A stretch of DNA of 47,481 nucleotides from a virus: IMG/VR virus record IMGVR_UViG_3300020421_000033, positions 1 through 47,481 of that record, one strand, 5' to 3'. Numbering within the stretch: position 1 is the stretch's first letter; each line of letters starts with the position of its first letter. Made by a program: the position numbers and the translations under genes. The notes under the pieces were generated by a model, which saw nothing but the letters and a program-made list of their open reading frames with translations, was not told the DNA's origin and did not search any database. This document shows, piece by piece, positions 1 through 47,481 of this stretch.

Positions 1-2
1 TA

Positions 3-287
3 ACAGCAGTAGGTAGTGCTACAGCTTACACACTTTCTGAAAAACCTAAATCGGTATCTACTTCTGAATCTAAAAACAGCTCTGGTACTCAAGGAGATCC
101 AACAAAAGTTTTTGGTGTTGACACAACTGAACAAGGTGTTGGTACTACAAAAACAGCACACGCAGGTTGGGTAAGAAGAGTTGCTGGTTCTGGTGGTAGA
201 AGTGGAAGAGTGCAAACAGAAGTATTAGTTGCTATGTCATCTATTTCAGGCGACCAAGCTGACGATACAGAATTTGCTGATAGTTAA
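3..287 (+). CDS. Small virion structural protein, 3' part only
   Basis: The reading frame is open from the window edge to a TAA at 285-287, giving 94 residues of a protein whose start lies outside. The tail contains AHAGWVRRVAG followed by GGRSGRVQTEVLVAMSSIS. This type of ending (aromatic AGWV, then a Gly/Arg-rich turn and an ETLVAMGSI-like strand) recurs in small structural proteins of T4-like cyanophages and pelagiphages. It is followed directly by a hairpin terminator, so it closes an upstream late operon. The structural role rests on family memory and on the late-gene context; no catalytic motif is visible. Confidence 0.7.
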   Translation, partial: TAVGSATAYTLSEKPKSVSTSESKNSSGTQGDPTKVFGVDTTEQGVGTTKTAHAGWVRRVAGSGGRSGRVQTEVLVAMSSISGDQADDTEFADS

Positions 288-317
288 TCAGAATAATAAC
301 TAAAATCAAAGAAACTA

Positions 318-343
318 GGGGATCCTTCGTGGTCCCCTTTTTT
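318..343 (+). terminator. Intrinsic terminator after the first structural gene
   Basis: A seven-pair stem (GGGGATC with GGTCCCC, including one T-G pair), loop CTTCGT, is followed by a run of T residues. It lies 31 bases after the stop of the upstream gene and just before a late promoter, so it separates two transcription units. Confidence 0.85.
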
Positions 344-348
344 ATTTG

Positions 349-356
349 TATAAATA
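349..356 (+). promoter_or_regulatory. T4-type late promoter TATAAATA
   Basis: TATAAATA followed by G is an exact match to the T4 late promoter box read by the gp55/gp33/gp45 system. It follows a terminator and precedes the gene at 424. A 7-bp inverted repeat (TATATGG/CCATATA) begins five bases downstream, in the expected 5' untranslated region. Confidence 0.8.
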
Positions 357-423
357 GAAGTATATGGTCCATATATGATGTATGGAGTAGTTTACCTCGT
401 TAGAGGAATTATAGGAGAAAAAA

Positions 424-873
424 ATGGCAGACAAAAAAATAACAGCCCTAGATGACCTAGGCTCATCATTAGCAGAAGTAGATTTATTTCACATTGTTGA
501 TGATCCCTCAAATACACCAATCAATAAAAGAGTAACCGCAAAGAATGTATTTAATAACATTCCTACTTTTATTGGATTGAAACAAACTAGTGAAGCATTA
601 ACTTCAGCTAGTACATCAATTGATACAACAAGCGCAATTTCAGAAGTAGACCAAAGTGGTGGTGCAACAGCATTATCATTAGCAGATGGTTCTGATGGAA
701 TGATTAAAACTATTATCGCTATCGGTACTGGTGGTAATTCAATTACTATTACACCTACAAATTTAAGAGGTGGTTCAACTATCACTTTAAATGGTGAAGG
801 CGAAACGGTAACTTGTTTATTCAAAAATTCAAAATGGAATGTAATCGGACACAATGGTGCTCAGATAGCATAA
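424..873 (+). CDS. Virion-associated structural protein, cyanophage-like
   Basis: This 149-residue protein begins MADKKITALDDL and continues with a segment (LFHIVDD) that typifies small structural proteins of marine T4-like phages. The rest is rich in Ser, Thr, Gly and Ile, and looks like beta strands (for example NSITITPTNLRGG and GETVTCLF near the C terminus), as in tail-fibre or capsid decoration domains. The start is well supported by AGGAGA eight bases upstream. It is the first gene behind the late promoter at 349. Its exact place in the particle cannot be told from sequence. Confidence 0.7.
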   Translation: MADKKITALDDLGSSLAEVDLFHIVDDPSNTPINKRVTAKNVFNNIPTFIGLKQTSEALTSASTSIDTTSAISEVDQSGGATALSLADGSDGMIKTIIAIGTGGNSITITPTNLRGGSTITLNGEGETVTCLFKNSKWNVIGHNGAQIA

Positions 874-891
874 TAATTGAGGAGATAAATT

Positions 892-1122
892 ATGGCAATA
901 TCAATTGGAGTAGTAGAGAAAGAATATAATCAACTATTCAAAGAAAGAGAAACTTTAAGTGAAAGTGTTAATAAACTTGAACAAGAATTAGCGAGTAAGA
1001 AGTCGCAATTAAATGCCATTCACGGTGGTGTTCAAGCTTTAGAAAAACTTTTAAGAAAAGCGGAAAGTGATTTGACATTACGAGACGCAGAAAAAGAGTT
1101 AAAGGAAAAACAAAATGGTTAA
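892..1122 (+). CDS. Small coiled-coil protein, function unknown
   Basis: This 76-residue protein has heptad-like Leu/Val spacing across nearly its whole length (about residues 10-70) and high Glu/Lys content, so a single long coiled coil is likely. A GAGGAG-type ribosome binding site precedes ATG 892. The last eight bases overlap the next gene, which suggests translational coupling. Its position in a late structural operon hints at a scaffold, chaperone or minor virion role, but nothing in the sequence proves it. Confidence 0.7.
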   Translation: MAISIGVVEKEYNQLFKERETLSESVNKLEQELASKKSQLNAIHGGVQALEKLLRKAESDLTLRDAEKELKEKQNG

Positions 1123-1324
1123 ATCTTTTAAAAATTTTAATGATGATAATGACTTATCAGAATTTGAAGAAGATTTATTGAATGAAAAACCGCCTGTAAC
1201 CGCAGACGCAATGAAGCGATACAAGGCAGGCAAAGCAGGTTTTGGAGATATTACACATTTGAAAGCGAAAGGTTTAATTAAGCGTTCAGATGGTACTAAA
1301 AAGAAATCTGACAAATATAAGTAA
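1115..1324 (+). CDS. Conserved small basic protein of T4-like marine phages
   Basis: 69 residues: an acidic N-terminal half (about residues 8-25) followed by a Lys-rich C terminus with the pattern KRYKAGKAGFGDITHLKAKG and then GLIKRSDGTKKKS. This C-terminal pattern recurs in small proteins of marine T4-like phages. The gene overlaps the previous one by eight bases. Function is unknown; the charge pattern would suit nucleic-acid or virion-protein contact. Confidence 0.7.
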   Translation: MVKSFKNFNDDNDLSEFEEDLLNEKPPVTADAMKRYKAGKAGFGDITHLKAKGLIKRSDGTKKKSDKYK

Positions 1325-1337
1325 AGAAGAGGAAAAA

Positions 1338-1784
1338 ATGAAAACTTTTAAAGAACACATAAAAGAAGGCAAAAGTCAAGCGAAGTACGGTGCAGGAGAA
1401 GTAGGAACATCTACATCTAATGCTGTTGAAGACAGCAATATCGGTACAGCGAATTTGAAAGACCCTAATGTACTTAAAAGAGTTAACGCATTTGTTGGTT
1501 CGGTTGCAGATATGGAATATATCAAACCTCAACAAGCTGTTGACGCATTAAGAGAAAAATTAATGAGAATTGGTTTAGACATTTCACCTATGAAATTAGA
1601 AGGTGACGCAGGTACGGTATCTGGTGTTGTAAAACAATTCGGTGGTACATACGGTAAAACAACAGAAACGAAACCTGAAGATGTTGTAGTAGATAATGGT
1701 CCTGGTATTGATAACTTGAAACTTGAAGTTAAGTACGAAACATTGTCTAACGGTTCATCAAAGGTTTACGCTAAATTAGTGTAA
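1338..1784 (+). CDS. Conserved phage protein, unknown function
   Basis: I place the start at ATG 1338 because GAGG lies six bases before it and the protein then opens MKTFKEHI, a common N terminus of these phage proteins. An in-frame ATG 48 bases earlier would overlap the upstream gene and has no ribosome site. The 148 residues have a flexible Gly/Ser/Thr-rich N terminus (to about 45), a helical middle (about 50-85) and a beta-rich C terminus ending VYAKLV. No family name is certain. It lies in a co-directional late operon. Confidence 0.65.
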   Translation: MKTFKEHIKEGKSQAKYGAGEVGTSTSNAVEDSNIGTANLKDPNVLKRVNAFVGSVADMEYIKPQQAVDALREKLMRIGLDISPMKLEGDAGTVSGVVKQFGGTYGKTTETKPEDVVVDNGPGIDNLKLEVKYETLSNGSSKVYAKLV

Positions 1785-1789
1785 ACATA

Positions 1790-2152
1790 ATGTTCAAACA
1801 GATAACCGACAAGAATTGGTTATTGTATGCACAAAAGCATTACGATAATCCAACATTTGAAACTGAAAAAGAATTTTGGGATGATATAAAGAGATTTAAA
1901 TATCTCAAAAGATTGTTTCGGAAATATGAAACTACGAGCTCATTAAAGATTAGACTTGTGGTAAATCATATTATCGTATTACAAAATGTTTTCGGTACGG
2001 ATGCGTGTATTACTTTGTTGTTGTATAAAAACGACACGAAGTATTGGCCTATCTTAAAATCTGTTTTTATATACTTAAACTATTTGTATCCGTCGGAACT
2101 AAATGAACTGACAGAAGACGAATATGTTAAACAGGAGTTAGATAAACTATAA
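1790..2152 (+). CDS. Conserved T4-like phage protein (FGTDA family)
   Basis: 120 residues opening MFKQITDKNW, with a Tyr/Trp-rich N terminus, the motif RLVVNHIIVLQNVFG at about residues 55-70, and YWPILKSVFIYLNYL near 85-100. This combination is widespread in T4-like marine phages as an uncharacterised family. The protein is largely helical. Its stop codon overlaps the ATG of the next gene (ATAATGG), so the two are likely coupled. Function is unknown. Confidence 0.75.
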   Translation: MFKQITDKNWLLYAQKHYDNPTFETEKEFWDDIKRFKYLKRLFRKYETTSSLKIRLVVNHIIVLQNVFGTDACITLLLYKNDTKYWPILKSVFIYLNYLYPSELNELTEDEYVKQELDKL

Positions 2153-2754
2153 TGGCAAGTAGAGCAGTAGACTTATTAATAGCATATAGAGTAATTAAAT
2201 TATTGGTTACTCCATTTAAAAACCAAGAAGCGTTTAAAACAGGTATCATAGACGCAAATGGTAAAGTGCTAAAACCGTACAGACTATTAAAGACAGGTGC
2301 AGAAAAATCATCTTACACAATGCTACATAGATTTGTATTCAACTTAAAAAGAATACTAGGTAAAGTAGGATTAGGTAGTAAGATAGGTTCGTTTGCTGTT
2401 GCGTTAGGTTTATTATTAAAAGAAGATAAAGAGTTTGCAGAAGACCAAGGTAAGAACATAGAAAGTACACTTGTAAAAATATTGAAAGAGAAGAATGAAT
2501 TAAATTATCCTCTTTCACTAAACGAGAATTACTTTGATGGTTCTACTTTGAAGACTGGTAGTTATCAATTAAAAGAAGAACTATATGACGGCAACGATTT
2601 TATACCTTCTGGTAGTGATGTATTCACTATGGACGACATACAACCAGAGTTTACAGCTCTAGGATTAGATATATATAAAATGAAGTATGGCGGAAGAGGT
2701 AACGGAATTGAAGAGATATTAGTTCCAGGAGATTATTTAAATGAAAGAATTTAA
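2152..2754 (+). CDS. Conserved T4-like phage protein, unknown function
   Basis: 200 residues beginning MASRAVDLLIAYRVIKLLVT. A helical, basic N-terminal half includes YTMLHRFVFNLKRILGKVG and a hydrophobic stretch (about residues 80-95, FAVALGLLL). The C-terminal half is more acidic, with DDIQPEFTALGLDIYKMKYG. I recognise the arrangement from T4-like cyanophage genomes, where the homologues are unnamed. It overlaps the upstream stop by one base and the downstream gene by 14 bases, so it sits inside a tight late operon. Confidence 0.75.
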   Translation: MASRAVDLLIAYRVIKLLVTPFKNQEAFKTGIIDANGKVLKPYRLLKTGAEKSSYTMLHRFVFNLKRILGKVGLGSKIGSFAVALGLLLKEDKEFAEDQGKNIESTLVKILKEKNELNYPLSLNENYFDGSTLKTGSYQLKEELYDGNDFIPSGSDVFTMDDIQPEFTALGLDIYKMKYGGRGNGIEEILVPGDYLNERI

Positions 2755-3466
2755 AGATATGTGGAAAGAGGCTTGTTGGAAAGGATACAAACAAGTCGGC
2801 ACTAAAAAGAAAGGTAACAAAGTTGTACCTAATTGTGTGCCTGAAGAGTATGATGTTTTATCGTTAGACGAGAAAGCAAAAGAGTTTCACTTATTCACTA
2901 ACAAAAGAGACGCAGAAAAGAAAGCAAAAGAAATCGGTGGCAAAGTTGTAACCGGTACTGGTAAATCTACTGGTTATTTTGCGGCGATGAAAGAAGACGC
3001 TCCTGCTAATGCAGTTGCTCACGGCGGTGTTTCTATGCCACCTGACGCAGTACAAGATAAGAAAAGAAAAAAAGAAATTCTAACTAGAATATCTACAAAG
3101 ATAAAAGAGAATACAGACAACAACAATGCTGTATTATCAAGTGTACTAGACAACCTAGACAAATTAGATGTAATTGTAGATGAGTTAACATATGGTAAGA
3201 GCGAACCAGAGTTTGTTGTAGACGCTCCTAAAAAATCAATTTTAGAAAAAGCAAAACTGAAAGATAGTGCCTTCGGTTCTATCGGTTCAGGTTCTATGGG
3301 TTCAATGCACCCTATAGCAAGTTTAGGTGATACCGTTCCTAATAGTGCAAGACACGGAAATAGGAAGATAGGTATTATATCACAAAAGGATCCTAGACAC
3401 GGCATTGACCAGAACAAAAAGACACACAACCTAAAGGTTGTTAAACGAGAGGACAAAGATGTTTAA
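2741..3466 (+). CDS. Conserved phage protein with CWKGYKQ motif
   Basis: 241 residues. The first 35 contain WKEACWKGYKQVGTKKKG and then VVPNCVPEE, a short module found in many T4-like phage proteins, often at the edge of head or tail proteins. Residues 45-85 (FTNKRDAEKKAKEIGGKVV) look like a small alpha/beta unit. The middle (about 105-160) is a helical, coiled-coil-like stretch; the C terminus is Gly/Ser-rich and basic. The role is unknown. It overlaps both neighbours, consistent with co-translation. Confidence 0.7.
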   Translation: MKEFKDMWKEACWKGYKQVGTKKKGNKVVPNCVPEEYDVLSLDEKAKEFHLFTNKRDAEKKAKEIGGKVVTGTGKSTGYFAAMKEDAPANAVAHGGVSMPPDAVQDKKRKKEILTRISTKIKENTDNNNAVLSSVLDNLDKLDVIVDELTYGKSEPEFVVDAPKKSILEKAKLKDSAFGSIGSGSMGSMHPIASLGDTVPNSARHGNRKIGIISQKDPRHGIDQNKKTHNLKVVKREDKDV

Positions 3467-3956
3467 TGGATTATTAGACGCTATATTCTTACCACCAAGA
3501 AACTGGGTATTGAATAAAGCATTAAAGTTTAAATCAAAAGATTTAAATAACGAAGAGGTAAGTAAACTTCAACATTGTGGAGTTAAAGTTTCAGATAACG
3601 GATTAAATGTAGCAGAAATTACGGTACCAGCAGGTTATATTACTGACCTTGCAAGTGTGCCGAGAGTATGTTGGGCATTTATCGCTCCGTTTGATGTAGC
3701 AAGAGCTGCTGTAATACACGATATATTATACGAAAAAATTAATGGTGCTTTTAAAGAAGGCAAGATTACTTCAAAGAAAGACCGAGAGATATATAGAAGT
3801 ATAGCAGACAATATATTCAGACAAGGTATGGAAAATTCAGAACCTTCAGTTCCTAATTGGAAAATAAAGTCTGCCTATTATGCTGTACGACTATTTGGCC
3901 GATGGGCAATAAATGGAAGTGCGCCTAGAGGTGCAAAACCAAAGGCGAAAGTATAA
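3459..3956 (+). CDS. DUF1353-type phage protein
   Basis: The start is ATG 3459, preceded by GAGGACAAAG; an upstream in-frame ATG at 3438 lies inside the previous gene and has no ribosome site. The 165-residue protein holds the DUF1353 signature: VPAGYITDLASVPRVCWAF (about residues 55-73) and then RAAVIHDILYEKI (about 82-94), with conserved Asp and His residues that suggest a metal or catalytic site. The family is common in tailed phages and has no settled function. Here it lies just upstream of membrane and spanin-like genes. Confidence 0.8.
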   Translation: MFNGLLDAIFLPPRNWVLNKALKFKSKDLNNEEVSKLQHCGVKVSDNGLNVAEITVPAGYITDLASVPRVCWAFIAPFDVARAAVIHDILYEKINGAFKEGKITSKKDREIYRSIADNIFRQGMENSEPSVPNWKIKSAYYAVRLFGRWAINGSAPRGAKPKAKV

Positions 3957-3957
3957 T

Positions 3958-4227
3958 ATGTATTTCTTTTTAATCAAATCTATTATGGGTGCCATAGTAG
4001 GACAATCAACAAATGCCTGGTTTAGAAAAACTAAAATGGGTGTATGGTTTTATAAGAAGATTGACAGATGTTATTCTTGGGCAGCGAAGAGGTACGATTT
4101 AGATGTACTTACACAAGAAGAGAAACTAATCAAAAAGTTTCCTGTCTTAACAAAGAGAATAAATAAATTAGAAGATGAATTAGCAAAAGTGAAAGTAGAA
4201 CAAGTAAAATTAAGGAGTAAAAAATAA
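3958..4227 (+). CDS. Small protein with hydrophobic N terminus and coiled coil
   Basis: 89 residues from ATG 3958, which starts two bases after the previous stop; an in-frame ATG at 3913 would overlap the preceding gene deeply. The N terminus (MYFFLIKSIMGAIVG) is hydrophobic and may be membrane-associated, the middle is Trp/Tyr-rich, and the C-terminal 35 residues are a Lys/Glu/Leu coiled coil. It lies between a DUF1353 protein and the candidate spanin genes. No function is recognised. Confidence 0.65.
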   Translation: MYFFLIKSIMGAIVGQSTNAWFRKTKMGVWFYKKIDRCYSWAAKRYDLDVLTQEEKLIKKFPVLTKRINKLEDELAKVKVEQVKLRSKK

Positions 4228-4334
4228 TGTTTTTAACAATAGGACTTATTCTTGGTTTTGTATTAGGTTGGTATGTAAACGAAAAGTTTGAAGACCTACA
4301 AGACCTAGTTAAAAAATTAAAATTCTGGAGATAA
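4227..4334 (+). CDS. 35-residue single-span membrane microprotein
   Basis: ATG 4227 overlaps the previous stop by one base (TAATG), with AAGGAG 13 bases upstream. The product is 35 residues: a transmembrane helix (FLTIGLILGFVLGWYV) followed by a short charged, amphipathic tail ending KFWR. Its place immediately before the candidate inner-membrane spanin is suggestive of the lysis region, but it is too short to assign. The start-stop overlap and ribosome site support it as a real gene. Confidence 0.6.
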   Translation: MFLTIGLILGFVLGWYVNEKFEDLQDLVKKLKFWR

Positions 4335-4338
4335 TAAT

Positions 4339-4812
4339 ATGATATTCGGTGGTGCAAAAATGATTATGGCTGGTATATTGATAGCAGGACTTGCCGGTGG
4401 TGCAGCTTATGTTTATAAGTTGAAAGCAGACAATGAGATATTGAAAGCGAACCAGATTAAACTAGAAGAATCTATCAATGAACAGAAGGCTGTTATACAA
4501 CAACAGAAAGAAGACTTTGGTAAGATATTAGAGGCAAATAAACAAATGAATGTTCTAGTGAATGCCTTAAAGAAAGACCTTAACGACCTTGATAAAAGGT
4601 TTAACAAAAAGAAACGAGACATTGGTAAACTGGCAATAGACAGAACCAAAGCAATTGAAAGAATAGTAAACAAAGGTAGTGCAAATGCTACCAGATGTAT
4701 TGAGATTGCAATGGGTAGTCCTTTGACAGACGAAGAGATTAAAGCAACTAAAAAGAGTGAAATTAATCCTGAATGTCCATCAATAGCGAATCCAAATTAT
4801 GTACAATATTAA
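4339..4812 (+). CDS. Candidate inner-membrane spanin (Rz-like)
   Basis: 157 residues with an N-terminal transmembrane anchor (about 8-26, MIMAGILIAGLAGGAAYVY), a long coiled coil (about 30-110), then a C-terminal periplasmic segment with Cys residues and the pattern ATRCIEIAMGSPLTDEE. That pattern resembles the end of Rz-type spanins. The downstream gene starts inside the end of this one and encodes a lipoprotein, the expected outer-membrane partner. Together they would bridge the envelope and fuse the membranes at lysis. The assignment rests on architecture and gene pairing. Confidence 0.65.
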   Translation: MIFGGAKMIMAGILIAGLAGGAAYVYKLKADNEILKANQIKLEESINEQKAVIQQQKEDFGKILEANKQMNVLVNALKKDLNDLDKRFNKKKRDIGKLAIDRTKAIERIVNKGSANATRCIEIAMGSPLTDEEIKATKKSEINPECPSIANPNYVQY

Positions 4813-5164
4813 AAATATATTTTTAGTCTTAATATTAGCAATCGCAGTTAGTGGTTGTTCTTCTGTTAAGAAGTTAGACATCTTTAAAACAGAAGTCAAA
4901 AGAGAAAGACTAAATTTAGAGAAACCAACACCACCTGAATTAGAACAGATTAAGTGGATTATTATTACTTCTGAAAATGCAGAAGAAGTATTTAAGAAGT
5001 TAGAAGAAGCAGGTATAGACCCTGTGTTGTTTGGTTTAACAGACGCTGACTATCAACTCATTGCAAAGAACTTTGCTCAAATTAGAAACCATATGATGAA
5101 AACAAATGCTTTGTTAGATGAGTATAAAAAATATTACGAACCTGAAGAGAAAAAAGATAAATAG
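4799..5164 (+). CDS. Lipoprotein, candidate outer-membrane spanin (Rz1-like)
   Basis: 121 residues with a lipoprotein signal: hydrophobic stretch then AVSGC, lipidated Cys at residue 20. A Pro-containing linker (KPTPPELEQ) is followed by WIIITSENAEEVFKKL and VLFGLTDADYQLIAKN, a pattern that recurs in small lipoproteins of marine myoviruses and podoviruses. The gene overlaps the candidate i-spanin by 14 bases in another frame, as Rz/Rz1 pairs often do. At 121 residues it is longer than classic Rz1, so a different lipoprotein role is possible. Confidence 0.65.
   Translation: MYNIKNIFLVLILAIAVSGCSSVKKLDIFKTEVKRERLNLEKPTPPELEQIKWIIITSENAEEVFKKLEEAGIDPVLFGLTDADYQLIAKNFAQIRNHMMKTNALLDEYKKYYEPEEKKDK
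5156..5163 (+). promoter_or_regulatory. Late promoter-like GATAAATA
   Basis: GATAAATA followed by G overlaps the last codons and stop of the spanin-like gene and lies 61 bases before the TTG start at 5225. It fits the NATAAATA consensus seen for T4-like cyanophage late promoters. Confidence 0.5.
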
Positions 5165-5224
5165 TAGTATCTGAATTGAATTGTACTTTATGACTATAAA
5201 ACTTTAGCATAAGGTATAAGGACA

Positions 5225-5704
5225 TTGATAGACCCTATTTCTGCCATAGCAATGGCAACATCAGCATACAAAGCAGTAACCAGAGCAGTACAATTAGGTT
5301 CAGAAGCTGAACACACCTTCAAGCAAATGGGTAAGTGGTACACAGCAGTATCAGACTTACGCAAAGCACAAGAACACAATAAGAAACCTCCTATATTCAA
5401 AAAGTTATTTCAAGCAGGTTCTGTAGAAGAAGAATCTCTACAATTACTATTACACGAAAAGAAAATAATGGAACAAGAGAAAGAGTTAAGAACTCTTTTA
5501 AACTTCAGGTATGGTCCTAATACCTGGAAAGAACTCACGGATATGCGTAGAAAGATAAGAGCCCAAAGAGAAAAGGAAATCTATGCACAAAAGGAGTTGC
5601 AACGCAACATATTAGATGGTATCGCCATCACTTTACTAATACTTGTAGTCGCAGCCACCATAGGTGGTCTGATATGGTTAGCAATTAGTCAAGGAAAGTT
5701 GTAG
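5225..5704 (+). CDS. Conserved marine-phage membrane protein, C-terminal anchor
   Basis: 159 residues, starting at TTG 5225 (read as MIDPISAIAMAT); no ATG fits, and AAGG lies upstream. The sequence MIDPISA, then FKQMGKWYTAVSDL, SVEEESLQLL, and a basic helix (MRRKIRAQREKEIYAQKE) matches a family that is very common in marine myoviruses. A C-terminal transmembrane helix spans about residues 132-155. Its topology would place the bulk in the cytoplasm. Function is unknown. Confidence 0.75.
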   Translation: MIDPISAIAMATSAYKAVTRAVQLGSEAEHTFKQMGKWYTAVSDLRKAQEHNKKPPIFKKLFQAGSVEEESLQLLLHEKKIMEQEKELRTLLNFRYGPNTWKELTDMRRKIRAQREKEIYAQKELQRNILDGIAITLLILVVAATIGGLIWLAISQGKL

Positions 5705-5712
5705 TCAAAACA

Positions 5713-5738
5713 TTGACACCAGGGTGTGTCAAATTTTT
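5713..5738 (+). terminator. Probable intrinsic terminator
   Basis: A perfect seven-pair stem TTGACAC/GTGTCAA with loop CAGGGT is followed by ATTTTT. It starts 8 bases after the stop of the preceding gene and before a late promoter. The TTGACA here is part of the stem, not a -35 box, since no -10 follows. Confidence 0.65.
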
Positions 5739-5772
5739 CCCAAAAAAACAAATGGTTAGAGTGCCGAGCTCC

Positions 5773-5780
5773 GATAAATA
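5773..5780 (+). promoter_or_regulatory. Late promoter-like GATAAATA
   Basis: GATAAATAG lies in the noncoding gap between a terminator and the gene at 5812, 31 bases before its ATG. It fits NATAAATA and is followed by the same AGAAGTATA bases as the late promoter at 349, which strengthens the call. Confidence 0.7.
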
Positions 5781-5811
5781 GAAGTATAGAACAAACACTA
5801 GGAACCTAACT

Positions 5812-6594
5812 ATGGATAGATTATTTAATCTTCTTATAGTATGTTTCGTTATGTTAGGACTCACTATAAGTCCTGCGTGGGCTGACACTACATCAAATGG
5901 AGCGACTACTAATTCCCAAACTAATACTTCGGGAAGTAATACCACTATATCAGGTGGGTACTCCCAAGAATCTACAACTACTTACCAATCTGGTTCAAGT
6001 AGTAATACCACAAGTACGACTAACGCAACCACAAACAATAACTCAAACATAAGAGACCAACAGAATACTGCCTCAGCACCTTCTATGAGTGCTATGTCGC
6101 AAGATGTTTGCGTTATGGGTATGTCTGGTGGTTTACAATACCCAGGTATCGGACTATCACTTGGTGCTCACATAAGAGACGAGAATTGTGAAAGAATAAA
6201 ATTAAGTAAAGTACTAAACGATTTAGGTATGAAGGTTGCTGCTGTTTCAATTCTATGTCAGGATCCAAGAGTGTTTGAAGCAATGATACATTCCGGAACA
6301 CCTTGTCCATATCAAGGTAAGATTGGTGCTGAAGCAAAAGCACAATGGAACAAATATGACAAGTTAAGACCTGATTATGATATGTATGTTGATAAACTTA
6401 AAGTCATAGAGAACAAAGAAAAAGAATTAAAAAAGACTAGTGAAAAAGATAAGTCATTGACTTACAAACTAACTGAACAAACTGCTATCGCTAATGAGAT
6501 AAGAAAAGAAAATAAGAAGTTAGACGATTACGCAACTAAATTAGAAAAGAAAATTGAAAAACTTGAAAAGAAAAAGTCAAAGGATAAGAACTAA
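5812..6594 (+). CDS. Secreted Ser/Thr/Asn-rich protein of marine phages
   Basis: 260 residues with a signal peptide (cleavage likely after PAWA, residue 24). Residues 25-90 are a low-complexity Ser/Thr/Asn/Gly tract. Residues 97-170 form a conserved module with four Cys and the motifs GLSLGAHIRDENCERIK and VSILCQDPRVFEAMI. The C-terminal 80 residues are a Lys/Glu coiled coil. The central module recurs in T4-like cyanophages and pelagiphages without a known role. The signal peptide implies export, so it may act in the host envelope, or the N terminus may be used in the virion. Confidence 0.75.
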   Translation: MDRLFNLLIVCFVMLGLTISPAWADTTSNGATTNSQTNTSGSNTTISGGYSQESTTTYQSGSSSNTTSTTNATTNNNSNIRDQQNTASAPSMSAMSQDVCVMGMSGGLQYPGIGLSLGAHIRDENCERIKLSKVLNDLGMKVAAVSILCQDPRVFEAMIHSGTPCPYQGKIGAEAKAQWNKYDKLRPDYDMYVDKLKVIENKEKELKKTSEKDKSLTYKLTEQTAIANEIRKENKKLDDYATKLEKKIEKLEKKKSKDKN

Positions 6595-6698
6595 TGGAAT
6601 GGTTAATTTTATACATAGGAGCAATAGTATATGTCTGGTTTAAAGTGGACAAGTTTGCTGATAGCGTTAATCCTTACAATTTCAACAAGCGTAAGTAA
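6594..6698 (+). CDS. 34-residue membrane microprotein overlapping next gene
   Basis: ATG 6594 overlaps the preceding stop by one base. The product (MEWLILYIGAIVYVW then a short polar tail) is a single membrane span. Its last 68 bases are also the start of the 587-residue gene at 6631, in another frame. The start-stop overlap and the transmembrane pattern favour a real gene, but with only 34 residues the evidence is modest. Confidence 0.5.
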   Translation: MEWLILYIGAIVYVWFKVDKFADSVNPYNFNKRK

Positions 6699-8394
6699 AG
6701 CAGAAACAGCAACTTCTGGTAACCTATTACCTAATACTGGTGTAGGACAATCAAACTCACAAAACACAACAGATTCTTACACACCTGACGCAGTAAGCCG
6801 TGGTCAACCTGGTTGGACTTTTGATGGCGTACAAGAATTCAATAGTGAATTTGAAGCAAAAGGTCAAGGTACCGTTTCTGCTGATGGTACTCTATTAGGT
6901 ATTACAACTACAAAACAAAATGGTGGTTCACACACAACTACAACAGATAGTTTAGATGGTGGTGTTAGACTAGACGGTGTTACCGAGATACAGAATTGCG
7001 AATGGCAATCTTCAAGTTATAGATGTGGTAGTGCAAGTACAGGTGGTGGTGCCAGAGATACTTTTTCAACAACAATCAAAATTACAGACGCCAACGATAA
7101 TGTTTTAGGTGTAACCACATTTACTAGAAACAATGACGCTGGTTATGGTAATAACTCATTTACATATACAGATAGCATAACTCACACTGGTACAGGTGCA
7201 AGAAACTATGAGTGGGAGTGGCAAGGTACAGACGGTAGCGATACTAACCACCAAAGTCTTATTGGTCCTAACTTATTAGGTGCTAGTTTAAATGCAACTC
7301 TATTAGATATAGACTATACAGCAATTACAGAAGAGACACAAGCAGAATTAGATTTAACAAATGAATTGTTAGAAGAAGCACAAGAAGATTTAACTGAAAA
7401 GTTAAAAGATTTAGAAAATATAAATTTATCACAATTAGAAGAGATAGAAACTTTAGAATTTGTTCCTGAATTAAAAGAATTAGAATTAGAAGAAATAAAC
7501 ATAAACGAATTAAAGATAGAAGAATTAGAAACTATGTTTGTACAAAACTTTAAAGAAGTTTTAGTCAAAGAAAACCTTACAGAAGAATTTGAAACAGCAC
7601 TAGTACAAGAGAATATAACAGAAGAAGAATTTTTTGAAGAAGTTGGTAATATGATGAAAGAAGAGTTGAATATACAAGAAACACCAAAAGAAACTAAAAT
7701 GGAGGAAACTAATGTTATAACTGAAAAACCTATGGAAGAAGAAACTATTACAGAAGAGAAAATAGAAACATCAACCGAGGAGACAAATGCAAATAATCCA
7801 AATTCAAACCAGGAAGAACCTACTAACACCGAGACTATTGAAGAAAATGAGACAAGCAGTGAGGAACCAATGGAGACAAAACCATCTACAGAAGAGAAGT
7901 CAACTGAATCAGATGTGGGTGAGGATACGGAAACAGAAGGACAGACGGAGACGGAAACAAATGAAGAAGGAGTGGATGCAGACGAGACTGGCACAACAAA
8001 GGAGACAGATGTTGATACTGGAGTTAAGAAAGATGTCAGCAGCATAAGTGCCAAAGTAGAGAAAATAATTAAGAAGTTAGAGAACACTTTGATGAGTGTT
8101 GACCAGAAGGTAAAAGCAGTACAATTTATCACACTAAAGGCAATGAGCGATAGCGCTCCTGATATGTCCGCATATAAAAATCAGTCCTTTTACGCTTCTA
8201 AAAAACTACCAGATGGTAATGTAGATTTCTTTAACCAACTAAATATACAACAAGAAGCAATTTATACCGATGTAACCTTAGCGAAATATACTGACAACGA
8301 CCCTCTAACTAAAACGAAAGTTGAGTTAGACAGGATTAAAACTGAGGAACAATCTTTATTAATTGAAATAGAACAATTGAGGAAACAACTATGA
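6631..8394 (+). CDS. Large secreted protein with Glu/Thr-rich tract
   Basis: 587 residues. A signal peptide ends near VSKA (24). Residues 25-225 are Gly/Thr/Asn-rich, beta-like, with one Cys pair (in NCEWQSSSYRCG). Residues 232-350 are strongly helical and acidic (Leu/Glu coiled coil). Residues 350-470 are an extreme Glu/Thr/Ser low-complexity tract. The last 110 residues return to an ordinary helical composition. AGGAG precedes ATG 6631. Export is likely; the acidic tract might bind cations or act as a spacer. No homologous function is known to me. Confidence 0.7.
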   Translation: MSGLKWTSLLIALILTISTSVSKAETATSGNLLPNTGVGQSNSQNTTDSYTPDAVSRGQPGWTFDGVQEFNSEFEAKGQGTVSADGTLLGITTTKQNGGSHTTTTDSLDGGVRLDGVTEIQNCEWQSSSYRCGSASTGGGARDTFSTTIKITDANDNVLGVTTFTRNNDAGYGNNSFTYTDSITHTGTGARNYEWEWQGTDGSDTNHQSLIGPNLLGASLNATLLDIDYTAITEETQAELDLTNELLEEAQEDLTEKLKDLENINLSQLEEIETLEFVPELKELELEEININELKIEELETMFVQNFKEVLVKENLTEEFETALVQENITEEEFFEEVGNMMKEELNIQETPKETKMEETNVITEKPMEEETITEEKIETSTEETNANNPNSNQEEPTNTETIEENETSSEEPMETKPSTEEKSTESDVGEDTETEGQTETETNEEGVDADETGTTKETDVDTGVKKDVSSISAKVEKIIKKLENTLMSVDQKVKAVQFITLKAMSDSAPDMSAYKNQSFYASKKLPDGNVDFFNQLNIQQEAIYTDVTLAKYTDNDPLTKTKVELDRIKTEEQSLLIEIEQLRKQL

Positions 8395-8723
8395 TAAAAC
8401 AACTAAAAGACAATTTAGCAAGTGTGGCCGCTCTTGTAGCAGCTATCGTTGCAATAGGTGGTGGTTTCGTAAAATACGGAGAACTTACTACTAAACTAGC
8501 AGCTATTGAAGAAAGAAAAGGTGTTAACATACAACCTTTACAAGATTCAATCAAAGCACTAGAAATCAAAATAACAGAATTAGAAGGTAATATACCTGCT
8601 GATATTTCTGGAAGTGTACAGAAGAACAAAACACAAACAAAAGTAAACGAGAAAGAGATTGAAGTACTTAAACTTCAAATCCAAGAACTTAAATTAAAAG
8701 CAAAGAACCCATTAGCGGGTTAA
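8391..8723 (+). CDS. Membrane-anchored coiled-coil protein
   Basis: 110 residues overlapping the previous stop by four bases (ATGA). Residues 9-27 (LASVAALVAAIVAIGGGFV) are a transmembrane helix, and about 45-105 are a coiled coil with a break at IPADISG. This resembles i-spanin or tail-accessory architecture, but there is no Rz1-like partner behind it. It is one of three consecutive envelope-associated products here. Function unknown. Confidence 0.7.
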   Translation: MIKQLKDNLASVAALVAAIVAIGGGFVKYGELTTKLAAIEERKGVNIQPLQDSIKALEIKITELEGNIPADISGSVQKNKTQTKVNEKEIEVLKLQIQELKLKAKNPLAG

Positions 8724-8745
8724 TTGATTTTGGGAGATAATCGCT

Positions 8746-9225
8746 ATGTCTACAATAAACGGTAACGGAGAAACGAGGAAAACTCTCGCTTCTTTATCAA
8801 AAGATGTGTACGATAACCGTACGAGTATAGAGGTGTTGAAGTCTGAACTTCAGCAAAGCAATTTAGTGCATAAAAGATTAGACACAGCGATAGACAAGTT
8901 AACTAATATCAGTAGTGGTATTAAGTCAATGCTTGCTGTACACGAAGAGAAATTAAATCAAGCAGAAAAACTAGACGAAATAATCTTCTCAAAGTTGAAA
9001 GACAGACAAGAAGATACGGAACAAAGGTATAATCAATTGAAAGAAAATATAGACCTAACAGAAAAGAGAATAATGAACGAAATTAGGTCTATTAAAAACT
9101 CTCTAGGAGAACGAGTAAATATACTAGAGAAATGGAAATGGTTGATTATAGGTGGTTCTATAGTAATAGGCTTCATTTTAGCAAGAAACTTCCCATTAGT
9201 TGTAGAGTTGATGAAAGTATCATAG
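8746..9225 (+). CDS. Coiled-coil protein with C-terminal membrane anchor
   Basis: 159 residues with GGGAG ahead of ATG 8746. A helical body contains LDTAIDKLTNISSGIKSMLA and HEEKLNQAEKLDEIIF, a pattern common to an unnamed family in marine phages. Near the C terminus LEKWKW is followed by a transmembrane helix (about residues 133-152). It is the last late-region gene before the early promoter at 9230, and its TAG lies two bases before the GTGCTTGACA block. Confidence 0.75.
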   Translation: MSTINGNGETRKTLASLSKDVYDNRTSIEVLKSELQQSNLVHKRLDTAIDKLTNISSGIKSMLAVHEEKLNQAEKLDEIIFSKLKDRQEDTEQRYNQLKENIDLTEKRIMNEIRSIKNSLGERVNILEKWKWLIIGGSIVIGFILARNFPLVVELMKVS

Positions 9226-9229
9226 GTGC

Positions 9230-9258
9230 TTGACAAACCTGTACTGATATAGTATAGT
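9230..9258 (+). promoter_or_regulatory. Early promoter before primase
   Basis: TTGACA at 9230-9235, 17-bp spacer, TATAGT at 9253-9258. The -35 box carries the recurrent prefix AGGTGC. The expected start near 9265 leaves a leader of about 20 bases before the primase ATG. Confidence 0.8.
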
Positions 9259-9285
9259 GTATTCTATATTAATAAAGAGTGCTAA

Positions 9286-10296
9286 ATGTCAAGTTATACT
9301 GATTTAAAATTTATCAACGAAATCTCGGCCCGACTAGGTCATTTCAAAAAGAAAGGCGACTATCTATTTAATTTTAGATGTCCTCATTGTGGTGATAGTC
9401 AAAAGTCAAAACTAAAGTCCAGAGGTTATTTCTACCGTAAGAAAAACGATATGTTTTTCAAATGCCACAATTGTGGTATGGGTCAAAACCTTGCAAACTT
9501 TCTAAAATTTATAGACCCAAAAGTCTATGAAAAATATCTATTAGAAAGGTATAAATCGGACGCACCTGCGACACCAAAACCCGAGTTTAAGTTTGATTTT
9601 AAACCCAAGCTGAAGATAGAGAATGACTATATATCTTCACTAACTAAAATATCAGATTTAGAAGACAATCATCCAGTACGAAAGTATGTGGAAAAAAGAA
9701 TGATACCAGAAGAGCATTATGATAAACTTTTCTTGTGTCATAAGTTTTACGAGTGGGCACACAAAATCGCACCTCGTAAATATAACACTAGTAAGTATGA
9801 CCATCCAAGACTAGTGATACCATTTTACGATACAGATGGTAAAGTGTTTGCGTATCAAGGTCGTGCTTTCGGTAAAGAAACACCTAAATATGTAACCATT
9901 AAACTAGACGAAGACAAACAAAAAATATTCGGACTAGATAGAGTGAACTTTGCAAAACACATTTATGTTGTTGAAGGTCCTATTGATAGTTTGTTTATTG
10001 ATAATTGTATTGCAGCCGGTGGCGCTGATTTGACTTTAGATAGTAAATTTAATAATGATAAGGTGACATATATATTTGATAACGAACCAAGAAATAAAGA
10101 AATAATAAAACGAATGGAAAAAATAATTGATTTAGGTTACAACATTTTTATCTGGCCAGAAGATATACAACTTAAAGATGTTAATGACCTAATTATGACA
10201 GGTGTATCTAAAGTACAACTTGACGAGATTATAAGTATCAACACATATTCAAAACTATCAGCGAAACAAGTATTAACAAATTATAGGAAAGTGTAG
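9286..10296 (+). CDS. 61: DNA primase, T4 gp61-like
   Basis: 336 residues, close to the T4 gp61 length. An N-terminal zinc ribbon has CPHC (Cys32/35) and CHNC (Cys60/63). A Toprim domain follows, with the acidic motif VVEGPIDSLF (Glu230) and the downstream Asp of TYIFDNEPRN (Asp265). It would synthesise RNA primers with the gp41-type helicase for lagging-strand replication. It is first behind the early promoter at 9230 and is followed within nine bases by nrdA, pairing replication with nucleotide supply. Confidence 0.9.
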   Translation: MSSYTDLKFINEISARLGHFKKKGDYLFNFRCPHCGDSQKSKLKSRGYFYRKKNDMFFKCHNCGMGQNLANFLKFIDPKVYEKYLLERYKSDAPATPKPEFKFDFKPKLKIENDYISSLTKISDLEDNHPVRKYVEKRMIPEEHYDKLFLCHKFYEWAHKIAPRKYNTSKYDHPRLVIPFYDTDGKVFAYQGRAFGKETPKYVTIKLDEDKQKIFGLDRVNFAKHIYVVEGPIDSLFIDNCIAAGGADLTLDSKFNNDKVTYIFDNEPRNKEIIKRMEKIIDLGYNIFIWPEDIQLKDVNDLIMTGVSKVQLDEIISINTYSKLSAKQVLTNYRKV

Positions 10297-10305
10297 GAGT
10301 AATAG

Positions 10306-12672
10306 ATGACTGAAAATAAAATTAATGTTATAAAAAGAAATGGCCGTGGACAAGAACCTTTAAACATTGACAAGATACACGATATGGTAGAATATGCCTG
10401 TGAAGATATTAAAGGTGTTTCATCATCACAAGTTGAAATGAATAGTGGTTTACAATTTTATGATAATATTCCTACCGAACAAATACAACAAATTTTAATT
10501 AAATCAGCTTCAGACTTAATCTCACTAGAATATCCAAACTATCAATATGTTGCAAGTAGACTTCTTCTTTATAGTTTAAGAAAAGCATTGTTTGGTAAAC
10601 TATGGGACCATCCTCACTTGTTTGCTCACACAAAGAAATGTGTTAAGTTAGGAGTTTATGACGCTGATATTTTAAATCAATACGAAGAAAAAGATTTTGA
10701 TAGAATGAACTCTATGATTAACCACGATAGAGATTATGATTTTACATATGCAGGTTTAAGACAAGTTATGGATAAGTATCTTGTACAAGACAGAAGTAGT
10801 GGTAAGATTTATGAAACACCACAATTTATGTATATGATGATTGCGGCTACAATCTTTGCAAAGTATCCTAAAAACAAAAGATTAACATATGTGAGAAAAT
10901 ACTATAACGCAATTTCAACATTTAAGATTAATATTCCTACACCAGTTATGGCAGGTGTAAGAACACCTATGAAACAATATGCGAGTTGTGTACTAGTAGA
11001 TGTAAATGATAGTTTACCAAGTATCTTTTCAAGTGATACAGCGATAGGTTATTATACAGCACAAAGAGCAGGTATCGGTATCAATGCAGGTCGTATTAGA
11101 GGTATCAATAGTAGAATTAGAGGTGGCGAAGTTGCACATACAGGTGTAGTACCTTTCTTAAAGAAGTTTGAAGCAACCGTAAAATCTTGTACACAAAACG
11201 GTGTAAGAGGTGGTTGTGCTACGGTACACTTTCCTATCTGGCATAAAGAGATAGAAGATATTATTGTTTTAAAGAACAACAAAGGTAGTGAAGATAATAG
11301 AGTTAGAAAATTAGATTACTCAATTCAGTTATCAAAACTATTCTATGAAAGATTTATTAATGATGAAGAGATTACTTTATTCTCTCCACACGAAGTACCT
11401 GGTCTATATGACGCTTTCGGTACAGATAAGTTTGATGAACTATATTGTAAGTATGAGAAAGATACAAAGATATATCGTAAGAGAGTATCAGCACAAAGAT
11501 TGATGATGGACTTATTAAAAGAAAGAGCAGAAACTGGTCGTATGTATATTATGAATATTGACCACGCTAATTCTCACTCTTCTTTTAAAGACAAAGTTAA
11601 TATGTCAAACTTATGTCAGGAGATTACATTACCTACAGACCCTATTGAACATATAGATGGTGATGGTGAAATTGCATTATGTATTTTAAGTGCAATCAAT
11701 GTAGGAGTATTAAAGAATTTAGATGAACTAGAAAGTCTATGTGATTTATCAGTAAGAGCGTTAGATGAGATTATTGACCATCAACAATATCCAGTTAGAG
11801 CTGCTGAAATATCTACAAAGGCAAGAAGAAGTTTAGGTATCGGTTATATCGGACTTGCACATTATCTGGCGAAGAAAGGTTATACTTACGAACAGAAAAT
11901 GGCGTGGAAAGAAGTTGATAAATTAACTGAAGCGTTCCAGTATTACCTGTTAAGAGCAAGTAATGAACTTGCAAAAGAAAAAACAAAGTGTGATTACTTT
12001 GACAGGACAAAATATTCAGATGGTATCTTACCTATTGATACTTACAAAAAAGAAGTTGATGAGATTGTAAATCGTAAATTCAGCTTTGATTGGGAGTTAT
12101 TAAGAAAAGATATAATGCAGTATGGGCTAAGACACAGCACTCTCTCCGCTCAAATGCCTTCTGAATCCTCTAGTGTGGTTTCAAATGCTACAAACGGCAT
12201 TGAACCACCTAGAGACTATCTTTCAGTTAAGAAGAGTAAGAAAGGTACATTGAAACAAGTAGTACCTGATTATGCAAGACTAAAGAATTTTTATAGTTTA
12301 CTATGGGATATGAAGAGTAATGAAGGTTATATAAATATCGTTGCAGTTATGCAGAAATATTTTGACCAAGGTATCTCTGGTAACTGGAGTTATAATCCAG
12401 AACTATTTGAAGAGAACCAAGTACCTGTGTCTGCTATGGCACAAGACTTGTTAAACACTTATAAGTATGGTTGGAAGACTTCTTATTATCAAAACACTTA
12501 TGATGGTAAGAAAGAAGACGAACCAATGCACCCAATGACTTATGATGAACAAGTCGTAGGTAGTGTAAATTTACAACCAGAACAAAAAAAGAATGTGTTG
12601 ATAGACACACAAACAGAAGTTAATGTTCCTGTCGTAGAAGATGATGGTGAATGTGAGGCTTGCAACATATAA
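10306..12672 (+). CDS. nrdA: Class Ia ribonucleotide reductase, alpha subunit
   Basis: 788 residues, close to the usual 750-790. An N-terminal ATP-cone-like segment (INVIKRNGRGQEPLNIDKI) is followed by the catalytic barrel with YASCVLVDVNDSLPSI, MSNLCQEITLPT and NATNGIEPPRDYLSV. The C terminus ends ECEACNI, holding the Cys pair that is re-reduced by glutaredoxin or thioredoxin. It reduces ribonucleoside diphosphates with NrdB, encoded just downstream. The glutaredoxin at 19724 is a plausible electron donor. Confidence 0.96.
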   Translation: MTENKINVIKRNGRGQEPLNIDKIHDMVEYACEDIKGVSSSQVEMNSGLQFYDNIPTEQIQQILIKSASDLISLEYPNYQYVASRLLLYSLRKALFGKLWDHPHLFAHTKKCVKLGVYDADILNQYEEKDFDRMNSMINHDRDYDFTYAGLRQVMDKYLVQDRSSGKIYETPQFMYMMIAATIFAKYPKNKRLTYVRKYYNAISTFKINIPTPVMAGVRTPMKQYASCVLVDVNDSLPSIFSSDTAIGYYTAQRAGIGINAGRIRGINSRIRGGEVAHTGVVPFLKKFEATVKSCTQNGVRGGCATVHFPIWHKEIEDIIVLKNNKGSEDNRVRKLDYSIQLSKLFYERFINDEEITLFSPHEVPGLYDAFGTDKFDELYCKYEKDTKIYRKRVSAQRLMMDLLKERAETGRMYIMNIDHANSHSSFKDKVNMSNLCQEITLPTDPIEHIDGDGEIALCILSAINVGVLKNLDELESLCDLSVRALDEIIDHQQYPVRAAEISTKARRSLGIGYIGLAHYLAKKGYTYEQKMAWKEVDKLTEAFQYYLLRASNELAKEKTKCDYFDRTKYSDGILPIDTYKKEVDEIVNRKFSFDWELLRKDIMQYGLRHSTLSAQMPSESSSVVSNATNGIEPPRDYLSVKKSKKGTLKQVVPDYARLKNFYSLLWDMKSNEGYINIVAVMQKYFDQGISGNWSYNPELFEENQVPVSAMAQDLLNTYKYGWKTSYYQNTYDGKKEDEPMHPMTYDEQVVGSVNLQPEQKKNVLIDTQTEVNVPVVEDDGECEACNI

Positions 12673-12685
12673 AGAGGATAAAGAG

Positions 12686-13789
12686 TTGAGTAATACGGTT
12701 TTTAATAAAGGAAAAGAAATAGACTACACTAAACAACCTATGTTTTTTGGTGAAGACTTACAGGTACAAAGATACGACAATATGAAGTATCCTATATTTG
12801 ATAAGTTAACACAACAACAATTAGGTTTCTTCTGGAGACCAGAAGAAGTATCATTACAGAAAGACAGGTCTGATTGGTCAGTATTAAGACCAGAACAGAA
12901 GTTTATCTTTACATCTAATCTAAAGTATCAAACTATGTTAGATAGTGTACAAGGTAGAGGTCCGTGTCTTGCTTTCTTACCTTTTGTATCATTACCAGAA
13001 TTAGAAGGTTGTATTGTAACCTGGGACTTTATGGAAACAATTCATAGTAGAAGTTATACATACATCATTAAGAACTTATATTCAGACCCAGCAGAAGTAT
13101 TTGATACTATTATATCAGATGAGAAGATTGAGAGAAGAAGTAAATCTGTTACCAGTCATTATGATGAACTGATTAATACAGGTATGAAACATCAATTAGG
13201 ACAAAAGATTGATGAATACGATTTAAAAGAAAAGTTATGGCGTACATTAGTTACCGTAAACATACTAGAAGGTTTAAGATTTTATGTATCTTTTGCTTGT
13301 AGTTTTGCTTTTGGTGAATTAAAACTAATGGAAGGTAGTGCGAAGATTATATCGTTTATTGCGAGAGACGAAAGCCAACACCTTGCTGTATCACAAAGAA
13401 TTATTAATAACTATCGTGGACCAGAGAACGATAAAGTTATGAATAAGGTTATTAAGAACAATGAGAAATATGTTGAACAACTATACAAAGACGCAGTAGC
13501 AGAAGAGAAGCGTTGGGCAACACATTTATTCAGTAAAGGTTCAATGGTTGGACTTTCTGAAAAACTATTACACAATTATGTGGAATGGACAGCAAACAAA
13601 AGAATGAAAGCTATTGGTATGAAACCTATCTATGACCAAGGTAATACAAATCCTTTACCTTGGACTGAACACTGGTTCAATAGCAGAAGTTTACAAAATG
13701 CACCACAAGAAACTGAAATAGAAAGTTATGTTATTGGTGGTATTAAACAGGATGTAGAAAAAGACCAGTTTAAGAAATTCAAATTATAA
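12686..13789 (+). CDS. nrdB: Class Ia ribonucleotide reductase, beta subunit
   Basis: 367 residues if translation starts at TTG 12686, which has AGAGGATAAAGAG before it and gives an N terminus of the length usual for NrdB; ATG 12641 in the same frame would lie inside nrdA. Visible hallmarks are EPMFFG-like PMFFGED, the diiron ligands in METIHSRSY and IARDESQH, and the radical Tyr in SRSYTYI. It forms the tyrosyl-radical cofactor for NrdA. The next gene starts on its stop codon. Confidence 0.95.
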   Translation: MSNTVFNKGKEIDYTKQPMFFGEDLQVQRYDNMKYPIFDKLTQQQLGFFWRPEEVSLQKDRSDWSVLRPEQKFIFTSNLKYQTMLDSVQGRGPCLAFLPFVSLPELEGCIVTWDFMETIHSRSYTYIIKNLYSDPAEVFDTIISDEKIERRSKSVTSHYDELINTGMKHQLGQKIDEYDLKEKLWRTLVTVNILEGLRFYVSFACSFAFGELKLMEGSAKIISFIARDESQHLAVSQRIINNYRGPENDKVMNKVIKNNEKYVEQLYKDAVAEEKRWATHLFSKGSMVGLSEKLLHNYVEWTANKRMKAIGMKPIYDQGNTNPLPWTEHWFNSRSLQNAPQETEIESYVIGGIKQDVEKDQFKKFKL

Positions 13790-13959
13790 TGGAAAAGAAA
13801 AAGTACGAATGTCCTCATTGCGAAGAGGAGTTTATTATTTCGTGGAAAAATGAAGAATTAGAACCAATGACCTGTCCGTTTTGTGGCGGTTCAATAGATG
13901 AACCGGTTGATGATTATTTACCAGAGGATACCACAGATGACGAAGATACTTGGAATTGA
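13789..13959 (+). CDS. 56-residue zinc-ribbon microprotein
   Basis: ATG 13789 overlaps the nrdB stop by one base. The product has CPHC (residues 8-11) and CPFC (29-32), a complete four-Cys zinc ribbon, then a very acidic tail (DDYLPEDTTDDEDTWN). Its last 23 bases overlap the RuvC-like gene. The function is unknown; small acidic zinc ribbons often bind polymerase or nucleic-acid proteins. The codon-level overlap on both sides supports that it is translated. Confidence 0.75.
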   Translation: MEKKKYECPHCEEEFIISWKNEELEPMTCPFCGGSIDEPVDDYLPEDTTDDEDTWN

Positions 13960-14509
13960 TTATTCTTTAACCTGTCCTGCCGTATGTGTTATGGACGGAC
14001 AACCTATTATAGACGACCCCTTACAGAATTGTAAGTTTTATTATTTAACTACGGTGAGAAAGTACGAAGGCGTGTTTGCAGATGGTATGATTATTGGTCG
14101 TACAATGCCAGAATGGAAACACGAACAAGAAAGACACGATAAGATTTCTGATTTTGTTTTTAAATCAGTTATAGGTAATACTATAAACCCATATGTTTTT
14201 ATAGAAGATTACTCTTTTGGTAGTAAAGGAAGAGTATTCAATCTTGCTGAAAATACAGGACTATTGAAACATAAACTATATACAAAAGGTATACGATTTG
14301 AAACACTTGTTCCATCTGTAGTTAAGAAGTTAGCAACTGGTAAAGGTAATGCTGACAAAGAGAAGATGTACGATAAGTTTTATGAAGAGACTGGAGTTAA
14401 TCTAATGGAAGCATTAGACCAGCAAACTCTCAAAAATCCTGTTACCGACATTGTAGATAGTTATTACATAGCGAGAGCAGGATATGAAACATTTATGGAT
14501 AAAGATTAA
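13937..14509 (+). CDS. RuvC-like Holliday junction resolvase
   Basis: The start is ATG 13937, giving MTKILGIDYSLTC; upstream in-frame starts lie in the zinc-ribbon gene. The 190 residues carry the RuvC/RNase H-fold acidic set: Asp8 in GIDYS, Glu in VFIEDYSFG, and the C-terminal pair in KNPVTDIVDSYY. GKGNADKE is the substrate-contact loop typical of this phage family. It would cut branched recombination or replication intermediates before packaging. It overlaps the next gene by 26 bases. Confidence 0.85.
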   Translation: MTKILGIDYSLTCPAVCVMDGQPIIDDPLQNCKFYYLTTVRKYEGVFADGMIIGRTMPEWKHEQERHDKISDFVFKSVIGNTINPYVFIEDYSFGSKGRVFNLAENTGLLKHKLYTKGIRFETLVPSVVKKLATGKGNADKEKMYDKFYEETGVNLMEALDQQTLKNPVTDIVDSYYIARAGYETFMDKD

Positions 14510-14729
14510 GAACAAAGATAGATGGATAGGACTAGCAATCGCTGTATCCTCCGTTTATATTCTATCTGAAGCAAATGTCAATACACAATGGATAGGTTGG
14601 TTCCTTTCAATTATAGCGTGTATGATGTGGGTCTACTTCGGATATAGAGATAAAGACTACCCTAGAGCTTTGATGGAATTGATGTATTTACTACTATCAA
14701 TGAGAGCAATGTACAACTGGCTCATCTAA
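14484..14729 (+). CDS. Small multi-span membrane protein
   Basis: 81 residues starting inside the end of the RuvC-like gene. Two or three hydrophobic segments are visible (about 13-28, 33-50 and 60-78), separated by a WVYFGYRDKDYPRA loop. A Gly-Trp-Phe turn followed by a charged loop after the second span is shared with the proteins at 14805 and 31830, so these may be distant paralogues. No function is known. Confidence 0.65.
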   Translation: MKHLWIKIKNKDRWIGLAIAVSSVYILSEANVNTQWIGWFLSIIACMMWVYFGYRDKDYPRALMELMYLLLSMRAMYNWLI

Positions 14730-14769
14730 AAACCCCCTAAAATCAACGAAAAATAGTGCAAAAAAGTGC

Positions 14770-14798
14770 TTGACAACGCTTAAAAAGTGTGGTATTAT
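14770..14798 (+). promoter_or_regulatory. Early promoter, leaderless geometry
   Basis: TTGACA at 14770-14775, 17-bp spacer, TATTAT at 14793-14798, with the GTGC prefix. The expected transcription start, seven bases after the -10 box, falls on ATG 14805. Confidence 0.75.
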
Positions 14799-14804
14799 GT
14801 ATGT

Positions 14805-15047
14805 ATGATGAATAAAAACACTATGCAAAACACACTAAAATGGTTAGGAACCTTCACTTTGATACTTGGAACAGGTATTAACTCACTTGGAATATACCCT
14901 TTAGGCCCTCTAGTAATGGTGCTAGGAGGGTTGATTTGGTGTATCGTAGGTATTATGTGGAAAGAAATGTCTCTAATAATCACAAATTTGACACTTTCCT
15001 TGGTTTCTATAGTCGGAATATGTTATACAATGGGGTATTTTTCTTAA
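14805..15047 (+). CDS. Small membrane protein, possibly leaderless
   Basis: 80 residues from ATG 14805 (tandem ATGs at 14805 and 14808). In-frame codons further upstream lie within the promoter and cannot be on its transcript. Three hydrophobic segments are visible (about 14-31, 35-52 and 57-75), with a LGGLIWCIVGIMWKE turn resembling GVVGWFIVGMLWHD in the protein at 31830. No Shine-Dalgarno precedes the start. Function unknown. Confidence 0.65.
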   Translation: MMNKNTMQNTLKWLGTFTLILGTGINSLGIYPLGPLVMVLGGLIWCIVGIMWKEMSLIITNLTLSLVSIVGICYTMGYFS

Positions 15048-15066
15048 TATTATGCTCACTTTTTGC

Positions 15067-15094
15067 TTGACAATATCCACAGATATGATACTAT
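15067..15094 (+). promoter_or_regulatory. Early promoter
   Basis: TTGACA at 15067-15072 with prefix TTGC; the best -10 is TACTAT at 15089-15094 (16-bp spacer). The strong site AAAGGAGG follows before ATG 15140. Confidence 0.65.
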
Positions 15095-15139
15095 TAAGTA
15101 TGAATTTAATTAATAACACACTAAAAGGAGGACAACACT

Positions 15140-15325
15140 ATGTCTAAAACTATGCAATGGGCTTGGGATACAGCCGAAAAAGAAGTTGATAATCTAATCA
15201 ACAAAATGAAAGACGGTCAATTTGATTGGGATACTTGTAAGAGTAAAATCTTATCAGTACAGAATGTCGGATTATGTGGCATTGACGAAAACAATGTTGA
15301 CGAAGTAATGAGTATTGAAAACTAA
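15140..15325 (+). CDS. Conserved small phage protein MSKTMQWAWD family
   Basis: 61 residues with a near-perfect Shine-Dalgarno (AAAGGAGG) eleven bases before the ATG, suggesting strong early expression. It opens MSKTMQWAWDTAEKEVDNL and ends with an acidic GIDENNVDEVMSI stretch. Similar small proteins occur in T4-like marine phages. The protein is helical, acidic and soluble; it may target a host protein early in infection, but that is inference. Confidence 0.7.
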   Translation: MSKTMQWAWDTAEKEVDNLINKMKDGQFDWDTCKSKILSVQNVGLCGIDENNVDEVMSIEN

Positions 15326-15326
15326 T

Positions 15327-15401
15327 ATGATTACTTCATTTTTTATTTTAATGTTTACAATGATTACAACAATAATAATATTGAGAAAGGTACTATCGTA
15401 A
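15327..15401 (+). CDS. 24-residue membrane peptide (possible)
   Basis: A short frame from ATG 15327 encodes a hydrophobic peptide (MITSFFILMFTMITTIIIL then RKVLS). It begins one base after the preceding stop and its stop overlaps the next ATG (TAATG), the close packing typical of true genes here. No ribosome site is obvious and 24 residues is very short, so it may be only a coupling spacer. Confidence 0.35.
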   Translation: MITSFFILMFTMITTIIILRKVLS

Positions 15402-15853
15402 TGACAAAAGCACTTGAAGGAATTAACTTTGAAGGAAAACCAATATCTGAATATATTGATGGCAAGACTTTCAATGTATGTTATTTAAGAGAATATATGG
15501 ATCCTGAACATCAAGGTGAATTCTTTTATGCTTATGAAACGGTTTACAGAAATGTACCTAACAAGTATAAACATATTTTTACAGATAAAGTAAAACTAAA
15601 AATTGTAAAATTCCTTGATTGGAATTACAAAGAAACAGCAACCAACTTTGCTAAAGTCTCAAAGGTAGAGTTGATTAATGAAAACCAATACTATCAAACA
15701 TATGAAGATGTATTCGGTGATACGGCTGCAGGAGACAAATCTATGTTCAACGATTATGGTCAATCTTATGATAGACAAGGTTTCAGAAAAGACTTTAATC
15801 CTGAACTAACATTAACAAGAAATCCTATCAGAAGAAAATTGAAAACAAATTAG
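15401..15853 (+). CDS. Phage protein of unknown function
   Basis: 150 residues preceded by GAGAAAGG. It is rich in Tyr, Phe and Lys, with FYAYETVYRNVPNKYKHIF and VKIVKFLDWNY-type stretches that look alpha/beta. The C-terminal 25 residues are basic and probably disordered (NPIRRKLKTN). No domain is recognised. It belongs to the early operon from 15067. Confidence 0.65.
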   Translation: MTKALEGINFEGKPISEYIDGKTFNVCYLREYMDPEHQGEFFYAYETVYRNVPNKYKHIFTDKVKLKIVKFLDWNYKETATNFAKVSKVELINENQYYQTYEDVFGDTAAGDKSMFNDYGQSYDRQGFRKDFNPELTLTRNPIRRKLKTN

Positions 15854-15862
15854 GAGTATATT

Positions 15863-16156
15863 ATGATAATAAATGTAGGTGATACAATCAAAGCAAATCA
15901 CGGAAGAACAGGCGAGATAATCAATATCGGTATCGCAACAGAAACAACTGATATTGCGGCTGAGAACGACACAAGTTTGAATGCCCAAACATATGATACA
16001 GATTTAAACTATACAGGTGCCATTACCTTTACGAATGAGAACGGTGGTACTTACTGGTGTTATTTTAGTCAGATTGAAGACAACCTGACCGAGAGAAATA
16101 AAAGTGATATAGATATTAGTATCAATTTAGAAAACGAAATGGTAAAAGGGAAGTAA
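15863..16156 (+). CDS. Small SH3/KOW-like conserved phage protein
   Basis: 97 residues with AGGAG ahead of ATG 15863. The opening INVGDTIKANHGRTGEIINIG resembles a KOW/SH3-like beta barrel. It is followed by TTDIAAENDTSLNA, YTGAITFTNENGG and YWCYFSQIED, and a charged tail. The barrel-like start suggests binding to RNA, protein or ribosomes, but that is a guess. Function unknown. Confidence 0.65.
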   Translation: MIINVGDTIKANHGRTGEIINIGIATETTDIAAENDTSLNAQTYDTDLNYTGAITFTNENGGTYWCYFSQIEDNLTERNKSDIDISINLENEMVKGK

Positions 16157-16160
16157 GAAG

Positions 16161-16385
16161 ATGATTGATGTATTAACGGTCATTGAAGAACTGAAAGACA
16201 TAAAGGCTCAACTTGTTAGTGGCAATACACCAATGGCCATTAAGAAGATTGATGAAGGGATTGCATATAGAGAAAAAGAAGTCGCAGACTTTGAAAAGGA
16301 ATATGCACCCAAAGATAATATTAATAAGATACCAATGGGTGATTTAGCAAATGACCCATTTGACATAACAGGACAAGGAGTTTAA
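16161..16385 (+). CDS. Small helical protein, unknown function
   Basis: 74 residues. The first 45 form two helices with regular Leu/Ile spacing (DVLTVIEELKDIKAQL, MAIKKIDEGIAYREKEV). The rest is acidic and Pro/Asn-containing. It starts four bases after the preceding stop, with AAGAAG upstream. Nothing identifies its role beyond membership of this early operon. Confidence 0.65.
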   Translation: MIDVLTVIEELKDIKAQLVSGNTPMAIKKIDEGIAYREKEVADFEKEYAPKDNINKIPMGDLANDPFDITGQGV

Positions 16386-16386
16386 T

Positions 16387-16626
16387 ATGATGTCAGAAGG
16401 ATTATTCGGAGTTATTCTATTATCAATAGCAGGAGGTGCTTTTGTTTATTGTTTGATAGAATTAAATAGTTGTAAAGATATTTGCAACAAATTAATGAGA
16501 AACATTAAAACTTATATTAAGAAGTCTGAACAATTAGAGTTGCCTTTGAAGATGAAAAAGCAACCACCTAAATATTTGTCAGGCAAAACTAAAAAGAAGA
16601 AAAGTGCAAAAAAGACTAAAAAATAG
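16387..16626 (+). CDS. Single-span membrane protein with basic tail
   Basis: 79 residues, start at ATG 16387 (or the adjacent ATG 16390), with AAGGAG upstream. A transmembrane helix (about 6-25, FGVILLSIAGGAFVYCLIEL) is followed by a Cys-containing loop and a very basic, Lys-rich C terminus (KKKKSAKKTKK). The positive-inside rule places the tail in the cytoplasm, where it could bind nucleic acid or acidic proteins. It is the last gene before the next promoter. Confidence 0.65.
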   Translation: MMSEGLFGVILLSIAGGAFVYCLIELNSCKDICNKLMRNIKTYIKKSEQLELPLKMKKQPPKYLSGKTKKKKSAKKTKK

Positions 16627-16726
16627 TATGAGCAATGTATCAAGGGAGCTCCCTAAACCCTACACAGCGCCCTCTAAACCCGCCGTTTTTCCTAAAAATA
16701 GTGTAAAATGTGGGTTTATTGGCTGC

Positions 16727-16755
16727 TTGACAATATTAGGGCAGTATGTTAATAT
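16727..16755 (+). promoter_or_regulatory. Early promoter
   Basis: TTGACA at 16727-16732 with prefix CTGC, 17-bp spacer, TAATAT at 16750-16755. It lies in a 160-base gap that also holds the palindrome AGGGAGCTCCCT (16643-16654) and a TAAACCC/GGGTTTA inverted repeat. AGAGAGG precedes the ATG at 16787. Confidence 0.65.
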
Positions 16756-16786
16756 TAACAATAATAATGAGAGAGAGGTATAATAT

Positions 16787-17104
16787 ATGAGCTTTACTTA
16801 CACAAAAGAAATGATGTTTAGTGAGTTTAAGACGGCGACAATAAAAGACCAAAAAGGTAAGAAAGAGAAATACGACAATCGTATTCAGTTTCTTAAAGAA
16901 ATGAAATCTTTGAAGAAAGAACATCCATCTTCAATGAGAAATATTAGTATCACTCAAAGACAATTTGACAATCTGATACTGGCGTGGTCAGCACCAAATC
17001 CAAGAGACCATTTTTATATGAAAGTATTTGGCAAGACCTATGCAGAACAAAAAGCAGCTGAAAGCAAAGCATATGGCAAAGACAAAGAAGAATTACTTAA
17101 CTAG
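16787..17104 (+). CDS. Phage protein of unknown function
   Basis: 105 residues, basic and helical, with AGAGAGG upstream of ATG 16787. The motif FDNLILAWSAPNPRDHFYMK is the most distinctive part; the tail (AEQKAAESKAYGKDKEELLN) is helical. The end overlaps the start of the next gene by about 30 bases. No domain recognised. Confidence 0.65.
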   Translation: MSFTYTKEMMFSEFKTATIKDQKGKKEKYDNRIQFLKEMKSLKKEHPSSMRNISITQRQFDNLILAWSAPNPRDHFYMKVFGKTYAEQKAAESKAYGKDKEELLN

Positions 17105-17396
17105 AGAAATGAGAAACGAGATAGCAAGAGAAAAACATAAGAAGTGGCTCAAGTCTATCGGTGTTAAGTTAGATAGTAAAGGCAATGTGATTAACGAGTT
17201 TAAAGGTTATCCATTTCCTGACTATTCAGTAAGACCTTCAATACCTTGTAGTAATAATATAATTGCAGGTGCTACCAAGAGAGAGGTATTGAAACCTAAA
17301 CTACCTGCTGGTAAAACAATCAGTATTGCATACAACAAAGGTAATTATCAAGTTGTAGACATTGCTGATATAACAACAATGGGAAGGAAAGTATGA
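17073..17396 (+). CDS. Conserved T4-like marine phage protein
   Basis: 107 residues if started at ATG 17073 (MAKTKKNYLTREMRNEI); earlier in-frame starts lie deep in the preceding gene. The N terminus YLTREMRNEIAREKHKKWLK and a central GYPFPDYSVRPSIP segment match a family in T4-like cyanophages. It looks soluble, with a basic helical head and a beta-rich tail. Function unknown. A later start at 17109 is possible. Confidence 0.65.
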   Translation: MAKTKKNYLTREMRNEIAREKHKKWLKSIGVKLDSKGNVINEFKGYPFPDYSVRPSIPCSNNIIAGATKREVLKPKLPAGKTISIAYNKGNYQVVDIADITTMGRKV

Positions 17397-17647
17397 ACAA
17401 GATACTTATATTATGTGTAATAGTGCTTGGCGTTATGATGACAAGTGTTGTTGCAGAAGAACAGAAGACCTATACATTTACGGAAGTGAAAACAGCAGTT
17501 TTCAATGTTCCTGGTAATGTACACAACTTTTTGACAAGTGAAGTTGAGAAGACAAAAGCTTATCAAAAAGAATCTTGGGCAGATATGAAGAAACAAACTG
17601 CTCAAAATTGGGCACAATTGAAATCGTTATTTACAAAGAAGAACTAA
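17393..17647 (+). CDS. Small exported protein
   Basis: 84 residues with a signal peptide (MNKILILCVIVLGVMMTSVVA, cleavage near residue 21). The mature part is helical, ending KESWADMKKQTAQNWAQLKS and LFTKKN, a pattern found in small exported proteins of marine phages. It overlaps the previous gene by four bases and opens a run of exported proteins reaching to 19740. A periplasmic action early in infection is inferred. Confidence 0.65.
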   Translation: MNKILILCVIVLGVMMTSVVAEEQKTYTFTEVKTAVFNVPGNVHNFLTSEVEKTKAYQKESWADMKKQTAQNWAQLKSLFTKKN

Positions 17648-17856
17648 TGGGTGATTTTCATTTAACTTCAAATAATGATGGTACTTTTCTTATCAGACCT
17701 GTAAGCGCTAGAGCTGAGGTCTGGTGGAAAGCTGCTGAAATGAGAGAGAAGTATGTTGTAGATAATACTCACAACGACTTCTGTATTATATTAACTGAAA
17801 ACCAAAGAAAGGTATGTGATGAAATTAGAAAAAATAATTTTGATTTTACTAATTAG
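17647..17856 (+). CDS. Small soluble protein, unknown function
   Basis: 69 residues from ATG 17647, which overlaps the previous stop by one base (TAATG). It contains a Trp-rich centre (VSARAEVWWKAAEMREKYV) and a helical C terminus. It lacks a signal peptide, unlike its neighbours. It overlaps the next gene by 38 bases. No family recognised. Confidence 0.6.
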   Translation: MGDFHLTSNNDGTFLIRPVSARAEVWWKAAEMREKYVVDNTHNDFCIILTENQRKVCDEIRKNNFDFTN

Positions 17857-18382
17857 TGTTTCATTAAGTGCCTGTGGTGCGACCGGTAAGAAGATAGATG
17901 GTTCACATATTCAAGTACAAAATTCAGATGTGAATAATACTACAGGATTTAAATTCAATAGAAGTCATTTTGGTGCTGCCGTTGGTGCAACAACAGGTGC
18001 TATGACTTGTGTAGAAATGATTGGTTCTGACCCATACATTGCGGCCGCTTGTGCTGTAGTTGGTGCCTTTGCAGGTGCTGAACTTATGTATGATAGTGAT
18101 TACGACTTACATCAAGCAGTATTTGTAGACCACTTAAACAACGGTCCTGGTTCAGCAAGTTATACGAACTGGTTAAATAGTAAGACAGGTAGTAATGGCA
18201 CTATTAAGATTAATAGAAGTTATAGTCAAGGTCCTATTATCTGTAAAGAGTATGAAAGTAGTTTTAATATAAAGAACAAATGGCCTGTAGTTGGTATCTC
18301 AAACAATGATATTGATACAAGGTTCGGAGTTGTATGCCAAATGCCTGATGGCAGATGGGTTGAGAAAGGTATGATTAGATAA
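17819..18382 (+). CDS. Lipoprotein resembling 17-kDa surface antigens
   Basis: 187 residues from ATG 17819. The lipobox LSAC places the lipidated Cys at residue 19. Residues 50-85 are Gly/Ala-rich (GAAVGATTGAMTC and AACAVVGAFAGAEL), like the glycine-zipper segment of rickettsial 17-kDa antigen proteins. The C-terminal part has a Cys pair and ends MPDGRWVEKG, also like that family. It is probably an envelope lipoprotein made in the infected cell, possibly for superinfection exclusion; that role is inference. Confidence 0.7.
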   Translation: MKLEKIILILLISVSLSACGATGKKIDGSHIQVQNSDVNNTTGFKFNRSHFGAAVGATTGAMTCVEMIGSDPYIAAACAVVGAFAGAELMYDSDYDLHQAVFVDHLNNGPGSASYTNWLNSKTGSNGTIKINRSYSQGPIICKEYESSFNIKNKWPVVGISNNDIDTRFGVVCQMPDGRWVEKGMIR

Positions 18383-18942
18383 TGACACCTATGAGAATAA
18401 CATTTTATATGGGATTGATTGCTCTAGTCTGTATATGTACAAACATTGCATATGGACAAGAGATTATGCCTAAACCTATTACTTACAAAGAAGAGAGCAA
18501 GGTAAATTCTGCTCCTGTAAGCGAAGTATACATAAGTGAGATACACGAAAAGGTCAACAAGAAGTTGAAGTTGATGGAAGAGAATGAAAAGAATGGTGTA
18601 TTACATACAAAAGTTTTAGATAGATTTGAAAGAGACGGTCAATGGTGTTTCATTAAGATTGTCATAAAAGAACTAGATGATAAGACTATTGTAAAAGAAG
18701 AGATAATGGAATGTGCTGATACTGAACACGGTAAAACAGACAAAGAAAGAATTAAGGAACTGGAGAAGATGATAGAGTTAGAGAAAGCAAAGAAACCTGG
18801 TTATTGGGAACTATTTGCTGCCTTCTATTATAAAGACTTAAATGCTCCAGAATATTGTAGGTTATATTCACAACCTACACACGCTTTTAAATCCTTCGGA
18901 AGAGCGTGTTTAACAAACGAAGGTACTTGGGAGAGAAAATAA
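18382..18942 (+). CDS. Exported protein of a cyanophage/pelagiphage family
   Basis: 186 residues, signal peptide ending near IAYG (25). The mature region has KVLDRFERDGQWCFIKIVI, MECAD, a coiled-coil linker rich in Lys/Glu, and a conserved end: YWELFAAFYYKDLNAPEYC and FKSFGRACLTNEG. Four Cys suggest disulfides in the periplasm. The ending is shared with unnamed proteins in marine T4-like phages. Its ATG overlaps the preceding stop. Confidence 0.7.
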   Translation: MTPMRITFYMGLIALVCICTNIAYGQEIMPKPITYKEESKVNSAPVSEVYISEIHEKVNKKLKLMEENEKNGVLHTKVLDRFERDGQWCFIKIVIKELDDKTIVKEEIMECADTEHGKTDKERIKELEKMIELEKAKKPGYWELFAAFYYKDLNAPEYCRLYSQPTHAFKSFGRACLTNEGTWERK

Positions 18943-19097
18943 TGATTAAAAATATAATCATATTAGGTCTCCTTTTTATGTTAATAACAGGTGTAAGTAC
19001 AACGGAAGTTGTTGCTTATGTAGAAGATAACCAGCTTATTGACAAGTTGAGTGAAATGTTATATAATGTAGTTAGGAGTGTGAAAAACAATGTATAA
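18942..19097 (+). CDS. Small exported or membrane peptide
   Basis: 51 residues from ATG 18942, overlapping the previous stop by one base. A hydrophobic N terminus (NIIILGLLFMLITGVST) could be a signal peptide cleaved near VVA, or a membrane span. The short remainder is amphipathic (DKLSEMLYNVVRSVKNNV). A consensus promoter lies in its 3' end. Function unknown. Confidence 0.6.
   Translation: MIKNIIILGLLFMLITGVSTTEVVAYVEDNQLIDKLSEMLYNVVRSVKNNV
19039..19067 (+). promoter_or_regulatory. Perfect-consensus promoter inside a gene end
   Basis: TTGACA at 19039-19044, 17-bp spacer, TATAAT at 19062-19067: both boxes match sigma-70 consensus exactly. It lies in the coding end of the preceding gene and would start near 19074, with TAGGAG then placed ahead of ATG 19090. 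It lacks the GTGC prefix of the other early promoters. Confidence 0.7.
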
Positions 19098-19740
19098 AAA
19101 CATAGTAAAACTAGGATTGTTAGGCGTCCTAATCATTGGCCTAAATGCTTGTTCGTCAAAGACTTATAAGATTAAGCAAGAGACAGACAAGTTAGTTAAC
19201 GAAGTGCCGTCTTGGTATATGGCAGACTTTGATAATGCTAAACATTGCGATATATCAATGTGGGCAAACAATGGTGTTATCAAAACAGATGATGATGACA
19301 AGACTTGCATATTTGGTGTTGGTACTAGTGTATCACCATCATTAGAACTTGCGATTGAGAAAGCGAAGTTGATTGCGAAAGCAGAAATGGCTGATATTGT
19401 TGCAGGTGAAATGAACAAGAAGGCGAAAATCTTTGTAACCGAGATAGGTAAAACAAATGTTAAGACCGTGGTTACAGAAGTAGAAACAGCGATGGTAAAT
19501 GTCATTGCGAATACACCAGTGAGAGGATATGAAATCTTTGCACAAGAGGTAACTAGAACGAAGAACGGTTACTATAGAGCGTGGATAGGTTTAAGACTAC
19601 CACTTGGTGAGTTTAATAAGATGTACGATTACACAATTGCAGAAATTGTTGATAGTCATAAACTTAAACTAAAAGCTGCTGAAGCCTTCAAAAGTGTTGA
19701 AGACACAGCAAAAGAGAAAAAAGATGGCAAAAGCGAATAA
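19090..19740 (+). CDS. LPP20-like lipoprotein
   Basis: 216 residues. The lipobox LNAC sets the lipidated Cys at residue 21. The body has VPSWYM, then IFGVGTSVSPSLELAIEKAK and AEMADIVAGEM, the layout of LPP20/LPP-type outer-membrane lipoproteins. The later YYRAWIGLRLPLGEFNK segment also fits. It has its own consensus promoter, so high expression is likely. It is the largest of the exported-protein run, and its role in the host envelope is unknown. The end overlaps the glutaredoxin gene. Confidence 0.75.
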   Translation: MYKNIVKLGLLGVLIIGLNACSSKTYKIKQETDKLVNEVPSWYMADFDNAKHCDISMWANNGVIKTDDDDKTCIFGVGTSVSPSLELAIEKAKLIAKAEMADIVAGEMNKKAKIFVTEIGKTNVKTVVTEVETAMVNVIANTPVRGYEIFAQEVTRTKNGYYRAWIGLRLPLGEFNKMYDYTIAEIVDSHKLKLKAAEAFKSVEDTAKEKKDGKSE

Positions 19741-19996
19741 TATAATCGTATACACAAAAGACAATTGTCCATTTTGTGTTAAGGCAAAGGCCTTGTTAAA
19801 AGGCCTTGGCTTCTCTTATAAAGAAAAGAACTTGAAAGAGTTTGAAAGTCCACAGGCAATGATTGAAGACATTGGTAAGAATGTAAGGTCAATGCCACAA
19901 ATTAAAATAGATGATGAACTTGTTGGTGGATACAATCAGTTAATTGAGTATTACAACAAACAAGGTCTCGTTGATTTCAAAGGAAATAAGATATAG
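19724..19996 (+). CDS. Glutaredoxin
   Basis: 90 residues from ATG 19724 (MAKANNIIVYTKDNCPFC); upstream in-frame starts lie inside the lipoprotein gene. The redox site is CPFC (Cys15/18). The cis-Pro motif SMPQIKID and GGYNQL complete the thioredoxin fold. It likely re-reduces NrdA, as T4 NrdC does. The next gene starts on the last base of the stop codon. Confidence 0.92.
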   Translation: MAKANNIIVYTKDNCPFCVKAKALLKGLGFSYKEKNLKEFESPQAMIEDIGKNVRSMPQIKIDDELVGGYNQLIEYYNKQGLVDFKGNKI

Positions 19997-20538
19997 TGTC
20001 AGATGAACCTAAAAAACCATACGAGAATGTTATTTTGTTTCCTGAAAACAAGATAGCAAAGAAACCTCAACCAGTAGACCCGAAAGCACAAGAGAAGATG
20101 AGAGACTATCAGGCTGCTAAATTTGTAGAGACTTCTACAGATGATATTGGTTTAGATTTGATTAGAAGATTTGTACAAATGGGACTTGATACTAAACAAG
20201 ATGTATTCACAAAAGACCTTGCAATGACAATGGATGCTGTCAGAGGTCTTTTGTACAGACAATTTAAATTGAAACACCCTATACAAAAGGTGATTGACCA
20301 GGCAGTAAAATTAAAGATGAATAAGAAAGGTGTTGTAACCGCTCGTATTGAATATGCGAATATGACAGATGAAAGCGAAGCGACAACGAAACCTTTAAAC
20401 AAAGAAGTATCAGATGAACTAAACGAAAGAAACAATGGTATGTTTATGTTCACAGAAGATTTTGAATTCAGACCAGACTTCAATCCAGATGATGATGATG
20501 ATGGTTATGATGGTCCGCCAAGTGATACGGACAAATAG
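19996..20538 (+). CDS. Conserved phage protein with acidic tail, GTG start
   Basis: 180 residues starting at GTG 19996, which overlaps the glutaredoxin stop (TAGTG). The N terminus reads MSDEPKKPYENVILFPENK, a common opening for this T4-like phage family. The middle is helical (DLIRRFVQMGLDT, AMTMDAVRGLLYRQF), and the C terminus is a disordered acidic tract (PDDDDDGYD). Possible DNA-mimic or protein-binding roles are speculation. Confidence 0.7.
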   Translation: MSDEPKKPYENVILFPENKIAKKPQPVDPKAQEKMRDYQAAKFVETSTDDIGLDLIRRFVQMGLDTKQDVFTKDLAMTMDAVRGLLYRQFKLKHPIQKVIDQAVKLKMNKKGVVTARIEYANMTDESEATTKPLNKEVSDELNERNNGMFMFTEDFEFRPDFNPDDDDDGYDGPPSDTDK

Positions 20539-20547
20539 AATTTGACT

Positions 20548-20640
20548 ATGGAAAACCATTATAATGCGATTGACCATAGCAAGTTGTCAGACAAGACATT
20601 AAAATCAAACTTGAAAAGGAGGTTAAACAATAATGTTTAA
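20548..20640 (+). CDS. 30-residue basic peptide (possible)
   Basis: ATG 20548 opens a frame of 30 residues (MENHYNAIDHSKLSDKTL, then a Lys/Arg/Asn-rich end). Its stop is five bases beyond the ATG at 20633, and it contains the strong site AAAAGGAGG used by that ATG. There is no good ribosome site of its own. It may be a translated leader that controls the next gene, or chance. Confidence 0.3.
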   Translation: MENHYNAIDHSKLSDKTLKSNLKRRLNNNV

Positions 20641-20671
20641 TTTTTTTAAATTATCTAAAGGAGATAAAACT

Positions 20672-20935
20672 ATGGCTAGAACAAAGCTAACTAAAACTGA
20701 AAAAGTAAGAAATCTTTTTCAAACAGGTACAGATGTTTCTTGGAAAACTTTGAGAAACAAATTTGACCTAACATCACCAGCTGCAATGGTTGGTAAATTG
20801 AGAAACGAAGGTTTAATGATTTACGAAAATAAATCATCTAAAGGTGTTTCTTATAGAGTTGGTACACCATCAAAAGCGATTATCGCTGCTGGTATCAACA
20901 AAGTGTTTGGTAAACAAGTAGCTTACTCAGCATAA
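20672..20935 (+). CDS. Winged-helix-like conserved T4-like phage protein
   Basis: 87 residues from ATG 20672 (MARTKLTKTEKVRNLF), with AAAGGAG upstream. Another in-frame ATG at 20633, also with a strong ribosome site, would add 13 residues not seen in the family as I know it. The pattern VSWKTLRNKFDLTSPAAMVGKLRNEG resembles a helix-turn-helix, and ISYRVG-like VSYRVGTPSKAIIAAG is a wing plus C-terminal helix. It is strongly conserved in T4-like cyanophages. A DNA-binding regulator is likely but unproven. It is followed by a structured 3' region. Confidence 0.75.
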   Translation: MARTKLTKTEKVRNLFQTGTDVSWKTLRNKFDLTSPAAMVGKLRNEGLMIYENKSSKGVSYRVGTPSKAIIAAGINKVFGKQVAYSA

Positions 20936-20940
20936 TTGAA

Positions 20941-20973
20941 CTCACAGGTGAAAGCGAGAGTGGAAACCTAGAG
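20941..20973 (+). repeat. First of twin hairpins with shared loop
   Basis: CTC and AGGT on the left pair with ACCT and GAG on the right, around the loop GAAAGCGAGAGTGGAA (20950-20965). The same 16-base loop recurs in the next hairpin. Confidence 0.55.
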
Positions 20974-20979
20974 TATATT

Positions 20980-21018
20980 GAGGCGAGGAAAGCGAGAGTG
21001 GAACTCGCCTCTTTATTT
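20980..21018 (+). terminator. Terminator hairpin, second of the twin pair
   Basis: A perfect eight-pair stem GAGGCGAG/CTCGCCTC closes the loop GAAAGCGAGAGTGGAA (20988-21003), identical to the loop of the preceding hairpin. TTTATTT follows. It ends the transcript of the winged-helix gene. Confidence 0.8.
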
Positions 21019-21038
21019 AACTAATATAGAAAGTGTTT

Positions 21039-21263
21039 ATGAGTGATAAAGATATTGATTTAGGTATGAACCACGGTCCAGATACAGACGACCACGATAA
21101 AACATATGAGAATGAACAATCAATGGTTACTATACCTTTAAGAGATTATGATAGATTGAAAGACCAAGAAAAATATATTACAGACCCTAACTTGATTGCT
21201 AGTATTGACAAGATAGAGTTTTTTGTAAAAGAGTTAAGAAAACATATAGTAAGGAAATTATAA
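21039..21263 (+). CDS. Small acidic protein, unknown function
   Basis: 74 residues from ATG 21039. The N terminus is acidic and His/Asp-rich (MNHGPDTDDHDKTYENEQ); the rest is helical (IPLRDYDRLKDQEKYI, ASIDKIEFFVKELRKHIV). Its stop overlaps the next ATG (TAATGG). No domain recognised. Confidence 0.6.
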   Translation: MSDKDIDLGMNHGPDTDDHDKTYENEQSMVTIPLRDYDRLKDQEKYITDPNLIASIDKIEFFVKELRKHIVRKL

Positions 21264-21523
21264 TGGCAGGTATAGCAACATTTGGAAATATATTTGACAC
21301 GAAGAGAACAGGTGTCAGAAAACTAAAGATTAAGATTACAGACGGAAAAGAGTTTACAGAAGAAAAAGAAGGTTTGTCTTTTAAGAAGATATTTAAATCT
21401 GTACAATCATCAGCACCGAAAGGTACTAGTGAATTGAGAGTTGAATATAAGAATAGAAAAGGCACATTGATTGACCGATGGGTAAAAGTACCTATGGGTA
21501 GACATAAAAAGATTGGGAGATAA
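21263..21523 (+). CDS. Small basic protein, unknown function
   Basis: 86 residues, rich in Lys, with a beta-like layout (VRKLKIKITDGKEFTEE, ELRVEYKNRKGTLIDRWVKV) and a basic end GRHKKIGR. It overlaps the preceding stop by one base and sits two bases before RNase H. It may accompany replication, but that is inferred only from position. Confidence 0.6.
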   Translation: MAGIATFGNIFDTKRTGVRKLKIKITDGKEFTEEKEGLSFKKIFKSVQSSAPKGTSELRVEYKNRKGTLIDRWVKVPMGRHKKIGR

Positions 21524-21525
21524 AT

Positions 21526-22389
21526 TTGATTATAGTTGATATGCACCAAGTGTTAATCAGTAATCTGATGGCACAAATGGCAAAAGTATCATACCAGAAA
21601 GGAAGTCAACCTGGTCTAGCCAACAAAGAAATGGTTAGATATATGGTTTGTAATTCACTTAAAGGTTATATCAGAAAGTTTGGTAACGAATACGGAAAAG
21701 ATTTAGTACTTGCTTGTGATAGTGCAGACCCTTGGAGAAGAGAGTTTTTTCCTCAATACAAGGCAAGTAGAAAGACAAGTAGAGAAGAAAGTACAAACAA
21801 TTGGGACCATCTATTTAATCTGATATGGGAAATCAAAGAAGAGATTAAGGAGAACTTTCCTTATAAAGTCATTGCGATTGATAATGCAGAAGCAGACGAC
21901 ATAATTGCAACTATCATCAAAATGCAGACGGAAGAAAAGTATCTAATTATATCAGGCGATAAAGACTTCAAACAACTACAGAAGTATAGTAATGTAAGTC
22001 AATATAGTCCGATACAAAAGGTAATGGTAGTAGAAGATAATCCCATTAGGTACTTACACGAACAGATTATCAAAGGAGACAGGTCAGACGGTATACCTAA
22101 TATCTTATCGCCAGATGATGTCTTTATTACCAAGACTAAACAAAGTCCTATTACAAAGAAGAAACTAGCAGAATGGTCAGAAGTTGATGATATTCCACTA
22201 GGTTCAGAAACAAAGAAATACTACAATAGGAATAAGAAACTGATAGATTTAGAGCAGATTCCAAACGCTCTGGTAGAATCTATTATAAATAGCTTTAAAC
22301 AATACGAAGTACCTAATAGGTCCAAACTATTACCGTACTTTATTGATAACAAACTGAAATCGTTGATTGAACATATTAATGATTTTTAA
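21526..22389 (+). CDS. rnh: RNase H / 5'-3' exonuclease, T4 Rnh-like
   Basis: 287 residues, close to T4 RNase H (305). The start is TTG 21526, with GGGAG seven bases upstream. FEN1-family acidic motifs are in order: Asp5 in MIIVDMHQ, CDSADPWRREFFPQYKASR, DNAEADDIIA and ISGDKDFKQL, followed by IKGDRSDGIPNI, the helix-hairpin metal site. It removes Okazaki primers with gp32. The stop lies in a perfect 16-base palindrome. Confidence 0.92.
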   Translation: MIIVDMHQVLISNLMAQMAKVSYQKGSQPGLANKEMVRYMVCNSLKGYIRKFGNEYGKDLVLACDSADPWRREFFPQYKASRKTSREESTNNWDHLFNLIWEIKEEIKENFPYKVIAIDNAEADDIIATIIKMQTEEKYLIISGDKDFKQLQKYSNVSQYSPIQKVMVVEDNPIRYLHEQIIKGDRSDGIPNILSPDDVFITKTKQSPITKKKLAEWSEVDDIPLGSETKKYYNRNKKLIDLEQIPNALVESIINSFKQYEVPNRSKLLPYFIDNKLKSLIEHINDF

Positions 22390-22402
22390 TATTGCAATAT
22401 TA
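22387..22402. promoter_or_regulatory. Perfect 16-base palindrome at the rnh stop
   Basis: TAATATTGCAATATTA is fully self-complementary. It spans the rnh stop and ends just before the AAGAGG ribosome site of the next gene. It may be an operator or a weak RNA hairpin. Confidence 0.35.
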
Positions 22403-22415
22403 AGAGGATAATGAA

Positions 22416-22925
22416 ATGGCTGAACAAAATAGTAATCTAGTTAACAATAGTTTGAGGCAGGCAGCGATGTCTTCTTCATCTATGGCTCTCACATTCCACG
22501 AAATACTAACCAAAGTAAATAACGCTAAAGACAAGGCAAAGAAGATGGAAGTCTTACGCCAGTATGATACACAGGCATTAAGACAAATTCTTAAAGGTGC
22601 GTTTGACCCTCGTATAGAATGGGACTTACCGAAAGGTACACCACCATATATAGAGAACGAAGCGCCTGTAGGAACTGAACACACTTACCTTGAAACTGAA
22701 GCAAAGAGACTTTGGCATTTTGTGAAAGGTGCAGACCAAAATCTATCCAAGGTAAAGAAAGAAACACTTTTCATACAAATTTTAGAAGGTTTACACGCTG
22801 ACGAAGCAAAACTGCTTATCGGTGTAAAAGAGAAGAAGTTAAACAATGTATATAAAGGTCTTACAGCGGCTCTAATCAAAGAGGCGTTTGGGTGGAATGA
22901 AGATTTTGTTAAATTAGAGGCATAA
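22416..22925 (+). CDS. DUF6433-like conserved phage protein
   Basis: 169 residues with AAGAGG upstream. The conserved stretches FHEILTKVNNAKDKAKK, GAFDPRIEWDLPKGTPPY, APVGTEHTYL and IQILEGLHADEAKLLIGVKEK belong to a family found widely in T4-like marine phages (DUF6433, as I recall). It appears helical and soluble. Function is unknown, though it is usually near replication genes. A terminator follows. Confidence 0.75.
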   Translation: MAEQNSNLVNNSLRQAAMSSSSMALTFHEILTKVNNAKDKAKKMEVLRQYDTQALRQILKGAFDPRIEWDLPKGTPPYIENEAPVGTEHTYLETEAKRLWHFVKGADQNLSKVKKETLFIQILEGLHADEAKLLIGVKEKKLNNVYKGLTAALIKEAFGWNEDFVKLEA

Positions 22926-22941
22926 TACAACTCACGGTTTC

Positions 22942-22971
22942 GGGTATTTCCCTGTAAAAATACCCACTTTT
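22942..22971 (+). terminator. Intrinsic terminator
   Basis: The eight-pair stem GGGTATTT/AAATACCC with an eight-base loop is followed by ACTTTT. It closes the rnh operon and stands before the promoter at 22997. Confidence 0.75.
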
Positions 22972-22996
22972 CCCCCAAAATAAAGGCATTTTTTGC

Positions 22997-23025
22997 TTGA
23001 CAAAGCTTCTTGGAAGTGATACTAT
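22997..23025 (+). promoter_or_regulatory. Early promoter
   Basis: TTGACA at 22997-23002 with prefix TTGC; -10 TACTAT at 23020-23025 (17-bp spacer). CTATAAATA overlaps it, resembling a late box, so dual use is possible. GAAAGG precedes ATG 23056. Confidence 0.65.
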
Positions 23026-23055
23026 AAATATATTAATGATAACGAAAGGTATATA

Positions 23056-23388
23056 ATGTATAATTTGATAAAAGAAACAATATCATTGTTAGTCTATTTC
23101 ATAGTTTTCCTTTGGTTAGTTGGTGTAGGTTTACACTTAACTATGCAAAAGGCAAAAGCAAGTGATTATGCGACAGCGACTGGCGCCCATATAATCACTC
23201 AAACGGTTAAAGGTAATATAGACCATAAAGCCGTTATGACTTCTGAAATAGAAAAGATGGCACATACAATGGCCATAGAAATGACTTTTGTATTACAAAA
23301 GCATTTACCAAATATTTTAGAAAGTATCGCCGCTGACATAAGAGTTAACGGAATAGATAAAGTATATAAAGATAAACAAACAAAATAA
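23056..23388 (+). CDS. Conserved single-span membrane protein
   Basis: 110 residues. A membrane helix (about 9-28, ISLLVYFIVFLWLVGVGLHL) is followed by a helical domain with MAHTMAIEMTFVLQKHLPNI, a stretch I associate with small proteins of cyanophages and pelagiphages. A ribosome site (GAAAGG) precedes the start. Function unknown. Confidence 0.7.
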   Translation: MYNLIKETISLLVYFIVFLWLVGVGLHLTMQKAKASDYATATGAHIITQTVKGNIDHKAVMTSEIEKMAHTMAIEMTFVLQKHLPNILESIAADIRVNGIDKVYKDKQTK

Positions 23389-23396
23389 GGAGACTT

Positions 23397-23576
23397 ATGG
23401 AGAACTTGATATACTCAATGGCTGATATGGTTTCAGTAATGAAAACTATTATGCCGTTAGAACTTTGGATAATAATACTTGGCGGTATTACATCCTTTTT
23501 GATTATGGAGTATAGTGATAGAAAGAGACTACGCCATTTAAGGCAAGAGTTTTTACGAACCAAAATCAAAAGATAA
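23397..23576 (+). CDS. 59-residue membrane microprotein
   Basis: ATG 23397 has AAGGAGA eight bases upstream, one of the better sites here. The product has a central membrane span (about 20-37, LELWIIILGGITSFLIME) and a strongly basic tail (SDRKRLRHLRQEFLRTKIKR). It fits neatly between its neighbours, so I regard it as real. No function recognised. Confidence 0.65.
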   Translation: MENLIYSMADMVSVMKTIMPLELWIIILGGITSFLIMEYSDRKRLRHLRQEFLRTKIKR

Positions 23577-23586
23577 GAGAGAGACA

Positions 23587-24012
23587 ATGCCAAAAGAAAC
23601 AAAACCTAAATCAGTTAGGTATGCAACTTTAAAGAAGAGAGTTAAGGCGGAATATGAGCATACCAGACAATATAAGACTACTTACAAAGATATTAAGAAA
23701 GTCTTTAGTTGGATTAATGACGCTGTATTTGATGGCAAACTTGCACCTTTCAATGAGATTACGATTAAAGATTTGAGACCGATTAAATGTTTTGGTCAGG
23801 TTACACAATGGGAGTGGAAAAGAAAAGGCACTCAATCGTTTCACTTGGAAATGTGTGAGAAGTATAGTAATAAAAAAGAATTCATTAGTACATTGGCACA
23901 CGAAATGGTCCATTTGTATCAAATGAGAAATGCAGGAGATAGTGGTAATCATAATAAGCTGTTCTATTCATTTAAGACCCCTATGAAAAGAGCCGGCATT
24001 GATATGATTTAA
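23587..24012 (+). CDS. SprT-like zinc metalloprotease
   Basis: 141 residues. The zinc motif HEMVH is at residues 105-109, with a probable third ligand at His122 in GNHNKLFYS. Preceding strands ITIKDLRPIKCFGQV and SFHLEMCEKY match the SprT-like fold. Related proteins act on DNA-protein crosslinks in cells; the phage versions are uncharacterised. GAGAGA precedes the ATG. Confidence 0.85.
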   Translation: MPKETKPKSVRYATLKKRVKAEYEHTRQYKTTYKDIKKVFSWINDAVFDGKLAPFNEITIKDLRPIKCFGQVTQWEWKRKGTQSFHLEMCEKYSNKKEFISTLAHEMVHLYQMRNAGDSGNHNKLFYSFKTPMKRAGIDMI

Positions 24013-24025
24013 ACTAGAATATATT

Positions 24026-24715
24026 ATGGTGAGAAAAGTGAAAATAAATTATGTAGAAAAAGTCCGTGTTGCAAAGATGTGGGCAAAAAGAATAATCGGT
24101 GTATCAATGTTATTTCTTATAACATATGTAATAGGTACATTTAATCCGAACGATTACAAATTAAACAAACTATCAAAAGAGTACGAATACAAATACCTTG
24201 AAAAGTTAAAAGAGTTAGATTTACGAGAACCTGAATTTACATATAATAATGATATGCAATTTGTTAGGGCAACTCATAAATGTATTGACTATCATAACTT
24301 CACATTGGCAGAAGTGTTTAGAGTACCTTATGAAATGGTGACAGCACAGGCCGCTTTAGAGAGTGGTTGGGGTACGAGTAGATTTGCAAAAGAAGGTAAT
24401 AACCTTTTTGGTATTAGAGTATTCAATAAAGACTATCCTCATATGCTACCTTTATCACAAAAAGAGTGGAAAGGTTGGGGTGTAAGAATATTCGCTACGA
24501 AGTGCGATAGTGTAAAAGAATATATTAGGTTGATGAATGAACACCCAGCCTATGAGAAATTCCGTAAGTTAAGATTAAAACAACTTGCAGAAGACGGCAA
24601 AATGGACCCAATTGAATTAGTTAAGACATTGGATAAATTTAGTACAACACCTGATTACGCCCAGCGTGTAATCGTTATAATAAAAAAGATACGAAAACTT
24701 GAGGAGAGTAAATAA
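24026..24715 (+). CDS. Membrane-anchored glucosaminidase (Bax-like)
   Basis: 229 residues. A basic N terminus and one membrane span (about 22-37, IIGVSMLFLITYVIGT) precede a glucosaminidase domain. The core motif is AQAALESGWGTSRFA (catalytic Glu112 likely) and NNLFGIRVF, as in Bax/FlgJ-like and endo-beta-N-acetylglucosaminidase proteins. It would cleave peptidoglycan glycan strands from the periplasmic side. The N-terminal anchor could act as a signal-anchor, allowing holin-independent export. Its last base overlaps the next start. Confidence 0.8.
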   Translation: MVRKVKINYVEKVRVAKMWAKRIIGVSMLFLITYVIGTFNPNDYKLNKLSKEYEYKYLEKLKELDLREPEFTYNNDMQFVRATHKCIDYHNFTLAEVFRVPYEMVTAQAALESGWGTSRFAKEGNNLFGIRVFNKDYPHMLPLSQKEWKGWGVRIFATKCDSVKEYIRLMNEHPAYEKFRKLRLKQLAEDGKMDPIELVKTLDKFSTTPDYAQRVIVIIKKIRKLEESK

Positions 24716-25023
24716 TGAGACCTAATAATTGGGAAGATGAAAGTTATAATAATATTAAGGAAGACAATACACCGTATATGGATCCTTATCTAAAGAATAT
24801 GATTGAGAAAGCATTTAAAATTTTTGACACATTACGACAAGGTCAACAGAAAGTATATTTTACAGGTTTCTGGCAACCAGATGTAATGAGGTGTTTTCCA
24901 GGTAGACAATCTAAAAAGATATTTAAGAAAATGCAGACAGCGTTAAACAGACCAGAACTACAATTCTTTCAAAAGAAGTTAGATGGTGTTGACGGATATG
25001 AATATATAGTAAGAAGGAGATAA
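24715..25023 (+). CDS. Phage protein of unknown function
   Basis: 102 residues, starting on the last base of the preceding stop (TAATGA), with GAGGAGAG upstream. The N terminus is acidic, and the rest is basic with VYFTGFWQPDVMRCFPGRQS and EYIVRRR. The predicted alpha/beta pattern is small and soluble. No family recognised. Confidence 0.65.
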   Translation: MRPNNWEDESYNNIKEDNTPYMDPYLKNMIEKAFKIFDTLRQGQQKVYFTGFWQPDVMRCFPGRQSKKIFKKMQTALNRPELQFFQKKLDGVDGYEYIVRRR

Positions 25024-25024
25024 A

Positions 25025-26092
25025 ATGGGTATATTAGCATTTTTATCAGCATTAAGTATTTCAAGTGTTGCAGCCTTGTATAGTATACTAGGTCTTGCCG
25101 CTATCTTTGCAGGTGCGAAGATACCTATTATGATAATGGGTGGTGTACTTGAAGTTGGTAAACTAGTAACCGCTTCTTGGTTGTATCAAAACTGGAAGAA
25201 TAAAGACTTACCTAAAACAATAAAATATTACTTGACAACTTCTGTAGTTGTGTTAGTATTTGTTACCAGTATGGGTATCTTTGGTTTCTTATCAAAGGCA
25301 CACCTAGACCAGGTAACTCCGACTTCTAATTATACAAGTAAGATTACATTAATAGACCAGAGAATATTACAAGAAGAACGAGTAATAGAACGAGCAGAAA
25401 AAACTTTAGTACAACTAGATAAATCAATTGAAGTGTATTTAGAAAATGAATATGCAACAAGAGGTTTAAGAGAACGAAAGAAACAAAAACCTGAACGAGA
25501 AGAATTAAAACTAACAATTGATACTGCTATGAATAACATAGACCAGTTAATGTTAGAGAAGAACACAATAGAATTAAAACAATCAAAGGTAGAGGCAGAA
25601 GTAGGTCCTCTTAAATATATTGCAGAATTAATATATGGTGATAATGCAAAAGATTATTTTGACGAAGCAGTAAGGTGGGTTATAATAGTATTGATATTTG
25701 TATTTGACCCTCTTGCAGTATTACTATTAATCGCTGCCAACATATCATTAGCACAATGGAACGAAGGTAGAAAAAAGAAAAAACAAGTATCGTTGAGACA
25801 ACTTGATTTAAAGATTAAGAAAGAGAACGAGAAACATAAAGAAGCAAGTAAACAGATTAAGAACTACAAAGAGTTTTTTACAAAGTTAGCAGGTAAAAAT
25901 CTAACGAATGAAGACTATGAAAAGTTTTTTAAGATATTAGGTAATAAAGAATTAAGAGAAATGGGTCTGGATCCAGATGAGATTCGTATTAAAATGGACC
26001 AGGTATTAGACTGGAATGCTACCGAAGTAGCAGAAGTCGCTGAAAAAGACGACAAAACACTAGTGAAATCAAAGCTTGACAAAGAAGTATAG
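25025..26092 (+). CDS. Conserved multi-span coiled-coil membrane protein
   Basis: 355 residues. Four hydrophobic segments: about 8-28, 32-50 (IMIMGGVLEVGKLVTASW), 70-90 and 222-245 (WVIIVLIFVFDPLAVLLLIA). A coiled coil spans about 105-205, and a helical charged region follows to the end. The set of motifs GGVLEVGKLVTASWLY and FDPLAVLLLIAAN is conserved in T4-like marine phages. The function is unknown; it may be a structural membrane protein. Its 3' end contains a promoter. Confidence 0.75.
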   Translation: MGILAFLSALSISSVAALYSILGLAAIFAGAKIPIMIMGGVLEVGKLVTASWLYQNWKNKDLPKTIKYYLTTSVVVLVFVTSMGIFGFLSKAHLDQVTPTSNYTSKITLIDQRILQEERVIERAEKTLVQLDKSIEVYLENEYATRGLRERKKQKPEREELKLTIDTAMNNIDQLMLEKNTIELKQSKVEAEVGPLKYIAELIYGDNAKDYFDEAVRWVIIVLIFVFDPLAVLLLIAANISLAQWNEGRKKKKQVSLRQLDLKIKKENEKHKEASKQIKNYKEFFTKLAGKNLTNEDYEKFFKILGNKELREMGLDPDEIRIKMDQVLDWNATEVAEVAEKDDKTLVKSKLDKEV

Positions 26093-26104
26093 GAGTGATA
26101 TAAT
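26076..26104 (+). promoter_or_regulatory. Perfect-consensus early promoter inside a gene end
   Basis: TTGACA at 26076-26081, 17-bp spacer, TATAAT at 26099-26104, with prefix AAGC. It lies in the last codons of the upstream gene. The -10 box abuts ATG 26105, and the predicted start (about 26111) falls on a second in-frame ATG. Confidence 0.75.
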
Positions 26105-26251
26105 ATGAAGATGATTTACACAAAAAAGAGACAAAATGAACTTGTCGCAAATGCAGAAAAAATGATGAATAATGCACAATCAAAATGGGCAACTATGTTC
26201 TGGACTGGTGTCTGGAAACAATTGTGTATTAAGTTTGGAAAGGTACAATAA
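26105..26251 (+). CDS. 48-residue protein with alternative leaderless start
   Basis: ATG 26105 (with AGGAG ten bases before) gives 48 residues; ATG 26111, two codons later, coincides with the predicted start of the transcript from the promoter at 26076. Read-through and promoter transcripts could therefore use different starts. The sequence is helical and basic with a Trp-rich end (WATMFWTGVWKQLCIKFG). Its stop overlaps the next ATG. Function unknown. Confidence 0.6.
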   Translation: MKMIYTKKRQNELVANAEKMMNNAQSKWATMFWTGVWKQLCIKFGKVQ

Positions 26252-26838
26252 TGAATATATTTGCTTTAGATAAAGACCCTATTGTTGCAGCCAAGATGGC
26301 GTGTGATAAACATATTGTAAAGATGATACTAGAGAGTGCTCAAATGTTGTGTACAGCAAAAAGAGTTACCGATGGTACTTTATATATTGACAAAACTAAA
26401 AACGGTAGAGATATTAAAAGATGGCGATTGCCAAATACTAACGAAGAGGCAATTATCTACAAAGCAGGTTGGTTAGGTCACCCTAGTACGAAGTGGGTAC
26501 TAGAAAGTGCATACAACTATGTCTGGTTATACAGACACTTCAAAGCATTGAATGACGAGTTTATGGAAAGATTTCCTAAAAACAAACCATTAGGACATAA
26601 ATCGTTTCAATTACTAGGTGAGATATTGAAAGACCCACCTAAAAATGCACCTATTAATAAGATAGGTAGTTTACCAACACCAGCAATGCCTGAAGAATGT
26701 AAAGTATTCAATGATGGCGTTATTGATGTTGTTGAGAGTTATAGAAAATATTATATTATGAAAAAGAAAGACTTTGCTAGATGGTCACATCCTGGTAAAG
26801 CACCAGTATGGTTTACAGAAGGAGTAGCGAATGCTTAA
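26251..26838 (+). CDS. Conserved phage protein, CDKHIVKM family
   Basis: 195 residues. The opening MNIFALDKDPIVAAKMACDK followed by HIVKMILESAQML, and later GHPSTKWVLESAYNYVWLY and PPKNAP, matches a protein family common in T4-like phages and some bacteria. The fixed His, Cys and Asp residues suggest an enzyme, but I do not know a proven activity. It lies among nucleic-acid genes and small membrane proteins. The stop overlaps the following small gene. Confidence 0.7.
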   Translation: MNIFALDKDPIVAAKMACDKHIVKMILESAQMLCTAKRVTDGTLYIDKTKNGRDIKRWRLPNTNEEAIIYKAGWLGHPSTKWVLESAYNYVWLYRHFKALNDEFMERFPKNKPLGHKSFQLLGEILKDPPKNAPINKIGSLPTPAMPEECKVFNDGVIDVVESYRKYYIMKKKDFARWSHPGKAPVWFTEGVANA

Positions 26839-26998
26839 TTTAGAGTACGGACTATTATTCTTTTTAATTGGTATGACGGTTACAATAGGTGGTTTCTTTA
26901 TCGCCTTTCTTGTTGCAAGTCATTATCATAAACCTAAAGTGAATGATACAGAAGAGAATGCTCTTACGGAATATCGTAGAGAGTTTATGAATAAATAA
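26831..26998 (+). CDS. 55-residue single-span membrane protein
   Basis: ATG 26831 overlaps the end of the preceding gene by eight bases, with AAGGAG upstream. The product has one span (about 7-30, GLLFFLIGMTVTIGGFFIAF) and a charged cytoplasmic tail (DTEENALTEYRREFMNK). The good ribosome site and tight packing support it. Function unknown. Confidence 0.65.
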   Translation: MLNLEYGLLFFLIGMTVTIGGFFIAFLVASHYHKPKVNDTEENALTEYRREFMNK

Positions 26999-27014
26999 AG
27001 AGAAGGAATAAATT

Positions 27015-27401
27015 ATGATGATAGAAACATTAGTAGGTAAAACAATTGTATTTTTAAACAACATACAATTAGCACATTGGCAGACACGAAGTTATAGTGA
27101 ACACGAAGCACTTGGCGAATACTACACAAAGTTAAATACTTTGAATGATAGATTAGTAGAAACCTATCAAGGTAATAGTAATACAAGAATTCATATTGAA
27201 AGCGGACAACACACATTACAAAACTACCAAAGTGTTGCTCATACTATTTCAGAAATCGTACAATACTCACAAGACTTAGCGAAAGCGTCTTATGACTTAT
27301 CACAAAAGAACGATATGAACCAGTACGAAGACCAGTTATCTATACTTGAAGATATGGCTGAAGCAACTAGTCAAATTCAGTATCATTTAACGCTTAAGTA
27401 G
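27015..27401 (+). CDS. DUF5856-like, ferritin-fold-like protein
   Basis: 128 residues (or 127 from the next ATG), with AGAAGGA upstream. The pattern IVFLNNIQLAHWQTRSYSEHEALGEYY resembles DUF5856 phage proteins and, more distantly, the first helices of Dps/ferritin-like bundles (the HWQT motif). Four helices with Tyr/Gln-rich faces are likely. A Dps-like role in protecting DNA is possible but not shown; ferroxidase ligands are not clearly complete. Confidence 0.7.
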   Translation: MMIETLVGKTIVFLNNIQLAHWQTRSYSEHEALGEYYTKLNTLNDRLVETYQGNSNTRIHIESGQHTLQNYQSVAHTISEIVQYSQDLAKASYDLSQKNDMNQYEDQLSILEDMAEATSQIQYHLTLK

Positions 27402-27408
27402 TATCACA

Positions 27409-27717
27409 ATGCCGACATATTCATTTAAAAATACTAAAACAGGTGAAGAATTTACTGAATTAATGGGTATTTCTGAAAAAGAGAAGTATCTAAAGAAGAA
27501 CAAACATATTCAGCAAATGGTTACTTCTATAAATATTATAAGTGGAACAGGATATTCAAGTAGAATTAAAAATGATAGCGGATGGAAAGAACTACAATCA
27601 AAAATTGCCGAACGCAATCCAGGCTCAGCGTTTGCACAAAAGCACGGCAAAAGGTCTATAAAGGACATCAAAACTAGACAAGTCTTACAAAAACATAAAA
27701 TATTACCGAAAGATTAA
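27409..27717 (+). CDS. FmdB-like phage protein lacking the cysteines
   Basis: 102 residues opening MPTYSFKNTKTGEEFTELM, like the start of FmdB zinc-ribbon regulators, but the two CxxC knuckles are absent. The tail contains NPGSAFAQKHGKRSIKDIKT and is basic. Homologues occur in cyanophages and pelagiphages. The zinc-free form probably kept only the fold. Function unknown. Confidence 0.7.
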   Translation: MPTYSFKNTKTGEEFTELMGISEKEKYLKKNKHIQQMVTSINIISGTGYSSRIKNDSGWKELQSKIAERNPGSAFAQKHGKRSIKDIKTRQVLQKHKILPKD

Positions 27718-27945
27718 ATGAAACATATTTCTATATTGATACTATTCTTATCCACAGCCGGTTGTAGTGCTAACTTTTCAGGACTATTTACGGTAGGTGG
27801 TATGACGAGTGCCGCTATAAGTAAAAATAATGTGAGTATGGCGTATAGTGCTATAGATTTAGGTGTACAAGCAAAAACAAAGAAACCTATTAGAGAACAC
27901 GCTTTAACACACTTTACAGAATTAACGGAGGAAGAAGATGAGTAG
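27718..27945 (+). CDS. Small phage lipoprotein
   Basis: 75 residues starting immediately after the preceding stop. The lipobox STAGC places the lipidated Cys at residue 16. The short mature part is Ser/Ala-rich, with a LGVQAKTKKPIREHALTHF end, similar to small lipoproteins of marine phages. It may act in the envelope. It overlaps the next gene by eight bases. Confidence 0.7.
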   Translation: MKHISILILFLSTAGCSANFSGLFTVGGMTSAAISKNNVSMAYSAIDLGVQAKTKKPIREHALTHFTELTEEEDE

Positions 27946-28330
27946 AGATATACCTGATTATATGAGAGGGTTTGATTTAAATGATGATACTTGGGGTGTC
28001 GGACCATCGGTTGCGGAAGTACCGAAGTCACCATCAATTGACCCGAAAAAAATAGATAGTCAATCTGCTGAACTATCTACTATTAAAAATGATGTATCAG
28101 ACATTAAGTCAGCGATGAATGAGATAATGCAGATAGTTGCTGAAAAAGATACAATAACAAAAGAAATCACAGATGAGGACACACAAAAACGATTTAAAGA
28201 AATAGAAAAAATCATTTTACCTTTTCTGTATAATCTATCTAAAACGGAGGAACCGTATATCCACTGGCCGAATAGAGGACCTATTATTAAGGCACAGATT
28301 GAGAAGATACTAAAACTAACAAGGGGGTAA
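27938..28330 (+). CDS. Conserved phage protein with coiled coil
   Basis: 130 residues, with GGAGGAAG before ATG 27938. It opens MSRDIPDYMRGFDLNDDTWG, an N terminus shared with unnamed T4-like phage proteins. Residues 45-80 form a short coiled coil, and the end has LPFLYNLSKTEEPYIHWPNR followed by a short helix. It appears soluble. Function unknown. Confidence 0.7.
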   Translation: MSRDIPDYMRGFDLNDDTWGVGPSVAEVPKSPSIDPKKIDSQSAELSTIKNDVSDIKSAMNEIMQIVAEKDTITKEITDEDTQKRFKEIEKIILPFLYNLSKTEEPYIHWPNRGPIIKAQIEKILKLTRG

Positions 28331-28333
28331 TTT

Positions 28334-28489
28334 ATGTCCAGTAAAATGGCACACAAAGAACTGAAAAAGGAAGTGAATGTATTAGAACAAGTAAGGAAGA
28401 ATGATAGAAGTTTTGAGAGTTGGAAACAACTTAAAGAAAAGAAGAAACTTAAACTAAAGGCAAAGGAAAAACTAAATGAAATTAAGTAA
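28334..28489 (+). CDS. 51-residue YdcH/DUF465-like helical protein
   Basis: ATG 28334 follows AAGGGGG. The product is a basic helical hairpin with LEQVRKNDRSFESWKQLKEK and KKLKLKAKEKLNEIK, resembling the short DUF465/YdcH family. It overlaps the M15 peptidase gene by 14 bases. Function unknown. Confidence 0.6.
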   Translation: MSSKMAHKELKKEVNVLEQVRKNDRSFESWKQLKEKKKLKLKAKEKLNEIK

Positions 28490-28946
28490 AAATTTTAGTC
28501 TGAAGGAACTAACTGCTTCGCAAACAGCGGAACGGAAAGGTATTAACAATAATCCTAATGACGACCATATTACTAATATGCAAAAGTTAGCTGAGAATAT
28601 CCTACAGCCGGTAAGAGACCATTATGCTACACCTGTAACCGTATCAAGCGGCTTCAGAAGTGAAGAGTTATGTCTTGCAATCGGAAGTAGTGCAAATTCA
28701 CAGCACGCTAAAGGGCAAGCCGCGGATTTTGAAATCTTTGGTGTGCCGAACGCAGAATTAGCAAAATGGATTGCTGAGAATTTAGACTTTGACCAGCTGA
28801 TATTAGAGTACCATAAGACAGATGAACCTAATAGTGGTTGGATCCATTGCTCATACAAGTCACCTACAGATAATAGGAAACAGACTTTAAGAGCATTTAG
28901 GAATGACCAAGGTAAGACGCAATACGAAGAATACAAGCCAGAGTGA
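28476..28946 (+). CDS. Peptidase M15-type peptidoglycan hydrolase
   Basis: 156 residues, the size of phage M15_3 endolysins. Motifs are NFSLKELTASQTAERKG, VSSGFRSEELC, SQHAKGQAADFEI (zinc ligands His77 and Asp84) and GWIHCSY (His124). It should cut peptide cross-bridges, acting at lysis after release across the membrane, since it has no signal peptide. With the glucosaminidase at 24026, the phage has enzymes for both the glycan and peptide parts of the wall. Confidence 0.88.
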   Translation: MKLSKNFSLKELTASQTAERKGINNNPNDDHITNMQKLAENILQPVRDHYATPVTVSSGFRSEELCLAIGSSANSQHAKGQAADFEIFGVPNAELAKWIAENLDFDQLILEYHKTDEPNSGWIHCSYKSPTDNRKQTLRAFRNDQGKTQYEEYKPE

Positions 28947-29004
28947 GCGCTCGGCGAGTTTTCTAAAGACGATATTAATAATATGTACATTAAAGGCTAG
29001 GTGC

Positions 29005-29033
29005 TTGACAAATGTATCGTGTGATGATATAAT
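29005..29033 (+). promoter_or_regulatory. Perfect-consensus early promoter before the exonuclease
   Basis: TTGACA at 29005-29010, 17-bp spacer, TATAAT at 29028-29033, with the prefix AGGTGC. The start near 29040 leaves a leader with AAGGAAC before ATG 29064. Confidence 0.85.
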
Positions 29034-29063
29034 GAAAGACAATTAAACATAAGGAACAATATA

Positions 29064-29762
29064 ATGGCTAAAGAATTTAAGTTTGTTGAGTTGAATAAAG
29101 ACTTACTGCCTAAAACAAAAGGCAAAAGACAAGACGGTATCCGTTTTTACGAAGTAGACGGACATAACTATCCTTCTGTAACCTCAATTCTAGGTATCAG
29201 AAAAACAGAAGGTCTAAAGAAATGGCGAGAGAGTATTGGCGAGAATGTCGCTAACTTTGAAATGCGAAGAGCAGCCTCTCGTGGTAAAGCAACTCACAAT
29301 CTAGTAGAGAATTATCTTAAAGGTGAAGCACCGAGTGAAAGAGGTGTATTACCTCTAGGTCTATTCAGGTTGATGAAACCATACCTTGACAATATTGGTG
29401 ATGTACACCTTGTTGAAGAGATAATGTATTCAAAAGAATTAACACTTGCCGGTCAGGTAGATTGTGTCGCACAATATAGAGACAAATTGTCCGTTATTGA
29501 TTTCAAAACAGCGAACAAAGAAAAGATTGAAGAGTGGGTAGACAATTACTTCTTACAAACTACTGCTTATGCAATAATGTATGAGGAGATATTCAAAAAA
29601 CCGATAGAACAAATTGTCGTACTTATCGCAGGTGAAGATGGTTCTATGCAAGAATGGGTTAAGAATCCACAAGATTACAAACCTGAACTAAAAAAATCTA
29701 TTGAAAACTTTTATAAATATTACGAGAATAAAAAGTTAGAAACAGACAAACAGACAGCATAG
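29064..29762 (+). CDS. PD-(D/E)XK exonuclease (MGME1/RecB-like)
   Basis: 232 residues. YPSVTSILG and RGKATHNLVENYL (His78) are typical of the MGME1-like group. The catalytic core is GQVDCVAQ (Asp133) and VIDFKTA (Asp146, Lys148), with a QTTAYA helix following. It would degrade single-stranded or host DNA, or process ends for recombination and packaging. The gene has its own consensus promoter. Confidence 0.85.
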   Translation: MAKEFKFVELNKDLLPKTKGKRQDGIRFYEVDGHNYPSVTSILGIRKTEGLKKWRESIGENVANFEMRRAASRGKATHNLVENYLKGEAPSERGVLPLGLFRLMKPYLDNIGDVHLVEEIMYSKELTLAGQVDCVAQYRDKLSVIDFKTANKEKIEEWVDNYFLQTTAYAIMYEEIFKKPIEQIVVLIAGEDGSMQEWVKNPQDYKPELKKSIENFYKYYENKKLETDKQTA

Positions 29763-29765
29763 ATT

Positions 29766-29808
29766 AAGAAGGTGATTTGATGTCCTTTCTACTTTAACGA
29801 AAAGGACA
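29766..29808 (+). promoter_or_regulatory. Leader peptide and hairpin covering a ribosome site
   Basis: AAGAAGG (29766-29772) precedes a five-codon frame ATG TCC TTT CTA CTT TAA (29780-29797). Its codons lie in a hairpin, TGTCCTTT (29781-29788) with AAAGGACA (29801-29808), which hides the AAGGA site of the gene at 29811. Translation of the leader would open the hairpin, so translational coupling is plausible. Confidence 0.5.
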
Positions 29809-29810
29809 AA

Positions 29811-30146
29811 ATGAAAAAACTACTAATCTTTGTTATGTTATTGATGACAAGTTTAGTATATGCAGACCATAGAGAAGATATATTTTATTCATCACAGGTA
29901 CCAATGTTGTGTACAAGTGCTCCTCAAATGAACGAGTTTTTGGACCACAACAATATGAAACCATTAAGTATTGGTTTCGGTCGTAATCAAGGAACGCCTG
30001 ATGGTGATATAGTATATGCCATAACTCACTGGTACAATGCAGAAGATGATATGTTTATGGCAGTAATAGAAACACCAGCACAAGGTGAGAAATGTATTGT
30101 GTATGGAATATATAATTACAAGGAAGTAAATGAAAAAAATAATTAG
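29811..30146 (+). CDS. Small exported protein with predicted translational control
   Basis: 111 residues with a signal peptide (cleavage near LVYA, residue 18). The mature protein has two Cys and a GFGRNQGTPDGDIVYAITHW segment, followed by MFMAVIETPAQGEKC. It looks beta-rich and periplasmic. Its ribosome site lies in the 3' arm of a hairpin. It is followed, with overlap, by a lipoprotein gene. Function unknown. Confidence 0.7.
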   Translation: MKKLLIFVMLLMTSLVYADHREDIFYSSQVPMLCTSAPQMNEFLDHNNMKPLSIGFGRNQGTPDGDIVYAITHWYNAEDDMFMAVIETPAQGEKCIVYGIYNYKEVNEKNN

Positions 30147-30324
30147 TATTATATTTTTAGCAGGACTATTAAGTGCGTGTGCTATCAATGAACCTAGAGT
30201 TTCTTTTGGTAAGAAATGTGTAGAGAAAGACAACAATGTTGTTTACTCATATGTTTGGTTATACGATAAAGAAGCAGGTTTAAATGCAAACGAGAAGACT
30301 TGCGAAAAAATTAAAAAAGATTAA
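30130..30324 (+). CDS. Small lipoprotein of marine phages
   Basis: 64 residues; the lipobox LSAC places the lipidated Cys at residue 17. The rest reads EPRVSFGKKCVEKDNN, YSYVWLYDKEAGLNANEKTC: two further Cys may form a disulfide. The same pattern occurs in unnamed pelagiphage lipoproteins. It overlaps the previous gene by 17 bases, and its stop lies at the 5' edge of the tmRNA acceptor piece. Confidence 0.7.
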   Translation: MKKIISIIFLAGLLSACAINEPRVSFGKKCVEKDNNVVYSYVWLYDKEAGLNANEKTCEKIKKD

Positions 30325-30384
30325 TCGTTGATGGTGGTGTAATAACCGGACTGGACTCGGGTGCAACTCCCGACACCTCCACCA
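30321..30384 (+). ncRNA. ssrA: tmRNA acceptor piece (permuted, two-piece)
   Basis: This is the 3' half of a tmRNA, placed first as in circularly permuted alphaproteobacterial genes. The T stem is TCGGG/CCCGA around loop TGCAACT (30357-30373). The acceptor strand CACCTCC (30374-30380) is followed by A and an encoded CCA (30382-30384). TTAATCGTT (30321-30329) can pair with GACGACTAA (30552-30560) of the coding piece, with eight of nine pairs, to form helix H2. The exact 5' end is inferred from this pairing. Confidence 0.88.
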
Positions 30385-30412
30385 TAAACACATTAGTATA
30401 AGGAGATATGCT

Positions 30413-30520
30413 ATGTTAAAATATTTTTTATATTTGTGGAAGAAGAATATGTGCCACATTAATAGAGACTTATCAAAACATAGACTTCATACAACAAAGT
30501 ATGAAGACCTTTGTATGTAA
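30413..30520 (+). CDS. 35-residue ORF in the tmRNA intervening segment
   Basis: ATG 30413 is preceded by AAGGAG at a good distance. The peptide (MLKYFLYLWKKNMCHINRD then LSKHRLHTTKYEDLCM) is basic and aromatic at its N terminus, with two Cys. It lies wholly between the acceptor and coding pieces of the tmRNA, a spacer that would be cut out during maturation. Whether it is translated is unknown, but the ribosome site is strong. Confidence 0.45.
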   Translation: MLKYFLYLWKKNMCHINRDLSKHRLHTTKYEDLCM

Positions 30521-30530
30521 TGTTTTTATG

Positions 30531-30690
30531 GGGGGTGTGTTAGGATTGACAGACGACTAAAGACCTTCGGAGATTGATAGTTGGCGAACTTAAACGCAAT
30601 TTTAAATGGCAACAATAATTTTGCCCTTGCTGCCTAGTTAATAGGTAACGGAGTTAGTGAAGTACTTGGCAACAGAAACTTCACATTTTC
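30531..30690 (+). ncRNA. ssrA: tmRNA coding piece with proteolysis tag
   Basis: GGGGGTG at 30531-30537 pairs with CACCTCC of the acceptor piece, making a G3-U70 wobble, the alanyl-tRNA synthetase identity pair. GGATTGACAGA follows, like the conserved tmRNA 5' segment. The tag frame is 30608-30637: GGC AAC AAT AAT TTT GCC CTT GCT GCC TAG, encoding GNNNFALAA, so ALAA ends the tag as expected for ClpXP delivery. A hairpin GTGAAGT/ACTTCAC (30657-30684) and TTTT close the piece. The 3' end is approximate. Confidence 0.88.
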
Positions 30691-30705
30691 TATAGGAGAA
30701 AGAAA

Positions 30706-30984
30706 ATGGACACGGTTTATCTAATAGTGGCGATGTTATTGAACATAGAAACAGGTATCGTAGAACCTCGCCATCACGCAGCTTACAAATTTGATACACT
30801 ACCAGAATGTATGGCATTTGTCAATAGTCAATATGACGGCCTATATGGTGGTCTTGTATATAAACTACAAGAAGAAAATAAGACAATGGTACAAATAATC
30901 AATATAGGTTGTGCTGAAATGTCTGAACAAGACGCAAAAGAATTTATGGATAAGCACGAAGTTAACCCTGGCGTAGGTGCTTGA
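30706..30984 (+). CDS. Conserved small phage protein
   Basis: 92 residues with ATAGGAGAAAG before ATG 30706. It opens MDTVYLIVAMLLNIETG (hydrophobic, possibly membrane-facing). Then comes FDTLPECMAFVNSQYDG, resembling the small exported Cys proteins of this phage. The last codons, GGT GCT TGA, are also the -35 region of the promoter for gp33. Function unknown. Confidence 0.65.
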   Translation: MDTVYLIVAMLLNIETGIVEPRHHAAYKFDTLPECMAFVNSQYDGLYGGLVYKLQEENKTMVQIINIGCAEMSEQDAKEFMDKHEVNPGVGA

Positions 30985-31009
30985 CAAACTAACTATAACC
31001 TGATATAGT
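30981..31009 (+). promoter_or_regulatory. Early promoter of gp33, leaderless geometry
   Basis: TTGACA at 30981-30986, 17-bp spacer, TATAGT at 31004-31009, with prefix AGGTGC. The upstream gene's TGA stop lies within the -35 box. The predicted start falls on ATG 31016. Confidence 0.8.
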
Positions 31010-31015
31010 AAGAGA

Positions 31016-31228
31016 ATGAATAGTAAACAATTTAGTTTAGAAATAGAAAACTACAAGAAAGAACATAAAGGCATATCTTATATGGATGCCATTGTTCATT
31101 ATTGTGAAGAGAGAAGTATTGATACGGCAACGGTCGGTCCTTTAATTAACAAGGCTTTAAAAGAAAAGGTTGCTTTAGAGTGTCAGAAATTAAATCTGTT
31201 ACCTAAAACAAGCGAGTTGCCTATATAA
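31016..31228 (+). CDS. 33: Late transcription coactivator, T4 gp33-like
   Basis: 70 residues, shorter than T4 gp33 (112) but similar in size to cyanophage versions. The pattern YMDAIVHYCEERSIDTATVG, then PLINKALKEKV and a C-terminal LNLLPKTSELP, fits this family. It would link the sliding clamp to RNA polymerase carrying the gp55-like sigma at NATAAATA promoters. The order gp33-gp59-gp32 is the same as in T4, which supports the call. No ribosome site is visible, and the start coincides with the predicted transcript start. Confidence 0.8.
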   Translation: MNSKQFSLEIENYKKEHKGISYMDAIVHYCEERSIDTATVGPLINKALKEKVALECQKLNLLPKTSELPI

Positions 31229-31833
31229 TGTATGGAGGATTTGATGTATTTAAAATCTGGTTGGGAATAAAATTACACTTCACAACAGATACTTACGATT
31301 ATATTACCTATGGTGGTAAAGTTAATTGTAAGATAGAGACTTTTACAAAACGAAATGATAGGTACTTCTTTCATAAACTTTCTAAAAAATATAACGCAGA
31401 AGAAGCAGTTGATTTCTTTGTGGCAAACTTTTTGCATAAAGACAAAGCCTGGATTGGAAATCTTGCTAAGTCTGATGGCGCTGATATATACTTGGATTAC
31501 AAGAAGCGTAAAGATAGTTTTACTTATCAGTTTAGGAATGAGTGTAATAGTATTAGGGTTAATATGGATAATAAGCGCCTGTCTTTTGATGACCTTTTTA
31601 TGGTTAATGGAGGTCAACATCCAATCTTTTTCAAACTTCTACTATCTAAACAAATATGTTATGAAACTCTTGTGGTCTTTGAAGAGTTATTGGGATTCAT
31701 TAGAAGATGGGATAAAGAGATTGAGGAAAAAGTAGTATGGCCAGTATATGCAAAACGAATAAAGAAGTTTACGCCATTTTTACGATACAATAGAACAGAA
31801 ACTAAATTGATTATGAAAGAGATTTTTAATTGA
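31228..31833 (+). CDS. 59: Helicase loader, T4 gp59-like
   Basis: 201 residues (T4 gp59 is 217), with the start on the last base of the gp33 stop (TAATG). The N terminus GGFDVFKIWLGIKLHFTTDTYDYITYGGK is the family signature. The rest is basic and helical, with KFTPFLRYNRTETKLIMKEI at the end. It loads the replicative helicase on gp32-coated forks. Its neighbours gp33 and gp32 are as in T4. Confidence 0.88.
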   Translation: MYGGFDVFKIWLGIKLHFTTDTYDYITYGGKVNCKIETFTKRNDRYFFHKLSKKYNAEEAVDFFVANFLHKDKAWIGNLAKSDGADIYLDYKKRKDSFTYQFRNECNSIRVNMDNKRLSFDDLFMVNGGQHPIFFKLLLSKQICYETLVVFEELLGFIRRWDKEIEEKVVWPVYAKRIKKFTPFLRYNRTETKLIMKEIFN

Positions 31834-32144
31834 GTATGACAGAATACAAAAAGAAACTTGATGATAAGATTAAAGAATTAAATAGTACCAGAGTTTTTAA
31901 GAAGATAACACCTAAAGGTGATTTATCTTGGTACATTAAATGGATTTCTAGTGTTATTATTCTCACTGGAATGGTGTTGACATCAATACCTATATCGCCT
32001 ATGAACCTATATTTTCACTTTACAGGTGTTGTAGGTTGGTTTATAGTAGGTATGTTGTGGCACGATAGGGCACTTATAATGTTAAATGCAGTAGCAGCTG
32101 TGATATTTGCTACAGGCATATTAAATTCATACATAGGTGCTTGA
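31830..32144 (+). CDS. Small membrane protein between gp59 and gp32
   Basis: 104 residues from TTG 31830, which overlaps the gp59 stop and is well placed after GAAAGAG; ATG 31836 is an alternative. The soluble N terminus (to about 35) is basic; three hydrophobic segments follow (about 36-54, 60-78 and 82-100), with GVVGWFIVGMLWHDRALIML between them. This turn resembles the protein at 14805. Its final GGT GCT TGA codons form part of the next promoter. Function unknown. Confidence 0.65.
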   Translation: MSMTEYKKKLDDKIKELNSTRVFKKITPKGDLSWYIKWISSVIILTGMVLTSIPISPMNLYFHFTGVVGWFIVGMLWHDRALIMLNAVAAVIFATGILNSYIGA

Positions 32145-32169
32145 CAAAAGAATAAAAAGGTGTTATATT
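32141..32169 (+). promoter_or_regulatory. Early promoter, leaderless geometry
   Basis: TTGACA at 32141-32146, 17-bp spacer, TATATT at 32164-32169, with prefix AGGTGC and the upstream stop TGA in the -35 box. The predicted start (about 32176) is one base before ATG 32177. Confidence 0.75.
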
Positions 32170-32176
32170 AGATACA

Positions 32177-32350
32177 ATGTTTGACAGATTTATATATTTG
32201 ACATTAGACAAAATTGTTAATCTTTGTGAAAAGGCAAAGACTTTCATTAGAGAAAGGAAGTTGCCTAAAGAGTGCAAAGAAGATTGGCAAAAAGGTTATA
32301 CAAAATGGAAACAGCAAAATGAACACAAAAATGCTGATGATTGTCAGTAG
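32177..32350 (+). CDS. 57-residue protein before gp32
   Basis: ATG 32177 lies at the predicted transcript start, and no ribosome site is visible. The product is helical and basic, with LPKECKEDWQKGYTKWKQQN near the C terminus and three Cys. It looks soluble. It may be a small partner in the gp32 region. No family recognised. Confidence 0.55.
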   Translation: MFDRFIYLTLDKIVNLCEKAKTFIRERKLPKECKEDWQKGYTKWKQQNEHKNADDCQ

Positions 32351-32356
32351 AAAATG

Positions 32357-32364
32357 TATAAATA
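32357..32364 (+). promoter_or_regulatory. Late promoter upstream of gp32
   Basis: TATAAATA followed by G lies 71 bases before the gp32 ATG. With the early promoter at 32141 this would give gp32 both early and late expression, as is known for T4 gene 32. Confidence 0.65.
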
Positions 32365-32434
32365 GTAGCATATATAATAATATATACAAAACATACAATA
32401 ATACAAATACGAAATACATACAAGGAGAAAAATT

Positions 32435-33340
32435 ATGGATTTTGAAAGTCTAAAAAATAGTCAAAGCAACTTTGACAAATTGACAAAACAAATAGAAGCA
32501 AACCTCAATCCTGAGGATGCTGCTAAAACTAAAAACAAATACCAAGACGACAGATTGTGGAAACCTGAACTAGATAAAACTGGTAATGGTTATGCTGTGC
32601 TAAGGTTCTTACCTGCCCCACAGAAAGAAGAAATGCCGTGGGCTAGAGTATGGTCTCACGCTTTCCAAGGTCCTGGCGGATGGTATATTGAGAACTCTCT
32701 AACTACACTTGGTCAAAAGGATCCTGTGTCAGAAGAGAATACTATATTATGGAACTCTGGTGTTGATAGTGATAAAGAAATCGCTAGAAAACGAAAGAGA
32801 AAACTATCGTACTACTCAAACATCTATGTTGTGAGTGACCCAAAGCATCCTGAAAACGAAGGCAAAGTTTTCTTATTTAAATTCGGTAAAAAGATTTTTG
32901 ATAAGATTACAGAAGCAATGCAGCCAGCGTTTGAAGATGAAAAACCTATTAACCCATTTGATTTCTGGACAGGTGCAAACTTTAAACTGAAAATCAGAAA
33001 AGTTGATGGTTTCTGGAATTACGATAAATCTGAATTTGAGGCTGTTAGTCCAATCAGTACCGATGATGAAGCAATCAAAGGTATTTGGAACAAACAATAT
33101 CCTCTGAAGCCATTCCTAGAAGCGGCGAATTTTAAATCTTATGACGAACTTAAAGAGAAGTTTAATCGTGTGATTGCCGGTTCAAAGAATACCGAGACTG
33201 CTAGTGAAATAGACCTCCCACCTACGACTGGCGGTGTGGCAGCTGCAACAGCAACTGCTTCGGTTCAAAGTAATGAGGCGTCTGGCGTTGAAGATGATGA
33301 TACATTATCTTACTTTTCAAAACTCGCTGAAGACGAATAA
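32435..33340 (+). CDS. 32: Single-stranded DNA-binding protein, gp32
   Basis: 301 residues, the T4 gp32 length. A basic N terminus (self-association) precedes the OB core with YAVLRFLPAPQKEEMPWARV and HAFQGPGGWYIENS. The acidic C-terminal tail ends DDDTLSYFSKLAEDE, the partner-binding region. Remarkably, there is no Cys in the whole protein, so the zinc site of T4 gp32 is missing. AAGGAG precedes the ATG. A strong terminator follows. Confidence 0.93.
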   Translation: MDFESLKNSQSNFDKLTKQIEANLNPEDAAKTKNKYQDDRLWKPELDKTGNGYAVLRFLPAPQKEEMPWARVWSHAFQGPGGWYIENSLTTLGQKDPVSEENTILWNSGVDSDKEIARKRKRKLSYYSNIYVVSDPKHPENEGKVFLFKFGKKIFDKITEAMQPAFEDEKPINPFDFWTGANFKLKIRKVDGFWNYDKSEFEAVSPISTDDEAIKGIWNKQYPLKPFLEAANFKSYDELKEKFNRVIAGSKNTETASEIDLPPTTGGVAAATATASVQSNEASGVEDDDTLSYFSKLAEDE

Positions 33341-33370
33341 TCTCTCTCTTTCCTACATTACTTTAAAAGC

Positions 33371-33396
33371 AAAGGGTACCTTTTACGGTACCCTTT
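33371..33396. terminator. Strong hairpin terminator after gp32
   Basis: A perfect ten-pair stem AAAGGGTACC/GGTACCCTTT with loop TTTTAC. It lies between the gp32 stop and the late promoter of the next gene. The arms end in AAA/TTT, so it could work in both directions. Confidence 0.8.
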
Positions 33397-33407
33397 GTCA
33401 TTTCTAT

Positions 33408-33415
33408 TATAAATA
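33408..33415 (+). promoter_or_regulatory. Late promoter close to a start codon
   Basis: TATAAATA lies only nine bases before ATG 33424. A transcript starting about six bases after the box would have almost no leader. Confidence 0.7.
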
Positions 33416-33423
33416 TATGTGTT

Positions 33424-33975
33424 ATGGCAATATCTATATTTGACCCAATTGTACAAAAACAAGGAGACACCAGAAAGTCTGGTGCTTGGTATCGTAAGGC
33501 TGTCAGCAGTATAGCTGATAAATCGCAGGCAAGAGCATTAATGAGAGCAGGCCAACTAATTAGTAGACCTTCTCAAGGACGATTGAACTTATTTTTTTAT
33601 GACCCGAAATTTAAACGAACACTACCTTATTACGACACATTCCCATTAGTATTACCATTAGAACCGATTAAAGGTGGATTTATTGGAATGAATTTTCATT
33701 ATCTACCTCCTGCAATGAGATTTACTCTACTCGCAAGAATGGATAAATTCTTATCCGGTGATATGATAAGACCTAACACGAAATACGAAGTATCCTATGA
33801 TAGTGTGAAGAACATACCTATGGTTAAACCAACTCTTCATAAATATCTTTATAGTAATGTACGAAGTCAGTTTTTGCGTATTAATGCGTCTGAAGCTGCA
33901 ATAGCAGTATACTTGCCAGTACAACAATTTAGAAAACAACCAGCGACTACCGTTTGGCGTAGAAGCAGAAATTAG
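33424..33975 (+). CDS. Conserved virion-completion protein, possibly gp2 (DNA end protector)
   Basis: 183 residues. The motif LNLFFYDPKFKRTLPYYDTF, then PLVLPLEPIKGGFIGMNFHY and LPPAMRFTLL, plus the C-terminal YLPVQQFRK and TTVWRRS, match a T4-type family that I associate with DNA end protector gp2 in marine phages. The name is less certain than the family. No ribosome site is visible; the late promoter lies just nine bases upstream, so translation may be leaderless. Confidence 0.6.
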   Translation: MAISIFDPIVQKQGDTRKSGAWYRKAVSSIADKSQARALMRAGQLISRPSQGRLNLFFYDPKFKRTLPYYDTFPLVLPLEPIKGGFIGMNFHYLPPAMRFTLLARMDKFLSGDMIRPNTKYEVSYDSVKNIPMVKPTLHKYLYSNVRSQFLRINASEAAIAVYLPVQQFRKQPATTVWRRSRN

Positions 33976-34012
33976 TAGAGGACTTTTATGATGAATAAGA
34001 GTAATAAGGTAA

Positions 34013-34168
34013 ATGGCAAGAAGAACTTTTTGGCGAGTATGTGTCGTCAAGTTGAGAATGTTGTGGTGCGATATTAGAGGTCATCACGGACATAAGTGGG
34101 ATTACGAACCTGGAGATTATTATTTAGGAATGCGTAAATCAAAATATTGGAATAGTAAACACAAATAG
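34013..34168 (+). CDS. 51-residue basic protein
   Basis: ATG 34013 follows AAGGTAA. The peptide opens MARRTFWRVCVVKLRMLWC and contains DIRGHHGHKWDYEPGDYYLG, rich in His, Trp and Tyr. A competing 29-codon frame from ATG 33988 with AGAGGA overlaps it; the longer and better-conserved-looking one is listed. No function known. Confidence 0.5.
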   Translation: MARRTFWRVCVVKLRMLWCDIRGHHGHKWDYEPGDYYLGMRKSKYWNSKHK

Positions 34169-34180
34169 AGAGAAACAGAT

Positions 34181-35140
34181 ATGGCAATTTTAAGAGGCGG
34201 AAAAAGAATTGGTGGTATGGATATCAGATTAGGTATTCCTAGAGACCGTGCCTTTGACAATATCAACCGAGACCCGAAGTTAAAACAAAGGGTAGGTGCA
34301 AACCCAGCGACAACAATAGGTAGATACCAATCCTATGTAAATGAAGCAGAAGGTTTTGCTCGTAAGGCTAGATATTATGTCGTCTTTGAATTACCAACTG
34401 GTGGTAAGATTGCAGGTGCAATGGACTTTGGTGGTTCAGTACCTGGTGGTGATGGTATGGTACACGGTAGTGATATAAGAAGATACTCAAACGAAGCAAA
34501 CTTGCAACGAAGAGTACAAGCGTTTGTATCAGAAGTGAATATGCCTGCTAGAACAATGAAAACAAAAGCAGTAAAACATAATGGTCCACCAAGACACATT
34601 GTTTACGATTATGAAATGGCAGATGTTTCTATGACATTTTATACAGACAAATATATGAGAGAAAGAATATTTTTTGAAATGTGGCAGAAGACTGCCTTTT
34701 CAAATATAACTCACAACTATGCGTACTATGATGAGTATGTAGCACCGATTAATATTCTTCAATTAGGTGCAGACCCAGGAGCACAAGAACGAGACGGTGC
34801 AACATATGGTGTTAGATTGTGGGAAGCGTATCCAGTTTCAGTAGGTGATGTATCGTATGCTTCAGGTTCAAATGAAGTACAGACATTTACCGTACAATTT
34901 AAATATAGATACTGGTTGAATTTTGCGTTAGACCAACAAAACAAATTTCAAATTGGTCAATCGCATTTTAATAATGCTGTTGTAAAAGAAGGAGACACAG
35001 GATTTTTAAGTAAATTACCACCTGAATTGAGAAGAGCAGGTGAAGGTGTGTTGCAAAACTTGAAGAGGTCATTCCCAATCGGTAAGATTACTGGTGGTAG
35101 AGTTATGCCTCCGTTCAAGTTTGGACCCCTAAATATATAA
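34181..35140 (+). CDS. 54: Baseplate tail-tube initiator, gp54
   Basis: 319 residues, the gp54 length. A tail-tube-like fold is seen in YYVVFELPTGGKIAGA, VNMPARTMKTK, PPRHIVYDYEMADVSMTFYT, RERIFFEMWQKTAF and VQTFTVQFKYRYW. It starts the polymerisation of the tail tube on the gp48-capped baseplate. A gp19-type tail tube protein would be shorter. The gp48 gene lies 4.6 kb downstream in the same module. Confidence 0.85.
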   Translation: MAILRGGKRIGGMDIRLGIPRDRAFDNINRDPKLKQRVGANPATTIGRYQSYVNEAEGFARKARYYVVFELPTGGKIAGAMDFGGSVPGGDGMVHGSDIRRYSNEANLQRRVQAFVSEVNMPARTMKTKAVKHNGPPRHIVYDYEMADVSMTFYTDKYMRERIFFEMWQKTAFSNITHNYAYYDEYVAPINILQLGADPGAQERDGATYGVRLWEAYPVSVGDVSYASGSNEVQTFTVQFKYRYWLNFALDQQNKFQIGQSHFNNAVVKEGDTGFLSKLPPELRRAGEGVLQNLKRSFPIGKITGGRVMPPFKFGPLNI

Positions 35141-35168
35141 TAGTAAATAATAAGGAGATGATAACAAT

Positions 35169-35903
35169 ATGGCTTTACCTAAAATTGAAGTCCCAACATA
35201 TAGAATAACGCTACCTAGTGAAGACAAGATAGTAGAATTTAGACCGTTCTTGGTCAAAGAAGAAAAGATACTTTTAATGGCGATGGAAGAAGCGAATGAC
35301 GCTCAAATGAAATCGGCAGTAAGAGACCTAATCAATTCTTGTACTTTCGGCAAACTCAATGTGAACACTATGCCTCTATTTGACATAGAATATTTGTTTT
35401 TAAATATTCGTGCCAAGTCAGTAGGTGAGATTGCAAAATTCAAAGTATTCTGTCCTGAAGACAAGGTAACTTTATGTGATGTTGAACTAGACTTAACTAC
35501 GGTTGAAGTGCAGGTTGATGACGAACATACAAACAATGTGGTATTAGATGAAGAAAGAAATCTAGGTATCGTGTTGAAATATCCAAACATATCCACTATT
35601 CCTATGGGCATAGATGAATCAAAAAATGCAAGTGCAATTTTTAAAACAATTGTAGAATGTATTGATTATATCTATGAGGGCGAAAAAGTGCATAAAGCAA
35701 AGGATTCCTCAACACAAGAACTAGAAGAGTTTTTTAATAACTTGAACACAAAGCAGTTTGAGAAGATTAAGAAGTTTTTTGACACAATGCCAAAATTAAG
35801 ACACGAAGTTGAAGTAGTGAACCCGAATACTAAAAAGAAGTCGGTGGTAACTCTTCAAGGCTTGTCTGATTTTTTCGTATCAGCCTCTCCCACAACAACC
35901 TAG
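35169..35903 (+). CDS. 26: Baseplate hub protein, gp26-like (T4_baseplate family)
   Basis: 244 residues with AAGGAGATG upstream. VPTYRITLPSEDKIVEFRPF, then LVKEEKILLMAMEEAND and LFDIEYLFLNIRAKSVGE, are diagnostic of the T4 gp26 family. Near the end, TTTTTTC with a hairpin predicts a -1 frameshift that replaces the last eight residues with a 66-residue tail, giving 302 residues. The normal stop lies in the hairpin. This resembles tail assembly chaperones with G/GT-type frameshifts. Confidence 0.85.
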   Translation: MALPKIEVPTYRITLPSEDKIVEFRPFLVKEEKILLMAMEEANDAQMKSAVRDLINSCTFGKLNVNTMPLFDIEYLFLNIRAKSVGEIAKFKVFCPEDKVTLCDVELDLTTVEVQVDDEHTNNVVLDEERNLGIVLKYPNISTIPMGIDESKNASAIFKTIVECIDYIYEGEKVHKAKDSSTQELEEFFNNLNTKQFEKIKKFFDTMPKLRHEVEVVNPNTKKKSVVTLQGLSDFFVSASPTTT

Positions 35904-35907
35904 AGGC
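35870..35907 (+). promoter_or_regulatory. Predicted -1 ribosomal frameshift signal
   Basis: Slippery heptamer T TTT TTC (35870-35876) in frame; a six-base spacer; then a hairpin GCCTCT (35883-35888) with AGAGGC (35902-35907) and a 13-base loop. The -1 frame has TGA at 35867-35869, directly before the slip site, and is open to 36076. Confidence 0.78.
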
Positions 35908-36076
35908 GTACTACGAGACTAATTTTGCGTTAATGCAACATCACAAATATAGTCTAGCAGAATTAGATAATCTTTTTCCTTGGGAGAAAGAGGTCTATGT
36001 AGGACTACTAGTCAAGTTTCTCAAAGATGAGAAAGAAAAGGCAAGAAGAGACAATGTAGGGAAAGGTCCTGCATAA
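35870..36076 (+). CDS. -1 frame extension of gp26 (gp51-like/chaperone tail)
   Basis: This frame has no start codon until ATG 35933, which lacks a ribosome site, so it is probably reached by -1 slippage in gp26. It encodes SLSHNNLEAYYETNFALMQH, then HKYSLAELDNLFPWEKEVY and VGLLVKFLKDEKEK. This looks like a real conserved domain (an alpha-helical unit with LPW/FPWE and a terminal helix), resembling the second parts of tail assembly chaperones. A gp51-like role is possible. Stop is TAA 36074-36076. Confidence 0.72.
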   Translation, partial: FFRISLSHNNLEAYYETNFALMQHHKYSLAELDNLFPWEKEVYVGLLVKFLKDEKEKARRDNVGKGPA

Positions 36077-36079
36077 ATA
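36072..36079 (+). promoter_or_regulatory. Late promoter-like CATAAATA
   Basis: CATAAATA overlaps the end of the gp26 extension and precedes ATG 36101 by 21 bases. It fits the NATAAATA consensus. Confidence 0.55.
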
Positions 36080-36100
36080 TAGATAAAGTTGAAAGGATTT

Positions 36101-36562
36101 ATGAGCAAAGATGAATTTAAAGTATCTGACCAGACGGCTATTAGTATGCCTATGAGGAACTTAATCTCCATAGTGGCTGCAGTTGCAGTAGGAGTTTGGG
36201 CTTACTTCGGTGTCTTGGAAAGATTAAACAGAATTGAGACGAATGAAGAACTTTTAAGAAAAGATTTAGAAGGCTACACCGTTTCAATGAATAAAGAATT
36301 AGAAAAAAATACAGAATTTAGAATTAAATGGCCGAGAGGCGAAATGGGTACATTACCTGCTGATAGTGAGCAGTATATGCTTATTGAACACATTGCTGGT
36401 CAATTAGAGACTATGAGTAAGAGAATGGAAGAAATGATGAACAATGGGGTCAACATTAAGAGACTACAAGAAGATGTTAAGTTATTGAGAGAAGATGTTG
36501 AAAAATTAAAAGATAGTAATAGAAGTATAATCTATCAAAACGGTAACGGTAAAAAGGAATAA
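36101..36562 (+). CDS. Membrane-anchored coiled-coil protein of T4-like phages
   Basis: 153 residues from ATG 36101, with AAAGGA upstream; a TTG 12 bases earlier is less likely. A membrane span (about 20-38, LISIVAAVAVGVWAYFGVL) is followed by a coiled coil, and a conserved EFRIKWPRGEMGTLPADSEQ motif with YMLIEHIAGQL. The motif recurs near gp26 in T4-like cyanophages. The function is unknown. Confidence 0.75.
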   Translation: MSKDEFKVSDQTAISMPMRNLISIVAAVAVGVWAYFGVLERLNRIETNEELLRKDLEGYTVSMNKELEKNTEFRIKWPRGEMGTLPADSEQYMLIEHIAGQLETMSKRMEEMMNNGVNIKRLQEDVKLLREDVEKLKDSNRSIIYQNGNGKKE

Positions 36563-36571
36563 TAGAAACAT

Positions 36572-36880
36572 ATGAAAAAGACATTAGCATTATTATTTTC
36601 GTTGATGTTCTTTACGAGTGTTGTATATGCACAAAAACTATACACAGGCGGCGAGAAATACGAGAAAGAGGGAGTTGTTGCCTTAACACTTACACTAAAT
36701 GGTAAAATGATTGAGTGGGTATACAAAGAAAACTTATCACAATGCTTGAAATCTAAAAGAGTAGCAAGTAGAGAAGTTGGTGGTGAGAGAGTTATCTTTG
36801 CGTGTAAGATGGTAAAAGCTCTTTTACAAGAAGACAAACAAACAAAGTATGGTATTAGATTACTAAAAATATTAGACTAA
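36572..36880 (+). CDS. Small exported Cys-pair protein, paralogue A
   Basis: 102 residues; signal peptide cleaved near VYA (20). The mature part has a beta strand (VVALTLTLNGKMIEWVY), and the domain SQCLKSKRVASREVGG...FACKMVKALL with ILKIL-like end RLLKILD. The C-terminal domain is shared with the next gene: CLKxKR, then FxC or MTC, then a final hydrophobic strand. The two are likely an old duplication. Confidence 0.7.
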   Translation: MKKTLALLFSLMFFTSVVYAQKLYTGGEKYEKEGVVALTLTLNGKMIEWVYKENLSQCLKSKRVASREVGGERVIFACKMVKALLQEDKQTKYGIRLLKILD

Positions 36881-36887
36881 AGGATTT

Positions 36888-37343
36888 ATGAATAAGATAT
36901 TATTAATAGCATTTTTATTTTTGATGATGTACGCTCCAGCATATGCTGATTGTACAGGTTGTGGAGATGACGGACACCAAGTTTGTCCTATTGAAGAGAA
37001 GGCACATAAACATATAACGGTGATGACAGAAGAACATAAGACTTCAACATCACAACCAGAAGATGGTGTTGTATTTGCAGTATGTATCTTTGAAATTGAT
37101 AACGACACAGGTGAAAGAAAATTAGTAGACCATAGAGCAAGTGAGAACTTGATGGACTGCTTGAAAAATAAGAGAGAAGCAGAAAGAGACTATAAAGAGA
37201 AGAAAGAAAAAGGTGGTGTCTTCAATATGACTTGTGATAAAGTTAACGCAAAAGTACAAGTACAAGAAGATGGTTCGTGGAAGATTTTAGAAATATTAGG
37301 AAGACACGAACAAGCATATATTAGAAAAAAAGTTTACGAATAA
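36888..37343 (+). CDS. Small exported Cys-rich protein, paralogue B
   Basis: 151 residues; signal peptide cleaved near AYA (20). The mature N terminus is Cys-rich (CTGCGDDGHQVC), suggesting a metal or disulfide site with several His nearby. The C-terminal domain (MDCLKNKREAERDYKEKKEK, MTCDKVNAKVQVQED, SWKILEILG) parallels that of the previous gene. Both lie in the middle of the baseplate genes. Function unknown. Confidence 0.7.
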   Translation: MNKILLIAFLFLMMYAPAYADCTGCGDDGHQVCPIEEKAHKHITVMTEEHKTSTSQPEDGVVFAVCIFEIDNDTGERKLVDHRASENLMDCLKNKREAERDYKEKKEKGGVFNMTCDKVNAKVQVQEDGSWKILEILGRHEQAYIRKKVYE

Positions 37344-37359
37344 TCGTGGGAGATAGAAA

Positions 37360-37686
37360 ATGGCTGAAGAAAAAATTGTAGTACCTGCTGATAAAAAAGA
37401 AATCAGTAAAAAGGTAAAGGTTGACTTGGAAGTGGACACTAGTGTAAAAGATTTAGGTCCTAATCCTTACGCAAGAATAATACATATGGCAAGAGCAGTA
37501 GACGCTTGGAGAATATTTCCAAGATTGTTCTTAACCGTATATATTGTTTTATTATACAAATGTGTAATTTGGTATATGAACTTACAGGCACCTACTATGG
37601 AACAAAGTGGGTTAATCAGTATCGTTGTTGGTGCTGGTGCAGCTTGGTTTGGTTTATATACAGGTTCAAGTAAGAAAAACAAATAA
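37360..37686 (+). CDS. Two-span membrane protein, holin candidate
   Basis: 108 residues. The first 45 are acidic-then-basic and cytoplasmic in character. AVDAWRIFPRLFLTVYIVLL and YKCVIWYM form span one (about 52-70). SGLISIVVGAGAAWFGLYTG forms span two (about 82-101), ending in SSKKNK. This WRIFPRLF...VVGAGAAWFGLY pattern is widespread in marine phages. Size and topology suit a class II holin or a GTA-type holin relative, but the role is not proven. Confidence 0.7.
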   Translation: MAEEKIVVPADKKEISKKVKVDLEVDTSVKDLGPNPYARIIHMARAVDAWRIFPRLFLTVYIVLLYKCVIWYMNLQAPTMEQSGLISIVVGAGAAWFGLYTGSSKKNK

Positions 37687-37698
37687 GGTAACGAGTAA

Positions 37699-39249
37699 AT
37701 GGCCGCAACCACACTAACCGAAGCCTCGCAAGACGAGATAGTAAGCATATTCAAAGCAATATCTAACAAAGTACAAGGTTCTGTTGAAGGACTTGTTAAG
37801 ACTACTCAGCCTAAATTAAATAAACTAGTTGCAGAAACAATAGACTCATTTAGAGATAATCCTCGTCAAGTTAACAAACAGATGAATTTGTTAGCAGACA
37901 GAATGAAAGAATTAGGATTTTCTGTAGATGATTTAACAGCAGGTATTGATGAAAAAGATTTAACTGCTGATATGAAGTCTTTACAAGACGCAATGCGAAC
38001 TAGAGAAGTTAAGATTGTAGAGGCAGAAAAACAAGTAGAGAGTTTGCGTAAACAAGGTATAGCGGCAATGGTTGAGCAAACAGAAGACGGTGCCAGAGCG
38101 ATGGTAATGTCTACTAAAGAACTCAAAATTGAACAAGATAAAATTTTAGAAAAAGAAAAAGAATTAGTTAAATCACAATTAGAAATAACAAAAGATACAA
38201 AAGATGTAGTTAAAATGCAGGCTGGTCCTGCAAGAGAAGCCGCAGAAAAAGCAATCGCTGAAAGAAGTGCTAATTTAGAAGAAGAAAAACAATTACTTGA
38301 ACAAAAAAGAATAGCAGTAACCGGTCAAGGTTCAGACGAGATTGCTGGTGGTGGCGGTGGTGATTTCATTGACCCACGAGGTATGTTTGCTGGTATATCT
38401 GATACCTTTATGGGTATCAAAGATAGTATCACAGGTCCATTCGTTGAACTTGGTGAAATGGCAGCTCGTATGGGTAAATCTTTTATGAACTTCGGTAAAG
38501 CAATGAAGACACCTATTAAATCACTAAAACTATTTGGTGCAAGTTTAATGCTTTCACTTGTACCTGTGTTATTATGGGCAGCTGCTATATTAGCATTAGT
38601 TGCTCTTATCGCAGTTATAATGTTTAAATTTAAAGATATTAAACAAGCAGTCATAGACGCATATAACTATCTAGGAGAAGTGTTTACAAAGTTTGGTGAA
38701 TACTTAAAAGAGAAGTGGGATAATTTAGTTAATTACTTCTCGGAGATGAAACAAGGTCTGATAGACAAATGGGATGCCTTTAAAGAAGGTATATCAAATA
38801 TGGTAGACTATGTAAAAGGTCTAGGTGGTAGAATATGGGATAGTATTAAAGAAGCATTTGGTAGTATCGGTGATTATATTGCAGACATATTTAAAAGAAT
38901 CTATAATGGTTTCGTAGATAAGTTTGGTAAGTATATCGGTATGGAGAAAGTTGCATTGTCAACAGATAAAAAAGGTGCACCTAAAGAAGTTGAAGAAACA
39001 GACGAAGTTAAGAAAGCAGAAATAGAATCTAATTCTACAATGCAAAAAGTGGCAGCCAACAATAAAGAGAACGCACAAACTTTGAAAGAAGAAGGTGCTA
39101 CTCAATCTGGTAAAGGTAATAATGTTGGTGTATCACAAGACAATAGACAAATTGTAACCACAAACAATCAGGAATCTATATTCGCAGGTAGTGGTAATAG
39201 AAATCCAGACCCATCATCAAAATGGGAAAAACTAACAGCACTAACTTAA
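37699..39249 (+). CDS. Tail tape measure / baseplate hub protein, gp29-type
   Basis: 516 residues (T4 gp29 is 590). A helical N terminus and coiled coil (about 95-200) are followed by hydrophobic membrane-like helices (about 275-315, LKLFGASLMLSLVPVLLWAA and ILALVALIAVIMF), then amphipathic repeats with aromatic residues (FTKFGEYLKEKWDNLVNYF). This layout is typical of tape measures. It lies between gp26 and gp48, as gp29 does in T4. It likely sets tail length and may be injected at infection. Confidence 0.75.
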   Translation: MAATTLTEASQDEIVSIFKAISNKVQGSVEGLVKTTQPKLNKLVAETIDSFRDNPRQVNKQMNLLADRMKELGFSVDDLTAGIDEKDLTADMKSLQDAMRTREVKIVEAEKQVESLRKQGIAAMVEQTEDGARAMVMSTKELKIEQDKILEKEKELVKSQLEITKDTKDVVKMQAGPAREAAEKAIAERSANLEEEKQLLEQKRIAVTGQGSDEIAGGGGGDFIDPRGMFAGISDTFMGIKDSITGPFVELGEMAARMGKSFMNFGKAMKTPIKSLKLFGASLMLSLVPVLLWAAAILALVALIAVIMFKFKDIKQAVIDAYNYLGEVFTKFGEYLKEKWDNLVNYFSEMKQGLIDKWDAFKEGISNMVDYVKGLGGRIWDSIKEAFGSIGDYIADIFKRIYNGFVDKFGKYIGMEKVALSTDKKGAPKEVEETDEVKKAEIESNSTMQKVAANNKENAQTLKEEGATQSGKGNNVGVSQDNRQIVTTNNQESIFAGSGNRNPDPSSKWEKLTALT

Positions 39250-39683
39250 AATTTACCTAAATCATCTTCTGTAAAGATTTTGAACTCCCAACCTTGCATT
39301 TCGCAATAACGAACGGCTGCATTCCATTTAGCCTTGTTCTTAATATACGCTAAACTTTCATTGATATATGCTCTAGTTTTACGAGACCTAGGTTTAGGTT
39401 TGACGGTGAACGCCTTTGGTTTGATTTCAATAATGTACTTACCTTTGTCGGTAACTACAAAGAAATCAGGAAAGTAATTATGTAATTTCTTGGTCACAGG
39501 ATTACGATAACGGATTGCTATCTCTTCACTACCCCAATGTTTGATTGCCTCATTACGGTCGCAGTATACCATAAATCTTCTCTCCCAATTAGACCGATAA
39601 ACAACTCTATTAGGATTACCGATGTATTTGTCTTTGTTTTGAGGTTTATATTTGCCTTTATAACTTGCTGTTGCCATTGCCAT
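39246..39683 (-). CDS. 4: Head completion nuclease-like protein, gp4
   Basis: 145 residues, close to T4 gp4 (150). The signature YRSNWERRFMVYCDRNEAIK, then HWGSEEIAIRY and YFPDFFVV, ends in IIEIKPK. These match a PD-(D/E)XK fold (Glu34, Asp73, Glu86, Lys88). The start may be ATG 39683 or, with better spacing from AGGA, ATG 39677. This is the only leftward gene in the tail module, with its own promoter; its 3' end overlaps the tape measure gene by four bases. Confidence 0.85.
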   Translation of the reverse strand: MAMATASYKGKYKPQNKDKYIGNPNRVVYRSNWERRFMVYCDRNEAIKHWGSEEIAIRYRNPVTKKLHNYFPDFFVVTDKGKYIIEIKPKAFTVKPKPRSRKTRAYINESLAYIKNKAKWNAAVRYCEMQGWEFKIFTEDDLGKF

Positions 39684-39689
39684 TTCCTG

Positions 39690-39697
39690 TATAAATA
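39690..39697 (+). promoter_or_regulatory. Late promoter of gp48, rightward
   Basis: TATAAATA on the + strand, 28 bases before ATG 39726, faces a leftward late box 20 bases away. Confidence 0.75.
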
Positions 39698-39716
39698 TTA
39701 GTACAATTCATAAGGA

Positions 39717-39724
39717 TATTTATA
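39717..39724 (-). promoter_or_regulatory. Late promoter of gp4, leftward
   Basis: Reading the - strand, TATAAATA lies 34 bases before the gp4 start. Its predicted start (about 39710) would overlap the rightward start (about 39704), so the two transcripts begin face to face. Confidence 0.7.
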
Positions 39725-39725
39725 T

Positions 39726-40910
39726 ATGGGATATACAAACAAAGTAAGTCAAGTTATAAAAGGTCGTATCAATTCAGGTGCAAATGCTGTAAAAGGATTT
39801 GTTGATGGTCTTGCTGGTGATATAACATCACAAATAGACAACTTCAGCAATCAGTTTACTGGTGCCGAGAATAGTGAAGCGACTAAAGCAAAAGCACGAC
39901 AGATTTTAAATAAATCACCACTAGAGATTGGTTCAGGTGACGCTTTACAAGGTAGAGTCCGTTCCAGAATTAATTGGGGTCAGATATATTATCCTGAAGA
40001 AACAGGTATGTTAGATGAAGGTCACTATGTAATATTTGATATTATTGAAAACAGAAAAACATCATTTGGTAGTAATATGAAGAGAATGATAGAAGTACCA
40101 GCTGATGATGACGCAGAAGCTAATCGGGATGCAATTGCAACAGCAGATTCAGCAGCTGCTCCGAAGTTAACGACAACTAGAAAGGCAAGAGAAATGTCCT
40201 CTGGTATTGGTCAAGGTGGTTCACATACACATACAAGAATTAGTGATACGGTGTGTTTATATACACCTGCCGAAGCTGCAAAATTCTCATACAAAGCAAA
40301 CTATGAAAACTTAGCAACAGGTCTTGCTGGTCTTATGGCGTCTAGTATGGAAGCAGGTAAAGATATGTCTTTCAAAGAAGCAATGATTGATGGTGGTGGT
40401 GCTGTGATAGAAAGAGTATTAGGTGAGGCAGTAACCGGTATCGTAAGTGCATTGCCTGGTGTTGGTGATGTTAGAGGTGCAATAGATAAGTCAATGGGTA
40501 GAGCATTAAATCCATTTAACGAACAAGTTTTTAGAAGTGTACCATTTAGAGAATTCCAGTTTCCATTTACATTTGCACCAAAGAATAGAAAAGAAATGTT
40601 AAATGTAGAAAAGATTATCAAGTTATTTAAATTTCATATGTTACCTGAATTTAGTAATAAAACTAAATCAGCATTTTTGTCTCCATCTGAATTTCAAATA
40701 ACTTATATGTATCGTGGTAAGACAAACGATTATATACCACAGATTTCTCGTTGTGTTATGACAGGTATGGATGTTGACTATGCAACAGAAGGAACATTCC
40801 ATACATTTAGAGAAGACGATAGAGGAGCTGCACCTATAACAACAACAATGAATTGTACATTTGCAGAAACAGAAATTATGACTAAAGAGACAATCGCTAA
40901 AGGATATTAA
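39726..40910 (+). CDS. 48: Baseplate tail-tube cap protein, gp48
   Basis: 394 residues (T4 gp48 is 364). The C-terminal half has the family pattern: SVPFREFQFPFTFAPKNRKE, NVEKIIKLFKFHMLPEF, FLSPSEFQITYMYRG and ISRCVMTGMDVDYATEGTFH. An N-terminal Gly/Ala-rich region and VCLYTPAEAAKFSYKA precede it. It caps the hub and is the site of tail-tube attachment with gp54. gp53 follows within four bases. Confidence 0.88.
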   Translation: MGYTNKVSQVIKGRINSGANAVKGFVDGLAGDITSQIDNFSNQFTGAENSEATKAKARQILNKSPLEIGSGDALQGRVRSRINWGQIYYPEETGMLDEGHYVIFDIIENRKTSFGSNMKRMIEVPADDDAEANRDAIATADSAAAPKLTTTRKAREMSSGIGQGGSHTHTRISDTVCLYTPAEAAKFSYKANYENLATGLAGLMASSMEAGKDMSFKEAMIDGGGAVIERVLGEAVTGIVSALPGVGDVRGAIDKSMGRALNPFNEQVFRSVPFREFQFPFTFAPKNRKEMLNVEKIIKLFKFHMLPEFSNKTKSAFLSPSEFQITYMYRGKTNDYIPQISRCVMTGMDVDYATEGTFHTFREDDRGAAPITTTMNCTFAETEIMTKETIAKGY

Positions 40911-40913
40911 TAA

Positions 40914-41423
40914 ATGTATTTTTCAAGTTTCCCACTTATACTATATGATATGAAAGGTGACCAGAAAGCAAAACTGGCAACTAACATAATCAAACGAGTA
41001 AAGGTAAGAGAAAAAGTATTAGACGCAGCTATGCTGTATCAGAAGTACTTTGTACAACCTGGCGAAAGACCAGAAGATGTAGCATTTAATCACTTCGGTA
41101 AATCAGAATATCACTGGATTATATTGTTGACAAATAATATAACAGACGCATACTATGGTTGGCCTATGTCATATGCAGAATTTGAAACATTTTTAAAAGA
41201 CAAGTATACAAATCCAGAAGGTATACATCATTACGAAAAGAAACAAACTAGTGGTGATACAGGTGTCCATATAGAATGTATGGAATCAGACGCAGGTTCT
41301 GTATCTGTATCTAATAGAGAATACGAACAAAGAAAACAAAACGATATAAGCGAAATCAAATTGTTAGACCAAGGATATCTATCAACATTTTTAGATGAGT
41401 TTGACAAATTAATAGGTGAATAA
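40914..41423 (+). CDS. 53: Baseplate wedge protein, gp53
   Basis: 169 residues (T4 gp53 is 196). YFSSFPLILYDMKGDQKAK, then NIIKRVKVREKVL, RPEDVAFNHFGKSEYHWIIL and NITDAYYGWPMSYAEFETF, are diagnostic of the gp53 family. It joins the wedges to the hub. The downstream gp27 gene starts two bases after its stop. Confidence 0.92.
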   Translation: MYFSSFPLILYDMKGDQKAKLATNIIKRVKVREKVLDAAMLYQKYFVQPGERPEDVAFNHFGKSEYHWIILLTNNITDAYYGWPMSYAEFETFLKDKYTNPEGIHHYEKKQTSGDTGVHIECMESDAGSVSVSNREYEQRKQNDISEIKLLDQGYLSTFLDEFDKLIGE

Positions 41424-41425
41424 TA

Positions 41426-42883
41426 ATGTATAGCAAACTTAAAACCGATGACCTGAAAAAGGCAGGTGACTATACGCTATCTGAAATAGTGGTACATAGT
41501 AGAGAGTCCTTTGACGGTTCAAGTAAAGCAAAGAAAACAGATATAACAAGTCTTGTTGCTGAAATCAATATTTACGAAGATATAAACGAGAAGAACTTAA
41601 CAGGTCAGTTAGTTATATCAGATAGTACAGGTTTGCCTAACAATATGCCATTGACTGGCAATGAACTATTATCATTTAAACTAGGTACACCAGGTTCTAG
41701 TAGATATTATGATTTTGAAAAGTATCCTATGGTCATCTACAAGATAGGTGAGAAACAACCACATAATCCTAGGTCACAATTCTATATTCTATACTTCTGT
41801 AGTAAAGAACAAATTACCAATCAAACTCTAAAAGTACAAAGACCATTTAGTGGTGCTGTATCTGATATGATTTCTAGTGTAGCATTATCTGAATTAGGAA
41901 CGAGTAAAGACATTTACATTGAAGGCACAAAAGGTAGTCGTAAGTTAGTCATACCTAGATTTAGACCATTTAAGGCAATTGATTTCTTATGCAGTATGGC
42001 AGAATCAAGTCAGTTTAATTCAACAGGATTTAAATGGTATGAGACAGCAGATGGATTTCATTGCCGTTCATATGAGAATATGATGGCAGTAGGATTAGAT
42101 AGTACAAGACCTAACAATGGTTATTTTAAACCAACTATGGCAGGTACTACAAGAGATAAAGGTAACCGTGATGTTACCCAAGAAATGCAGACAATGTTTA
42201 GTTATGAAGTTATAGACCAGTTTAATCTTATGAAAATGTTAGGTATGGGTGGTGTTGCAAGTCGTGTATTAAAGACAGATTTATTTAACAAGACATTTAG
42301 TAATGCAGATTTTAATTACGAAAAGAACTATGATACACAACATCATACAGAGCACGATGGTATGGGTATGAGACAAGGTGATAAGAAATTACTACCTAAT
42401 TATCCATTTAGAAACAATCTAGCATTGACAGATTACGCAGATGGTACTTTCTTTCATAGTAGTGAGACAGAAAATCAATATGATGGTTATAATTCCGTAT
42501 CGCCAGAAAACTCAATGCTGAATAGAATAGCACAAGAGGTAGCATTAGAATGCTTTAAAGTAAAATTTGATGTGCCTGGATACACAGGATTATCAGTTGG
42601 TGAAATGGTTGGATTAGAACTGCCTAGATACGAAAGTATTAGTGTTGGTGATATAGACCAAGACCACATAATGTCAGGTAGATGGTTAGTATCAAGTATA
42701 ATACATAAAGTTATACCAGCAAAGAGTTACCACTCAATGACCGTTGAATGTCTGAAAGATAGTGTTAAATCGCCATACTATAATGAAACAATTAAAGTAG
42801 AAGAAGGAAAAGAAGATAAAGGTAAAGTCTATGAGCAAGAGAAGATAGATGAAGGTATCTTTGGAATCTTTGATGAATATTAA
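41426..42883 (+). CDS. 27: Baseplate hub protein, gp27
   Basis: 485 residues, larger than T4 gp27 (391). Recognisable features include ITSLVAEINIYEDINEKNLT, GQLVISDSTGLPNNMPLTG and RFRPFKAIDFLCSMAES, with a later FKVKFDVPGYTGLSVGEMVG and SYHSMTVECLKDS. It forms the trimeric hub that holds gp5. The C-terminal 30 residues are acidic. The gene is followed by a 180-base stretch with only small frames. Confidence 0.85.
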   Translation: MYSKLKTDDLKKAGDYTLSEIVVHSRESFDGSSKAKKTDITSLVAEINIYEDINEKNLTGQLVISDSTGLPNNMPLTGNELLSFKLGTPGSSRYYDFEKYPMVIYKIGEKQPHNPRSQFYILYFCSKEQITNQTLKVQRPFSGAVSDMISSVALSELGTSKDIYIEGTKGSRKLVIPRFRPFKAIDFLCSMAESSQFNSTGFKWYETADGFHCRSYENMMAVGLDSTRPNNGYFKPTMAGTTRDKGNRDVTQEMQTMFSYEVIDQFNLMKMLGMGGVASRVLKTDLFNKTFSNADFNYEKNYDTQHHTEHDGMGMRQGDKKLLPNYPFRNNLALTDYADGTFFHSSETENQYDGYNSVSPENSMLNRIAQEVALECFKVKFDVPGYTGLSVGEMVGLELPRYESISVGDIDQDHIMSGRWLVSSIIHKVIPAKSYHSMTVECLKDSVKSPYYNETIKVEEGKEDKGKVYEQEKIDEGIFGIFDEY

Positions 42884-42906
42884 GAGAATATTCGTAGTTT
42901 ATTCAT

Positions 42907-43065
42907 ATGACAACAACTAGAGAGAACCATAGAGAATCGCCCTCCGAGACGCCCCTCCAGAGGTCTAAAGGGCATAGATTAGGGTCTCTCAGCACACACT
43001 CCACTCTATCTGCTGACATACAAACCAGAATAAATGAGAACAAAATGAGAACAAAAACACAATGA
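42907..43065 (+). CDS. 52-residue frame after gp27 (weak)
   Basis: ATG 42907 encodes a Ser/Thr/Arg/His-rich peptide (MTTTRENHRESPSETPLQRS, then KGHRLGSLSTHS) that ends on TGA overlapping the ATG at 43062 (ATGA). No clear ribosome site is present, and the composition differs from its neighbours (more GC). It may be a real small gene or a chance frame. Confidence 0.3.
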   Translation: MTTTRENHRESPSETPLQRSKGHRLGSLSTHSTLSADIQTRINENKMRTKTQ

Positions 43066-43325
43066 TTAGAACAATGAAAGAATTAAACAACCCTTTACGC
43101 AACACATTTAGAACCATACGCAAGACCTATGAGGATGCTCTGTATAAAGTAATCTTACAGAAGTTTTTTAAAGGTACATACGCAATAGACGAACTCAATC
43201 ATAAAGTCGGCGTACTTTCAGCAATCGCTATACGCACGGCAGTATTACGAATAATGCTCAAAGATATGACACTAGCGTGTCAGTTGCGTAGGTTTAGAAT
43301 AAATAGTAAAAATAATAGTATCTGA
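43062..43325 (+). CDS. Small basic protein between gp27 and gp5
   Basis: 87 residues. A basic helical sequence with NPLRNTFRTIRKTYEDALYK and LRRFRINSKNNS at the end, and AIAIRTAVLRIMLKDMTLAC as a hydrophobic helix. The start lacks a good ribosome site; ATG 43074 is an alternative. Function unknown. A late promoter overlaps its 3' end. Confidence 0.5.
   Translation: MIRTMKELNNPLRNTFRTIRKTYEDALYKVILQKFFKGTYAIDELNHKVGVLSAIAIRTAVLRIMLKDMTLACQLRRFRINSKNNSI
43298..43305 (+). promoter_or_regulatory. Late promoter-like AATAAATA
   Basis: AATAAATA followed by G lies 54 bases before the gp5 ATG and fits the NATAAATA consensus. Confidence 0.55.
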
Positions 43326-43359
43326 TGTTATCTAAAAGGTACAAGTATCGGAAGAAAAT

Positions 43360-44409
43360 ATGGCCAAGTTTATACATTTTACAGGAATAGTTGAAGACAG
43401 ACAGGATCCTCACAAGGTAGGCCGAGTGCGTGTAAGGTGCTTGGGTTACCATTCAGACGACATTACCGTTTTACCTACAGCGGACTTGCCGTGGGCGCAA
43501 TGTGCATTACCTACGACTGCCGGTGGTATAAGTGGCCTGGGTCAGTCGCCAACCTTTTTGGTAAATGGTACTTGGGTATATGGTTTCTTTAGAGATGGAG
43601 AGCAGGCGCAACAACCAGTTGTTCTTGGAGTACTCCCAGGTAAACCTACTGAATACTCTAGTCGTTATTATTCAAAGGCCTACTATGATGGTTCAAATAT
43701 CTATCCTAAATACATTAATGAGACAGACACTAACAGACTGGCCGCTGGAGACAACTCTCTAGTAAATGAAATAAGAACAGCGACACGAATAACAGATGTT
43801 GCTACAGCAGACTTTGATAGTACATCGGCCGCAGATGGCAGTACTATATTAGGTTCTGATACAACAAAGTGGTCACAGCCTGCTATATCATACGCTGCTG
43901 TGTATCCATATAATAAGGTAACGGAAACGGAAAGTGGCCATATACAAGAGTTTGACGATACGCCGGCCGCAGAGCGTATTCATATAAGGCACAAGATAGG
44001 TACATCATTAGAATGGACACCAACTGGCGACCAAGTCAATATAATAAAAGGCCATAATTACAAGATGGCCGTTGGTTCAGATAAGACTTATATAGAAGGC
44101 GATAGTGATATTAGTATAGACGGACGCCATAAGATATACATTAACAAGTCTGCTACATTAAACAATCACTATGATATACAAGTAGGTGCTAATGCAAACC
44201 TTAATATACAAGTAGATACTGGCGATGTCAATGTAGTCACCAGAGTAGGTAAAGTCAATGTCAATAGTGGTGGTGATTATAATTTAAAGGTAGGTGGTAA
44301 CTACACCTTGACGGTGGATGGCAGTCATAGTGAAACAATCGCAGGCACACGAACAGAAACGGTAACAGGCGATAACACCAAAACAGGTAAGACAATCAAT
44401 CTCAACTAG
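43360..44409 (+). CDS. 5: Baseplate central spike protein, gp5 without lysozyme
   Basis: 349 residues, shorter than T4 gp5 (575). The N-terminal OB domain is clear: FTGIVEDRQDPHKVGRVRVR and LGYHSDDITVLPTADLPWAQ, with GTWVYGFFRDGEQAQQPVVL. The T4 lysozyme domain that follows in T4 is missing. The C-terminal half is a beta-helix: repeats such as INKSATLNNHYDIQVGANA and GGNYTLTVDGSHSETIAGTR. It pierces the outer membrane, but wall digestion must come from another protein. Confidence 0.88.
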   Translation: MAKFIHFTGIVEDRQDPHKVGRVRVRCLGYHSDDITVLPTADLPWAQCALPTTAGGISGLGQSPTFLVNGTWVYGFFRDGEQAQQPVVLGVLPGKPTEYSSRYYSKAYYDGSNIYPKYINETDTNRLAAGDNSLVNEIRTATRITDVATADFDSTSAADGSTILGSDTTKWSQPAISYAAVYPYNKVTETESGHIQEFDDTPAAERIHIRHKIGTSLEWTPTGDQVNIIKGHNYKMAVGSDKTYIEGDSDISIDGRHKIYINKSATLNNHYDIQVGANANLNIQVDTGDVNVVTRVGKVNVNSGGDYNLKVGGNYTLTVDGSHSETIAGTRTETVTGDNTKTGKTINLN

Positions 44410-44509
44410 GGCCGGTTTGTTATCTAAAATCCTGATAGCAATTAGGGCAATTATAACTAGGACCTGCTGGGTAATCTATAAATGCAATAGACTATACTAA
44501 ATATAAATT

Positions 44510-44629
44510 ATGAAGAAACTCTTTAAAATAGCAGGTCTATACTTCTTTACATTTCAACTAATAAAGGGTCTTCTGTGGATCCTATTGATATATCTCGGCT
44601 TTGAGTTTGGGAATTTTTTTCCGAGCTAA
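44510..44629 (+). CDS. 39-residue membrane microprotein
   Basis: ATG 44510 encodes MKKLFKIAGLYFFTFQLIK followed by GLLWILLIYLGFEFG: a basic N terminus and a membrane span. Small proteins of this layout occur in T4-like phages. Its end overlaps a leftward gene by 83 bases. The ribosome site is weak. Confidence 0.55.
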   Translation: MKKLFKIAGLYFFTFQLIKGLLWILLIYLGFEFGNFFPS

Positions 44630-44729
44630 TTTTCTCTACAAGCTTCGTTAACTTATCTATCTTATTGTGAAGCTCATCTACTTCTTTTGTTATATCATTG
44701 TAAATATCATCATTATTATAAAATGTCAT
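44547..44729 (-). CDS. Small acidic coiled-coil protein, leftward
   Basis: 60 residues, with AAAGGA seven bases before the ATG. The sequence MTFYNNDDIYNDITKEVDEL then HNKIDKLTKLVEKISSEKN is a heptad-like coiled coil. It follows the leftward gene at 44743 and probably shares its promoter. Its 3' half overlaps the rightward microprotein gene. Confidence 0.6.
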   Translation of the reverse strand: MTFYNNDDIYNDITKEVDELHNKIDKLTKLVEKISSEKNSQTQSRDISIGSTEDPLLVEM

Positions 44730-44742
44730 TATTCAGTCCTTT

Positions 44743-44994
44743 CTAAAAAAAATATTCAACATCGCCCCAACTATCAGACTTTACTTGTATAATAGTCATA
44801 GGGTCATTTACTTCATTATTATTCAGACACTTCTCAGCGTCTTCTTTTGTATCAACTATCAAAGGCATTTCAGCATTTGCGTCATTAGGGTCAACAAACT
44901 TCGTACCTGTAGCGTCAAGTAATAGTTCAGTATTATCTTTTTTCAAAGCATAACCTTCTTGTTCATAGACCATTGTTGGTATTGGATGACTCAT
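44743..44994 (-). CDS. Small acidic protein, leftward
   Basis: 83 residues from ATG 44994, which has AAGGAGTATATT before it; an in-frame start further upstream at 45033 lies in the promoter. It opens MSHPIPTMVYEQEGYALKKD, and continues with a VDTKEDAEKCLNNNEV segment and WGDVEYFF end. It appears soluble. The early promoter on the same strand suggests a role early in infection. Confidence 0.65.
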   Translation of the reverse strand: MSHPIPTMVYEQEGYALKKDNTELLLDATGTKFVDPNDANAEMPLIVDTKEDAEKCLNNNEVNDPMTIIQVKSDSWGDVEYFF

Positions 44995-45023
44995 AATATA
45001 CTCCTTTTCTTTATCATACTTAC

Positions 45024-45052
45024 ATACTATCAAACTCTACACTCCTTGTCAA
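45024..45052 (-). promoter_or_regulatory. Early promoter, leftward
   Basis: On the - strand: TTGACA (45052-45047) with prefix AGTGC, 17-bp spacer, TAGTAT (45029-45024). The same extended -35 block as on the + strand. Confidence 0.7.
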
Positions 45053-45061
45053 GCACTTTTT

Positions 45062-45069
45062 TATAAATA
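45062..45069 (+). promoter_or_regulatory. Late promoter, rightward
   Basis: TATAAATA lies ten bases beyond the leftward early promoter's -35 box, so this gap is a divergent early/late regulatory region. It would drive the small genes from 45105. Confidence 0.65.
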
Positions 45070-45104
45070 TTTTCAGTAATATTAACACTCAACTGGAGCG
45101 AGTA

Positions 45105-45167
45105 ATGGTTGAAATACTTACTATATTAGCGTTAGCAGTAAATCTGTTAACAAGTCTTTTACGCTAG
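45105..45167 (+). CDS. 20-residue hydrophobic peptide (possible)
   Basis: ATG 45105 has GGAG ten bases upstream and lies 36 bases after a late promoter. It encodes MVEILTILALAVNLLTSLLR, one membrane helix. Very short, but the promoter and ribosome site support expression. It could be a tiny membrane regulator. Confidence 0.4.
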   Translation: MVEILTILALAVNLLTSLLR

Positions 45168-45239
45168 AATTTGTGAATCTTATACATAAGTGTGTTGAGA
45201 CTTCCAGAGAATAGCTAAGCTAAGGAACAGGACACACAA

Positions 45240-45494
45240 ATGACTTTCAAGGAACGACTACAGCGCATACGAGGCAAGGCGCAAAAATCTATCACTACTG
45301 ACAATCTCGTTGACATTTCTGTTGACATATTGATATTGGTCTTTGATGTATTAAGTTCGCCTATCTTAATTGTAATGAGAGTTGTAAGGTTCTTAATTAG
45401 AAAGTATGTTATTAAATATATAAAGGCCTTTCTTAAATGGTTTATCCATAAAGTGTTAAAGATAGATAATACGCCTTTAGATTGGAAAGATTAA
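45240..45494 (+). CDS. Small basic membrane-associated protein
   Basis: 84 residues with AAGGAACAGGA upstream. The N terminus is basic (ERLQRIRGKAQKS); a long hydrophobic stretch (about 28-50, ILILVFDVLSSPILIVMRVV) is followed by basic amphipathic helices (RKYVIKYIKAFLKWFIHKVL). This suggests a membrane-bound peptide, perhaps monotopic. Function unknown. Confidence 0.6.
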   Translation: MTFKERLQRIRGKAQKSITTDNLVDISVDILILVFDVLSSPILIVMRVVRFLIRKYVIKYIKAFLKWFIHKVLKIDNTPLDWKD

Positions 45495-45495
45495 A

Positions 45496-45795
45496 ATGAT
45501 TAATGGATTGTGGTTAGTTGATAGAATTGAATATTGGATAGGGAGAGGGCGACTCTTGTTCTCTATGTGTTTGCGATTGTTAACTTGGGCCGGACTAACG
45601 GTAATGGTTGCGTATGGTTTAGCGTTTCTTTATGTTGCGATTATAGGTACGATTACTGAAAGAAGCGAATTTAATGAGATAGTTGGTTCTTCTATGTTAG
45701 ATGAATTTTATTACTTTATTCTACCAGCGTTATTAATAACTAGTCGTAAATATATAAATAGTTTTATTCGTTCAACCATTTTTGGTCGGAAGTAA
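45496..45795 (+). CDS. Two-span membrane protein
   Basis: 99 residues. Span one is about 27-52 (LLTWAGLTVMVAYGLAFLYV and AIIG), span two about 70-83 (FYYFILPALLIT). The N terminus has an amphipathic WLVDRIEYWIGRGRL stretch. It starts one base after the previous stop. No function is recognised; the size would suit a holin or antiholin, but no motif supports that. Confidence 0.6.
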   Translation: MINGLWLVDRIEYWIGRGRLLFSMCLRLLTWAGLTVMVAYGLAFLYVAIIGTITERSEFNEIVGSSMLDEFYYFILPALLITSRKYINSFIRSTIFGRK

Positions 45796-45843
45796 GGCAC
45801 TCGCCTGAAGGAACGCACCTAACTTGAAACATAGGAGGGTGTT

Positions 45844-46038
45844 ATGAATAGACATACTTATTTACTCTCCACTTATAGAAAGAAGAAACAAATAGAGCGT
45901 AAAGAAAAGGCTCTTGCGTCTTCTCGTACAGAAGTGGATATAAATGGTAATGGTACTTCTGGTTATACCTTAAAAGAAGGTAAAAACAAAAACAAAGTAC
46001 TTGGCCATAGAGTAGTCAAATCAACCGATAATTGGTAA
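45844..46038 (+). CDS. Small basic protein
   Basis: 64 residues with a strong AGGAGGG ahead of ATG 45844. It is Lys/Arg-rich (YRKKKQIERKEKALASSRTE) with a Gly/Asn turn (DINGNGTSGYTLKEGKNKN). It may bind nucleic acid. A hairpin follows. Function unknown. Confidence 0.6.
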   Translation: MNRHTYLLSTYRKKKQIERKEKALASSRTEVDINGNGTSGYTLKEGKNKNKVLGHRVVKSTDNW

Positions 46039-46044
46039 TATTTT

Positions 46045-46064
46045 GGGGGAGTTAAATCTCCCCT
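46045..46064 (+). terminator. Probable terminator hairpin
   Basis: GGGGAG/CTCCCC with loop TTAAAT (46046-46063), an extra G-T pair outside. The T run after it is weak (AAATACTTTT), so termination may be partial. Confidence 0.5.
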
Positions 46065-46074
46065 AAATACTTTT

Positions 46075-46401
46075 ATGAGTAATTTAATAAACTTAACAGA
46101 TAACGCAGTATCACATCTACAAACTTTAGCAAAAGAACATAACAAAAAATATGTTCGTTTAGAAGTTAAAGGTGGTGGTTGTGCTGGGTTTAAATACGAC
46201 TGGAAGTTTGAAGATGAAGCAGATACTAATGATGAGGTTATTCTACACGATAACTTTACATTGTTGGTTGATAAGTCTAGCATATTAATGTTAGCAGGTA
46301 TGACTATAGAATATCGTAAGGAGATATTTGGGTCATTTTTAGAATTAAAGAATCCCAACGCAACAAGTAGTTGTGGTTGTGGAGAAAGTTTTGGAGTATA
46401 A
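46075..46401 (+). CDS. A-type Fe-S carrier, IscA/ErpA-like
   Basis: 108 residues, the usual IscA length. INLTDNAVSHLQTL is followed by VRLEVKGGGCAGFKY (Cys36) and a C-terminal SSCGCGESF (Cys100 and Cys102), the three cluster ligands. It would carry Fe-S clusters to apo-proteins. Similar genes occur in other marine myoviruses as host-derived accessory genes. It is followed by a CxxC protein and an oxygenase. Confidence 0.93.
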   Translation: MSNLINLTDNAVSHLQTLAKEHNKKYVRLEVKGGGCAGFKYDWKFEDEADTNDEVILHDNFTLLVDKSSILMLAGMTIEYRKEIFGSFLELKNPNATSSCGCGESFGV

Positions 46402-46402
46402 A

Positions 46403-46660
46403 ATGAATTATGATAGAATAAAACAAGAAGAAGCGTTATATTCAGAATCTTGTGGGTCTTGTATACCTATAGAAAAAGACCACAAATATCAAAGTGAGTT
46501 GTTAAAGAAACAATTACAAATGATATTAGATGATGAAAGAGGCGACAACGATTTAGATAAAAAGATAAAGATATTAGAAACACAAAATAAGATATTACAA
46601 GCGGAAAAGAAGTTTCTTGCCGATACATTAAAAGAACACGGCATATTGACAATGAAGTAA
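46403..46660 (+). CDS. Small CxxC coiled-coil protein
   Basis: 85 residues from ATG 46403, with GGAG upstream. SCGSC at residues 16-20 offers two Cys (a redox or metal pair), and the rest is a coiled coil (LLKKQLQMILDDE and KIKILETQNKILQAEKKFL). It lies directly after the Fe-S carrier gene, so a link to cluster handling is possible but not shown. A promoter overlaps its end. Confidence 0.6.
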   Translation: MNYDRIKQEEALYSESCGSCIPIEKDHKYQSELLKKQLQMILDDERGDNDLDKKIKILETQNKILQAEKKFLADTLKEHGILTMK

Positions 46661-46674
46661 TTATGTTGTATAGT
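46646..46674 (+). promoter_or_regulatory. Early-type promoter before the oxygenase gene
   Basis: TTGACA at 46646-46651, 17-bp spacer, TATAGT at 46669-46674. The prefix is CATA, not GTGC. Start near 46681; GGAG precedes ATG 46695. Confidence 0.6.
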
Positions 46675-46694
46675 AATTATTGGAGTGAATTAAA

Positions 46695-47480
46695 ATGACA
46701 AAATTTAGAGAACAAACCGTAATACCTCAAATAGTACATCCGAAGATAAACGGAGAAGTATTATATCCTTTTGGACCACCTGTCTATCGTACAGAATTAG
46801 ATACAAAGATTGTTGATATGCTGATAGCAGAAGGTCAACGAACAAGAGAACAAAAAGATTTAGACCATAGATTAAAACTAGCAGGTAATATGAAGTCTGG
46901 TACTTCTGTTCTATTTCCTGCAGGTCCTGATAAAGATGTTAGAAACAGAGCAGACCAAGCAATCGTTCAAAAAGTATTTGAGTTCTTTGAAATACTACAA
47001 TCACAATATGGTAAAGATTGGCCTAATATAGAAAAGATGATGTTAGGTAATAGTGGTGGTATGGGTGCATTAAGATTACAACAATTATGGATTAACTTTC
47101 AACAAGCAGGTGATTATAATCCTTTACACGACCACGGTGGTCTTTTTAGTTTTGTTATATTTGGTGATATAGATGAAAAGATATTTACAGAAGATGTACC
47201 ACCTACAAATACTAATATAGCAGGTAAACTAATATTTCATTATGGTGAACAGATTACAAAACTACAATCAAATAGTTTTTCAGTAGAACCATATAAAGGT
47301 TTGATGTATGTTTTTCCTGCGGCTTTACAACATACGGTACCACCTTATTTTAAAGAGTTTGAAAGAATTAGTATAAGTGGTAACTATGTACTAGAACAAA
47401 ATCAACCACAATCAAAACTTAATCCTGTTAAGTTAGATTTAGAAGATGATAAAGTAGCACAAATGATGATGAAGCAATGA
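46695..47480 (+). CDS. 2-oxoglutarate/Fe(II) oxygenase-like protein
   Basis: 261 residues, ending on TGA at 47478-47480, one base from the window edge. LQQLWINFQQAGDYNPLHDH holds likely metal ligands His145 and His147 (or Asp146), and LMYVFPAALQHTVPPYF holds His213; Arg224 in ERISISGNY may bind 2-oxoglutarate. This matches the phage 2OG-Fe(II) oxygenase group. Substrate unknown; options include modification of proteins or nucleobases. An early promoter lies just before it. Confidence 0.75.
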   Translation: MTKFREQTVIPQIVHPKINGEVLYPFGPPVYRTELDTKIVDMLIAEGQRTREQKDLDHRLKLAGNMKSGTSVLFPAGPDKDVRNRADQAIVQKVFEFFEILQSQYGKDWPNIEKMMLGNSGGMGALRLQQLWINFQQAGDYNPLHDHGGLFSFVIFGDIDEKIFTEDVPPTNTNIAGKLIFHYGEQITKLQSNSFSVEPYKGLMYVFPAALQHTVPPYFKEFERISISGNYVLEQNQPQSKLNPVKLDLEDDKVAQMMMKQ

Positions 47481-47481
47481 T

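Follow-up and report, generated by a model that had tools for sequence, protein, structure and literature searches.

A conserved microprotein gene nested in the spacer of a circularly permuted phage tmRNA

Introduction

Few bacterial RNAs have been studied as thoroughly as tmRNA. The permuted form is regarded as an RNA gene whose spacer is simply thrown away: the precursor is cut at either end of the spacer, after which the two pieces assemble.

Phages are known to carry such genes. The report on phage Melnitz (PMC9004378) counts 53 two-piece tmRNAs in 18,146 phage genomes, and 50 of the 53 stem from marine or aquatic samples; the two-piece ssrA of Melnitz itself sits immediately upstream of the gene for the phage's transcription coactivator, with a glutamine riboswitch reported beside it. 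Pelagibacter phage Mosig (MT647606) has an annotated SsrA, with the tag GEDNFALAA, at the locus corresponding to that of the window, between an exonuclease and gp33/thyX. Since pelagimyophage ssrA genes have thus been published (Melnitz) or deposited (Mosig), a permuted phage tmRNA is in itself known. The spacer, or intervening sequence (IVS), is where the present locus departs from them: that of Mosig is 44 nt long and holds no ORF, and a coding IVS is not described in the consulted passages on Melnitz (PMC9004378). A precedent for a protein gene in a removable part of a tmRNA exists in group I introns, 36 of 883 intron forms having a gene for a homing endonuclease (PMC11915505).

Here we analyse a 47,481-nt stretch of DNA from a marine phage (IMG/VR record IMGVR_UViG_3300020421_000033, positions 1 to 47,481; the window). 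An earlier note on this DNA had recognized its tmRNA correctly, but had overlooked a coding ORF in the spacer, at 30413-30520. The nested gene for a tiny, probably membrane-associated protein, an arrangement seen again, with other tiny proteins, in the tmRNA spacers of many aquatic phages, is the new part. No report of an ORF within a tmRNA IVS was found in the literature, the search covering open-licence PMC papers only, so that this absence is no proof.

Results and discussion

The tmRNA gene

Covariance-model matches identify the segment 30320-30687 as a tmRNA gene of alpha type in circularly permuted form (Table 1). In a cmscan search of Rfam, RF04321 (tmRNA_permuted, a model originating from a 2025 tmRNA database paper, PMC11915505) matched 30323-30637 with 92.5 bits (E 1.1e-16, cut-off 47), and RF01849 (alpha_tmRNA) matched 30277-30687 with 73.8 bits (E 2.6e-18, cut-off 50). 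Both scores exceed the curated gathering cut-offs, including that of RF01849, one of the two models against which the earlier note had proposed to check its reading of a phage-encoded, permuted, two-piece tmRNA. The proposed order of the halves was likewise confirmed, the tRNA-like half with its CCA being encoded ahead of the acceptor 5' strand of the mRNA-like half, and so was the tag frame, whose product GNNNFALAA has a hydrophobic, protease-type C-terminus. ARAGORN made no tmRNA call on the window; its silence is uninformative, because it also misses most relatives tested, with short as well as long spacers.

Table 1. Features of the tmRNA locus and its surroundings in the window.
Feature	Position	Strand	Basis
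Exonuclease (phrog_298), conserved upstream neighbour of the tmRNA locus	29064-29762	+	
ORF upstream of the tmRNA, 64 aa, weak lipoprotein-signal match; stop TAA at 30322-30324, within P2 strand	30130-30324	+	
tRNA-like piece (acceptor/T-arm)	30320-30384	+	RF04321/RF01849; covariation, 32 relatives
P2 3' strands in tRNA-like piece	AUUAAUC 30320-30326 and others	+	covariation, 32 relatives
T-stem in tRNA-like piece, TCGGG/CCCGA		+	
Acceptor 3' strand, CACCTCC	30374-30380	+	
Discriminator A	30381	+	
Encoded CCA	30382-30384	+	
IVS between the tmRNA pieces, 146 nt, presumably removed in mature tmRNA	30385-30530	+	
IVS hairpin, left arm UAAACACAUUA	30385-30395	+	MFE fold; arms conserved in relatives
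Strong Shine-Dalgarno AAGGAG, 7 nt ahead of ATG, just within IVS loop	30400-30405	+	sequence
Nested ORF, 35 aa, MLKYFLYLWKKNMCHINRDLSKHRLHTTKYEDLCM, stop TAA at 30518-30520	30413-30520	+	conserved family, in-frame purifying selection
IVS hairpin, right arm UAAUGUUUUUA; first three bases are the nested ORF stop	30518-30528	+	MFE fold; arms conserved
mRNA-like piece, through terminal hairpin GTGAAGT...ACTTCAC	30531-30687	+	RF04321/RF01849, covariation
Acceptor 5' strand, GGGGGTG	30531-30537	+	
Tag frame GGC...GCC (30608-30634) for GNNNFALAA, stop TAG (30635-30637)	30608-30637	+	equivalent tags in relatives
Late-transcription coactivator (gp33-like, PF16805), conserved downstream neighbour	31016-31228	+	
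gp59-like DNA helicase loader (phrog_269), conserved downstream neighbour	31228-31833	+	

Relatives of the locus were collected via the gp59-like neighbour, and the two pieces of 32 distinct tmRNAs were aligned. The acceptor stem with G3-U70 drawn in the earlier note was borne out: G3-U70 is kept in 32/32 relatives across four acceptor sequences (GGGGGUG, GGGGUGG, GGGGUUG and GGGCCAG), each with its matching 3' strand. Acceptor pairs 4-6, the T-stem and P2 covary, and at the terminal hairpin of the mRNA-like piece the relatives have 14 distinct stems, all 14 with 7/7 bases paired. The helix H2 of the note, GACGACTAA with TTAATCGTT, did not survive the same comparison. In the consensus fold of the relatives, AUUAAUC (30320-30326) pairs with GAUUGAU (30572-30578), 7/7 in the window and covarying, so that the partner of TTAATCG is GATTGAT and not GACGACTAA, which lies in and beside upper P2 and the P2 internal loop; H2 was accordingly replaced by AUUAAUC/GAUUGAU plus the covarying upper P2.

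In gene order, covariance-model match, acceptor G3-U70, T-arm, P2, a tag ending in ALAA and the terminal hairpin, the window tmRNA resembles the two-piece tmRNAs of alphaproteobacteria (RF01849/RF04321). It differs in its spacer, which has 146 nt and an ORF, compared with 11-13 nt at the SAR11 loci and 5-48 nt at the other alphaproteobacterial loci measured with the same script. Longer spacers do occur in a few alphaproteobacteria (e.g. L770 in G138, L771 in G183); in these, no ORF led by a Shine-Dalgarno (SD) sequence was evident, and the spacer of L770 contains a repeated unit. As a separate observation, genomes of the SAR11 family (e.g. G064:C7, G039:C7 and G062:C8) hold up to four partial alpha_tmRNA matches within a few kb of an intact copy; these may be remnants of the attachment sites of integrated islands.

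Genomic neighbourhood

In most of the ORF families examined (see below), the tmRNA lies near a phrog_298 exonuclease upstream and gp33/gp59 downstream. As these neighbours stay the same, the loci look like one orthologous locus with swapped spacer content. The 64-aa ORF ahead of the tmRNA in the window ends inside a P2 strand, and its mRNA and the tmRNA precursor therefore overlap. About 15 kb from the tmRNA, a glutamine riboswitch (RF01739, 56.1 bits, cut-off 35) is found at 45767-45819; it overlaps the end of a 99-aa ORF and is followed by a 64-aa ORF at 45844.

Tag, host and SmpB

The earlier note had supposed an altered tag. Compared with the tags of SAR11 hosts (ANESYALAA, ANESYAIAA, ANDKFALAA and ANEQFALAA), GNNNFALAA indeed differs in its first residues and retains the C-terminal ALAA; some related phages (L052, L055 and L077) carry the SAR11 tag ANESYALAA exactly. 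Host tmRNAs occur in 50 of 60 genomes from a single SAR11 family. Replacement of the host system, one of the note's two proposals, is conjectural. A search for SmpB in the window, three large relatives and the complete phage Mosig found no such gene, so the phage tmRNA would need host SmpB. The note's deduction of an alphaproteobacterial host from the tmRNA type is weak, because Melnitz, with an alpha-type ssrA, infects OM43, a gammaproteobacterium (PMC9004378); the nearest isolate, Mosig, does however infect SAR11.

By analogy with described tmRNAs, the window tmRNA would be processed into two pieces, alanylated and bound by SmpB, and would tag nascent chains. Alternatively, it could be a decoy or inhibitor of the host tmRNA/SmpB system without trans-translation of its own, as there is a precedent in the tmRNA-like RNA of phage DS6A, which has no tag frame and is reported to inhibit host tmRNA in E. 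coli (PMC11915505). We regard this as most unlikely here, given that a tag frame with an ALAA-type end and a stop is kept across relatives and that every structural helix tested covaries.

The spacer and its ORF

In the MFE fold (-50.3 kcal/mol), the IVS forms a hairpin continuous with the acceptor stem, with the ORF in its loop. AGGAG-type sites occur at the equivalent place in homologues of the nested ORF. Translation might be impeded by the hairpin, and the message might be lost through processing.

A spacer ORF might be a chance frame or a decaying passenger without a product, in an otherwise ordinary phage permuted tmRNA. The closest relatives fit such a reading: L006, with 97-99% identity to the window over 12.6 kb and the same tmRNA pieces, has an IVS of 24 nt and lacks exactly the segment with the ORF, 30396-30525, and in the L007 group the ORF is cut to 13 codons. 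Since it is also missing from Mosig, the nested ORF is dispensable. Further relatives have it in a 46-aa form (L019 group) or in forms of 32-43 aa. AT-rich DNA, moreover, easily yields short ORFs, and when no SD was required, 36 of the 162 distinct IVSs of the survey described below contained a long ORF, against 12.5 in shuffles. Several lines of evidence, given in the following, nevertheless make a chance frame very unlikely.

The first concerns the family of the 35-aa microprotein of the window, here called F1. In seven divergent copies taken from tmRNA spacers, 13 residues are invariant; nine distinct F1 coding sequences were found in tmRNA IVSs, and dN/dS is about 0.26 over 32 codons (six 32-codon copies). 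For the last 14 codons of 48 free-standing copies, dN/dS is about 0.04. These and the following dN/dS values are simple pairwise counts on short genes; judged by them, F1 is under purifying selection.

Free-standing homologues of F1

A search with the spacer alignment returned 200 viral loci encoding F1. In the best 79 of them, leaving aside the window's own relative, the gene lies outside a tmRNA, standing by itself in phages unrelated to that of the window. Of these 79, 58 have a phage lysozyme no more than 1.5 kb away, commonly directly downstream, and 64 have a phrog_2524 membrane-type protein within the same distance. The gene surroundings recall podoviruses of the HTVC023P/HTVC027P and HMO-2011 types, from SAR11 and other alphaproteobacteria of the sea. 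Such SAR11-type podovirus microproteins (L158-L236) share with that of the window an amphipathic N-terminus and the C-terminal DLSKHRLHTTKYEDLCM, but are separate genes beside the phage lysozyme, whereas the window copy is nested in the tmRNA; the lysis-cassette location was thus seen for the free-standing homologues and not for the window copy. Another free-standing F1-type microprotein (...GYLGRDLSKHRVHTTKYEDLCK, L213 2342-2467) lies outside a tmRNA in a myophage-like locus, which also carries ribonucleotide reductase and RNase H-like genes.

Cultured phages gave no F1 in a tblastn search, nor was it present in the inspected regions of HTVC023P, HTVC027P, HMO-2011 and CRP-901. An origin as a host gene was rejected, as bacterial and archaeal genome contigs contained no confirmed relative. 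F1 had no match in Pfam, PHROGs or NCBIfam, and hence matches no curated lysis family (holin, endolysin, spanin); with PADLOC and PDB also negative, a homing endonuclease, a defence protein and a known lysis family were discarded as identities. AlphaFold predicts one helix, at low confidence (pLDDT 64). The protein consists of an amphipathic N-terminal segment (hydrophobic moments 0.25-0.56) and the conserved tail. The most likely role for F1 is that of a helper at the membrane in the late phase of infection. A role in lysis, to which the neighbourhood of the free-standing homologues and the amphipathic N-terminus point, is a tentative assignment that may well prove wrong.

Other microprotein families in phage tmRNA spacers

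Viral contigs were scanned for permuted tmRNAs with spacers of 76-168 nt, an ORF not being required and one common acceptor being used except where noted. The 162 distinct long spacers taken from the matches listed are a sample chosen by length. In 18 of them, an SD-led ORF takes up 70% or more of the spacer, compared with a mean of 0.71 (maximum 4) in 100 dinucleotide shuffles under the same criterion. An initial count of 26/172 versus 1.35 was set aside because the sample included loci picked for SD plus ATG.

In other phages, the equivalent IVS is home to at least seven unrelated families of microproteins, most of them short and hydrophobic: F2 (...SKWxxRxYxxWSICADxxLxxGIIYLVFF), F3 (...YWVYxLVTYDWS...), F4 (...HVFF), F5 (...TSNIVMW...), F6 (...PMIG...), F7 (MxWDWHW...) and F8 (MDDDLTRF...). 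dN/dS is 0.18-0.42 in F2-F7, so that with F1 seven families show in-frame purifying selection. Ten ORF-bearing loci, with both alpha and beta type represented, pass the Rfam tmRNA cut-offs, and none of the spacer microproteins tested has a match in the family libraries. The phage IVS products are tiny amphipathic or hydrophobic proteins, whereas those of tmRNA group I introns are homing endonucleases; the tmRNA analysed here has no self-splicing intron, the site being the IVS of the permuted form.

F2 was searched for separately, giving 197 loci, 80 of which were kept for checking. At least 75 of the 80 have F2 in a recognizable tmRNA spacer, and in 75/75 the stop codon ends exactly 1 nt before the acceptor. 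Two of the other five (L849 and L850) also have it in a tmRNA spacer, of 380 nt, after other sequence. The 253-260-nt spacers of L801, L811 and L831 contain tandem ORFs, for a distant F1-like protein ending in Y[ED]D[LV]CM and then for F2; the partial locus L848 has the same arrangement. In L516, L527, L567 and L582, the F7 ORF (MTWDWHWI...) is open into the acceptor of the mRNA-like piece, and processing would therefore cut the message before its stop. The spacers of L242, L272 and L278 have no ORF; in them a long stem closes a T-arm-like element (e.g. GGTTCGAATCC), and ARAGORN called only the tmRNA there.

Selection within frames, the excess of SD-led ORFs, the independent existence of F1 and the fixed stop of F2 all tell against a chance frame. 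At the level of sequence comparison, the analysis demonstrates the anatomy and covariation of the tmRNA, the coding nature of the spacer as judged by selection, the homologues of F1 in lysis cassettes, the clean gain or loss of the ORF between nearly identical phages and the repeated occurrence of unrelated ORFs at this site.

The ORF could alternatively be a regulatory leader: its translation would open or hold the IVS hairpin and control precursor cutting, so that tmRNA maturation would depend on translation and the peptide itself would matter little. The SD in the loop and, for F1, the stop in the hairpin stem place a ribosome at the processing sites, as does the F2 stop 1 nt before the RNase P site, and the location is common to unrelated peptides. 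We nonetheless consider a leader improbable, because each family keeps its amino acids while synonymous positions change, F1 is conserved also where no tmRNA is present, and the ORF is absent from many related tmRNAs.

Proposed function of the locus

The reading that we favour, and hold to be quite probable, is a working permuted tmRNA in a T4-like virus of pelagimyophage type, whose IVS doubles as a coding site for a microprotein. A single transcript would be cut at both IVS ends, by tRNA-processing enzymes as in other permuted tmRNAs. The two pieces would pair and receive alanine through G3-U70, and together with host SmpB would rescue stalled ribosomes, adding the tag GNNNFALAA. The hairpin loop, with the SD and the 35-aa gene, would be read from the unprocessed precursor or from the excised fragment; since the IVS is thrown away, it may be usable, or tolerated, as a coding site. 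For the locus as a whole, we infer processing, trans-translation activity, translation of the ORF and a membrane or lysis role from its sequence and that of its relatives.

A more far-reaching proposal, which we think rather unlikely, is that phage permuted tmRNAs are dual genes as a class, the IVS being an exchangeable cassette for membrane microproteins whose translation, from the precursor, is coupled to maturation. Cutting would make an abutting or overrunning message a substrate of trans-translation, and the tmRNA would thus control the level of its nested protein. In terms of this proposal, the stop abuts the processing site in F2 and lies beyond it in some F7.

Conclusions

Conserved microproteins of several unrelated families in the spacer would make the permuted tmRNA a nested RNA/protein gene. 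If so, the spacer would serve aquatic phages as a hot spot for membrane proteins of tiny size. Genes of this kind are overlooked by annotation, as the RNA caller failed on the window and the microproteins tested are in no family library. The finding also bears on the reason for which phages carry a tmRNA: a single transcript may serve both ribosome rescue and membrane events late in infection.
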